From IMG/VR virus record IMGVR_UViG_3300047360_000110, positions 1 to 42,086 of that record: a stretch of 42,086 bases of DNA. The stretch is one strand, 5' to 3'. Origin of the DNA: a virus. Shown piece after piece: positions 1-42,086 of the stretch; positions within the stretch are counted from its first letter, which is position 1, and each line of letters starts with the position of its first letter. Below the pieces are notes generated by a model. It worked only from the letters and a program-made list of their open reading frames with translations, ran no database searches and was not told the origin of the DNA. A program made the translations under genes and the position numbers.

Positions 1-72
1 GAGCTAAAAAAGCAAGCTGTACAAAAATTAATTGACAACGTTGATCACTCGCAAGTGATTGACTATCTGTAG
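1..72 (+). CDS. 3' end of an unidentified gene
   Basis: An open frame enters from the left edge and stops with TAG at 70-72, giving the last 23 residues of a protein that ends QVIDYL. The fragment is rich in Lys, Gln and Asp and is too short to assign to a family. It runs in the same direction as the genes that follow, and about 60 bases, including a promoter-like element, separate it from the next gene. Its start lies outside the window. Confidence 0.5.
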   Translation, partial: ELKKQAVQKLIDNVDHSQVIDYL

Positions 73-90
73 GTTAGTGATGTAAAACAG

Positions 91-98
91 TATATTTG
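91..98 (+). promoter_or_regulatory. Bacteroidota-type -7 promoter element (TAnnTTTG)
   Basis: TATATTTG matches the -7 consensus TAnnTTTG of Bacteroidota primary sigma factor promoters. It lies in the only sizeable gap on the left side, 38 bases before the ERF start codon, which leaves room for a short leader. I see no clear TTTG at the expected -33 position, so only half the promoter is supported. If real, it would drive the whole + strand metabolic operon. Confidence 0.45.
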
Positions 99-135
99 TA
101 TGTAATTATATAAGTATACCAAATACCAAAACTTT

Positions 136-732
136 ATGACGTTAAACGACAAGTTAACAACAATACAAACAAAGTTTAAATCTAAAAAATCTAGGTTTAA
201 CTCATTCGGCAAATACTACTTTAGATCAGCCGAAGACATTCTCGAAGCTACTAAACCCTTTTTAAAGGAGCTAGGTATAACGGTAACGATAAACGAAAAA
301 GTTGTCGATGCATTCGGCAACGACTCGTTACCACCTATGATTGAATCAACAGCAATAATTAGTGATGGCAAAGATAATATCAAAGCCACAGCTATAGTTG
401 GTGTTGACCTTAACCAGAAAGGTATGCAAACTCCTCAACAGTTTGGTAGTGCCTCGAGCTACGGTAAGAAGTACGCGTTAGGAAATTTATTTCTTATCGA
501 TGATACACAAGATAGCGATGCTACAAACAATCACGGTAAATCAACCAAAGATGTTAAACCATCATTATCAGTAAACACGCAAGCGTTTACAAAGGCAACT
601 GAATACTTAAAGTCAGGCGGTGACATAACTGCTATAACTAAAAAGTATAAAGTAAGTCCTGAAGCGTTGGCTAAATTAAAACAAGCAGAAGTTCATGGAA
701 CAAAAACAAATAGTAAACAAACTGCGCAATGA
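136..732 (+). CDS. erf: ERF-family single-strand annealing recombinase
   Basis: This 198-aa protein matches the ERF superfamily of phage single-strand annealing proteins. The N-terminal half (about 1-133) carries the family hallmarks: a segment with FGKYYFRSAEDI followed by the conserved block GSASSYGKKYALGNLFLI and an acidic DDTQDSD patch. The C-terminal third is Lys/Thr/Ser-rich and probably flexible. ERF proteins anneal complementary single strands during phage recombination and genome circularisation. The next gene is a PD-(D/E)XK exonuclease, which is the usual partner that produces the single strands, and an SSB-like gene follows, so the three form a recombination cassette. The start is the first ATG after the promoter-like element, with no Shine-Dalgarno sequence. 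Confidence 0.88.
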   Translation: MTLNDKLTTIQTKFKSKKSRFNSFGKYYFRSAEDILEATKPFLKELGITVTINEKVVDAFGNDSLPPMIESTAIISDGKDNIKATAIVGVDLNQKGMQTPQQFGSASSYGKKYALGNLFLIDDTQDSDATNNHGKSTKDVKPSLSVNTQAFTKATEYLKSGGDITAITKKYKVSPEALAKLKQAEVHGTKTNSKQTAQ

Positions 733-1426
733 TGAGGATTATTACGGGGAATTTGGTAGACGTTATCTTAGTAATAGCGACATATCAGCTCTTTTAACTA
801 ACCCTCTAGGTTACGGTCAACCTTCGAAGCCTTCAGCAGCGTTCTTAGTTGGTGGATATTTTCACACTGCAATACTTGAACCAGATAAACTGAAAAAGTA
901 TAAGGTAGTTGAGTCATCAACTAGGAACACAAAGGCTTACAAAGAGATATCAGGCGGTGAACTATGTTTATTACAACACGAAGTAGATAAGATCGAATTA
1001 ATGACAGATAAAATGTTAAGCAACGAAGTTTGCGAAGGTCTTATACGTGGAGAAAACGTAGAATACGAAGTGCCTGCAATAACACAACTTGGAACTAATA
1101 AATGGAAAGGTAAAGCTGACATAGTTAATCACGATGAAAAGTTAGTGATTGATTTAAAGACTACAGCTAACATAAACAAGTTTCAAAATAGTGCACGTAT
1201 GTACAATTACGACAGTCAAGCGTACATATATAGTAAACTATTCGGTTATGAAATGTTATTTATTGTTATAGATAAAGAGACACATCAGATCGGATTATTT
1301 GATTGTTCAACAGACTTTTACGAGCGTGGCTCTGATAAAGTCGCACGAGCAAACGATGCTTATGATTTGTTTTATAAGCAAGAAGGTTTTGATCCTTCAC
1401 AATATTTTATTAATAAAACCCTTTAA
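695..1426 (+). CDS. PD-(D/E)XK exonuclease (RecE/lambda Exo-like)
   Basis: This 243-aa protein has the pattern of phage recombination exonucleases. A YLSNSDISALL start is followed by GGYFHTAILEP (His57), then the catalytic core GKADIV (Asp142) and VIDLKTT (Asp153, Lys155), and then the YDSQAYIY helix (Gln175). This is the RecE/PDDEXK_12-like arrangement of metal-dependent 5'-3' exonucleases. It starts inside the last 38 bases of the ERF gene, which implies translational coupling and suggests that nuclease and annealing protein work as a pair, as Exo/Bet or RecE/RecT do. I kept the upstream ATG because it is the only one before the conserved YLSNSDI motif. Confidence 0.82.
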   Translation: MEQKQIVNKLRNDEDYYGEFGRRYLSNSDISALLTNPLGYGQPSKPSAAFLVGGYFHTAILEPDKLKKYKVVESSTRNTKAYKEISGGELCLLQHEVDKIELMTDKMLSNEVCEGLIRGENVEYEVPAITQLGTNKWKGKADIVNHDEKLVIDLKTTANINKFQNSARMYNYDSQAYIYSKLFGYEMLFIVIDKETHQIGLFDCSTDFYERGSDKVARANDAYDLFYKQEGFDPSQYFINKTL

Positions 1427-1436
1427 ACCAATTAAT

Positions 1437-1616
1437 ATGGCAAGAGCAAGAAAAACTCAAACTAAAGTATGTTCAGTATCAGGTATTGAAACAAATGTAA
1501 ATAACTTTTACGCGAACCAAAACCATGTTAAAGCTGTAGACAATATACGTCGCAATTCTAATGCAACTAAAGACCAGCTACAGCGTATGTTTAATCAGTT
1601 AAATTCTTATGTGTAA
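1437..1616 (+). CDS. Small basic protein, unknown function
   Basis: The gene encodes 59 aa beginning MARARKTQTKVC. I chose the ATG at 1437 over an upstream in-frame ATG at 1299 because the upstream part lies inside the exonuclease gene and translates to low-complexity sequence. The chosen start is preceded by an AATTAAT leader typical of this genome. The protein is basic at its N-terminus, has one Cys (CSVSGIE) and ends in an Asn/Gln-rich helix-like tail. Its stop overlaps the SSB start (TAATG). Its position in the recombination cassette suggests a DNA-associated accessory role, but I do not recognise a family. Confidence 0.6.
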   Translation: MARARKTQTKVCSVSGIETNVNNFYANQNHVKAVDNIRRNSNATKDQLQRMFNQLNSYV

Positions 1617-1930
1617 TGGCTAGTATTTTAGCAACTAGTATTGACCTTACTAAAATACCTAAAGATAAAATTATCGAAGGTAAAAAAGGTAAATACTTAC
1701 CTATTACTATTACGATTAATGATGAGCCAGATCAGTTCGGCAACAACGGTCCTGTTATTGTACAACAAACTAAGGACGAGCGTGATGCTAAACAAGATAA
1801 AGTTTACTTAGGAAACGTAAAAGTAGTATGGACAAACGGAGACAACGTAGCAGCTGCGCCTCGAGATGGTTCGCCTGCACCTGTACAACAAGCTGCGGTC
1901 GCTCAGGCCGACGATGATTTACCATTTTAA
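1616..1930 (+). CDS. ssb: Single-stranded DNA-binding protein (SSB-like)
   Basis: This 104-aa protein has a compact beta-rich body (about 1-75, with KYLPITITIN and KVYLGNVKVVW) compatible with an OB-fold. A disordered Ala/Pro/Gln linker follows, and the acidic C-terminal tip is DDDLPF. That tip is the classic signature by which bacterial and phage SSBs recruit partners. The body diverges from E. coli SSB, so the call rests mainly on the tip, the size and the location next to ERF, exonuclease and primase-helicase. It would coat single-stranded DNA during replication and recombination. It begins with a one-base overlap with the gene before it. Confidence 0.75.
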   Translation: MASILATSIDLTKIPKDKIIEGKKGKYLPITITINDEPDQFGNNGPVIVQQTKDERDAKQDKVYLGNVKVVWTNGDNVAAAPRDGSPAPVQQAAVAQADDDLPF

Positions 1931-1934
1931 TTAA

Positions 1935-3656
1935 ATGCAGACAACAGAGATCAATGGATTCTTGATTGATGAGTTCAATCAATATGGCCTAAAAGAAGGT
2001 AAGACGCAGGGTATCTGCCCCTTATGTTCACACGATAGGCAACCCAAAAATCAGAAAGCACAGTGTGCTTCATATGATTGGGAACGGGGTCTCGGTACTT
2101 GTCATAATTGTAGCACATCATTTCAGTTACACACGTACCAACGTAAAGGTGCTAGTGAAAAAGAGTATGTAAGACCAACGTCGCCCTCGGCTGATGAGTG
2201 GAACATACCACAAACTAAAGTAGCTGAGTGGTTTAAAACAAGAGGTATATCAGCTCAGACTCTCATTGACTTAAAAATCAGTGAGGGTCCTGAGTATATG
2301 CCGCAAACCGGTAAGACCGAGAATACTATAAAGTTTAATTATTTTATGGGCGATCAACTTATCAATGTTAAATACAGAGATGGTCGTAAAAACTTTAAAC
2401 TATACAAGGGTGCTGAAAAAGTATTTTATAACATTAACAGTATTGTAGGTTATGACACGTGTATAGTTACCGAAGGTGAAATGGACGTGCTAGCTTTACA
2501 TGAAGCTGGAATTAAAAATACCATATCAGTTCCTAACGGAGCAACACTTGGGAATAATAACCTAGACTATCTAGATAACTGTATTGATTACTTTGAAGAT
2601 AAAGAAAAAGTAATACTTGCGGTTGATCAAGATGATGCTGGTCAAATGCTACAGCAAGAGCTTATACGTAGGCTTGGAGCTGAAGTATGTTTCTTAGTAA
2701 CCTTCGAAGATTGTAAAGATGCTAATGAATATTTATTAAAGTATGGAAAAGAAAAACTGGCAGAGCGTATTACAAAGGCCAGACCCGTACCCCTTGAAAA
2801 CGTCACAACTTTCAAAGACATTGAGGACGAAGTTACTGACTTCGTTAAAAATGGTTTCAAGCCCGGTTTCCAAATCGGCCTTCAGAATTTTGATGACATC
2901 TTTTCAACTTACACTGGTCAGTTTATTACTGTTACTGGTATTCCTAGTTCCGGCAAGAGTGATTTTGTCGATCAAATGGTCGTTGGGTATAACGCGAACT
3001 ATGGTTGGAAAACAGCGTTTGCTAGTCCAGAAAATGCGCCAACTTATTTACATGCCCATAAACTAATGCGTAAAACGTGGGGTGACATGCCTACACGTTC
3101 AGATATTGGTGGCGGTAAATGGAATCAAGTTGCAGAACACGTCAATGATAATTACTTTTTCATTGATATGGATAAGTATAGTCTTGAATCAGTGCTACGT
3201 AAAGGTGCTGAGCTTGTTAAACGTAAAGGTATTAAATGCTTAGTCATTGATCCATTTAATAAGATCAGAGACATTGATTGCAAAACAGAAGATGTAAACA
3301 GATACACAATGGAGTATCTAACTAAGATAGAAATGTTTTGTAAGAAGTATGATGTGCTTACGTTTATCGTAGCTCACCCAACTAAAATGTATAAAGATAG
3401 TAATGGTAAAATTGAAGAGCCAACTATGTACAACATTAAAGGTGGTGGCGAATGGTACGATGCTAGTTACCACGGTATACTAGTACATAGAGACTACGAA
3501 GCAAAGACTGTTAAAGCTAAGATACTTAAAGTTAAGTTTCAAAACTTAGGTGAAAACGGGGCTGAAGCTCATTTTAAATGGGAACCAAAGTCAGGTCGTT
3601 TTATTCCTCATGTCCTGCCTGGTATGGCTGAAGGTGAGAAAATGCCCTGGGAATAA
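1935..3656 (+). CDS. Bifunctional DNA primase-helicase (T7 gp4-like)
   Basis: The 573-aa protein has the full T7 gp4 layout. An N-terminal zinc-binding domain has Cys28, Cys31, Cys56 and Cys59. A TOPRIM primase domain shows TEGEMD (Glu180) and VDQDDAG (Asp231, Asp233). A DnaB-type helicase domain has Walker A GIPSSGKS (335-342) and Walker B CLVIDP (Asp439), followed by a C-terminal region with ILVHRD. It should make RNA primers and unwind the fork as a ring-shaped hexamer. It follows the SSB gene by 4 bases and its stop overlaps the next start (TAATG). A gp4-type enzyme usually pairs with a phage DNA polymerase, but none is in this window. Confidence 0.93.
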   Translation: MQTTEINGFLIDEFNQYGLKEGKTQGICPLCSHDRQPKNQKAQCASYDWERGLGTCHNCSTSFQLHTYQRKGASEKEYVRPTSPSADEWNIPQTKVAEWFKTRGISAQTLIDLKISEGPEYMPQTGKTENTIKFNYFMGDQLINVKYRDGRKNFKLYKGAEKVFYNINSIVGYDTCIVTEGEMDVLALHEAGIKNTISVPNGATLGNNNLDYLDNCIDYFEDKEKVILAVDQDDAGQMLQQELIRRLGAEVCFLVTFEDCKDANEYLLKYGKEKLAERITKARPVPLENVTTFKDIEDEVTDFVKNGFKPGFQIGLQNFDDIFSTYTGQFITVTGIPSSGKSDFVDQMVVGYNANYGWKTAFASPENAPTYLHAHKLMRKTWGDMPTRSDIGGGKWNQVAEHVNDNYFFIDMDKYSLESVLRKGAELVKRKGIKCLVIDPFNKIRDIDCKTEDVNRYTMEYLTKIEMFCKKYDVLTFIVAHPTKMYKDSNGKIEEPTMYNIKGGGEWYDASYHGILVHRDYEAKTVKAKILKVKFQNLGENGAEAHFKWEPKSGRFIPHVLPGMAEGEKMPWE

Positions 3657-3928
3657 TGCCTCCACACTGGAGACCTAAGAAAAAATCTGAGTGGAGTATG
3701 GGTACATATGAAACTACAGAACTAGACCACAAGGCTATGAACTGGTGTATTAATAATGGTATAACAATAGCGCCATTTGCTAAACAACCAGGTTCGTGGT
3801 ATATAGATATAACAATAAACGGTAAAACAAACCGATCGCCTCATGTTTATATTAAAGATATGATATGGGAGAAGATCTATGAATATTATAGATATTATTA
3901 TGAGAAATACTTTCAAGACGGCAAATGA
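3656..3928 (+). CDS. Conserved-looking small protein, unknown function
   Basis: This 90-aa protein has a basic N-terminus (WRPKKKSEW), a central stretch that could form a small beta sheet (IAPFAKQPGSWYIDITIN), and a Tyr/Lys-rich C-terminal helix. I recognise no catalytic motif. It overlaps the primase-helicase stop by one base, and its own 3' end overlaps the dCMP-hydroxymethylase-like gene by 50 bases, so it is embedded in the operon and probably translated with it. The aromatic, basic character would suit nucleic-acid or protein contact, but no function is assigned. Confidence 0.65.
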   Translation: MPPHWRPKKKSEWSMGTYETTELDHKAMNWCINNGITIAPFAKQPGSWYIDITINGKTNRSPHVYIKDMIWEKIYEYYRYYYEKYFQDGK

Positions 3929-4541
3929 AGCTTATGAGTACTTTCACAACGAGATCATTACAAATGGTGTTGAGTTTGCAGGTACTAAAGCTTTATTTAA
4001 TATAGGGTTTACAATAGAAGATCCTACTAACAAGGTAATTACAAATAAAGAACGTAATTGGAACGAAGAGTACGCAGCTGCAGAGTGGCAATGGTATTTA
4101 TCCGGCGATCCTAGAATAGAAACTTTAGGTGAGCTGTATGGTAAAATACCAGCTATATGGAAACGTATGGCTGATGAAAATGGTGAAGTCAACTCTAACT
4201 ATGGTTATCAGTGGAAAAGACACGATCAACTTGAAAATGTTATTAAGATGTTAAAAACAAATCCTGATACCAGACAAGCAGCAATTAGTATATATGACGG
4301 CAAATCAATACACCAGTATGCTTTTGATACACCATGCACATACGCAGTACAGTTTACAATAGTACAAAGCAAGCTGTATATGTCTGTCTATATGCGTTCT
4401 AATGATCTCTGGTACGGTTTCTGTAACGATCAATATCAGTTTGCATCGTTGCAAGAAATGGTCGCAGAGAGATTAAATCTACCTGTTGGCACATACTACC
4501 ATCACGCACACAATTTACATTTGTATAACGATAAAATATAA
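3879..4541 (+). CDS. dCMP hydroxymethylase-like (thymidylate synthase superfamily)
   Basis: This 220-aa protein is in the thymidylate synthase superfamily and looks closer to T4 gp42 (dCMP hydroxymethylase) than to ThyA. Visible motifs are AEWQWYLSG (68-76), GEVNSNYGYQW (102-112), NPDTRQAAISIY (128-139), the catalytic DTPC (Cys153) and MRSNDLWYGFCND (172-184). In ThyA the residue after GLPF is an Asn that selects dUMP. Here the equivalent position is Asp184, as in T4 gp42, where Asp selects cytosine. It would convert dCMP to 5-hydroxymethyl-dCMP using methylene-tetrahydrofolate. The C-terminus is shorter than usual, ending soon after HNLHLY. A second possible start is Met8. Alternatives are a dUMP enzyme or a plain dCMP methylase. 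Confidence 0.72.
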   Translation: MNIIDIIMRNTFKTANEAYEYFHNEIITNGVEFAGTKALFNIGFTIEDPTNKVITNKERNWNEEYAAAEWQWYLSGDPRIETLGELYGKIPAIWKRMADENGEVNSNYGYQWKRHDQLENVIKMLKTNPDTRQAAISIYDGKSIHQYAFDTPCTYAVQFTIVQSKLYMSVYMRSNDLWYGFCNDQYQFASLQEMVAERLNLPVGTYYHHAHNLHLYNDKI

Positions 4542-4546
4542 AACCA

Positions 4547-5305
4547 ATGTATTATTTATACCACATACCAGGTAAAAAGATAGGTGTTACACGTGATCTT
4601 AATACCCGAGTAACCCTTATGCAAGGCTATAAGGAGGGAGAGTATGAAGTTCTTGAGCAGTCAAAAGATATAGATTTTATATCAGACCGCGAAATAGAAC
4701 TTCAAAAGTCTTATGGCTATAAGGTCGACAGAAAATTATATAAAAATCTATTTAAGAAAATGAATATAAACGCTACAGAACAAACGTCAACCTTTCCGTG
4801 TCCAGCTAACAAACTTAAAGGGCATCTGATGGATAACATTGGACTCAGCTGGGAAACTCTACACGGTAAATTCGAAATCAATTCAACTACAATACCATGG
4901 ATTGTACACAACGCAAAGACGTCTATGTACAATAACGAGAGATGTTACATTTATAACAAGGCTTATTACGAAGCTTTCTTGGCTGAACCAGTCTCTGAAG
5001 GTATAGACGCAACTATCTTTGATAGTATTCGTAACTGGGCTGATAAACGAGGTATATATGATAGTGGAGATACTAAAACACAGTTTGTTAAACTTATGGA
5101 AGAAGTCGGAGAGCTCGGAAAAGCAATTCTCAAAGACGATAAAGATGAGTTTGTTGATGCTATTGGCGATTGTATTGTTGTACTTACCAATCTTTCCCAT
5201 CTCGGTGGGTTTGATGTTGAGCATTGCATCAGCAGTGCTTACAATGAGATCAGCAATAGAACTGGAGCTATGGTAAACGGAACATTTGTGAAAGATGCAG
5301 ATTAA
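4547..5305 (+). CDS. GIY-YIG nuclease-like / MazG pyrophosphohydrolase fusion
   Basis: This 252-aa protein appears to join two enzymes. Residues 1-65 resemble a GIY-YIG nuclease: YLY at 3-5, KIGVTRDL at 11-18, Arg21 in the catalytic Arg position and Glu49/Glu51 as candidate metal ligands. Residues 80-145 form a middle segment with Lys, Trp and Tyr that I cannot assign. Residues 160-245 are an all-alpha MazG-like NTP pyrophosphohydrolase with EExxE (Glu185, Glu186, Glu189) and ExxD (Glu201, Asp204), plus Asp208. The MazG part would hydrolyse a dNTP to dNMP and pyrophosphate. The gene begins 5 bases after the hydroxymethylase-like gene. The MazG assignment is firm. The GIY-YIG assignment is weaker because the motif is degenerate. 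Confidence 0.72.
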   Translation: MYYLYHIPGKKIGVTRDLNTRVTLMQGYKEGEYEVLEQSKDIDFISDREIELQKSYGYKVDRKLYKNLFKKMNINATEQTSTFPCPANKLKGHLMDNIGLSWETLHGKFEINSTTIPWIVHNAKTSMYNNERCYIYNKAYYEAFLAEPVSEGIDATIFDSIRNWADKRGIYDSGDTKTQFVKLMEEVGELGKAILKDDKDEFVDAIGDCIVVLTNLSHLGGFDVEHCISSAYNEISNRTGAMVNGTFVKDAD

Positions 5306-5591
5306 AACTAAAGACAAGATAGTACAGGCCGTGCTAAGGAAGATGGACGAACGTAGTATTATAGGCCAAGAAAAATATGGTGCTACAATGATGGAAGAGA
5401 TTGAAGGTCAAGTTAAAGACTTAGATCGTTTCTTAGTTGATGTTCAAGAAGAAATAATGGATGCGTTACTTTATATTGAAGCAGCGCGACGATGCTTGAC
5501 TGATGAGATTGAAGAGGCAATGTTACGCCGCATAGATATCATAGGTCAAAACGGTAACGAAGGATTACATTATGATACGCAAAAAGTATAA
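5295..5591 (+). CDS. MazG-like all-alpha NTP pyrophosphohydrolase family protein
   Basis: This 98-aa, mostly helical protein resembles small phage members of the MazG-like superfamily. It has GQEKYG (24-29), a DLDRFLVD helix (42-49) and the metal-binding helix QEEIMDALLYIE (51-62). It overlaps the end of the GIY-YIG/MazG fusion by 11 bases. Two MazG-type proteins in a row suggest either different nucleotide substrates or one catalytic and one partner subunit, which I cannot separate from sequence. Only one acidic EExxD cluster is clear, so activity is less certain than for the preceding protein. Confidence 0.62.
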   Translation: MQIKTKDKIVQAVLRKMDERSIIGQEKYGATMMEEIEGQVKDLDRFLVDVQEEIMDALLYIEAARRCLTDEIEEAMLRRIDIIGQNGNEGLHYDTQKV

Positions 5592-6027
5592 GCGTAAAAA
5601 ACGAGGACCAGTACAAGCAAAGAAGATATCATACGACGGTATCAACTTTGCTTCGGGTCTTGAGAGATATATGTATATGGCTTTGAAAAAAGCAAAGATC
5701 AGATCTAAGTACGAGGGAGAAACATTTGTATTAATGAATGGCTTTCATTTTCCAAATGAGTGTTATGCTCGTCAAGCGAACGGTAAAGGTGATTATAAAA
5801 ACAGAGGCGCTAAACGTATACTACCTATTAAATATACACCTGATTTTATTGGTGATGGATTTATTATTGAAACAAAAGGTAGAGCTAATGAATCTTTTCC
5901 CATGCGCTGGAAGTTATTTAAATTATTAGTAACACAACAGTTTCCTGATACTGTATTATACAAACCACAAAACCAAGCTGAATGCGACAGAACAATACAG
6001 CTAATCCTAGAAAAGCAAAGGACGTAG
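5572..6027 (+). CDS. PD-(D/E)XK endonuclease, DUF1064-like
   Basis: This 151-aa protein has a very basic N-terminus (residues 1-18) and the DUF1064-type pattern YDGINFASGLE (21-31), with Glu31 in the first motif. The catalytic core follows: YTPDF (Asp91) and IIETKG (Glu100, Lys102). Members of this group are phage nucleases of the PD-(D/E)XK fold, probably acting on branched DNA or host DNA as the T7 endonuclease I does. The gene begins 20 bases inside the end of the MazG-like gene, and its own end overlaps a tiny gene at 5982. Resolution of replication and recombination intermediates fits the setting, but the substrate is inferred. Confidence 0.75.
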   Translation: MIRKKYKRKKRGPVQAKKISYDGINFASGLERYMYMALKKAKIRSKYEGETFVLMNGFHFPNECYARQANGKGDYKNRGAKRILPIKYTPDFIGDGFIIETKGRANESFPMRWKLFKLLVTQQFPDTVLYKPQNQAECDRTIQLILEKQRT

Positions 6028-6155
6028 CAAGACGTAAGTATGCAGAGAGACAGATCGATAAGTTTATAAAATGGTCGGTTGATCAACGTGGTTTTTTAAA
6101 GTACAAAGATCTAGTTGAACAACACAATAAACATAATATAAAAGTGTATGGCTAA
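5982..6155 (+). CDS. Tiny basic protein, unknown function
   Basis: An open frame of 57 codons starts with ATG at 5982 inside the end of the endonuclease gene and stops with TAA at 6153-6155. The product is Lys/Arg-rich in its first half (PRKAKDVARRKYAERQ) and ends HNIKVYG, which looks like one or two helices. It fills the otherwise empty 120 bases before the next start, and its end overlaps that start by 8 bases, the same coupling seen elsewhere. No family is recognised. A small DNA- or RNA-binding role is possible but unsupported. Confidence 0.5.
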   Translation: MRQNNTANPRKAKDVARRKYAERQIDKFIKWSVDQRGFLKYKDLVEQHNKHNIKVYG

Positions 6156-6282
6156 GTTAAATTTATTTGCATACAAAGAAAAATCAAAGGTGCGTAGACC
6201 AGGTGTCCACGCTAAAACAAAAACTAGTAACAATAAACAAAGTAAAAATTATGTCAAACAATACAGGGGACAAGGTCGGTAA
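6148..6282 (+). CDS. Tiny basic protein of a marine-phage type
   Basis: This 44-aa protein starts MAKLNLFAYKEK and continues with RRPGVHAKTKTS and a Lys/Asn/Tyr-rich end (KNYVKQYRGQGR). It has about a third basic residues, no hydrophobic segment and no Cys. I recall near-identical small proteins in other marine phages, especially the RPGVHAKTK motif, but have no function to give. It overlaps its neighbours on both sides (8 bases upstream, 32 bases downstream), making a run of three nested small genes between the nuclease and nrdB. Confidence 0.6.
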   Translation: MAKLNLFAYKEKSKVRRPGVHAKTKTSNNKQSKNYVKQYRGQGR

Positions 6283-6412
6283 GACTTGGTCATTATCGTT
6301 TGGGTTTTACCCAGGTATATTATTCGGTATGAGAACGTACGAAGAACCTAAACAAACAGCGTATGTATTTTATCTGCCATTCATAGATGTGGCATATGAA
6401 GTGTTTAAGTAA
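6251..6412 (+). CDS. Small aromatic protein preceding nrdB
   Basis: The protein has 53 aa and begins MSNNTGDKVGKTW. The ATG at 6251 is preferred to an upstream in-frame ATG at 6167 because the upstream part lies within the preceding small gene, whereas the downstream part reads like a real protein: WSLSFGFYPGILFG, then MRTYEEPKQT and YVFYLPFIDVAYEVF. It is rich in Phe and Tyr and may be a compact beta structure or membrane-associated. Its stop overlaps the nrdB start (TAATG), so it is probably co-translated with the reductase. The function is unknown. Confidence 0.62.
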   Translation: MSNNTGDKVGKTWSLSFGFYPGILFGMRTYEEPKQTAYVFYLPFIDVAYEVFK

Positions 6413-7371
6413 TGGGGTTGTTTGATGAGCGCATAGCGTACAAGCCGTTTGAATATCCTGATTACTATACAGAAGGGTGGCTTAAGCAAGCTCAGGCATT
6501 TTGGTTACATACTGAAATACCTATGCAGGGCGACATTAAAGATTGGAAAGAGAAATTAAATGATAAAGAGAAGAACTTGGTCGGAAACATATTACTCGGT
6601 TTCGCCCAGACAGAGTGTGCGGTATCAGACTACTGGACACAGAAGGTTGTCTCATGGTTTCCTAAACATGAGATACAGCAGATGGCAATGATGTTTGGTT
6701 CGCAAGAAACAATACATGCTGTAGCTTACAGTTATTTAAACGAAACATTAGGTCTTGAAGATTATGAAGCTTTTTTACACGAGCCAGCGACTGCTGGAAG
6801 GTTTGACAATCTGGTTAGTTATAGCGGCGCCGATCCTATTGGTATTGGCAAGTCTCTTGCTGTCTTTAGTGCTTTTGCTGAAGGGGTTAGCTTGTACTCT
6901 GCATTTGCTGTTCTCTATAGTTTTCAGTTAAGAAACTTACTGAAAGGTATAGGTCAACAAATGAAATGGAGTGTACGTGACGAGTCACTTCACAGCAAAA
7001 TGGGTTGTAAACTGTTCCGTGATATGTGCAACGAAACTCCTGGCTTATTAGAAGATTGTGAAGAAGATATATTAGAAGCTGCTAAGACTATGGTAGAATT
7101 AGAAGAAAAATATATTGAAAAAATGTTTGAGATGGGTGATATTGAAAACTTAAAAGCATCTGATCTTAAAGAGTTTATAAGAAAAAGAACAAATGAAAAA
7201 CTACAAGAACTTGGCTACCGAGCCTTCTTTGAAGTCAACAATAAAGCGGCTGATAACCTTGATTGGTTTTATCATCTTACCGGTGGTCATACTCATACAG
7301 ATTTCTTTGCTATTCGGTCAACTGATTACTCAAAGGCTAACGAAGGTGAAGACTTCGAAGACATTTGGTAG
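6412..7371 (+). CDS. nrdB: Ribonucleotide reductase class I, beta subunit
   Basis: This 319-aa protein is a class I NrdB. The di-metal ligands can be placed as Glu68 (FAQTECAVSDYW), Glu99 and His102 (QETIHAVAYSYL), Glu in AEGVSLY near 165, and Glu/His in RDESLH near 197. Tyr106 is seven residues after Glu99, as the radical Tyr122 is in E. coli, so this is a radical-Tyr enzyme rather than a Tyr-less class Ic type. The first ligand is Glu instead of the usual Asp. With NrdA (8363-10132) it reduces ribonucleotides to deoxyribonucleotides for phage DNA synthesis. Three small genes lie between the subunits, an unusual spacing for nrdB-nrdA. Confidence 0.95.
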   Translation: MGLFDERIAYKPFEYPDYYTEGWLKQAQAFWLHTEIPMQGDIKDWKEKLNDKEKNLVGNILLGFAQTECAVSDYWTQKVVSWFPKHEIQQMAMMFGSQETIHAVAYSYLNETLGLEDYEAFLHEPATAGRFDNLVSYSGADPIGIGKSLAVFSAFAEGVSLYSAFAVLYSFQLRNLLKGIGQQMKWSVRDESLHSKMGCKLFRDMCNETPGLLEDCEEDILEAAKTMVELEEKYIEKMFEMGDIENLKASDLKEFIRKRTNEKLQELGYRAFFEVNNKAADNLDWFYHLTGGHTHTDFFAIRSTDYSKANEGEDFEDIW

Positions 7372-7394
7372 GCTGCTAGACAAAGAAGATATTA

Positions 7395-7952
7395 ATGATA
7401 TATATTAAAGACGATTTTTTACCATTACCTCTATACAAAGAACTTATAAATTTTTGTGACGAGTTTAAAGAAGTAAAAACTCCAGGCAAATCTTTCTGGA
7501 TTAAGGAACTTCCATCAGAGCTAACACACTACATAGAAAGATCTTTAAAAGAGTTAGAAGGTAGAGATATTAAAAGTATATTATGCTTTGCTAGAGAAGC
7601 TAAAGAAGGACAAGATAATGAATGGCGTATACATAATGATACAATAATTGAAGGCCAACAACCTGATAGAGCTATAGTGTTATATGTAAAAGCTAATGAA
7701 GATAAATTAAACGGTACAGCTTTTTGGGAGCATGAAAACTATGGTCACACCTACAACGAATCAAGTCCAGAAGAATTTAATCGTATGCTTACTGAAGATG
7801 CAAACGATAAATCAAAGTGGAAATTAAACTCAGTTGTAGGTTATAGAGATAATAGACTGTTGTCATATCCTTGTAATTATTTTCATAGTAAATATCCAAA
7901 TGAATATAAAGATCAACGTATAGTTGTGGTAATGTTTTATAAACACTTATGA
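7395..7952 (+). CDS. 2-oxoglutarate/Fe(II)-dependent dioxygenase
   Basis: This 185-aa protein has the prolyl-4-hydroxylase-like double-stranded beta-helix pattern. The iron-binding HxD is at His80 and Asp82 (WRIHND), the distal His is at 164 (NYFHSKYP), and the 2-oxoglutarate-binding Arg is at 175 (DQRIVVVMFY). All three iron ligands and the Arg are present, so it should be active. The substrate cannot be read from sequence; candidates are a protein side chain or a modified base. It sits between nrdB and nrdA in one operon and overlaps the following gene by ATGA. The start at 7395 is the only ATG that keeps the conserved IYIKDDFLP opening strand. Confidence 0.82.
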   Translation: MIYIKDDFLPLPLYKELINFCDEFKEVKTPGKSFWIKELPSELTHYIERSLKELEGRDIKSILCFAREAKEGQDNEWRIHNDTIIEGQQPDRAIVLYVKANEDKLNGTAFWEHENYGHTYNESSPEEFNRMLTEDANDKSKWKLNSVVGYRDNRLLSYPCNYFHSKYPNEYKDQRIVVVMFYKHL

Positions 7953-8176
7953 AAGAAAGTAAATTAATTGAAATGCAAAAAAAGATAGAGTCTCTTGGTA
8001 GAGTAGCTGAGCTATTGCTTGGAGAAATATCAGCAATGAAAACTTTATCTTATGGCACACATGAAACTTTAAAATTAATGCCAGGTTATGAACAAGCTAT
8101 CGAACAAATTAAAGAGAAAGTGGCTGAAGAGCCTAGTGATGGAACGCCGTCTGACACCGACGGAAAGACTAGCTAA
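7949..8176 (+). CDS. Small helical protein, unknown function
   Basis: The 75-aa product is helical for residues 1-58, with a heptad-like pattern (LIEMQKKIESLGRVAELLLGEI) and a conserved-looking patch THETLKLMPGYEQAIEQIK, followed by a short acidic, disordered tail. It starts within the dioxygenase stop (ATGA) and overlaps the next gene by 38 bases. It may be an adaptor or an oligomerisation helix pair for one of the enzymes beside it, but I recognise no family. Confidence 0.6.
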   Translation: MKESKLIEMQKKIESLGRVAELLLGEISAMKTLSYGTHETLKLMPGYEQAIEQIKEKVAEEPSDGTPSDTDGKTS

Positions 8177-8366
8177 TAGATTAGGATATATGGGGACTGG
8201 GTTTTTTGTAACAGCTCCCCATATGTTACCTGATACACCAGGTGTAGTAATATATTTTTTAGCTGGTTTGTTTTGCACGCCACAAGTTTGGGTAGCAAAG
8301 CAATGGAACTTAGTAATAGTAAACTTAAATGTAATGATAGCGTACGCGCTACTATTTTTTAAATGA
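8139..8366 (+). CDS. Small integral membrane protein
   Basis: The 75-aa protein starts MERRLTPTERL. I chose the ATG at 8139 over the in-frame ATG at 8088 because the extra upstream part is inside the preceding gene and is merely Lys-rich. Two or three membrane segments are visible: a possible short one at 17-30, then 33-51 (PGVVIYFLAGLF) and 56-74 (NLVIVNLNVMIAYALLFF). The N-terminus is basic and would stay in the cytoplasm. The stop overlaps the nrdA start (ATGATG). It could be a membrane anchor or an inhibitor of host processes. Its place in the early operon argues against a lysis role. Confidence 0.62.
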   Translation: MERRLTPTERLANRLGYMGTGFFVTAPHMLPDTPGVVIYFLAGLFCTPQVWVAKQWNLVIVNLNVMIAYALLFFK

Positions 8367-10132
8367 TGTGGAATAACGATTGGAAAAAAGGTGTCGACTA
8401 TCCTGTTTGGGGTGACACTGATGTATATAAAAAAACTATAGCAGGAGGTTACTTATTACCATGGGAATCACCACGTGATGCATACATGCGTGTAGCTAGT
8501 ACAGTTGCTAAGCGTTTGTATAAGCCAGAACTAACGGATACTTTCTTTGATTACATATGGAAAGGTTGGTTGTGCTTAGCGTCGCCAGTGTTATCTAACA
8601 CAGGTACTGATCGTGGTTTACCTATTAGTTGTTTTGGTATTGATGTTGGCGATAGCATACACGACATTGGTACTAAAAATTTAGAGATGATGTTACTCGC
8701 AAAGCACGGCGGCGGAGTTGGCATTGGTATTAATATGATTAGACCCGCCGGCGCAACAATAACAGGCAATGGAACATCAGACGGAGTCGTACCCTTCTGC
8801 AAGATATACGATTCAACAATACTTGCTACAAATCAAGGATCAGTTAGACGCGGAGCTGCTAGCGTCAATATCAACATTGAGCACGACGATTTCGACGAGT
8901 GGCTTGAAATACGAGAACCTAAAGGCGATGTCAACAGACAATCGCTTAACCTACATCAATGCGCAGTTGTTGGTGACAAGTTTATGCGTCGTCTTGAACA
9001 AGGCGATGCGGAAGCTAGAAGCAGATGGAGTAAATTACTTAGAAAGCGAAAGTCAACTGGAGAACCGTATATATTGTTTAAAGGAAATACTAACAAAGCA
9101 AATCCAGCAGCTTACAAAGACAACGCATTAAAAGTTCATATGACTAATATCTGTAGTGAGATAGTATTACATACAGATGAGTCACATAGTTTTGTATGTT
9201 GCTTGAGTAGTTTAAATGTTACTAAATATGAAGAGTGGAAAAATACAAACCTTATCTACGACGCTATATGGTTTCTTGATGGAGTGTTGGAGGAGTTTAT
9301 TCAAAAAGCTAAAGGGCTTAAAGGCTTTGGAAACTCTGTACGATCTGCAGAGAAAGGCAGAGCACTTGGCTTGGGAGTCCTTGGTTGGCATACGTACTTG
9401 CAACAAAACGGTGTACCCTTCGAAGGATTACAAGCACAGTTCCAGACAAGACGTATATTTAGCCAAATTAAAATTGAATCTGAGCGAGCATCAAGAGCGT
9501 TGGCTGAGGTTTATGGCGAACCTCTTTGGTGTCGTGGCACTGGCTTTCGTAACACTCATCTTAGGGCTGTTGCTCCTACTGTGTCTAATAGTAAGCTTGC
9601 CGGTAATGTTAGTCCTGGTATTGAGCCTTGGGCCGCTAATGTTTTCACTGAACAAAGCGCGAAGGGTACGTTCATTAGGAAAAACAAAGAGCTAGAAAAA
9701 GTATTACGTAAAGCAAGTATAAATACTAAAGAAACTTGGGATAAAATCCTAGAAGACGGAGGTAGTATACAAGACATTAAACAACTAGACGATTTTGGTT
9801 ATGTAAATGGTAAGTTAGTACGTCTTTCTGAGCATGACACGTTAGATCTAACGGGCTTTGATAAAGTTAAAGATGTATTCAAAACATTTAAAGAAATAAA
9901 TCAATTAGAGCTTGTAAATCAAGCTGGCATACGTCAGCAGTATATTGACCAGTCAGTTAGTTTAAACTTAGCTTTTCCTTCCGAGGCTACACCAAAGTGG
10001 ATCAATCAAGTTCACATGGACGCTTGGAAAAAAGGTATTAAGACATTATACTATATGCGCACTGAATCAGTGTTGCGAGGTGATATAGCAGCAAGCGCTA
10101 TGGACCCAGACTGTTTAGCTTGTGATGGATAA
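8363..10132 (+). CDS. nrdA: Ribonucleotide reductase class I, alpha subunit (no ATP cone)
   Basis: This 589-aa catalytic subunit has the expected residues: Cys90 (ISCFG), Asn262/Cys264/Glu266 in NICSE, redox partner Cys279 in VCCLSSLN, the Tyr563/Tyr564 pair in LYYMRT for radical transfer, and a C-terminal CLAC (Cys584, Cys587) for re-reduction. It begins directly in the catalytic domain, without the roughly 90-residue N-terminal ATP cone found in cellular NrdA, and is correspondingly short. Loss of the cone removes dATP feedback inhibition, which suits unlimited dNTP production in infection. It ends the left arm; an inverted repeat and a terminator follow. Confidence 0.95.
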   Translation: MMWNNDWKKGVDYPVWGDTDVYKKTIAGGYLLPWESPRDAYMRVASTVAKRLYKPELTDTFFDYIWKGWLCLASPVLSNTGTDRGLPISCFGIDVGDSIHDIGTKNLEMMLLAKHGGGVGIGINMIRPAGATITGNGTSDGVVPFCKIYDSTILATNQGSVRRGAASVNINIEHDDFDEWLEIREPKGDVNRQSLNLHQCAVVGDKFMRRLEQGDAEARSRWSKLLRKRKSTGEPYILFKGNTNKANPAAYKDNALKVHMTNICSEIVLHTDESHSFVCCLSSLNVTKYEEWKNTNLIYDAIWFLDGVLEEFIQKAKGLKGFGNSVRSAEKGRALGLGVLGWHTYLQQNGVPFEGLQAQFQTRRIFSQIKIESERASRALAEVYGEPLWCRGTGFRNTHLRAVAPTVSNSKLAGNVSPGIEPWAANVFTEQSAKGTFIRKNKELEKVLRKASINTKETWDKILEDGGSIQDIKQLDDFGYVNGKLVRLSEHDTLDLTGFDKVKDVFKTFKEINQLELVNQAGIRQQYIDQSVSLNLAFPSEATPKWINQVHMDAWKKGIKTLYYMRTESVLRGDIAASAMDPDCLACDG

Positions 10133-10182
10133 ACTTAAATAATGCTAACTGCTATTTAAGTTTTACTGAATAAACTTAAATA
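10131..10182. repeat. Inverted/direct repeat of AAACTTAAATA after nrdA
   Basis: AAACTTAAATA occurs at 10131-10141 and 10172-10182, and its exact reverse complement TATTTAAGTTT lies at 10153-10163. The first copy and the inverted copy can form an 11-bp hairpin with an 11-base loop that overlaps the nrdA stop region. The second direct copy runs into the A-tract of the terminator. This may be a weak first terminator or an mRNA 3' end stabiliser. Confidence 0.6.
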
Positions 10183-10217
10183 AAAAAAAGGGCTCTCTTT
10201 CGAGGGCCCTTTCTTTA
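10182..10217. terminator. Bidirectional intrinsic terminator between convergent arms
   Basis: A hairpin with an 11-bp stem pairs AAAGGGCTCTC (10187-10197) with GAGGGCCCTTT (10202-10212) around a TTTC loop, with one T-G wobble. An A-tract (10182-10189) lies on the left and becomes the U-tract for - strand transcripts. CTTTATTA lies on the right for + strand transcripts. It is placed exactly between the ends of nrdA (+) and the two-TM lysis gene (-), so it should stop both operons. Confidence 0.85.
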
Positions 10218-10247
10218 TTAGGAACTGTTGGGTATGGTACGCCCATT

Positions 10248-10613
10248 TTATTTTGTTCCTATTTTATTTTTAAATATAAAGTTTTCACCTGACACAGCAA
10301 GTTTATCAATCACTTCAGTCTGTGTTTCTCTAAGTAGCTTTTCAAGTTTATCTTTTTCAACAACCATACCAGCTACTTTATCTTCTAATGCTTCATTCCT
10401 TGCTTTCAAAGACTCTAACTCTTCAGGATTCTTACCTATGAAAGTGTATATGACGACTGATAAACTTCCGACAAGCATACCTACAATCACTTTAAATATA
10501 TCGTTATTTGTTTCTGGTATTTCTTTAAACGCAAGAAACAATAATAACGCCATAACCATTGCAAACACTGTGGCTGCTCCTAAATATCCTCTTAACTCTT
10601 TATTTCTAAACAT
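10248..10613 (-). CDS. Two-TM protein with coiled coil, putative holin
   Basis: The 121-aa protein has a basic N-terminus, two hydrophobic membrane segments (10-30 and 38-60) and a charged coiled-coil tail (62-105, with ELESLKARNEALEDKV). This layout suits a holin or holin-associated lysis protein. It is the last gene of the - strand late operon and follows the M15 endopeptidase by only 9 bases, as in a lysis cassette. A spanin-like role is less likely because there is no lipobox and there are two adjacent TM segments. A separate GTA-type holin is encoded at 40568-40966, so which one sets lysis timing is unclear. Confidence 0.6.
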   Translation of the reverse strand: MFRNKELRGYLGAATVFAMVMALLLFLAFKEIPETNNDIFKVIVGMLVGSLSVVIYTFIGKNPEELESLKARNEALEDKVAGMVVEKDKLEKLLRETQTEVIDKLAVSGENFIFKNKIGTK

Positions 10614-10622
10614 ATTTATTAT

Positions 10623-10976
10623 TTAATAAGTCCAAATAACATTTGGAGCTTTGTCCGTATCAATATCTATGTGTATAAAGTTCTTGGCAATACCAATTCT
10701 ATTTATACCGTACTTTAAAAATAATTCAATAAGATTAAATCTCTCTCTACTCTCGCTGCAAGCTATATCTACAGCTAAACCTTTTAAATGTGACGACGCA
10801 GGTTTCCCTCCAACCTTTTCGTTATGAGCTTCAGTGCGGTAACCAGAGTTAACATGTATAGGTTTACCATACTCTTCACGTATCATGTCTAACTTACTAA
10901 GCATTTCTTTGCTCATCATCTGCCCACTACCCTGTATATCAGGTGAATCAAACTCTTCGTATTCAAAATATTTCAT
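10623..10976 (-). CDS. Peptidase M15 family endolysin (cell wall peptidase)
   Basis: This 117-aa single-domain protein matches the M15_3 peptidases (D-Ala-D-Ala or L-Ala-D-Glu type). Conserved features are HVNSGYRTEAHN (41-52), the zinc ligands His63 and Asp70 (SSHLKGLAVD), and His102 in FIHIDID. All three zinc ligands are present. It should cut the peptide part of host peptidoglycan at lysis, with access provided by the adjacent two-TM protein. There is no signal peptide, so a holin is needed. It lies 2 bases after the preceding gene. It could also act as a tail-borne wall peptidase, but its size and neighbours favour lysis. Confidence 0.85.
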   Translation of the reverse strand: MKYFEYEEFDSPDIQGSGQMMSKEMLSKLDMIREEYGKPIHVNSGYRTEAHNEKVGGKPASSHLKGLAVDIACSESRERFNLIELFLKYGINRIGIAKNFIHIDIDTDKAPNVIWTY

Positions 10977-10978
10977 AA

Positions 10979-11383
10979 TTATTTTCCGCAGGGTTCTCCT
11001 GTTGCTACATTAATCCAATTTTCTTTTTCAAACCAATCGCGTAACGTTGCTCCTTTTTTACGAGCTCCCTTTACATTTGATTTGCTAGATCTTTTATAAT
11101 CACCTTTGGCAGCCGCGTTACGTTTAGCTCTAACGACTTTATCTTTTTCAGCTTTACTCATCGACCTTACCTTTGAAGCAGGTAGACATACTTTTTTAGT
11201 TCCGCCACCTTTTACTTTACTTTTCTTTTCTAACGGAGACGTCCTAAGATCTTCAGCTTTTTTTAAAGCAACTTTATTACCAGTACCAATACCATAGCTA
11301 GCAACACGCTGCCTCATTTTATTCGCCTCGTCTCCGTGTAACGCTGTAGCCCAACAGTGAGCTAATGGACTTTTGTCACTCAT
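10979..11383 (-). CDS. Cys-motif protein of the WF..W..PCG type (DUF5872-like)
   Basis: The 134-aa protein is strongly basic. It has an N-terminal part with one Cys (LAHCWATALHGDEANKMRQR), a central KVCLPASKVRSMSKAEKDK block with a basic helix, and a C-terminal TLRDWFEKENW ending in GEPCGK. The last two blocks resemble a family found in diverse large viruses and bacteria (I believe DUF5872), but there the WF..W..PCG part normally comes before the Cys-Pro-Ala block, so the order looks swapped. The function is unknown. It overlaps the next small gene upstream by ATGA. Confidence 0.6.
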   Translation of the reverse strand: MSDKSPLAHCWATALHGDEANKMRQRVASYGIGTGNKVALKKAEDLRTSPLEKKSKVKGGGTKKVCLPASKVRSMSKAEKDKVVRAKRNAAAKGDYKRSSKSNVKGARKKGATLRDWFEKENWINVATGEPCGK

Positions 11384-11520
11384 TTCTTTTTATTTTTACC
11401 CATTTTACTAGGGCCACCGGCTTTAGTACATCTTACACCCCAACCAGAGGCGTAAGCGCTAGGCCATACTTCAAACTTCTTTTTTGCTGCAGCTTTGCAG
11501 GGTCCACTAATTTTTCCCAT
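11380..11520 (-). CDS. Tiny PSAYAS-motif protein
   Basis: This 46-aa basic protein carries the pattern KFEVWPSAYASGWGVRC and a Gly/Lys-rich tail. The PSAYA...C motif is familiar from small proteins in large viruses and marine phages that co-occur with the Cys-motif family of the next gene. The ATG is at 11520 and the TGA at 11380 overlaps the start of the next gene, so the two are co-translated. Two Cys (8 and 31) could bind a metal alone or with the partner. The function is unknown. Confidence 0.6.
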   Translation of the reverse strand: MGKISGPCKAAAKKKFEVWPSAYASGWGVRCTKAGGPSKMGKNKKK

Positions 11521-11674
11521 GACTTTGTTTTTTAAGATCTATCCATTTACTAATCGTATAACCAATAGTTACAATCAATAAAAATATTTTTAATCCCATT
11601 TCTATGTTTGTAAAAGTTGTCACACCTAACGTTGATCCGTTAATAAAATATAGTTTTAATTGTTGTAAATCCAT
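11507..11674 (-). CDS. Single-TM small membrane protein
   Basis: The 55-aa product begins MDLQQLKLYF and has one clear membrane segment (about 25-44, GLKIFLLIVTIGYT) followed by a basic tail (KWIDLKKQSHGKN), so the C-terminus should face the cytoplasm. It starts 5 bases after the stop of the giant virion protein and overlaps the PSAYAS gene by 14 bases. Small one-TM proteins next to lysis genes can be pinholins or lysis regulators. This is a positional guess only. Confidence 0.58.
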   Translation of the reverse strand: MDLQQLKLYFINGSTLGVTTFTNIEMGLKIFLLIVTIGYTISKWIDLKKQSHGKN

Positions 11675-11678
11675 TTGA

Positions 11679-14600
11679 CTATTTTTTTACTTTACGTTTT
11701 TTTACTTTACGTTTTTTTACTTTTCTTTTTTGTGTTTTCTTTTTTTCTTCTTCTATACCTATTTCCCAATCTTGCCAACCACCAAGCAAGGCTAATCTTT
11801 CCCATGTTTCAAGCTCGCTATCAGAAGCTTTAGTAAGGTTGTTTATTTTCTTAACTGCTCTGTCCATAGGTATGTTAGTTGTAGCTGACACCACGTTACC
11901 TACAGCTAAGTAAGCTGGGTTATCTAATCCCCAACCACCATTAATCATTTCATCTTTATCCCACTTAAACGATCTTGCAGCTTGATTTATTTTAGATAAC
12001 TTAGAAGATATAGGTGGAGCTATTCTTTGTAAGTCAGCACCAACCTTTTCGTAATTAGGATTATCTTTTTGTGACTCTTTAACTATACGCATTATAGCGT
12101 TTTTAGTTACTGACAATACGCCTCCTGCCACACCTGTACCTCTTAATAAAGAATCAGCCATGCCATTAGCTATACTAATATACTTATCTTTTTTCTCTTC
12201 ATCTTCTGGCTCTTCATCATCAAAAGCAAAAGCAAACAAAGCTTGTTGCAAAGCGTTAAATAATAAGTTTTGTACAGTAGAGTAATAAATTATTTTACTT
12301 ATGTTTGTTTTTCTATCACCTCTATTGTTTTTAAGATCACGTACAGATTTGTCTATTATTCTAGCATACTGAGATGGTGTGTTTTGAAAAGCTAGTATTA
12401 ATCTACCAAGCGGACCAGCTTGTTGCATTGATATACGGTCTGGTCTTGATGATTGCTGTGACTCTTCAGCTGTCTCTCTAAAATCTTCAAACGCTTGAGT
12501 CTCAGCTTCAGCTTGAGACATTCCTTGTTTCATTAAAGATTTTATCCTGTTTCTGTAGAACGTAGCACCACCAGACGCAATAGCAAAACTATCTGCTACT
12601 TGTGTAGGTGTAAAACCAAACTGTAGTAGCTTACTTATTACAGCGCGCGGTCCACCTTTTTTAGCCATGTCAGCAATGTCTGCTTCGTTTACATTCATAC
12701 GTAAACCAGATCTTCTAGCTTTTAAGAAGTCAGAATTTATAAGCTTAGAAAAGTCTGACCAGTATTGTTTTTGATTTGCAAAAGCTTTCGCTGCAGCTAG
12801 CGGGTTGTTATCTGTAAAGTTTAAAAAGTTTATAGAAGATAAATTCTGTAACAACGATGATCTAGAGTTGAAGAACATAATAGCCCCAATACTACCTTGC
12901 AACCAGTCTGTAAATCTAGCTGTTAAACTATCATCAGAGAAATTTCTATTTCGACCAGTCTCCATTCTGCCTAACATGTTCTCCATAGCTTTACGCCACT
13001 TCTTACCGTACGCAGCTTCAAGTTTATTCATATTCTTTTCAGAGAATATAACATCTACATTGTTTTGCCATTGAGTTAAATACTTAGCTCTAACACCTGT
13101 ATTTATACTTTCTTGTATGTCAGTTGTTATTGTACCAGCTGGCCAACCTTCTTTAGGTTTAGTGTATTCACCTTTTTGTATAGCAATGACTTGGTCAGCA
13201 AACACTTGAAGATCAGCGTTTTCGGTTACATACTCTGTTAACTCTTTTAAATCTTGCTTACTAATACCAGGAACCTCATAACCTAGTTTGTTCCAAATAT
13301 AAACACGTACAGCTTGCTCGCGGCTATATGGTTCACCAGGTATTTTCTTGCGTAGGTTTTTAGGTACAAAGCCTAATTGTTTTTTCAAAGCTCTGTAGTC
13401 CTGCATAACGCTGAGTCTAGCATTATCAATATCATTAACAGCTCTAGCGTAAGGATCTATTAAGTGTTTTTTGTACCAAGCCATTTGAGCGTCGCCAAGT
13501 TTACCTTTGCTAAGAGTTTCGTATAGTAAACCTATAAAGTCTTGAGCTGAGTATGGTATACCTCTAAACACTCTGCCAAGCGATGCTCCAGCTACCTCTG
13601 CTTTTACTTTCTTGTATTCTTTTTCAGATGCAATACCAGTTGTTTGTTCTAATATTGTATTAAAATCTGCGTCTAGTTTTTCTGGACTGCTAGCTTTTCT
13701 AAACGCTTGTTGTGTTTTTGATTTAACATCTAAAACTTCTAATGCGTTTTGTACAGCTTTAACATTTTTATAAGCGTCATCTGCAAAGTAAAAATCATTG
13801 TAACCCTCTGCAGCTTTACCTACAACCCATCGCGCTTTAGCTTCAGGCGTACTATTACCTAAACCTACAATATTTTTAAGAGGTATGTCTAAACCTATCG
13901 CTTTTAAAAACTCATGTATAGGCTCTGCAGCTGCCTGTGTTCTAGCTGTAAGAATAAATACATTATTATTACCAAACTTTCTATTACGAGCTACGGCTTT
14001 TTCAAACATAGGACCTTTAGCTCCTTTAGTAACCTTTTCAAACTCACTAAAATCAAACTCAGCTCCTTGCTGAAGCATATCTTCACCTTGCTTAGCAAAT
14101 TCTTCTGCGTTTAAAACACCTTCTGTTCCATCAGGCATTGTGTATAGTACGTTAGATTTAGTTGTAGCAAGTGTATCGTCAAAATCCCACACGCTTATGC
14201 CTTTAGGTTTAGCGCTTGCTTTTCTAGCATTAGCTATAGCCGTGTCTATCGTGTCCATCACAGCGATAGTTTGTTCAACTGGACTACCAGGGACTTTAGC
14301 CATTACTTGTAACTTTTGCTCTGCATCAAGAGCTTCGTAAGAAGTAAGTTTGCCTGCTTTAACAGCATCAGAATTAGCTTGCTCAGGAAACATTTGTCTA
14401 GCAACGACATCAACCATACCAAAAGGATCGAAAGTGCTAGGGTCTTCTATACGAACATTGCTAGGTATTTTACTATTATTTCTAGACGATGCCTTTGATT
14501 TAGATTTTAACTTAGTAAATTCATTTAAATACTTTTGAGCGCTTTCAGGAGTTCGGTTACCTTGAATAACTTCAGCTACCAATTGATTTTGTTGTGCAAC

Positions 14601-17600
14601 ATTAGTAGCGTTTATGTTAGCTACATCTAATGATACACCTAATTCCTCAGCTAACGACTTACCAGTATCGTAGTTTATAATACTATTTAAATCAATACCA
14701 GCTTGAGCAAGTCTTATAGCTGGGTTGTCTAGTATAGTATAACCTTCTGGAAGCACAGCAGCTAAATTAGCTTTGTCTAACTTATAATCATCTGCTTTAG
14801 ATAGTCTTGTTTGATAGTAATTTTTTTTAATAGCTGGCATTATAATGTTAGTAGTGCCAGTTGAAAACCCAAAAATTATAGAGCTACCAATTACTGAGGC
14901 TGGAGGATTGTGTTCTTCCCTGTATTTAGCGCCAGTTCTTTGTTCTGGCTTAGCCTCTTTAGACGCGTACGCTTCTGTTTTAGATTTATATCTAAATGGC
15001 GCGGCTATTTTAATTAAACCGCTAGTAGCTTGGTAACCTTGAAGTATAACCATAGACGCTAACGAGCTAGGCATACCGGATTTTATAGCTGAGTCAAGCT
15101 GCATAACAACATCCTCTAACACTTCCATGTTAACTTTAGCTTGCGCTTTACCAGCATCTGTGTCAGCAGCTTTAACAGTAACTCTTTTGGCTACCTTGTC
15201 TTCAATTCCACCTAGATTTTCTTTTGCTGCAGCTAAAGCTTCTATGTATGCTGGATCTTTAACACCGTAATATAACTTTCCTCTAGCTGGTAAAAGCGTA
15301 ACACCCTCGCCAAACTGTTCTACAACTTGCTCAGCAGTAGGTTGACTAAATAATTTTTTACCATTTTTGTTTTTTCTAATTTTACCATCATCATCGCGTC
15401 TAGGTATACCCATTATCTCTCCACCGTTGCTGAGTTTATAATAAACATTACCATCAGCTTTTCTTTCATACCTAGATCCGCTAGAAGCAAACGCTCCTCC
15501 TAAAAACACATTGGGTCTTAGCTTGTACTTTTTAATGTAGTTAAGAAAATTACGTTGTATTGTAGGTCTAGTGTCATCTTTAACACTAGCGCTTTCTTCA
15601 CCTAAAGTTTTTAAAGTTGTATTAATGTTTTGAGCTACAGAAACAGCTATTAATTTTTCAGCTTGTTTAGGTGTTAGTGTATCTCTAACTTTTGCACGTG
15701 TACTAAATTTAGCACCAGCTCTAGCTCTTTCAGGTTTACTAGGTATAAGATCTTCAACCATACGGTTTCTAATGCTAGTATTAAATAACCCTCGTATAGT
15801 TTGACCTACTCTATCTCTGTAAATAGGTTTAACAGGTTTCTCTCTAATGATATTTAAATAATCTTTTAGTGTGCCTGTTAGCTCGCCATCTGTGTACAGA
15901 GCATTCATTACATTATTAGGTATAAACGTAGCTTTACCAAAGTCATCTTTAGTTTTTGGTAATCTAGCAAAGTCGCTAGTAGCGTTATCTATTAAGTATT
16001 GCTTTACACGTGTTAAACCTTCACTATCTTTCTTAGAGTAATTACGTTTTTTATCATATATAGTTTCTGGATTTACACCAAACATTTTACCATATATCTC
16101 TGCAACAGTAACTGGTACGTTTTTAGTTTGACCAAACCTTGTAATGTCTTGACCTTTGAACGCTTTGTTAGTAGCATCTGATATTTGTTTTTCAGCTTCA
16201 GCTTTATTCTTTACACCTAAATTAGTTAACACTGTGTCGCTAAACCTAGTTGTTTCGGTAGGTTTTCTTGGACCTTTAGCTTCTTTAGTAACTTCTACTG
16301 TAGCTTCTTCGGCTACAACACCTCTAGCCTCTGTAACGTCTTCTGTGAACTCTTCACCTAAAATTCTATTAGAAGCTTCAATAGCTCTTGCTGGTAGAAA
16401 CTTGTTTATGTAAGCTGCTAATGGTACACCTGATTCAGGATCATACTCGCTAATTAAATCTATTATACCACGCTTACCTGTTTCTATTTCGTCTGTAAGT
16501 AGTTGTCTATCAAACCCTGGCGCTTCAGACCTACGCTCAACTAGTTTGCTAGTAATAGGTTTAAACTGTTCTATAACTTCAAACGCTCCAGCTGTACCTT
16601 GCTGATCGTATATTTCTTGAACCTTTTGAGATGCTTCAGTTTGAGTTGAAGCTTTGCTAGTCGGTTGAGTAACCTCAACATCTTCATCTACTTGAGTAAG
16701 AGTACCTAGTGCTCCTTGCTCTGCTGTAGCTACAACTTGCTCGCTAATTTTACCTTTAATTAAACTTTTGTTGTAGTCTTTAATAAAGTTAATTACATCT
16801 TTACCCTCGTTAAACACAACTCTAGCTTTACTGTCTCCAAATATTTTATCTAAACCTCTTTTAATTTTATCTACAATAGTTTCTTTTATAACTATGTCAC
16901 CATTAATAACAGCTTCGCTTAACAATGTTAAACCTTCTTCGAACGCATCATCTTTACTTATCTGACCTTTATTAGCTTTATCTAAATAACCAGCTAATCT
17001 TTGTTTATATTCCGGTGTAACTAGTGTAGTATTAACATTATTTAAAGCTTCTATAACAGCTACACCTAATTGTGTTGCAGATCCAGGATTATCAGCTACT
17101 GTTTTTAATAACACAGCATGTAATAACTCGTGTGCTTTAGTGGTTATAACATTGTCTTTTTTATTAGCTTCTTCGTTGTAAAGTATTACGGTTTCACCTT
17201 TGTCGTTAAACAATATAGTGCCGTAGTTTTGAGAATCTTTTTCGTCTACTACAAAACCTTGTTCTTGAAGCTTTTTTATTTTGCTTTTAGCCTCTGTTTC
17301 ATCTTTAGCTGTATCTGTCTTAACGCCTAATTTTTTAGCAAGAGCTTCAGTTGATTTTGCTATTTTAGCTTCTGTCTCAGCTCTACTTTTTTGAACTCTT
17401 GAATCGGCTATTTGCTCGTCAATAAGTTTTATTTCTTCATCTATTTCACCTCTAAAAGACGGATCAAGATTTTTTCTTTTGTCTAGTAAATTTTGCTTTT
17501 GAACTACAAGATCTAATTGTTCAGCTGTTACGTTTTCTGGAGACACAGCTGCAGCTCTAATTATATTTCTAGTAAAGTACTCAGCATTGTTAAGCTGTTC

Positions 17601-19619
17601 TACCATTTCAGTATCTTCCATGTTTTCCGCTATAGATTTTTGATACTTTATTTGATCTAATAAAAGTGTTTGGTTTTTTATAACACCTTTGTAAACTTGA
17701 TCCTTAGCTGCGTTAAAAGTTTTAACTGTACCTACAGTTTGTAAACCACCTGATAAAGCGAGCGTGCCTGCTAGTAAGGTTTTTTGTTCTCTTATAAAAT
17801 CATTATAATCAGGTAATCCTAAATTAAAACCTAAATTATTTGCCAACTGAAAAGCGTACTCTACTTGCTCTTCACCGTACTCTTTAGCAACGTTAGACAC
17901 AAAAGCAGAAGACGCTTTTGATATAGCCTGTTTGTTCGCGGCTGACTTTAAGTTACCTCTAAAGTTTTGTAGCAAGTTTTTACCAGCGCTAGATTTTAAA
18001 AAGTTTATATCAGGCATAACAGACTGGGCTAAACCTGTAGCTAATGAAGCCATAGATCCATAAGCCAAGGCTTGTTCGGGAGTTAAACCATCTGCTTCGC
18101 CTTGTTTAATATTATCAGCAACCGTCATTTTAAAAGCCGCGTTAGCCATGGTAATATCTCGCTTAAGCTTATCGCTTAAACCAAAAACTCTACCTTTTTT
18201 ACCACCAATAGTATTACCTATTAATTTTTCTACACCTTTTAAATCACCTTTTCTAGCAGAAGCCATAATGCCCAACGTAAAAGGTAACATGTCAGCTGTC
18301 ATTTTTACATACGCTAAAGGGTCTTTTACATATTTACCATCTTCATCTAAAACTTCAGCTTGTCCAACTTCACCCATTACGTTATAGTTAGTTAAATTAT
18401 CAGCTGTATCTTTAAACGCATCAAAGTAACTATAACTATTTGGATCTGTAAACATATCTCCAACAGTGCTTAAAACCAACGCAGGAAAATTTAATAATAC
18501 TTCTCCACCTGTTTTAAATATACCACCTCCAAGTCTAGAAGTTAAGTCAGTAACGTCTCCAGGTATTGTCACGCCTAAAAGCTTACTATCTTCACTTATA
18601 GATTTGTTGTATTCTTTTATATCGTCAGTTAACTGAAAGTTGTTTTCAATAAAACCTTTAGCTAAGTTAACACCATACTCTGCGTTCAGTGAATTAATAT
18701 CTTGCTCGTAGGTTTCTACTAAAGTTTTTCTACTCTCATTTAAACTATCAGCATTAGATTTTAAAGTTTTTAATTTATCTATTAAATTATTATATAAATC
18801 TGCAGAAGCCTGAGTAGCTATTATAGGTTTACCGTTATCAAAATTAAAAGTAGAGTTTATTCTATCTTGTACAGCTTTAGCTTCAGATTTTATAGGATCA
18901 TATTGCTTGTCATAATCTTCTAGAGCACTTTGAAAATCATTTTCTAAAGTAGATAAAGATCTATCAATAACACTACCTTTAGCTTTTTTTATAATGCTTT
19001 CTTTTTCTTTTAAATTTAAAAAACCTTTTCTAGCTTTTTCTAATGTTCTAGAGTCTAAGTCTTTAGCTATTTCTATTCTAGTAAATAAATCTAAATTTAA
19101 AGGCTCATAAGTTGATTCTTCATCTTTACTTTTTGTAGCACTAAAAAGCTTACCTAGCTGACCTAAATAACCTAAAAAGCCTTGGTCTTTAGTGCTAGAA
19201 AACTCACCTGTATCTTTTTGTATTTGTTCAAAAGCCTCTTCATATTCTGGAGATAAAACTAAATCTTTCCAGTAAGAAAAAGGTTTTGGAGCGTCAGCTG
19301 TTACAACAACTTCATCAAGCTCTACTGGTTGCTGCATTATGGCGGCTTCTTCTAAAGCGTTTAATTTTCTTCTTTTTAATATAGCTTCTTGTGAATTATC
19401 TATTGGTTGTGATTCCGAAGAAATATCTACCGATTCTGATTCCGTACTCTCGGGTGCTGTCCCGGTTGTCGGTGTTACAGTTGCACCCTCGTCCGCAACA
19501 CCGTTTGTCTTTCCCTCTTCTTCTACAACTTCTACAGCGTCAGGAAAAGTATCTTTAAACTCTTTTACTTTATCTTCTGGAAGATCGTAAATAGTTTCAC
19601 CAACTTTAAATGTAAACAT
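11679..19619 (-). CDS. Giant polyvalent internal virion / DNA-ejection protein
   Basis: This 2646-aa protein is by far the largest here. It opens with FKVGETIYDLP and a disordered acidic region (30-110). Residues 440-660 have several hydrophobic Gly/Ala-rich helices that could enter membranes. A gluzincin-like metalloprotease motif HELLH lies at 830-834, with Glu894/895/902 as possible third ligand. Residues about 1025-1090 resemble sigma-70 region 2. A HAD-type phosphatase lies at about 1805-1965 (DFDDT at 1812-1816, LTART, ADD). The end is helical with a KKRKV-rich tail. By size, position after tail genes and domain mix, it matches polyvalent proteins packed in phage heads and injected with DNA, analogous to T7 gp16. 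The enzymatic roles are inferred. Confidence 0.82.
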   Translation of the reverse strand: MFTFKVGETIYDLPEDKVKEFKDTFPDAVEVVEEEGKTNGVADEGATVTPTTGTAPESTESESVDISSESQPIDNSQEAILKRRKLNALEEAAIMQQPVELDEVVVTADAPKPFSYWKDLVLSPEYEEAFEQIQKDTGEFSSTKDQGFLGYLGQLGKLFSATKSKDEESTYEPLNLDLFTRIEIAKDLDSRTLEKARKGFLNLKEKESIIKKAKGSVIDRSLSTLENDFQSALEDYDKQYDPIKSEAKAVQDRINSTFNFDNGKPIIATQASADLYNNLIDKLKTLKSNADSLNESRKTLVETYEQDINSLNAEYGVNLAKGFIENNFQLTDDIKEYNKSISEDSKLLGVTIPGDVTDLTSRLGGGIFKTGGEVLLNFPALVLSTVGDMFTDPNSYSYFDAFKDTADNLTNYNVMGEVGQAEVLDEDGKYVKDPLAYVKMTADMLPFTLGIMASARKGDLKGVEKLIGNTIGGKKGRVFGLSDKLKRDITMANAAFKMTVADNIKQGEADGLTPEQALAYGSMASLATGLAQSVMPDINFLKSSAGKNLLQNFRGNLKSAANKQAISKASSAFVSNVAKEYGEEQVEYAFQLANNLGFNLGLPDYNDFIREQKTLLAGTLALSGGLQTVGTVKTFNAAKDQVYKGVIKNQTLLLDQIKYQKSIAENMEDTEMVEQLNNAEYFTRNIIRAAAVSPENVTAEQLDLVVQKQNLLDKRKNLDPSFRGEIDEEIKLIDEQIADSRVQKSRAETEAKIAKSTEALAKKLGVKTDTAKDETEAKSKIKKLQEQGFVVDEKDSQNYGTILFNDKGETVILYNEEANKKDNVITTKAHELLHAVLLKTVADNPGSATQLGVAVIEALNNVNTTLVTPEYKQRLAGYLDKANKGQISKDDAFEEGLTLLSEAVINGDIVIKETIVDKIKRGLDKIFGDSKARVVFNEGKDVINFIKDYNKSLIKGKISEQVVATAEQGALGTLTQVDEDVEVTQPTSKASTQTEASQKVQEIYDQQGTAGAFEVIEQFKPITSKLVERRSEAPGFDRQLLTDEIETGKRGIIDLISEYDPESGVPLAAYINKFLPARAIEASNRILGEEFTEDVTEARGVVAEEATVEVTKEAKGPRKPTETTRFSDTVLTNLGVKNKAEAEKQISDATNKAFKGQDITRFGQTKNVPVTVAEIYGKMFGVNPETIYDKKRNYSKKDSEGLTRVKQYLIDNATSDFARLPKTKDDFGKATFIPNNVMNALYTDGELTGTLKDYLNIIREKPVKPIYRDRVGQTIRGLFNTSIRNRMVEDLIPSKPERARAGAKFSTRAKVRDTLTPKQAEKLIAVSVAQNINTTLKTLGEESASVKDDTRPTIQRNFLNYIKKYKLRPNVFLGGAFASSGSRYERKADGNVYYKLSNGGEIMGIPRRDDDGKIRKNKNGKKLFSQPTAEQVVEQFGEGVTLLPARGKLYYGVKDPAYIEALAAAKENLGGIEDKVAKRVTVKAADTDAGKAQAKVNMEVLEDVVMQLDSAIKSGMPSSLASMVILQGYQATSGLIKIAAPFRYKSKTEAYASKEAKPEQRTGAKYREEHNPPASVIGSSIIFGFSTGTTNIIMPAIKKNYYQTRLSKADDYKLDKANLAAVLPEGYTILDNPAIRLAQAGIDLNSIINYDTGKSLAEELGVSLDVANINATNVAQQNQLVAEVIQGNRTPESAQKYLNEFTKLKSKSKASSRNNSKIPSNVRIEDPSTFDPFGMVDVVARQMFPEQANSDAVKAGKLTSYEALDAEQKLQVMAKVPGSPVEQTIAVMDTIDTAIANARKASAKPKGISVWDFDDTLATTKSNVLYTMPDGTEGVLNAEEFAKQGEDMLQQGAEFDFSEFEKVTKGAKGPMFEKAVARNRKFGNNNVFILTARTQAAAEPIHEFLKAIGLDIPLKNIVGLGNSTPEAKARWVVGKAAEGYNDFYFADDAYKNVKAVQNALEVLDVKSKTQQAFRKASSPEKLDADFNTILEQTTGIASEKEYKKVKAEVAGASLGRVFRGIPYSAQDFIGLLYETLSKGKLGDAQMAWYKKHLIDPYARAVNDIDNARLSVMQDYRALKKQLGFVPKNLRKKIPGEPYSREQAVRVYIWNKLGYEVPGISKQDLKELTEYVTENADLQVFADQVIAIQKGEYTKPKEGWPAGTITTDIQESINTGVRAKYLTQWQNNVDVIFSEKNMNKLEAAYGKKWRKAMENMLGRMETGRNRNFSDDSLTARFTDWLQGSIGAIMFFNSRSSLLQNLSSINFLNFTDNNPLAAAKAFANQKQYWSDFSKLINSDFLKARRSGLRMNVNEADIADMAKKGGPRAVISKLLQFGFTPTQVADSFAIASGGATFYRNRIKSLMKQGMSQAEAETQAFEDFRETAEESQQSSRPDRISMQQAGPLGRLILAFQNTPSQYARIIDKSVRDLKNNRGDRKTNISKIIYYSTVQNLLFNALQQALFAFAFDDEEPEDEEKKDKYISIANGMADSLLRGTGVAGGVLSVTKNAIMRIVKESQKDNPNYEKVGADLQRIAPPISSKLSKINQAARSFKWDKDEMINGGWGLDNPAYLAVGNVVSATTNIPMDRAVKKINNLTKASDSELETWERLALLGGWQDWEIGIEEEKKKTQKRKVKKRKVKKRKVKK
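11682..11726. repeat. Three 15-bp tandem repeats encoding KKRKV units
   Basis: A 15-base unit TTTTTTTACTTTACG (as read on +) occurs twice exactly and a third time with changes, at the 3' end of the giant gene. On the - strand it encodes repeated KKRKV at the extreme C-terminus. Each unit contains a run of seven T, so slippage could change copy number. Confidence 0.85.
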
Positions 19620-19631
19620 ATTTAATTAATT

Positions 19632-21308
19632 TTATTGTCTAACAATGTATGGGCCAAATTTTTCAGCTTTAATAATATCTTGCGCATCACCTTCTGTTAT
19701 ACCCATTTCTATTAAAAGAGCTTTTTTTACTGCGGTAGGTGACATTGCTTTTGGACCTTCAACTGTTATTTCATTGTTTTCAGTGCCATACTCTATACCA
19801 GGTTTATCGTCTCTTTCAAACTCTTCTATGCGACCTATATTTAGATCTCTCATAACACGCATAATATCTTCTAAGTTTGTAAGATTAGTAACATCTATTC
19901 TTTCACTTAAGTCTTTTAATTTATCTTGATAGTCTGCTCTTCTTATTTCACCTTCAGTAGGTTTTTTATCGTCTTCAGGTTTTTGCTTTCTACGACGCTC
20001 TTCTTTTGTTTTAGTGTAGTATATTACACTTTCACCTGCTATTAAAGGGTTTTGTTCTTCGTACTCTGGAAACTCTTCTTTATATCTAGCGACGTCTTGT
20101 TCTGTGGCTTCTCTAGTTTCAACCTGTTTGTTACCAAACATTCTTATTAAGTCGTTATGCTCAAGACTGTCTTTTATAAATTGTATTTGGCCAGTTTCAC
20201 CTTTACCTATCCACTCTTCTTTAGCAAAAGATTTACCTAAATTATATTTTATATACTTAAGCTGTTCATCTAAAGGCATTTGCAGTAAACCTTTAGCTTT
20301 ACTATCTAACATAGACTTGTACGTAATGTCTTCTGTAAGCATCTCTACATTAAAATGTCTTTCTGTGGTGACTATTTCGTCATCACCTTGAGGGTTTATT
20401 GATATTATAGACTTAGAATTAAAGCCTTTACCTGTTGGTGTGTCTTGATCATTAAGAAAACCAGACGTGCGTAGCGCGTCGTTTGTGTCAATTAATTCAG
20501 GTAGTTTAGTAACTAAGCCTCTACCATCAGCCCACTTGTCTACATCTCTAGACCAAATAAAATTAGCGTCTGAATCTTCTAAACCATAAGCATCTTTTAA
20601 CGATGCCCATACGTCACTGCTAGTGTCCATTTGTACAGACACATTCATAATGTTTTTATAGCTACCATCATCTTGTCTAACTCTTTCTAGCTTTTTATGC
20701 ACGCCATTAGAGGCATTTCTGTTCAATAATGATTCAGCAACAACTAAGTTTTGATACTCTTCTTTGCCTTCGCCAATTATATCAAACCCATTAGCGCCGT
20801 CAAAGTTACCTATATCAAAAGCCTTTTGCTCTTTAAGTGGTGTTAATCCACTAATTATTTTACCTGTTTGATCTAATGTAGTTGTCTGATATGACTGCGC
20901 ATTGTTAACTATATTAGAATAAGCTATTCGCTGAGCACTTGTTAACTCAGGATTAAGAGCTAATTCTGTTTGAGCGTCAATAGCACCTATGTTATATTCA
21001 ACACCATCGTGTATATATGGTTCACCAGTTTCTAATAAACCTATAGCGGTTTGTTTAAATTGCTGTAAAAAGTCTGGATCTTTTATACTAGAAGCTGTTT
21101 CATTTAATTCTTTAAGATGTTCTAATGTGGCTTTGTTTTTGTAAAGCTGTTTAGCCTGTTTTTGTTTTTCTACTAAAGCTTGTTCTTTTTGTTTAGCTTC
21201 TTGAATTTGTTTAAACCTATTTGAAAAAGCGTCTGAGCTTTCTTGAAAAGATTTAATATACATATCTGCAGAGCGATCTAATATTACTTGTGGATTTCTA
21301 TAACTCAT
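19632..21308 (-). CDS. Internal virion-like protein, unknown fold
   Basis: This 558-aa protein lies between the S74 protein and the giant protein, the usual place of a second internal (core) protein such as T7 gp15. Residues 15-90 are a strong charged coiled coil (RFKQIQEAKQKEQALVEKQK). The middle is mixed alpha/beta. Residues 400-455 are highly charged (TKTKEERRRKQKPEDDKK). The C-terminal 60 residues (TEGDAQDIIKAEKFGPYIV) look like a small folded domain. I see no catalytic motif. It would be part of the ejected DNA-delivery machinery, a role inferred from gene order alone. Confidence 0.65.
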   Translation of the reverse strand: MSYRNPQVILDRSADMYIKSFQESSDAFSNRFKQIQEAKQKEQALVEKQKQAKQLYKNKATLEHLKELNETASSIKDPDFLQQFKQTAIGLLETGEPYIHDGVEYNIGAIDAQTELALNPELTSAQRIAYSNIVNNAQSYQTTTLDQTGKIISGLTPLKEQKAFDIGNFDGANGFDIIGEGKEEYQNLVVAESLLNRNASNGVHKKLERVRQDDGSYKNIMNVSVQMDTSSDVWASLKDAYGLEDSDANFIWSRDVDKWADGRGLVTKLPELIDTNDALRTSGFLNDQDTPTGKGFNSKSIISINPQGDDEIVTTERHFNVEMLTEDITYKSMLDSKAKGLLQMPLDEQLKYIKYNLGKSFAKEEWIGKGETGQIQFIKDSLEHNDLIRMFGNKQVETREATEQDVARYKEEFPEYEEQNPLIAGESVIYYTKTKEERRRKQKPEDDKKPTEGEIRRADYQDKLKDLSERIDVTNLTNLEDIMRVMRDLNIGRIEEFERDDKPGIEYGTENNEITVEGPKAMSPTAVKKALLIEMGITEGDAQDIIKAEKFGPYIVRQ

Positions 21309-21310
21309 AA

Positions 21311-22249
21311 TTATACTTGTTTAAACTCTACATCTATTTTAGAATAATCTATACCATCGTAGTCTTTAAATATATTTTTAATTACAGCGTAACTAGGAAC
21401 TTCATCTGACATAGCTCCCTGCCAAACACCGTTACCAAACATTTTATTTATGTATTCAAAAGCGTATATGTTAATACCACTAGAAGATTTACCTATAAGT
21501 TTTATATTCTTTTTTAATCTTCTATCTGAAGCGCCAGCTAAACCCCCTAACACATCACCAACACCACTAGCAACCCCACCCCAAGCAGCTGCTTTAGCTT
21601 GGTTTGAAGAGGCTTGTTGAGCTCTTGCTTGATCTTGTTGGCCAGCTGCTCTATCTAAATCAGCATTAATACGGTTTTCTTCGTTAGCAAAAACAAAAGC
21701 TTTACCTTCTACGTCAGCTTGTTGCGTCCTTATGCCTTCAGACATAGCTACATCTTGTATTCTTTGTTGCTCTTTAATTTTGTTTTGCTGTAATGTTTCT
21801 TCACCTCTGGCTCTTAATACTTGGTTTTGAGCTTCTTGAGCTTCAATACTAGATGCAATACCTTTTTTGCTTTGTAGCGCTGCTTGAGCAAGAGCGGTTG
21901 CGCCACCAGCAGAAGCGCCAGTAGCTCTAAGAGTATCTAATGTGTTTGCTAAAGCAATATCAGCTTGTTCAGCTTGTATTTCAGCTGCTTGAGTTGCCAC
22001 ACCTAACTGAGAAAACGGATTACTCATTTGTGCACTTAAATCTTTAGCCATAGCTGATAAATCAGTTACACCTTCAAACGGATTTATAACATCACCTCTA
22101 CTAGCTTTTAAACTGTCTATTTCTGCTTGAGCTCTGTCAGCCGCATTTTTAGCTCTACCAGCAGCTTTGTCAGCTTGGTTAGCTGCCACTGCCCCGCCTA
22201 TAACTTTAGCGCCAATCGCTCCTACGGCTAATGCTGTTATTGCTCCCAT
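21311..22249 (-). CDS. Internal virion protein (gp14-like) with S74 autoprotease tail
   Basis: The 312-aa protein starts with a hydrophobic Ala/Gly segment (1-25, ITALAVGAIGAKVIGGAVAA) and continues as a long Ala/Gln-rich helical region (26-235), which is typical of T7 gp14-like ejection proteins. The last 72 residues are a Peptidase_S74 (intramolecular chaperone) domain: SDRRLKKNI starts at Ser241, with Lys246 five residues later forming the Ser-Lys dyad, then YAFEYIN and a short end. S74 domains trimerise their protein and then cut themselves off. They are common on tail spikes; on a gp14-like protein this would be a maturation step for the ejection apparatus. Confidence 0.75.
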   Translation of the reverse strand: MGAITALAVGAIGAKVIGGAVAANQADKAAGRAKNAADRAQAEIDSLKASRGDVINPFEGVTDLSAMAKDLSAQMSNPFSQLGVATQAAEIQAEQADIALANTLDTLRATGASAGGATALAQAALQSKKGIASSIEAQEAQNQVLRARGEETLQQNKIKEQQRIQDVAMSEGIRTQQADVEGKAFVFANEENRINADLDRAAGQQDQARAQQASSNQAKAAAWGGVASGVGDVLGGLAGASDRRLKKNIKLIGKSSSGINIYAFEYINKMFGNGVWQGAMSDEVPSYAVIKNIFKDYDGIDYSKIDVEFKQV

Positions 22250-22250
22250 A

Positions 22251-22658
22251 TTAATTAATCTTTTTAGTTACTTCGTATGATGGATTTTTATCTACTGTCC
22301 ACCCTAATTTCTTGTGCATGTTAATTAAAGGTTTTGATCTACCTATAGTAAACATATATTTAACTCCATTAGCTTTACAAACTTCTTCAGCTGATTTTAT
22401 TAAAAGCTCTATAGCATCTTTTCTGTCAGCTTCTCTGTAATCTGGATTAGATACAACCCACTCAAATAAAGCTCCCTTAGAGTTAGTATAATATATGAAA
22501 CCTGCAGCGATAGGCACGTCTTTTTCTACAATAAGACCACCAGTGGCGTTGTCAGGTAAAAAATCTTTAGGCGGGTTAACCCATTCAGGCCACGCATCCC
22601 ACCACAAACATAACGTGTCCCAATCATTCTCTGTAAGTCTACGTATATTTAATTCCAT
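22251..22658 (-). CDS. GNAT-family N-acetyltransferase
   Basis: This 135-aa protein has the GNAT layout. An N-terminal IRRLTENDWDTL strand-helix is followed by central strands with AAGFIYYT and LFEWVVSNPDYR. A helix with acetyl-CoA-binding character (DRKDAIELLIKSAEEV) comes next, then MFTIGRSKPLINMHKKLGW. It would transfer an acetyl group from acetyl-CoA to an amine. Similar single GNAT genes sit in the tail gene cluster of several podoviruses. The target is unknown and could be a virion or a host protein. It is closely spaced on both sides (1 and 5 bases), so it is expressed late with the structural genes. Confidence 0.8.
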   Translation of the reverse strand: MELNIRRLTENDWDTLCLWWDAWPEWVNPPKDFLPDNATGGLIVEKDVPIAAGFIYYTNSKGALFEWVVSNPDYREADRKDAIELLIKSAEEVCKANGVKYMFTIGRSKPLINMHKKLGWTVDKNPSYEVTKKIN

Positions 22659-22663
22659 TTAAT

Positions 22664-24172
22664 TTAATAACTTGATTCTACATATTCAGATGACGCGGCA
22701 AATAATTCTCTTGCCACTCCACCTTCACCTTCTACTCGAGTAGTAGCGTCTGTTTGTATAGTTACAGTAGAATAATAACCTTTTACACCTGATACGCTAC
22801 CTCCAAATACAACTTCTCCAGCTGTAGCGCTACTGTTGTTTACTATGTTAGCAAAATACTTACCTTCTTTTTTATAAAAACCCGAGTATATTCTAGGGTA
22901 TGGAGGGTTTGTTGTACCAAAAACGCTTTCATAATCAACTGGTATTACAGGTTGATTATAAGTTGCGTTAAGCGTGCCGTTAACAGTTTGTCTAGGATCT
23001 ATTATGTATTGACCTTCGTCATAACTAGTTATTGGAATAGAAGTGTCGTTTGTTTCAAATGATCTTGCGCCATTAAAGCTAGATACTTCCCAACCTGTAG
23101 AACCTTCGTAGTTTATTGTTTTAAAAACTTTAGAAGCACTTACGCTTGGATTAAATACAAATGTTATATTTGATCCATAGTAAGTATCGTAAAACTTAGA
23201 TCTTGTTGCAACACCTGATTCTTCGTAATTATGCTGCCATATAGATCCATTTTTTACGGTGTAAAATTTATTTTTAACACTAAATGCTTGCTCTGGATTA
23301 TACGTAAATCTACTTGGCCAACCCAAAACTTGCTCATCAAATGATAAAGTTTGATAGGTGTCATCAGACTTTTGTAAACTCAACACGTATTGCTTTGTAT
23401 GTATATCCCAACCACCTACTATTTCACCTTTTTGTGTTTTAGTACTAACACTATTTAATTCGTCTCTAAAATAATCTATCATACCGTAATTAGATACTTC
23501 AGTTAAACCATCTTGAGACAATCGCATCACAGCGTTTCTATCTTTATCTGTAAAGTATTTTCTATAGCCATATACAGCAAAACTTTTAGGATCTGTACTT
23601 ATACCATAATTACCAGCGTAAGGTACTATCTGACCTATAACTAAATTAAGTTGACTTACAGCTGTAGCATTACCTTCAGCTGAGTACAAAGCGTCTTTAT
23701 CTATAAGCGCTCTATTAACTTTATTTTCTTGAAATATAATTAAGTTAGTATCTTCAGCATGTAATTTTTGTACGCTACCTTGTGCTGGATCTAATGATCT
23801 AGTAATGTCTTCACCTACACTAAATACATTAGTGTTGTTTATACCTGTTCTAGAATTAAATACACCAGAATAAATAAGTGATGATGTTCTAAAGCTAGCA
23901 TTAGGCTCGTCGTCTACTAAATAAGCTTTAACACCATACAGCATTTCTGTTTCACTATAACCACCTTCTATACGAGATTCTTCTACGTACCAAGATTTAG
24001 AGTCAACCACTTGATTTGCACCTGCGCTATTGTTATATACAGGAAAAGCTCCATTAACACCAGCGGGAACACCAGACGACCCGTTCCAAACTAGCTGTGG
24101 GGTTGTTGGGTTTGTAACTGTTTTTCTAAGTAAAAACGAATTGTAAAATTTAACTTCTACTATTGCTGGCAT
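22664..24172 (-). CDS. Tail-associated beta-rich structural protein
   Basis: The 502-aa protein is rich in Ser, Thr, Tyr, Asn and Gly and looks beta-stranded throughout. Repeated short strand-loop blocks (GEIVGGWDIHTKQYVLSL, SIWQHNYEE, KYFANIVNN) resemble the propeller part of podoviral tail nozzle proteins such as T7 gp12 or P22 gp10. It lies directly after the 1481-aa tail protein and could be its partner or a split second half. No enzymatic motif is seen. A distal tail or receptor-contact role is inferred. Confidence 0.6.
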   Translation of the reverse strand: MPAIVEVKFYNSFLLRKTVTNPTTPQLVWNGSSGVPAGVNGAFPVYNNSAGANQVVDSKSWYVEESRIEGGYSETEMLYGVKAYLVDDEPNASFRTSSLIYSGVFNSRTGINNTNVFSVGEDITRSLDPAQGSVQKLHAEDTNLIIFQENKVNRALIDKDALYSAEGNATAVSQLNLVIGQIVPYAGNYGISTDPKSFAVYGYRKYFTDKDRNAVMRLSQDGLTEVSNYGMIDYFRDELNSVSTKTQKGEIVGGWDIHTKQYVLSLQKSDDTYQTLSFDEQVLGWPSRFTYNPEQAFSVKNKFYTVKNGSIWQHNYEESGVATRSKFYDTYYGSNITFVFNPSVSASKVFKTINYEGSTGWEVSSFNGARSFETNDTSIPITSYDEGQYIIDPRQTVNGTLNATYNQPVIPVDYESVFGTTNPPYPRIYSGFYKKEGKYFANIVNNSSATAGEVVFGGSVSGVKGYYSTVTIQTDATTRVEGEGGVARELFAASSEYVESSY

Positions 24173-24183
24173 AACTCATTTTA

Positions 24184-27100
24184 TTATTGAAAATTTTTTG
24201 GGCCTCCTTTTTTACCGCCTGATCCACTACTACCGCTAGTACTGTTAATACGATCAAGACATGGCCCCACAACTTGCATACTATTTTTAAATGTTCTTAT
24301 TAAATAAGTACCGTCTCTAGTAGATTCAGGATTTGTACCTGCTTGCCTTATTCTAGTATGATATTCTCCATTATAATTTGACGGACGAATTATTATAGCT
24401 GGATTAATTAATAAAGGATCTAGAAACAAACCAAATATTTGATCTGGCTCCGAGTAAGTAGTTGAATCACCGGCTGACGCAAGATCTATTTCAGTAGTGT
24501 TTTTAGCAAATAAATATCTAGCAAAAGGAGAGGCAGAGTAATATATAATATCTGCATTAAACACGCCCGTGCTACAACTTGCACTTCCTTCACCTGTGGG
24601 TATCCAATTCTCCGCTTGATACTTGTACACGTTACCTGTTTGAAAGACAGCACGAGTTCTAAGAAAACTAATAGGACTTACGTTAGTAAAATCCCCTATT
24701 TCATATTCTATATCAGTTTCTGGTGAAGGTAGTTGACTACAATTAACTCCATCGTTTTTAGTGAAAGCATTGTAGCTATTGTAAAGATTACCCCATGCTA
24801 TTCTATACTCACCTGGTTGATTTAAAACAAAAACTCTACCTGCGGGATACTCTACCATAGCTGCATAACCGCCGCTTGTAGTACTTTTTCTATCTGCTAG
24901 ATTTGGCTCTGTAATGTTTAAAACGCTTAATCTATTAACAAGTTTATCGTCCCCTGCGTCTTCTGAAGTCATTCCTGCTAAAACAACCTCGCCAGTAGAT
25001 TTTACTTCGTTAGTTGTTGTATTAGCGTAAATACAATCCTCATCAAAAACATCTTTAGCCAAGCTCCAATTATCTGAACTATTTTCTCTAAACTCTATAG
25101 CGGCATAAACCCCAGCTGAAGTTAAATCTGTTTGATCTACAGATCTTTCAAATTGCTTTAACCTTGTATACACATAAAATGCACTAGAAGGATTTTTTTG
25201 AGGTTTTGACTTGTAAGCTCTTGCATAATAAACAGAATCGTTTGTATCACCTGATTCACAAACTGGACCTTGTATTTCATTATCATAAGTTAAACCGTCT
25301 GTGGTGTAACCTATTTGCATATCTTGTGGTATAACATTTGTGCTATCTAAATTGCTTAATTGATCTACAAAAAACTCTACAGCACCATCAGCTTGAATAA
25401 CGTTTCCTCGTTGTACCAGTGACATATAATCTACCATGTTAGGTATTCCAATATCTTGAGTTATAGTTACAGAAGTTTTACCGCCACCTTCATCTTCAGC
25501 AGTAAGAACGTAAGTATACGTACCAAAGTTAGCTTGCCCTAATCCTTCACGAAAACCTTTCTTTCTTTGATTAACGTTAACAGTAGACTGGTTTGATTGT
25601 GGAATATTTAAAAAAAACTCAGTTTCAAAATCTTGAGAACTAGGAGCTACAACAGGGCTTATTGTCCAACCTTTGAGTTTTCTTTTTATTTTAGGATCTG
25701 CAGACCCATTAAAGTTTTCAAACAAACTTAATATCGTGGTAGATGTATAAGATTTAGCAATACTAATATCACCCGGTATATTTATAATAGGATTTACGTT
25801 TGTAACTCTAAGTGGATTTGAAGACGTACCTTTAGCTTCTAATTTATTTGTAACAGGACCAGGTGTTGTTACTGTAAATTCAAACTTAAACTCATTTAGC
25901 TTATCTTTATCTGGACCCTCGAAGTAAAAATAATCATTAGTTTTTAAATACACCTGTGAACCACGCTGTTCTAATGAAAATCTATTAGTAACATTGTTGT
26001 TTGCTAAATCAAAAACAAGCATATCTATATCTAGTGCGCCAATGTCTTGTGCATTTTCATTTCTAAAAGTAAAATATCCATTAGCGTTATCTATAACACT
26101 TTGACCTTCCTCTAAACTTTCAGGTAAATAAAAATCAAAACCATCTATTTGAGTTGCACCACCTATGCCTTCTTCTATAGCTGTATTTAAATCGCTAATC
26201 AAATCAGAAGATGTTGTCTCCCAGAATAGATCAATTCTAGAAACAGTAGGTGAGGTTTCTAATATAGCTAAGTTTTCTATTTTAGAATAATTGTTTCCTG
26301 ATTGAGCATTAGTAATTCCAAATTGAAAATCAAAGTTTTGAGATGTAATAAACTCAGCTATAAAAGGATTTGATTCTGCCTTAAAAAAAGGATAAAAAGG
26401 GTTAGTTGGATCAGTTATGGATTTACCTCCTTGAATTTCATCAGCAACGTCAAACAAATCAAATAAATCTTCTATAGTATTTGTTGTAAACTCTGATCTA
26501 CCTGGTGAGCCAAGGTTTGTAGAAGAAAACTGTTCATTACCAACTATAGAGTAAGTTGAATCAGTGTTCATAACTCTACCGAAAAGTTTGACAGAACTTC
26601 TAAACGCTTTATCTTGAGGTCCTACTTCTGTTAAATCCCTTGGTACTTTATTAATGTTATCATTTATTAAAGTTATAAAAGAAGTATTAAGATTTGTAGC
26701 TGTGCTTGTCGGTAAAGCTTTCATCGCCCCGGCAGAATACACGTTATAATAATCTTGCTCAATTTGCTTAACAACTATCTTGTAGCTATACCAACCAAGA
26801 GGATTGTAATCTTCGCTAGTTATGTCATCATTGTAAATTCCAGGTTCACCTGGTCTAGGACTCAAAGACTCACCTTTTATTGCTTTGTTAAACTGCACTT
26901 TAATAGAGTTGCCTAAAAAATTCCAAGGATATTCATCGTCGCTTACATCTCTACCGCCGTAAGGAAGATAAACTGTATCAGCTTTAAAACCTTGCGCGCT
27001 AGCCTGGCTTTCATTATTAGAAAGTATAACTGTAGATTGTCTACCAAACTTATCTGACAATACAACACCAACTTGATAGTTTCTGTTTTCTTTAACAGTG

Positions 27101-28629
27101 CTAGATGGATATTCTAAAGTACCTAAGTTAGAACCTAAACCGTCTATATCTAATTTTCTACTAACAGACACTTGATAGTCAATGCCTGCAGGCGGTGTGT
27201 GTTTGTCTTGAAAATTACCATATATAATTCTATTACTAGAAACTTCTTGAGAAAAAGCTTTTACTGGAGTTTTATCGTAAACTCTAACTAACTCTGATTC
27301 TGGTAAAGTTTTATAAGGTTTAGTAGATAGATATGTAAAATTAAAATACTTAGAATTTTTAGATTCGTCTTGTATTCTTCTAAGAGGTATTGTTTCTATA
27401 ACTTGAACAGCTAAAGCGTCAGACTCTTTATATATAATATCTATCTCACTTATTTTATAGTTATTATATACTTTTGAAGCCATGTCTGGCAGAGGTATCT
27501 GTAATTCTATTTTGTTTACTTTGTTTTTTGCAAAGTCAACTATAGTGCTAGAAAAAGTTTGTTCTTCATCGCCATCTAAAAAATAACCATCTTGTTTGGG
27601 TATAAAGCAAGCTTGAGTAAATGGAGCTAATATAGAGTATTCACCATCATCAAACCTAAATCTATAACTAAATTTAACAAACTTATCTTCTAAATACTTA
27701 GGATCACCAGTATAGTTTGGTTCGTAAAAAGGGTTAGATGTGCTTCCATCAGGCAAGTTTGCACTAACGGCATCAACCATAGATGTTTGTAAATAGTCAA
27801 ACTGAATTACAGATCCAGCATCTAAAGATACTCTTTGGTTTAAAGTTATTATACTTTCTGCATTATCTACGTTAGAAACAACAACTTGGTTAAGTTCGTT
27901 TTCAACGTAACTAGATGAACTTATAGTAAGACCAGGTGTTATAGTTACCGGAGGCACGGATGTAGTTTTAAAGCTTAAACTATCAATCACGTCCTCAGCA
28001 ACTGTTAATGTAGGTAAATCCGGTGGAGGTGAAGAAACATCTAAAGTTTTATAAATTTCAATAGCTCTATATGGATTGTATTTTGCTACAGAAATTTGAT
28101 GCTCCATAGTGTAGTAATCAGGTGTAGTAGTAGCTGTTGTTACATTTATTTTTCTAGGTTGGTTTCTATTATCAGTAAAAAACAATAATTGCTCTAGTAA
28201 ATTAACACCTATTATAGGAAAACTAGGGTGAAAATTTAAAAAAGCACCATACACCAAAACGTTTATGTCTGTTGAACTAGACCATCTAATTATAAAATTA
28301 TTAGCTTCTGGTTTGTATTTTGTGTCTACTTTGTAATTAGGGTAATCAGTAAAAAACAAATATACATCACTATTTGTTTGATCGACAAAATAACCAACTG
28401 ATATTAAATCTCCATTAAGTTGAACATCGTCTAGATTATCTTCTATATATTGAAAAAAATTACCTACACTTTCGTTTCCTAATACGTTTTCCAAAGCACC
28501 TACGTCGTCACCTTCAGATTTTATAACTTGAACGTTAACAGCATCTCTATATTCTCCATTAGGTAAAAGCCTAGAATCTAAGTCTTTATTCATCTTAGAT
28601 TTTAGGAAAGAATTTTTAACTTCAGCCAT
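24184..28629 (-). CDS. Large tail nozzle / virion stabilisation protein
   Basis: The 1481-aa protein opens with NSFLKSKMNKDLDSRLLPNG and EYRDAVNVQV, a signature I associate with the virion stabilisation or tail tubular protein B family of marine podoviruses. It is beta-rich, with many Asn, Ser, Thr and Asp and little Cys. The first 600 residues look like the conserved nozzle body. The later part (about 900-1400) looks like appended adhesin-like beta domains. It ends in a flexible GSSGSGGKKGG tail. It should extend the tail below the adaptor proteins and may contact the host surface. It begins 6 bases after the preceding adaptor gene. Confidence 0.7.
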   Translation of the reverse strand: MAEVKNSFLKSKMNKDLDSRLLPNGEYRDAVNVQVIKSEGDDVGALENVLGNESVGNFFQYIEDNLDDVQLNGDLISVGYFVDQTNSDVYLFFTDYPNYKVDTKYKPEANNFIIRWSSSTDINVLVYGAFLNFHPSFPIIGVNLLEQLLFFTDNRNQPRKINVTTATTTPDYYTMEHQISVAKYNPYRAIEIYKTLDVSSPPPDLPTLTVAEDVIDSLSFKTTSVPPVTITPGLTISSSSYVENELNQVVVSNVDNAESIITLNQRVSLDAGSVIQFDYLQTSMVDAVSANLPDGSTSNPFYEPNYTGDPKYLEDKFVKFSYRFRFDDGEYSILAPFTQACFIPKQDGYFLDGDEEQTFSSTIVDFAKNKVNKIELQIPLPDMASKVYNNYKISEIDIIYKESDALAVQVIETIPLRRIQDESKNSKYFNFTYLSTKPYKTLPESELVRVYDKTPVKAFSQEVSSNRIIYGNFQDKHTPPAGIDYQVSVSRKLDIDGLGSNLGTLEYPSSTVKENRNYQVGVVLSDKFGRQSTVILSNNESQASAQGFKADTVYLPYGGRDVSDDEYPWNFLGNSIKVQFNKAIKGESLSPRPGEPGIYNDDITSEDYNPLGWYSYKIVVKQIEQDYYNVYSAGAMKALPTSTATNLNTSFITLINDNINKVPRDLTEVGPQDKAFRSSVKLFGRVMNTDSTYSIVGNEQFSSTNLGSPGRSEFTTNTIEDLFDLFDVADEIQGGKSITDPTNPFYPFFKAESNPFIAEFITSQNFDFQFGITNAQSGNNYSKIENLAILETSPTVSRIDLFWETTSSDLISDLNTAIEEGIGGATQIDGFDFYLPESLEEGQSVIDNANGYFTFRNENAQDIGALDIDMLVFDLANNNVTNRFSLEQRGSQVYLKTNDYFYFEGPDKDKLNEFKFEFTVTTPGPVTNKLEAKGTSSNPLRVTNVNPIINIPGDISIAKSYTSTTILSLFENFNGSADPKIKRKLKGWTISPVVAPSSQDFETEFFLNIPQSNQSTVNVNQRKKGFREGLGQANFGTYTYVLTAEDEGGGKTSVTITQDIGIPNMVDYMSLVQRGNVIQADGAVEFFVDQLSNLDSTNVIPQDMQIGYTTDGLTYDNEIQGPVCESGDTNDSVYYARAYKSKPQKNPSSAFYVYTRLKQFERSVDQTDLTSAGVYAAIEFRENSSDNWSLAKDVFDEDCIYANTTTNEVKSTGEVVLAGMTSEDAGDDKLVNRLSVLNITEPNLADRKSTTSGGYAAMVEYPAGRVFVLNQPGEYRIAWGNLYNSYNAFTKNDGVNCSQLPSPETDIEYEIGDFTNVSPISFLRTRAVFQTGNVYKYQAENWIPTGEGSASCSTGVFNADIIYYSASPFARYLFAKNTTEIDLASAGDSTTYSEPDQIFGLFLDPLLINPAIIIRPSNYNGEYHTRIRQAGTNPESTRDGTYLIRTFKNSMQVVGPCLDRINSTSGSSGSGGKKGGPKNFQ

Positions 28630-28635
28630 TTAATT

Positions 28636-30159
28636 TTAGTGTTTTAACCATTTGGATTTACCTCTCATAACTTGAACTATTTGATTTAATTTCAAGTTAG
28701 ATAAACGTATCTTAGCATTTCTAAGTTTAGCGCTCGCTTCTCGTTTTAATCTTTGCACTACGTACTCAGGTTGATTTATTCTGCTAGCAATTACAGCATG
28801 ACTAATGTAAGCATACATAGCTTCTTCTGCTAGCTTAGGTACTCTTGTTTCTAAGTTAGTTGAAAGGCCATCTGATATATACTCAAACACAATAATCTTA
28901 TCAACTAAGTTTGCTGAAAAAGACATTTTACCTTCTCTTTCGTTTATATTAAAATAACCGTTTATATTTCCATATTCAGGTTCTAAGCCAAACAATTGAC
29001 CATAACCAAACTCAGGCCAGCCATAGTAATACTCCCAACCTCTCTCTGGATTATCAGCTAAACCATTGTCAGGGTAATTTCCTTGTAAATAATTGTTTTG
29101 CCACCTGTCTTCTACAATAGATGTACCCGTAATATCATTATCAAAGTTATCTTGCGTAGGCACACCCTTGTTATCTTGCAAAGGTATAGTGTATGGGTTA
29201 CTGGTTAGATTATTTGTAGGTAGTATAGGGTGTTGAACGCCTTGGTTATCAACCCAATACAAGTTTACATAGTTAACGTAATCTTGTGGTAGTACTACGC
29301 TTAAGTTATGAGGTATTGTTAGCTCTTGAGAGTTAACACTTTTAAGTGTATCATAACTAAACTCTTGCATAGCTCGCTTAGCATGAAACATTACATCAGT
29401 TCTTTTTACGCTGGGTATAAGTTTACCAGCGCCAACATACGCAACTAAAAAGTTATTTATAACATCGTTTAGTGTCGTATAAGCATATGAGCCATAATTA
29501 TCTTCAACTACATTGCCAAAAGCTTTTTGATCAATGTCGACGCCATAGTTACCGCCATCAAGTTTTTTTAATTGAACAACAAAATACGTTGTTGGCCGTA
29601 ATTGTTCTTTAACGTAATTAATTATAGTAACTGAAGTACTTGGGCCGTATGAAGCAAAACCATAACCTTGACCACTCCATTGTATTCTAGTTACATTATT
29701 ACCCTGATCAGTAACACTACTAACAAACGCCCAGCCGTTATTGCCGCTCATTCCTGATGTCCAAGTAGCATCTGGCATAAGTAATAATGCTCCAATTTCT
29801 ACATCAGAAGTCAGAGAATCAGTAGCAACATCTACATAAATTAACTGTGATGATGGGGTTAAATTAACAGTAGAAGTTACAATCCCAAGTGTAATTGTAT
29901 TACCAGAAACCGTATATGCGTCAGTGTATTCTGTCCAACTACCAGGTGTTGCTGTTAAACTAGAATATAATTTAAAATTATTTAAAGGATATCTTTCACT
30001 GACGTCTAACTTATAACCATAAAATTTTAAATCAGTGTCAAATGTTGTTGTTAAAGTCCATGGTGTAGATGTAAGAAATTCATCTTGATTTGAGCTATTA
30101 AATCTAAAGCCTTGTGCGCCTTCGTAATACTGCCGATTGTTTTCTGTGAGTAATGACAT
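28636..30159 (-). CDS. Tail tube adaptor protein (gp11-like)
   Basis: The 507-aa protein has a beta-rich N-terminal part (1-220) and then a helical adaptor core: TTLNDVINNFLVAYVGAGKL, VMFHAKRAMQEF and, near the end, LAEEAMYAYISHAVIASR and a basic helical tail. This helix order resembles the ring adaptor proteins below the portal in podoviruses (T7 gp11, P22 gp4). It would connect the head-proximal adaptor to the nozzle. Gene order (adaptor before nozzle) agrees. The extra N-terminal beta part may be an outer decoration. Confidence 0.62.
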   Translation of the reverse strand: MSLLTENNRQYYEGAQGFRFNSSNQDEFLTSTPWTLTTTFDTDLKFYGYKLDVSERYPLNNFKLYSSLTATPGSWTEYTDAYTVSGNTITLGIVTSTVNLTPSSQLIYVDVATDSLTSDVEIGALLLMPDATWTSGMSGNNGWAFVSSVTDQGNNVTRIQWSGQGYGFASYGPSTSVTIINYVKEQLRPTTYFVVQLKKLDGGNYGVDIDQKAFGNVVEDNYGSYAYTTLNDVINNFLVAYVGAGKLIPSVKRTDVMFHAKRAMQEFSYDTLKSVNSQELTIPHNLSVVLPQDYVNYVNLYWVDNQGVQHPILPTNNLTSNPYTIPLQDNKGVPTQDNFDNDITGTSIVEDRWQNNYLQGNYPDNGLADNPERGWEYYYGWPEFGYGQLFGLEPEYGNINGYFNINEREGKMSFSANLVDKIIVFEYISDGLSTNLETRVPKLAEEAMYAYISHAVIASRINQPEYVVQRLKREASAKLRNAKIRLSNLKLNQIVQVMRGKSKWLKH

Positions 30160-30162
30160 CTA

Positions 30163-30948
30163 TTAACTTTTTTTGTTTGCTTCGTTTTGTGCTACTTCAG
30201 CTGACGCAGCTTGTATAATTTGTGGATCACGTATAACTATACCAGAGTACTGTAGTATTCTAAGTATAACATTAACTTGCTCAGACTGCTCTAGCTCAAA
30301 GTTTTGAGAAGTAGATGAGTCCCAAATATAAGATCCGCCAGGTCCGTTTGTTTGAAAACCCCAATTTATATCTAACGGTTTACGTATCATTGACGCCTCT
30401 ACATTAGCACTAGCATTTAACAAAGCAGTTGGCTTTATATAAATTCTATTACCTTCATAAAGATAACAAGGATGCTCTTCTGTTGGTCTTGTAAGAGGAG
30501 ATTTATCTATAGTGTAAAAATCGCTACGCTGAAGTCGTTGTAGCTCTACTGGGTAACCAGCTAGCGGTATATAAGTTATAGTACCTAATCTATAAAAGTA
30601 AGCTTCGTCTTTACCTAACGGTTCGTTTGCGTATTTAATTGCAAAAGTAACGTTGCCGTCTGCAAACTCAGGTAACACAAAAAACTCGCCAGTAGTTGAA
30701 AGCCCACACTGGCCTTGTACTTTAAAGTAAGATATTTTTTCGTCTATATTCATTTGCCGATCTGCATAATCATAGTCGGCTTGGGGCACACGTAGCTGCT
30801 GATTAAGATCATCGAAGTATTGTTCAAATATATCCAATTGAACTTGTGTAGCTGTCTTATTAAACTCATCAGGAGTTATATAACCCCGTTGTTCTTTGTT
30901 GAGTATTAGCAAAACGGTTTTATATACTGTATCTACGTTTATTGCCAT
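30163..30948 (-). CDS. Head-tail adaptor-like structural protein
   Basis: This 261-aa protein begins MAINVDTVYKTVLLILNKEQ and GYITPDEFNKTATQVQLDIF, a helix pair shared by a family of marine phage structural proteins. The middle is beta-rich and the C-terminus is helical (EQVNVILRILQYSGIVI). It precedes the tail tube adaptor by 3 bases. Position after capsid and before tail genes suggests a head completion or neck role. There is no catalytic motif, and assignment is by context and resemblance. Confidence 0.6.
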   Translation of the reverse strand: MAINVDTVYKTVLLILNKEQRGYITPDEFNKTATQVQLDIFEQYFDDLNQQLRVPQADYDYADRQMNIDEKISYFKVQGQCGLSTTGEFFVLPEFADGNVTFAIKYANEPLGKDEAYFYRLGTITYIPLAGYPVELQRLQRSDFYTIDKSPLTRPTEEHPCYLYEGNRIYIKPTALLNASANVEASMIRKPLDINWGFQTNGPGGSYIWDSSTSQNFELEQSEQVNVILRILQYSGIVIRDPQIIQAASAEVAQNEANKKS

Positions 30949-30962
30949 TTATATTTTTTTTA

Positions 30963-30995
30963 AGTATAAGGGCCCGAGTGAACGAGCCCTATACT
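30963..30995 (-). other. Hairpin upstream of the 30163-30948 gene
   Basis: An inverted repeat pairs AGTAT and AGGGCCCG with CGAGCCCT and ATACT around an AGTGAA loop, with one bulge and one mismatch. It lies in the 58-base gap before the adaptor gene start. In the - direction it is followed by A-rich rather than U-rich sequence, so it does not look like an intrinsic terminator. An RNA processing or stability element is more likely. Confidence 0.6.
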
Positions 30996-31006
30996 ATTGT
31001 TACATG

Positions 31007-31777
31007 TTATTTTAGCTTTTTCTCGATAGACTTGAAGACTTCTACACCTTCATCAGTCTTAAAGAAAGCCGCCATAGCAGAGTATGGATTTTCATCAAAT
31101 GGTACATTCATTAGTTTTTTACCATTAGACGCCCATGAAAACGATCTTTGATCTTGAGATAAGTTTATAATATTAGCTTCAGTAGCTAGTATTGCAAAGT
31201 TTCTAAGTTGAACATTTTCATCTTTAGCTAGATCTAAAAACAAAGTTGGGTTTTGTCTAGCAAAAATAAGTGCATCTCGTTTTAATTCTTTAGACGATAA
31301 TTCACCTACTTTACTACCAACTTCAACTCTCATTATAGCTTCTAAATGTTCTATACTCATACCGCGAGCGGCGTTTAATGCGTCAATTTGCAACTCCATA
31401 ATATCTAATTCATTATCAGCTATTACAGTGGAGTCGAACTCTTTGTATTTCCTGTCTTTTAAAGGGTGATACAAAGATAATAATTTTTGCAACGCTTGGT
31501 TTCTTTTTGGGACAACTAACGCGCCGTCTCTAAATAATATAGTACCCATGGTAACTTCACCGTCTTGCTCGTCTTTAAAGCAAGAGTTCATATTTGTAGC
31601 ATACCTAAGTTCTCGTTGCGTATTTGTTTCTTCATCGTACCAAAGCATAGGTACTTTTCTACTATGCTTAGATGGTATTCTCATGGTTAAAGGTTTGTAT
31701 CTACCAACAACCATATATGTTCTATCTTTAATTTCCCAACTTTTTCCAACGTTAGGTTTTTCTTTTGTTTTTTCCAT
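31007..31777 (-). CDS. Conserved-looking protein after capsid gene, unknown function
   Basis: This 256-aa protein is soluble and mixed alpha/beta. The first 90 residues contain KSWEIKDRTYMVVGRYKPL and MLWYDEETNTQREL, which look like a small beta barrel. The rest is helical (ELDIMELQIDALNAARGM, SSKELKRDALIFARQNP). I see no catalytic motif. It sits alone between a hairpin after the capsid gene and another hairpin before the adaptor gene, with its own promoter-like element upstream, so it may be expressed separately from the structural genes around it. A head completion or cement role is possible. Confidence 0.6.
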   Translation of the reverse strand: MEKTKEKPNVGKSWEIKDRTYMVVGRYKPLTMRIPSKHSRKVPMLWYDEETNTQRELRYATNMNSCFKDEQDGEVTMGTILFRDGALVVPKRNQALQKLLSLYHPLKDRKYKEFDSTVIADNELDIMELQIDALNAARGMSIEHLEAIMRVEVGSKVGELSSKELKRDALIFARQNPTLFLDLAKDENVQLRNFAILATEANIINLSQDQRSFSWASNGKKLMNVPFDENPYSAMAAFFKTDEGVEVFKSIEKKLK

Positions 31778-31799
31778 GATATAATATAATAAAATTAGT

Positions 31800-31807
31800 C
31801 AAAAGTA
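31800..31807 (-). promoter_or_regulatory. Possible - strand TAnnTTTG promoter element
   Basis: Read on the - strand the sequence is TACTTTTG, a match to the Bacteroidota -7 consensus TAnnTTTG. It lies 23 bases before the start at 31777 and right after the hairpin that follows the capsid gene. No -33 TTTG is visible at the right distance. A terminator followed by a new promoter would let this gene and the tail genes be set at a different level from the capsid. Confidence 0.3.
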
Positions 31808-31811
31808 AATT

Positions 31812-31840
31812 ATTGGAGGTCACGTTTTGTGACCCCCAAT
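31812..31840 (-). terminator. Hairpin terminator after the major capsid gene
   Basis: The stem pairs GGTCAC (31818-31823) with GTGACC (31829-31834) around a TTTTG-type loop. It extends past one mismatch with GG/CC and ATT/AAT. In the - direction it lies 18 bases after the capsid stop and is followed by a short U-rich stretch (TTTACTTTTG). This is a reasonable, possibly partial, intrinsic terminator. Confidence 0.6.
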
Positions 31841-31857
31841 ATTTACAAAATTTATGA

Positions 31858-33345
31858 TTACACAACTACGTGAGTAAACAATACAAAGTTATTAGCACCT
31901 TGCACACACAAACATCTTTCAGATAGGAAGTTTACTTCCATTGCATCAAGATCGCTTGTAAAAGCACCACCAACAGATCCAGTCAACCAAGACTTCATAC
32001 GACGATCGTCAGTTTGTGACGCTCTATATCGTACGTGTAAGAATGGACGACGAATGTTAGTACCAAGAATTTGGTCATATACTGTTGATGTACCTGCAGG
32101 AATTAATACTCCGTCAATAGCGCTTACACCGTAAGTTGTAGCGTCTGCTTTGATAGCACCTCTTGTAGAAGCATCGTTTAGGTATTTCCAGTCAGTTTTG
32201 TAGAAGTCATAAGAACCTCTGCGGAAACCGCTGAAACCTAAATTCAACGCCATATCTTCTGAATTTTCGAAGATACCATAAGAACTACCACCACCGTAGT
32301 TTGAACCAGTGCCTTGTGGAGCACCTACTCCAGCTAGCATATCGTCAAAACCTAGTGAAGTTTCGCGATTCAAGAAAAGCATATTTTCTTCAATAGCTCC
32401 TTGTGTGTCTAGATTACGTAGAATAGCATCAAATTCCTCTAGTTTGTCACCAGCGGCATTAAACCCTACTTCTTCGTTACCACGAGTTTGAATAGCAGCA
32501 AACAAACCTTCTGTACCTTTAAAGCCACCGTTTGCAGGATCAGCAGCGGCAGAACCAGCTGCAGCTTTTTCACCTTCAATTACTGACATTTCTAGGTAAT
32601 CTTCAAAACGTAGTCTTGTTTCAGACTCAGCCTTTAAGTACCATAGATACCCTCCGGTTCCGTCTTCAGTAGCTACTTCAACCCAACCGATCTGAGCAGT
32701 GTCAGAACCAGAAACAACATACTTGCTTCGGATAATAATCGGTGAGTTAGAAAACTGAGTAAACGAAGGATCAACACTTACAAAACCATCAGCTGTAGTA
32801 GCTGAAGTGTTGTTAGGTAAAGATGAACCTTTTGAATACTCAGAACCGTATACAAACATTTTTACAGTTCCAGCAAGGCCAGAAGTATCTGCAGCAGTAT
32901 AAGGAGCTACAACCACATCTCCACTTGTTAGGTTAGAAGATGTTACTACAGCTTTTAACTCATTGCCAGCAGCATCTAGTAGTACTACAGTTTGGTTTAC
33001 TGAAATTACGTTTTTAACGTCTGCAGCTACAGGGATAGTAATAGTACTAGTGCCACCTGTGTTAGTACATCCGTCATAAGCAATGTGCAAACGGTTTTGT
33101 TCAGACCAAATTACTTGGTCAGAAGTCATAGGCATTTCAGCTCCTACCATACGTAAAAATCCAGAAAGCGTACGGTTTCCGTAACGCTCTACTTCTTTTT
33201 CGTAAATCTCAGGTAGATATTGTTGAGCAAATGTATCAGAATCGCCATCACCAGTACCGCCGTTAAATGACAGGTAGTTAGTGTCTAGCAATTGTTGTTT
33301 TTGAGATGGGACAATACTCCCAAATAATGGATCAATTCCAGGCAT
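31858..33345 (-). CDS. Major capsid protein
   Basis: The 495-aa protein is the major head subunit by content and order (portal, scaffold, capsid). It starts MPGIDPLFGSIVPSQ and has the E-loop and spine-like segment AQQYLPEIYEKEVERYGNRT near 40-60. A Gly/Thr/Val-rich beta domain lies at about 90-210. Helical segments (EKLEEFDAILRN-like and ENMLFLNRE) come near 300, and the beta-rich end is EVNFLSERCLCVQG. This is consistent with an HK97-type fold, though I cannot prove the fold from sequence alone. A strong hairpin follows the gene, as often seen after highly expressed capsid genes. Confidence 0.78.
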   Translation of the reverse strand: MPGIDPLFGSIVPSQKQQLLDTNYLSFNGGTGDGDSDTFAQQYLPEIYEKEVERYGNRTLSGFLRMVGAEMPMTSDQVIWSEQNRLHIAYDGCTNTGGTSTITIPVAADVKNVISVNQTVVLLDAAGNELKAVVTSSNLTSGDVVVAPYTAADTSGLAGTVKMFVYGSEYSKGSSLPNNTSATTADGFVSVDPSFTQFSNSPIIIRSKYVVSGSDTAQIGWVEVATEDGTGGYLWYLKAESETRLRFEDYLEMSVIEGEKAAAGSAAADPANGGFKGTEGLFAAIQTRGNEEVGFNAAGDKLEEFDAILRNLDTQGAIEENMLFLNRETSLGFDDMLAGVGAPQGTGSNYGGGSSYGIFENSEDMALNLGFSGFRRGSYDFYKTDWKYLNDASTRGAIKADATTYGVSAIDGVLIPAGTSTVYDQILGTNIRRPFLHVRYRASQTDDRRMKSWLTGSVGGAFTSDLDAMEVNFLSERCLCVQGANNFVLFTHVVV

Positions 33346-33351
33346 GATTAA

Positions 33352-34542
33352 TTATTTTTTAATTGTTATTTTTTTAACTTTAAGTTTTGAAGAATCATCG
33401 CCACTAATAGCTTTTACTCTAAGTCCATTTACAAATACTTCACCAGTCGATGTCTTACGTGGCTCAGTCAAAATGTTTTTTGACTTAGCCATAACGTCTT
33501 TAACAGCGTCAGCTTTTCCTTGTTCATAGAAATGTTGAGCTAAAGTATCAGCATTTCTAGCTGCATACAAAGCTTTGTGATAACCCGACAAATCTGATAT
33601 CTTATTTTCTTTATCTAGGAACTTCCCGATAAAATTAGTAATATCAGACTGAGCGTCAGCCACTTGCTTAGGATTTTTAACACCATACCTAAACTTCTTG
33701 TCCCCAACAGTGAAATCAAAACCTTTGAAATCATTAGTCAAAAAGTTGTTAGTACGATTAACAAAATCATTATGCATTTGCTTTACAGCGTTTTGCTCTT
33801 CATTGTATCGATTGAAAAAGTCCGTAGCTTTTTGTTGCTCTTGGGTTACGCCCGGTCTCAACTTGATCTCGTCGTAGTACTTACCCTTTAAGTCTTCCAA
33901 AAAGTTTTTAGCTTTTCCAACTTCTTCTTTAAACGCAATTTTCTTTTTGCGTATGTCTTTATCGTCGTCTAACTCTTCATCGTAACTAAAGTCTTCCAAT
34001 AAAAGACTAACATCGTCATGATCAAGATGCGGTCGTGTTTGTTTATAGTATTCTCTTACTAAAGTATTATTATCTACGTTAGTGTAGTCTGCATTAAGTC
34101 GAACATAATCGTCAACTGTACCACCAGTTTCTTCCATAAAAGAAACTAGCTTTTCAATATTTTCAGGTAAAGATTTTTGTTCTACAACCTCTTGTTTAAC
34201 TTCTTTTACCTCTTCAGTGGGTTTTGATTCTTCTTCTGATACCTCTTCAATAACAGAGATAGGGGACTCTTCATTTGATTCGGTGGTCCGTATTTCTTCA
34301 ACCACTTCTTTGCTGTAGCCACTGTCTTCGGGTTGTCTGACAGTATCATCGCTTGCATCTGCGCTTTGCTCTTGAACGGCATTTTCTTCAGTTTTAATTT
34401 CTACCTTTGTAACATCTTGATTTACCTCGCCTTGACTGCTTGGTATTTCTACTTTAGTTACATTTTCTGTTTTACCTAAGTTTTTAGGTTTAGAAGGTTT
34501 TTTAACTTTAAATTCACCTTCTTGCTTTATTTCTTCTGACAT
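33352..34542 (-). CDS. Capsid scaffolding protein
   Basis: The 396-aa protein sits between portal and capsid genes, the normal place for a scaffold. Its first 140 residues are disordered and very acidic (many Glu, Val, Ser). The middle is helical (FKEEVGKAKNFLEDLKGKYY), and the last 12 residues are basic (KLKVKKITIKK), the type of tail that scaffolds use to grip the capsid protein. It would guide procapsid assembly and then leave. No protease motif is seen, so it probably exits intact. The leader before its start contains ATTATATTATAT. Confidence 0.72.
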   Translation of the reverse strand: MSEEIKQEGEFKVKKPSKPKNLGKTENVTKVEIPSSQGEVNQDVTKVEIKTEENAVQEQSADASDDTVRQPEDSGYSKEVVEEIRTTESNEESPISVIEEVSEEESKPTEEVKEVKQEVVEQKSLPENIEKLVSFMEETGGTVDDYVRLNADYTNVDNNTLVREYYKQTRPHLDHDDVSLLLEDFSYDEELDDDKDIRKKKIAFKEEVGKAKNFLEDLKGKYYDEIKLRPGVTQEQQKATDFFNRYNEEQNAVKQMHNDFVNRTNNFLTNDFKGFDFTVGDKKFRYGVKNPKQVADAQSDITNFIGKFLDKENKISDLSGYHKALYAARNADTLAQHFYEQGKADAVKDVMAKSKNILTEPRKTSTGEVFVNGLRVKAISGDDSSKLKVKKITIKK

Positions 34543-34573
34543 AATATAATATAATTAAATAATTAAAAGTTTT

Positions 34574-36994
34574 TTATTGAGGCCCAAACTGCTCTAGTCC
34601 AAATCCTCCAAGCGAATCATTACCTGCAGACTCAAAGTTTTTTGGCAGTTCATCATTTTGTCTTTGAGATATCATTTCAGATTGTTGTGTACCAATTATT
34701 CTAGCACGCTCATCTTTACGATTTTCAATTTCTTTTTCTTTTTCTCTTTCAACTCTAGCTTTAGCTTCAGCAAGCTGTATATTGTAATTAAATTCTTCAG
34801 CCATTAATTGTTTTTTAATTTCAGCCTCTGTTTGCATACGTTGTATTTCAAATTGAGACTTGCCTTGTTCTAATTGCAATTGGCTTTCTGTTAAAGCTTG
34901 TTGTTTTTGCAGCTCTGCAAGAGCAGCTTTTTCCGCGGTCTGCGCGTTAGCTTGCGCTTGAGCCTGTATGTTCTGTTGTTGGGCAGCTTGATCTCTTTCT
35001 ATCTTTTGCTTACGTTTTATTTTAAGCATTTGATTAGCGAGCTTTAAATTAGATATTTCTCTAAGATCAATAATGTCTTCTAAATCTATACCACCAGTTT
35101 GTAAGGCAACTTGTATGTTTTGCTCTAACTGAGCTTTTTCTTCTTCATCTGGCTCTAGCTCTAAGAAAATACCAAACTCATGCAAGTTTAATTTTTCTAT
35201 TTGTGACAGCGTGTTTGTGTTAAACACACTTATACTGTTCATCAGCGCGTTTTTAGTTAACGGAAAGCTCAACATATCAGCTGCTCGTAAGCTTATATTT
35301 TCTGCCGCTCTTACTGTTATATACATTAAAGACTGTAGTATGTGCTTAGTAGCTGTGTTTGATGCTGCCGCAGCTAGTTTTTGTAAGCCAACTAAAGCAT
35401 TTTTATCTGGTTGACTTCCGTCTCTAGCTTCATTAAGACCTGTCACGTCGCGTATCATTTGTAAATAATATTGATACGTTTGTACTAGCGCACCTATTTT
35501 AGCTTGACCATTAGATGTTTGCAGCTCTTGAATAGGCACTTTACCAGGGTTCATATCACCGTCAACAGTCTTAGATCTACCAACAATACTACCAGTTTGA
35601 AAGTACATGTTTAAAGCTTCTTGCGGATTGTAATTTGTACCATTACCTAAGTCAACTTCAGACAAGCCATCAACATCTACAAACACACCGTCTGGTACCA
35701 TACGAGCAAGTACTTGTTGTATTTTTAAATGAGTTAGCTGTATCATATCTGCAAACCCAATACACTTACTTACTAAACTTTCTATTCTACCTTTATACAT
35801 ACGAGGGGCAGATATAGCATAATTCATTTGAACTTTAGTCTGATCGCTGTAAGGTCTTGTCATGTTTTCGCTCAATTCCCACTTAAGCATTTTTTCGTGC
35901 CCAAGTATTTTAGCACCGCTGTATAAAACCTCTATAGCTCTATGTACTCTTTCAAAATTATCGTTAGCTGGCGGATTAAAATCGCCTGGTTTTTCTAAAG
36001 CTTTTTCTAAACCTTGATCTGTTTCTTTTATTTTAAATACTTGATTATTGTACGTTTTGTATTCAAAATATAAAACCTGAACATTATTGTAACTATCATC
36101 TTGACCCCAATAGTTTCTAGTGTAATTAGAATCACCAGGATATTTTTGTATCTCCTCTAATTCAGCGTCAGTTAAATACGGAAATTGTTTTTTAACTTCT
36201 TCTAAGCTTACACTTTTAACTTCACCAACGTAATATGTATCTTCAAAGTTAGGATCTTCTGTGTACGAATAAACTAAATTAGCAGGGTCTACATAATCAA
36301 TTGTTATACCATTAGCTAAATTAAAATCTGTTTTAGCGCAGCTGATACCTATAGTAACTAAATCGTAAGCTAATCTTTTCTTTAACTCATGATACTTATT
36401 AAAACTAAAAACATTCTGTATAAGCTCTTCTTCAGCTATTTCAATAGCTTGCTTATAACTAAGCTGCATGTGAAGTTCTAGTTCTTCTTTAGTTCTAGGC
36501 AAATCATCCGCAGGTACATTAGTGTTTTTTAAGTTTACACCTAAGTTTCCTTCTGCTTGAGCTATAAGATCTTTAGCAAAAGCGTCTTTAGCTAAACCAG
36601 TAGCGTGAGCTGTTCTTTTTTTAGTGGAGTAAGGGTCTGTGGCAAAAGATTTTATTTCATAACCTTTATCAGTCATACCATTAACTACAATATCTACAAA
36701 CTTAGATAACACAGCAACAGGTTTCCAGTCTAAATTTAAATAAGACAAATCACCATTAATTGACAACTCATCTTTATACTTAGCTACAGATTGTTCGCCT
36801 CTAGCATATAATCTTAATCTATGAAAATCTTGCCAGTTATTACCAAAGCGACCACCAGCTCCTAACCCACGATCACCTCTAAACCATTCGTTCTCAATAG
36901 CTCTACCTACTTGATAACCGTAGTCTAAAGTATTCTTTTCTGCATCCGGTACCACCTGACTTGGAAAGGAACTATTTACATTAGTATAAACCAT
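34574..36994 (-). CDS. Portal protein
   Basis: This 806-aa protein follows the large terminase by one base. N-terminal motifs include LRLYARGEQSVAKYKDEL and LNLDWKPVAVLSKFVDIVVN, typical of the portal wing of this family. The core has MYKGRIESLVSKCIGFADM and DVTGLNEARDGSQPD, the latter near the tunnel loop. The last 170 residues are a Gln/Ala/Glu-rich coiled coil (AAQQQNIQAQAQANAQTAEK) that probably extends as a barrel into the head. It forms the dodecameric ring through which DNA is packed and ejected and to which terminase and adaptors bind. The length is normal for podoviral portals with a barrel. Confidence 0.88.
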   Translation of the reverse strand: MVYTNVNSSFPSQVVPDAEKNTLDYGYQVGRAIENEWFRGDRGLGAGGRFGNNWQDFHRLRLYARGEQSVAKYKDELSINGDLSYLNLDWKPVAVLSKFVDIVVNGMTDKGYEIKSFATDPYSTKKRTAHATGLAKDAFAKDLIAQAEGNLGVNLKNTNVPADDLPRTKEELELHMQLSYKQAIEIAEEELIQNVFSFNKYHELKKRLAYDLVTIGISCAKTDFNLANGITIDYVDPANLVYSYTEDPNFEDTYYVGEVKSVSLEEVKKQFPYLTDAELEEIQKYPGDSNYTRNYWGQDDSYNNVQVLYFEYKTYNNQVFKIKETDQGLEKALEKPGDFNPPANDNFERVHRAIEVLYSGAKILGHEKMLKWELSENMTRPYSDQTKVQMNYAISAPRMYKGRIESLVSKCIGFADMIQLTHLKIQQVLARMVPDGVFVDVDGLSEVDLGNGTNYNPQEALNMYFQTGSIVGRSKTVDGDMNPGKVPIQELQTSNGQAKIGALVQTYQYYLQMIRDVTGLNEARDGSQPDKNALVGLQKLAAAASNTATKHILQSLMYITVRAAENISLRAADMLSFPLTKNALMNSISVFNTNTLSQIEKLNLHEFGIFLELEPDEEEKAQLEQNIQVALQTGGIDLEDIIDLREISNLKLANQMLKIKRKQKIERDQAAQQQNIQAQAQANAQTAEKAALAELQKQQALTESQLQLEQGKSQFEIQRMQTEAEIKKQLMAEEFNYNIQLAEAKARVEREKEKEIENRKDERARIIGTQQSEMISQRQNDELPKNFESAGNDSLGGFGLEQFGPQ

Positions 36995-39220
36995 TTATTG
37001 TATTATTTTTGAAATGTAACCTGTGTTATCATATTTTTTAAACGATATGTTAACTGGATCTCGTTGTTGTATGTTTACTGGTGTATATTTATTTTTATTA
37101 CAAGCCATTATGGCTAAGCCAGAGCTAATCGTAGCGTCAAATTTTGTTCTGTTGTTTATATTAAATTTAGCCCAATCTTCTAAAGTTCTTTGAAAATACA
37201 TATCACCGCATCCATTTTCACTCAAACCCACGTAGTCTTCTATATATGATTCTATAGCGGCAGCGTGAGCTTGCTTAATATCTTCACTTGAATTAGGTAT
37301 ACCACCTATTTCTCTTTCTGCAACAGACAGTTTATTGTATATTTTATCTGGTCTGTTCATTGAAAATTTTCTATAACCTCTACGTTTTAAATAATATAAT
37401 AATCGAGGTTTGTTATTCTCTGCAAGTATAGGCATGCCGTAAAAATGCAACGCCATTAAAACATCTTCAAAGAATATTTCAGCTGTTGGAGGTCTTGATA
37501 TATATTCTAAAAAGAACATATTAAAAGGAGCTTGCTCCATACTAAATTTAGTTAAACCGTGTAAAGACCCTTTTGAACCACGCTTGTCTACTGTTCCAGA
37601 TATATCGTAACTATCACAACCAAAAGCCCCTACGTGATCATTACCTGGAAACTTCACTCCGTTTTTTATTATTACACGATTTTGTAGATTTATAGGTGGA
37701 ATCCATGAAACTAAAAATCTACCATTATTATCTGGTACAAAGCTAACACTAGTGTCTTTTATACCACCAGCCCATTGAAAGTTACCTTGAGTAACCATAG
37801 CTTTGTTTTTCATGTCTTCATTGTGATCTATTTGCTCGTAAATCTTGGTTAGATTAAATAAAGATAACTTTGCTTCGTCTCTAAACGCGTGTTTTTCTGT
37901 TCGTGGAAACTGACGGTAATATTCATTTAAACTATCCTGATCATTTCTAAGACCATCAACTTCGTTTTCCCAGTGTTCTATAACTCCTGTGGTAATTAAG
38001 TCGCCCTGTGGATCTTTAACCGCGTCTCTTGGTGAGTCGAATACAGGTACTCCATGAGAATCAATGAACCCTTCGTAGTTCCATTCCATAGGTATGAACA
38101 AACTATATAATCCCGAGCTAGTCTGTCCATTGCGGTTTCTTTGTGTGACGTCTGATGCATAGTATAGTTTTTTAAAGTTATCACCACCTTTGTCTAAAGC
38201 ATTGCTTGTAGATCCCATCATACACTTACCAACAACTTTACTACCTAATCTTAATGTTGTTTTTGTAACTCGCCAGTTGTTTAAAATGTTATCTGGACGC
38301 TCCCACTTACCTGATTCATCGTGGGCAAGGAGTTTAAGCTTTTCACCGTCATATGAGTTGTCACCTGTATTTTTCCAGTCGATCGTTGTATCAAGTCCTT
38401 CAAGCTCTTCTGGCGCTTCGCCTTGATCAAGTTTTCTTCTTGTAAGCTTTGATGCTGGTACCCTATATGCGAGTTCTGTTTTCGGTCTATCCATACCATC
38501 TTGTATGGGTTTGAAAAAGAACGGGTAGTTGATTGATATTGGCACAACTTTATCGGTAAACATTTTTTTTGCGTCAGCACCTGACTTTGATAATATTCCA
38601 AAACGTGAGTCGGAAGATATAGTCGCTTTGTGTACAAGTTCTGATGATGCCATAAAGGAAAAACCAGACCGTCTATTTTTGAGGTAGCACATACCATAAC
38701 ATCGTTGATCTGCTTTGCACGCTTCCCAGAATATAAAGAAAAGTCTATTTGATTCTCTGTAATCTGCTGCCCCAACGTCAATTTTAGACCACTGCAAGAA
38801 CATGTAATGAGAACCAGTAATATAAGTAGGTACACCTTTGTTTTTAAACCAGAAACCTTCTTCTCTTCTTCTAAACTCTTCATCAATGTAATCATACCAT
38901 TCTTCCTTAAAATTAACTGGATATCTTTCCCAGTCAAATACGCTTTTAATTTTAGCTAATTGTTTTGGGTACTCTGCCTTTACCCAACGCTGATCTTTTT
39001 CTTTATCAGATACAACGTAAACGTTTTCAGGAATAGCTGGTAAAGCTATTTTAAGGTTTTGTATTTCAACTACATCACCTACCGTGCCGTCTTTACTTAT
39101 AACTATAACGTCGTTTTCAACGTCATATCCATACTCCCATTTTTTATACCTATTGTTTCTTTTTAAAACTTTAGGTTTAATGTGGTTTTTTACTATTGTT
39201 ACTAAAGACTGCTCGTACAT
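36995..39220 (-). CDS. terL: Terminase large subunit
   Basis: The 741-aa packaging motor has an ATPase part with a P-loop-like KNRRSGFS (181-188) and Walker B LLAHDE (297-302, catalytic Glu302), followed by GKW. A nuclease part has FGCDSYD (Asp536) and, later, FDATISSGLAIMA. The P-loop lacks the normal GKS/T ending, a variation seen in some phage terminases. An N-terminal extension of about 130 residues precedes the ATPase. It should pump DNA into the procapsid through the portal and cut concatemers. Its start overlaps the stop of the small gene before it by one base (TAATG). Confidence 0.9.
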   Translation of the reverse strand: MYEQSLVTIVKNHIKPKVLKRNNRYKKWEYGYDVENDVIVISKDGTVGDVVEIQNLKIALPAIPENVYVVSDKEKDQRWVKAEYPKQLAKIKSVFDWERYPVNFKEEWYDYIDEEFRRREEGFWFKNKGVPTYITGSHYMFLQWSKIDVGAADYRESNRLFFIFWEACKADQRCYGMCYLKNRRSGFSFMASSELVHKATISSDSRFGILSKSGADAKKMFTDKVVPISINYPFFFKPIQDGMDRPKTELAYRVPASKLTRRKLDQGEAPEELEGLDTTIDWKNTGDNSYDGEKLKLLAHDESGKWERPDNILNNWRVTKTTLRLGSKVVGKCMMGSTSNALDKGGDNFKKLYYASDVTQRNRNGQTSSGLYSLFIPMEWNYEGFIDSHGVPVFDSPRDAVKDPQGDLITTGVIEHWENEVDGLRNDQDSLNEYYRQFPRTEKHAFRDEAKLSLFNLTKIYEQIDHNEDMKNKAMVTQGNFQWAGGIKDTSVSFVPDNNGRFLVSWIPPINLQNRVIIKNGVKFPGNDHVGAFGCDSYDISGTVDKRGSKGSLHGLTKFSMEQAPFNMFFLEYISRPPTAEIFFEDVLMALHFYGMPILAENNKPRLLYYLKRRGYRKFSMNRPDKIYNKLSVAEREIGGIPNSSEDIKQAHAAAIESYIEDYVGLSENGCGDMYFQRTLEDWAKFNINNRTKFDATISSGLAIMACNKNKYTPVNIQQRDPVNISFKKYDNTGYISKIIQ

Positions 39221-39495
39221 TATCTTGATCTACCCTCAGCGAAACCTTTAAAACTTTTTTCTTTAGTGTTTTGAGGTTTTTCTTCAAGCATATTTTTTTC
39301 TTCTTCTATTCTAGCTAATATCTCAAAGGCGTCAAATATAGCAAGCTTTTTAGTAGCAGCCGCGTTTTTAAGTCTATCTGCAGAAACATCATCTTCTGTA
39401 TTAGTAATGATTTTTTCTTCAGCAACCTTGATTAACTCATCAACTGCTTTTCGCCCAGCTTGGATTATACTCTTCCTCGTTTCCTTTGAACTCAT
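39220..39495 (-). CDS. Putative terminase small subunit
   Basis: This 91-aa helical protein lies directly before terL and overlaps it by one base. Its content is ETRKSIIQAGRKAVDELIKVAEEK, then DRLKNAAATKKLAIFDAFEIL and a basic tail (KEKSFKGFAEGRSR). It is short for a terminase small subunit and I see no clear helix-turn-helix. The assignment rests on position, helical content and co-translation with terL. It starts 56 bases inside the end of the GroES-like gene. Confidence 0.5.
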   Translation of the reverse strand: MSSKETRKSIIQAGRKAVDELIKVAEEKIITNTEDDVSADRLKNAAATKKLAIFDAFEILARIEEEKNMLEEKPQNTKEKSFKGFAEGRSR

Positions 39496-40045
39496 ACTTA
39501 ACTAAAATATCATTTGATTGCATACAATAAAGTCTTTGCTTATCTACGATAAACTCAAACTCTCTATTTGGTTTAAAACCAACTAAATCACCTTCGTGTA
39601 TACCAAGTGATTGTAATGTTTTATTACCTATTTTTACTATACCTTTATTTTTTTGCTCTGGTTCTAAAGACCATTTATCTTTATTTTTAATTGGCATAAT
39701 AAAACATCTTTCACCTACAGCTATCCACTTAACTATACGTTTGTATAAATATATTTGATCATATTGACAAAAATACTTATTGTCATCAAACGTTTTACTA
39801 CTGTCAACTGCTTCACCTTTTAGGTTGTAATATCTTCTAAATACATTATGATGTATAATAACTTCATCATCTTCTTGTATCGGCGTATCAAAAGCAGTTG
39901 GTGTAGTAAGCACAACGGCTTTCCTGTTTATAAGCTTAAAGTTTTCTATACTAGAATTAACTATAAGTTTATCGCCTTCTATATCAATTTCATTGTTATA
40001 CCTTTTTCCATTTGGCACAACTATAAAATCAAAAACACTTCTCAT
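39440..40045 (-). CDS. Tandem GroES-like co-chaperonin
   Basis: The 201-aa protein seems to contain two GroES-like beta-barrel units. The first (about 1-110) has FDFIVVPNG, EDDEVIIHHNVFRRYY (a mobile-loop-like site before it) and YDQIYLY. The second (112-187) has KGIVKIGNKTLQSLGIHEGD, VGFKPNREFEF and RLYCMQSNDI. GroES proteins have the same G-D-x-V and ly-x-dI pattern. Phages such as T4 (gp31) carry a co-chaperonin to fold their capsid protein with host GroEL. Position upstream of terminase, portal and capsid genes agrees. The identification is from pattern only. Confidence 0.6.
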   Translation of the reverse strand: MRSVFDFIVVPNGKRYNNEIDIEGDKLIVNSSIENFKLINRKAVVLTTPTAFDTPIQEDDEVIIHHNVFRRYYNLKGEAVDSSKTFDDNKYFCQYDQIYLYKRIVKWIAVGERCFIMPIKNKDKWSLEPEQKNKGIVKIGNKTLQSLGIHEGDLVGFKPNREFEFIVDKQRLYCMQSNDILVKYEFKGNEEEYNPSWAKSS

Positions 40046-40272
40046 TAATATTCTAAATCATATTCAACAGATATAGCCATGTTAGAATTAAACTTCTTCC
40101 ATGGCAATACCTCGTTGTTTTTCTTTATGAATATGTTATAAGAAGCATCATCGTCTTCAAACAGAATATGTGATATCTCATGACCGCCGTAGACCTGTTG
40201 GCCTAACGCATAGTGCATAGCATCATTCTTATAATCAGAACCAATACTGATTTTTCTTATAACAGTACTCAT
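40045..40272 (-). CDS. Small protein, unknown function
   Basis: This 75-aa protein has the segment QQVYGGHEISHILFEDDDASYNIFIKK and ends with MAISVEYDLEY. It looks like a small beta-rich domain. HEISH resembles an HExxH zinc site, but the protein is far too small for a peptidase and has no other ligand pattern, so I do not call it one. It overlaps both neighbours by one base (TAATG), so it is translated together with the GroES-like protein and may be a partner of it. Confidence 0.55.
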   Translation of the reverse strand: MSTVIRKISIGSDYKNDAMHYALGQQVYGGHEISHILFEDDDASYNIFIKKNNEVLPWKKFNSNMAISVEYDLEY

Positions 40273-40544
40273 TACTCTTCTGATTTTATAACTTGCAAAC
40301 CATCGTCATCATATTCTTTTTCGATTTCAGTATAACTACCATCTTCGAGATTAATATTTACAGAACCATACTTTGTTTCAAGTTCTTTTTTAGTCTCTTC
40401 GATAGACTCGTTAATACCAGCAATCTTATGAAGCATAGCATGCTTACTAGCCTCAAGTTGACCTATTTGATTGATAACTGTTCCTAACTCTGTTTGTTGA
40501 TCTTTAATTGTTTTAAGCTCTTCAGCTGTAACTTTATTTGCCAT
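40272..40544 (-). CDS. Small coiled-coil protein, unknown function
   Basis: The 90-aa protein is a coiled coil for residues 1-60 (TAEELKTIKDQQTELGTVIN and IGQLEASKHAMLHKIAGINE), followed by an acidic tail (EIEKEYDDDGLQVIKSEE). The leader TTTAAATTAAATCAA lies before the ATG, with no Shine-Dalgarno sequence. It could be a small virion or chaperone-linked protein; the sequence gives no function. Confidence 0.58.
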   Translation of the reverse strand: MANKVTAEELKTIKDQQTELGTVINQIGQLEASKHAMLHKIAGINESIEETKKELETKYGSVNINLEDGSYTEIEKEYDDDGLQVIKSEE

Positions 40545-40567
40545 TTGATTTAATTTAAATTATTTAC

Positions 40568-40966
40568 TTATTTATTATTACTCGATTTCTTTGCTTTTTC
40601 CCATGTACGACCTACAAAATAAGCGCCGTACACTGTTATTAATAGCGACTGAAATATTGGAATATATTCTTGTGCAACTTCAAAACCACCTACGTTACCA
40701 TCAGCAAATGCTAGAATAGTAAATATAGATGTAAGATAAACCAGTACAAGTGGTCGAATGTTTTTAGATAAAAATGAATCTGATTGCATATCCATTTTCC
40801 ATCTTTCGGTAACTTGCACTTGTGCATCTTGATCTGCTTTTTCCAATAACTCTTGAATCTTTTGCTTAGCAGCTAATCTTTCTTCATCTGTAGTTGTAAG
40901 CTTATCGATTACATTGCCTACGTCTTTAATTAAACCACCAGTTAAAAGACTTAAAAGTTTTTTCAT
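40568..40966 (-). CDS. Holin, GTA-type 3TM family
   Basis: The 132-aa protein matches the holin family first described in gene transfer agents. An amphipathic N-terminus (LLSLLTGGLIKDVGNVIDKL) is followed by a charged helix (25-58), the SFLSKNIRPLVLVYLTSIFT entry into the first strong TM segment (70-88), a second TM (101-119) and a basic cytoplasmic tail (KAKKSSNNK). The Arg-Pro before the TM is typical. It should make holes in the inner membrane at lysis and release endolysin. It is encoded about 30 kb from the M15 endopeptidase, in the head-gene part of the operon rather than in the lysis block. Confidence 0.75.
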   Translation of the reverse strand: MKKLLSLLTGGLIKDVGNVIDKLTTTDEERLAAKQKIQELLEKADQDAQVQVTERWKMDMQSDSFLSKNIRPLVLVYLTSIFTILAFADGNVGGFEVAQEYIPIFQSLLITVYGAYFVGRTWEKAKKSSNNK

Positions 40967-41464
40967 TTATCTAAATATTTTTCCAATAGCTCTACCAAGC
41001 ATTGTTCCGTCTTGATTTAAATCACTAAACACAGTGTCGCCATCTTTATTTGAATCATACAAAGGTCTAGCTGCATCATAACCAGGAGAACTTGAATCTA
41101 ATATAGGTTTTTTAAATGAGCTTTTTGGTTGAGGATTTGATGGTGGAAAAAAGTTAGCACCAGCTGGCTTTTTACGCATTTCTGCTTTTTCTTCTTTAGT
41201 AGCTAGCTTACCTCCATAACCAGTGTTATGCAAAGCAGAATCTTTATTAGCTGGTGACTCATGACCCATTTTATATGGAGACATTTCCATAGCTGACGCT
41301 TTGTCTGCAACCGGGTTTTTTGTTTCTAAGTTTACAACTTTTTGAGCGTCAGACTCTTGGTAAGCTACAGAACCTTCCATCATTAATCCTGCTGGTTTTC
41401 CTTTGTGGTCTTTCATTTGTACGCATGAAGAACCTTTTTTTTGTATTGGGTTATTATAAGCCAT
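40967..41464 (-). CDS. Low-complexity protein with EF-hand-like loop
   Basis: The 165-aa protein is mostly disordered, with Lys, Pro, Gly, Ser and Asn. The segment DSNKDGDTVFSD (137-148) fits the 12-position EF-hand loop (acidic or Asn side chains at 1, 3, 5 and 12, Gly at 6), and DLNQDG (148-153) begins a second, incomplete loop, as in dockerin-like calcium sites. Its last residues are basic (RAIGKIFR). It lies 1 base before the holin. A minor virion or calcium-binding role is a guess. Confidence 0.5.
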   Translation of the reverse strand: MAYNNPIQKKGSSCVQMKDHKGKPAGLMMEGSVAYQESDAQKVVNLETKNPVADKASAMEMSPYKMGHESPANKDSALHNTGYGGKLATKEEKAEMRKKPAGANFFPPSNPQPKSSFKKPILDSSSPGYDAARPLYDSNKDGDTVFSDLNQDGTMLGRAIGKIFR

Positions 41465-41474
41465 TTTTTATTAT

Positions 41475-42086
41475 TTATTGTTGAAATTGTTGTAAATATT
41501 TTTGTAGCTCAGAACCATAAGTTAATTCTACTTTAGGATCTTTACCTCTTTTCTTTAATTTACGATACTTGTCTGCATCAATTTGGTTACCTTTGGCGTC
41601 AAAGTAGCTTTCAGTTATACCATAAAGATCTGTAGGGTCAGCAGTATAGGAACTCGAACCATATCTACCTGAAGTTGTTTTTGTGTCATCAAAAATACTT
41701 GTTCCAAAACGACCTAGCCCAGGTTGATCTGAAGTTCCTTGTACATATCGAACTTGTTGACCTTCTTCAAATTGTTCACCAGGGAAAAATGGTGTCTTGG
41801 AATTTCTTTGTTTCCTAGTAAACTGATCTTGATTAAAATAACTAGCTCGTTTTAAAGCGTAATTCGCTTCTTGCGCAGCCATATTTCTAGCTTCCTCAGG
41901 TGTTTTTCCTTTTGATAAATAATTAGTGTATGTTTGAGAAAACATATCCCCAGCGTTTTCTAAAGCAGCAGTTCTAGCCCCAGCAACCTCACTATTAAAA
42001 GTTTCAAACGCAGACATTGAAGCTTGTTGCTCTTGAGCTTCAGTAGCGTCACCAATAGTAAACTGTTGAGATGTAGCTTTGTTTTG
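41475..42086 (-). CDS. Unknown late protein, 5' end beyond the window
   Basis: The frame stays open from the stop at 41475 to the right edge, with 23 extra codons before the first ATG at 42017. The true start may therefore lie outside the window, or the 180-aa protein from 42017 may be complete. The visible protein is Gln/Ala-rich and helical at first (ARTAALENAGDMFSQTYTNY, EEARNMAAQEANYALKR). A Gly/Ser/Thr/Tyr-rich, probably disordered middle follows, then a basic patch. I recognise no family. It lies upstream of the EF-hand-like gene by 10 bases and belongs to the late operon. Confidence 0.55.
   Translation of the reverse strand, partial: QNKATSQQFTIGDATEAQEQQASMSAFETFNSEVAGARTAALENAGDMFSQTYTNYLSKGKTPEEARNMAAQEANYALKRASYFNQDQFTRKQRNSKTPFFPGEQFEEGQQVRYVQGTSDQPGLGRFGTSIFDDTKTTSGRYGSSSYTADPTDLYGITESYFDAKGNQIDADKYRKLKKRGKDPKVELTYGSELQKYLQQFQQ

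Follow-up and report, generated by a model that had tools for sequence, protein, structure and literature searches.

To our knowledge, the takeover of host transcription within the first minute of infection by phages without a polymerase of their own is poorly known beyond a few models. The N4-type virion RNA polymerase and the virion RNA polymerase of jumbo phages are transcription-related proteins that are delivered with the DNA and act at once. The polyvalent proteins of phages and conjugative elements are giant multidomain polypeptides with an HExxH zincin-like peptidase domain, for which delivery together with the DNA is supposed (Iyer et al. 2017, PMC5512222). The word 'sigma' is absent from the main text of this catalogue, which thus names no sigma2-like domain there under that term (PMC5512222), and a survey of jumbo phages brings up sigma factors and polyvalent proteins independently of each other (PMC7824862). 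AR9 gp226 is described as a phage protein with a sigma2-like domain of vanishingly low sequence similarity to sigma (PMC9209446). A literature search that reached a minority of subscription papers brought up no account of an ejected phage protein that carries a sigma-like domain.

Here we analyse a stretch of viral DNA of 42,086 nucleotides (IMG/VR record IMGVR_UViG_3300047360_000110), referred to as the window, in which an earlier note made from the letters alone had pointed out a sigma-70 region 2-like segment inside a giant protein. This observation is confirmed, and in a stronger form than that in which it was first put.

Results

Position of the sigma-like domain in a giant structural-module protein

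The ORF at 11679..19619 on the minus strand encodes 2646 aa, is the last gene of the structural module and specifies a probable virion or ejected multidomain protein of the polyvalent type. The segment had been placed at 16350-16547 of the minus strand, corresponding to residues 1025-1090 of this ORF, and coordinates, strand and residue numbers proved correct, as did the letters given for residues 1051-1070 (GIIDLISEYDPESGVPLAAY) and 1071-1086 (INKFLPARAIEASNRI). The segment is genuine, although it was drawn too short: the first helix had been omitted, and the domain starts at about residue 994. AlphaFold2 (AF2), Foldseek, VIA-align and hhalign point to a sigma region 1.2-2-like domain at residues 994-1087 (16359..16640, minus strand), modelled by AF2 as one helical domain of five helices that span residues 995-1087.

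The terminase is 62% identical to that of a Manatee Spring phage, 45% to those of the Flavobacterium elemo phages and 38% to that of Cellulophaga phi46:3, and terminase and capsid sequences place the virus with the flavobacterial podoviruses. The structural module closes with large genes in the records of the Manatee Spring, elemo, Panino, phi46:3 and phi38:1 phages, and the giant gene of the window occupies the same position as those of the elemo, Cellulophaga phi38:1 and Manatee Spring phages, elemo gp21 and phi38:1 gp101 being annotated as structural; Gundel_1 differs in that its large structural gene precedes the terminase. From the gene position and the structural annotation of same-place giants in cultured relatives, we infer that the giant protein of this marine phage is probably ejected with the DNA.

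Three related flavobacterial giants located in the same place (L110 741-12320, L111 20564-31648 and L112 8229-13718) share almost no sequence with the giant of the window. Seven giant proteins from six related phages gave no convincing match to either the family HMM or the sigma HMM. By these two HMMs the related giants lack the sigma-like domain, which implies that virions of this type can do without it and that it belongs to one lineage's version of a fast-changing protein. Sequence comparison further suggests that giant last structural genes have been replaced wholesale among related phages.

The family of sigma-like giants comprises 105 distinct sequences in the 257 loci scanned, exclusively on viral contigs; each of two scans of bacterial and archaeal genome contigs gave 17 pattern matches and zero relatives, and the giant protein had no match at 1e-5 among 50,697 phage records. 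At least one of the seven genes neighbouring the giant in the window is present at 88 of 108 loci (L001-L108, which include repeats of the same contigs). In viral metagenomes this is a large family, and the phages related to it through terminase and capsid have flavobacteria as hosts. Within the giants, the sigma-like domain is the most conserved part and lies far above its flanks, as expected for a surface fitted to a conserved partner.

Predicted fold

The earlier note had proposed structure prediction as a check, and this yielded a sigma region 1.2-2 fold: without templates, AF2 predicted five helices with pLDDT of about 95 over most of residues 994-1087, a model that shows the helical arrangement of sigma region 2. 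Sigma factors made up 49 of 50 among the Foldseek matches listed from the PDB, with weak E-values (best 0.43, none at E<=0.001 among the matches listed) and a probability of up to 0.98. All 50 among the VIA-align matches listed were sigma chains, the best spanning 90 residues at 2.8 A with Z 9.1, in a range (Z 6-9) that can be common among helical domains. A second AF2 model, computed for residues 800-1330 from a different, longer alignment, recovered the same fold and again gave 50 of 50 sigma chains among the matches listed, all on the same stretch (best Z 8.5); Foldseek with this 531-aa model produced long, poor alignments (best E 1.6). For predicted viral structures, the list was headed by a protein of 1475 aa from an uncultured virus (E 3.8e-3, 23% identity); of the 50 matches listed, 15 bear the name sigma.

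Sequence similarity to sigma region 2

Searches with single sequences gave faint signals in the same direction. RpoS ranked first in a phmmer search of the PDB (E 0.58), and tblastn against 50,697 phage records returned two matches, the better of which by E-value was a sigma factor (E 0.5). Of the PHROGs, phrog_1025 (RNA polymerase sigma factor) matched the segment best, sub-threshold in the window with E 0.05. At E<=1 this PHROG was found in 28 of the 46 family members (best 0.0015), and with E-values computed per genome it fell on the segment of the giant protein in 14 of 27 records, including the window (16383-16520, E 1.1e-3). The Pfam family Sigma70_r2 (PF04542) matched neither the segment of the window nor any of the 46 members, and nothing at the locus reached its curated cut-off; ordinary membership of this family was rejected on that account.

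For profile comparisons, 80 viral loci were reduced by a 92% redundancy filter to an alignment of the window and 45 relatives (A1, 46 members), and a reference HMM was built from 17 genuine sigma region-2 sequences of E. coli, plasmid and phage records. This HMM picked the segment out of the giant protein with 8.3 bits, a score reached by none of 1000 residue shuffles (maximum 3.5). The profile-profile search likewise proposed as a check found the likeness to sigma region 2: hhalign aligned A1 with the 17 sigmas collinearly over 65 columns at a probability of 87.5% (P 3.6e-6), and in neither of two runs of 100 column shuffles was the score of 35.3 equalled (20.8 and 18.7 at best). The probability was 88.2% with the full family (106 rows) and rose to 92.5% (P 4.9e-7) when 17 standalone phage sigmas were added to the reference; of the 18 available, L149 was excluded as interrupted by stops. 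Against 13 bacterial-type sigmas alone it dropped to 21.6% for the family and 9.1% for A1, which speaks against the likeness. Other parts of the giant protein reached 0.08-0.15% against the same sigma profile, and chance similarity was ruled out by the shuffles. Compared with the phages' standalone sigmas alone, A1 gave a non-significant 0.57%, equalled by 14 of 100 shuffles; this too speaks against the likeness, and a recent copy of the phage's own sigma was rejected for this reason. Less favourable as well was a search of PDB sequences with the A1 profile, in which a sigma factor came third of four matches (all E 0.3-0.8), ranked below a chain of Cas1 and a designed helical barrel (all three at E 0.3-0.5).

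These data also bear on the reading that a convergent helical bundle merely resembles sigma region 2. The weak Foldseek E-values, the middling Z scores and the lack of a Pfam match would agree with it. However, sequence and fold independently and collinearly indicate sigma, while shuffles and neighbouring regions do not, and we regard convergence as very unlikely. The resemblance to sigma region 1.2-2 claimed in the earlier note is thus supported by both sequence profile and predicted fold. Altogether, this is a divergent sigma2-like domain, short of a Pfam-grade sigma factor, and its homology to sigma region 2 is highly probable.

Kept and lost positions

In the profile alignment (E. coli sigma70 numbering), G408 and G411 are kept in all 46 members, Y430 in 44, G424 in 40 and D403 in 39, and the F419 position is invariably Tyr. 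Sigma contacts the beta' clamp through D403, Q406, E407, N409 and M413; in the family, Q406 is replaced by E (45 of 46) and E407 by T (41 of 46), N409 varies, and M413 is exchanged for L, F or I. The residues W433, W434, Q437 and T440, with which sigma melts promoters and reads the -10 element, are represented by Lys (46/46), Phe (45/46), Ala (38/46) and Ile (46/46), respectively. By this pattern, the scaffold persists together with part of the helix that faces the polymerase, and the promoter-reading face has been rebuilt into a nearly invariant, family-specific surface, PLAAYINKFLPARAIEAS. A divergent member (L211 6001-6372) has an insertion in the loop matching YDPESG, between two core helices.

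That the domain holds host RNA polymerase, one of two roles suggested in the earlier note, is plausible in view of the fold and the kept D403/G408/G411 core. The other, a first promoter-recognition aid, is weakened, since most of the 46 members have K, F, A and I in place of W433, W434, Q437 and T440. Loss of the DNA-melting aromatics makes docking likelier than autonomous promoter reading.

Other domains of the giant protein

A zinc-metallopeptidase-like domain at residues ~800-950 (16770..17222, minus strand) carries HELLH at residues 830-834 and a conserved Glu895. In 76 of 80 distinct members the sigma-like domain is preceded, at a distance of 138-239 aa, by an HExxH motif; in a second alignment (A2, 62 rows, into which 61 loci entered) H31, E32 and H35 are nearly invariant and the downstream glutamate, E96, is invariant. 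Pfam support for the peptidase is sub-threshold only. HExxH followed by a downstream Glu is the zincin pattern described for polyvalent proteins (PMC5512222), and this metallopeptidase-like domain is a candidate for self-processing or cleavage of a host protein.

This near-constant neighbourhood would suit an exapted sigma2 fold that acts in the virion or on DNA, for instance by packing the giant, by securing the leading end of the DNA or by offering the peptidase its cleavage site, and that makes no contact with RNA polymerase. An autoprocessing role has been proposed for zincin domains of polyvalent proteins in the account cited (PMC5512222), and residues for polymerase contact and DNA reading are only partly kept. 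Against such a function, a near-invariant domain amid widely differing giants suggests a conserved outside partner, and we consider exaptation of this kind rather unlikely.

Directly after the sigma-like domain, the second AF2 model places a helical domain at residues 1128-1218 (15966..16238, minus strand) with pLDDT 85-97 in most blocks and a faint region-3/HTH likeness. Aligned by hhalign with sigma region 3-4 it reached a probability of 2.2% (score 17.87) on the region-3 helix-turn-helix, above every shuffle in both runs of 100; in L020 the phrog_1025 match runs past region 2, from 56 to 192 of 214 (E 4.9e-4). We take this as a hint of region-3 likeness. As the earlier note had it, no match to sigma region 4 was found in the giant protein; what was found instead is this weak resemblance to region 3.

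It is conceivable that the sigma2-like and sigma3-like domains form an ejected module which guides host RNA polymerase to the first phage promoters, a standalone sigma acting later. A confidently predicted helical domain standing in the order of sigma70 region 3, a region-3 match that beats all shuffles for all its faintness, and the extended phrog_1025 match in L020 speak for it, and AR9 gp226 offers a precedent as a sigma2-like subunit described as having its own mode of promoter reading (PMC9209446). Set against this are the loss of the DNA-melting and -10-reading residues, the low region-3 probability together with the region 4 that was not found, and the poor conservation of the downstream helical domain in the family. 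A promoter-directing function therefore appears unlikely to us, even with the separate sigma gene of related phages and of the window's edge, described below, counted in its favour.

Further downstream, residues 1798-1969 (13713..14228, minus strand) form a HAD-phosphatase-like domain matched by phrog_415 (polynucleotide kinase, E 1.3e-4). Of 54 members with more than 1000 aa beyond the beginning of the sigma-like domain, 28 have the HAD-like motif. With HExxH plus downstream Glu, sigma2-like and HAD-like domains, the giant can be classed from its sequence as polyvalent-type, several putative effector domains being joined in one polypeptide.

A standalone sigma factor in related phages

A Pfam Sigma70_r2 search of the related records detected a separate ORF of ~253 aa (loci L132-L149) in 18 of the 27 records, with 13 scoring above the cut-off, and since many records are fragments, its absence from others means little. 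In this standalone ORF region 2 is present; region 4 scored sub-threshold in one of the two tested, the other ORF being truncated. The standalone sigma gene of G019 (65743-66500) contains stops and is divided between two frames. With one standalone sigma as query, 19 of 49 records matched (not all of these records underlie the loci of this study), one of them the window, where the match takes up the outermost bases, 1-69.

The window begins with the last 23 codons and stop of a standalone sigma-70 family factor (1..72, plus strand), cut by the contig start, whose 23-aa tail is 100% identical to the copies in L141, L137 and L143. In both the window and L141 the gene lies just upstream of that for an Erf-like ssDNA annealing protein (136..732 in the window, plus strand; phrog_155, E 6e-34). 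Related phages thus seem to possess both a true sigma factor and a sigma-like domain in a giant virion protein. A search for T7-type RNA polymerase (PF00940) was uninformative, being without match in all 27 records and likewise in the control.

Discussion

We propose that a divergent homologue of sigma region 1.2-2 has been built into a giant virion protein beside a metallopeptidase-like domain, and that this protein would be ejected with the DNA. Given its fold and the kept D403/G408/G411 core, the domain may dock on the clamp helices of host RNA polymerase, the site of sigma region 2. Once docked, it would compete with host sigma or, as infection begins, place the peptidase and the giant's other domains at RNA polymerase, and the separate true phage sigma would then direct later phage genes. 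Early docking on host RNA polymerase, whether it blocks host sigma or carries the peptidase there, is the most likely of the roles considered, and we hold it with middling confidence.

In this way the sigma-like domain may give the phage a hold on host transcription as soon as it enters the cell, and its presence in a virion protein makes it a concrete, testable candidate for a pre-made factor that could seize RNA polymerase at that point. We see little likelihood of a fuller two-sigma programme, in which an injected sigma2-like plus sigma3-like module would retune host RNA polymerase before phage gene expression and the encoded phage sigma would take over later; if true, it would be the sigma-factor counterpart of the virion-RNAP/non-virion-RNAP strategy.

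Compared with known systems, the domain resembles region 1.2-2 of bacterial sigma-70 factors (RpoS, 5h6x; sigma70, 6ca0) in its predicted five-helix fold of ~90 residues, its collinear profile match and the kept positions D403, G408, G411, F419 (as Y), G424 and Y430. It differs from them in that structural alignments give 10-20% identity, that it falls under the Pfam cut-off, that it is devoid of W433, W434, Q437 and T440 with no region 4 found, and that it is embedded in a 2646-aa protein. Its remoteness from sigma in sequence recalls AR9 gp226, a likeness drawn from the published description; unlike gp226, a subunit of that phage's own multisubunit non-virion polymerase (PMC9209446), it forms part of a probable virion protein beside a peptidase-like domain. 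Size, a multidomain make-up, the HExxH zincin-like peptidase and supposed delivery with the DNA are shared with polyvalent proteins (PMC5512222). Finally, the giant parallels the virion RNA polymerases of N4-type and jumbo phages as a putative transcription-related protein delivered with the DNA, but these bring in a complete polymerase, and the giant would supply no more than a sigma-like piece that acts on the polymerase of the host.
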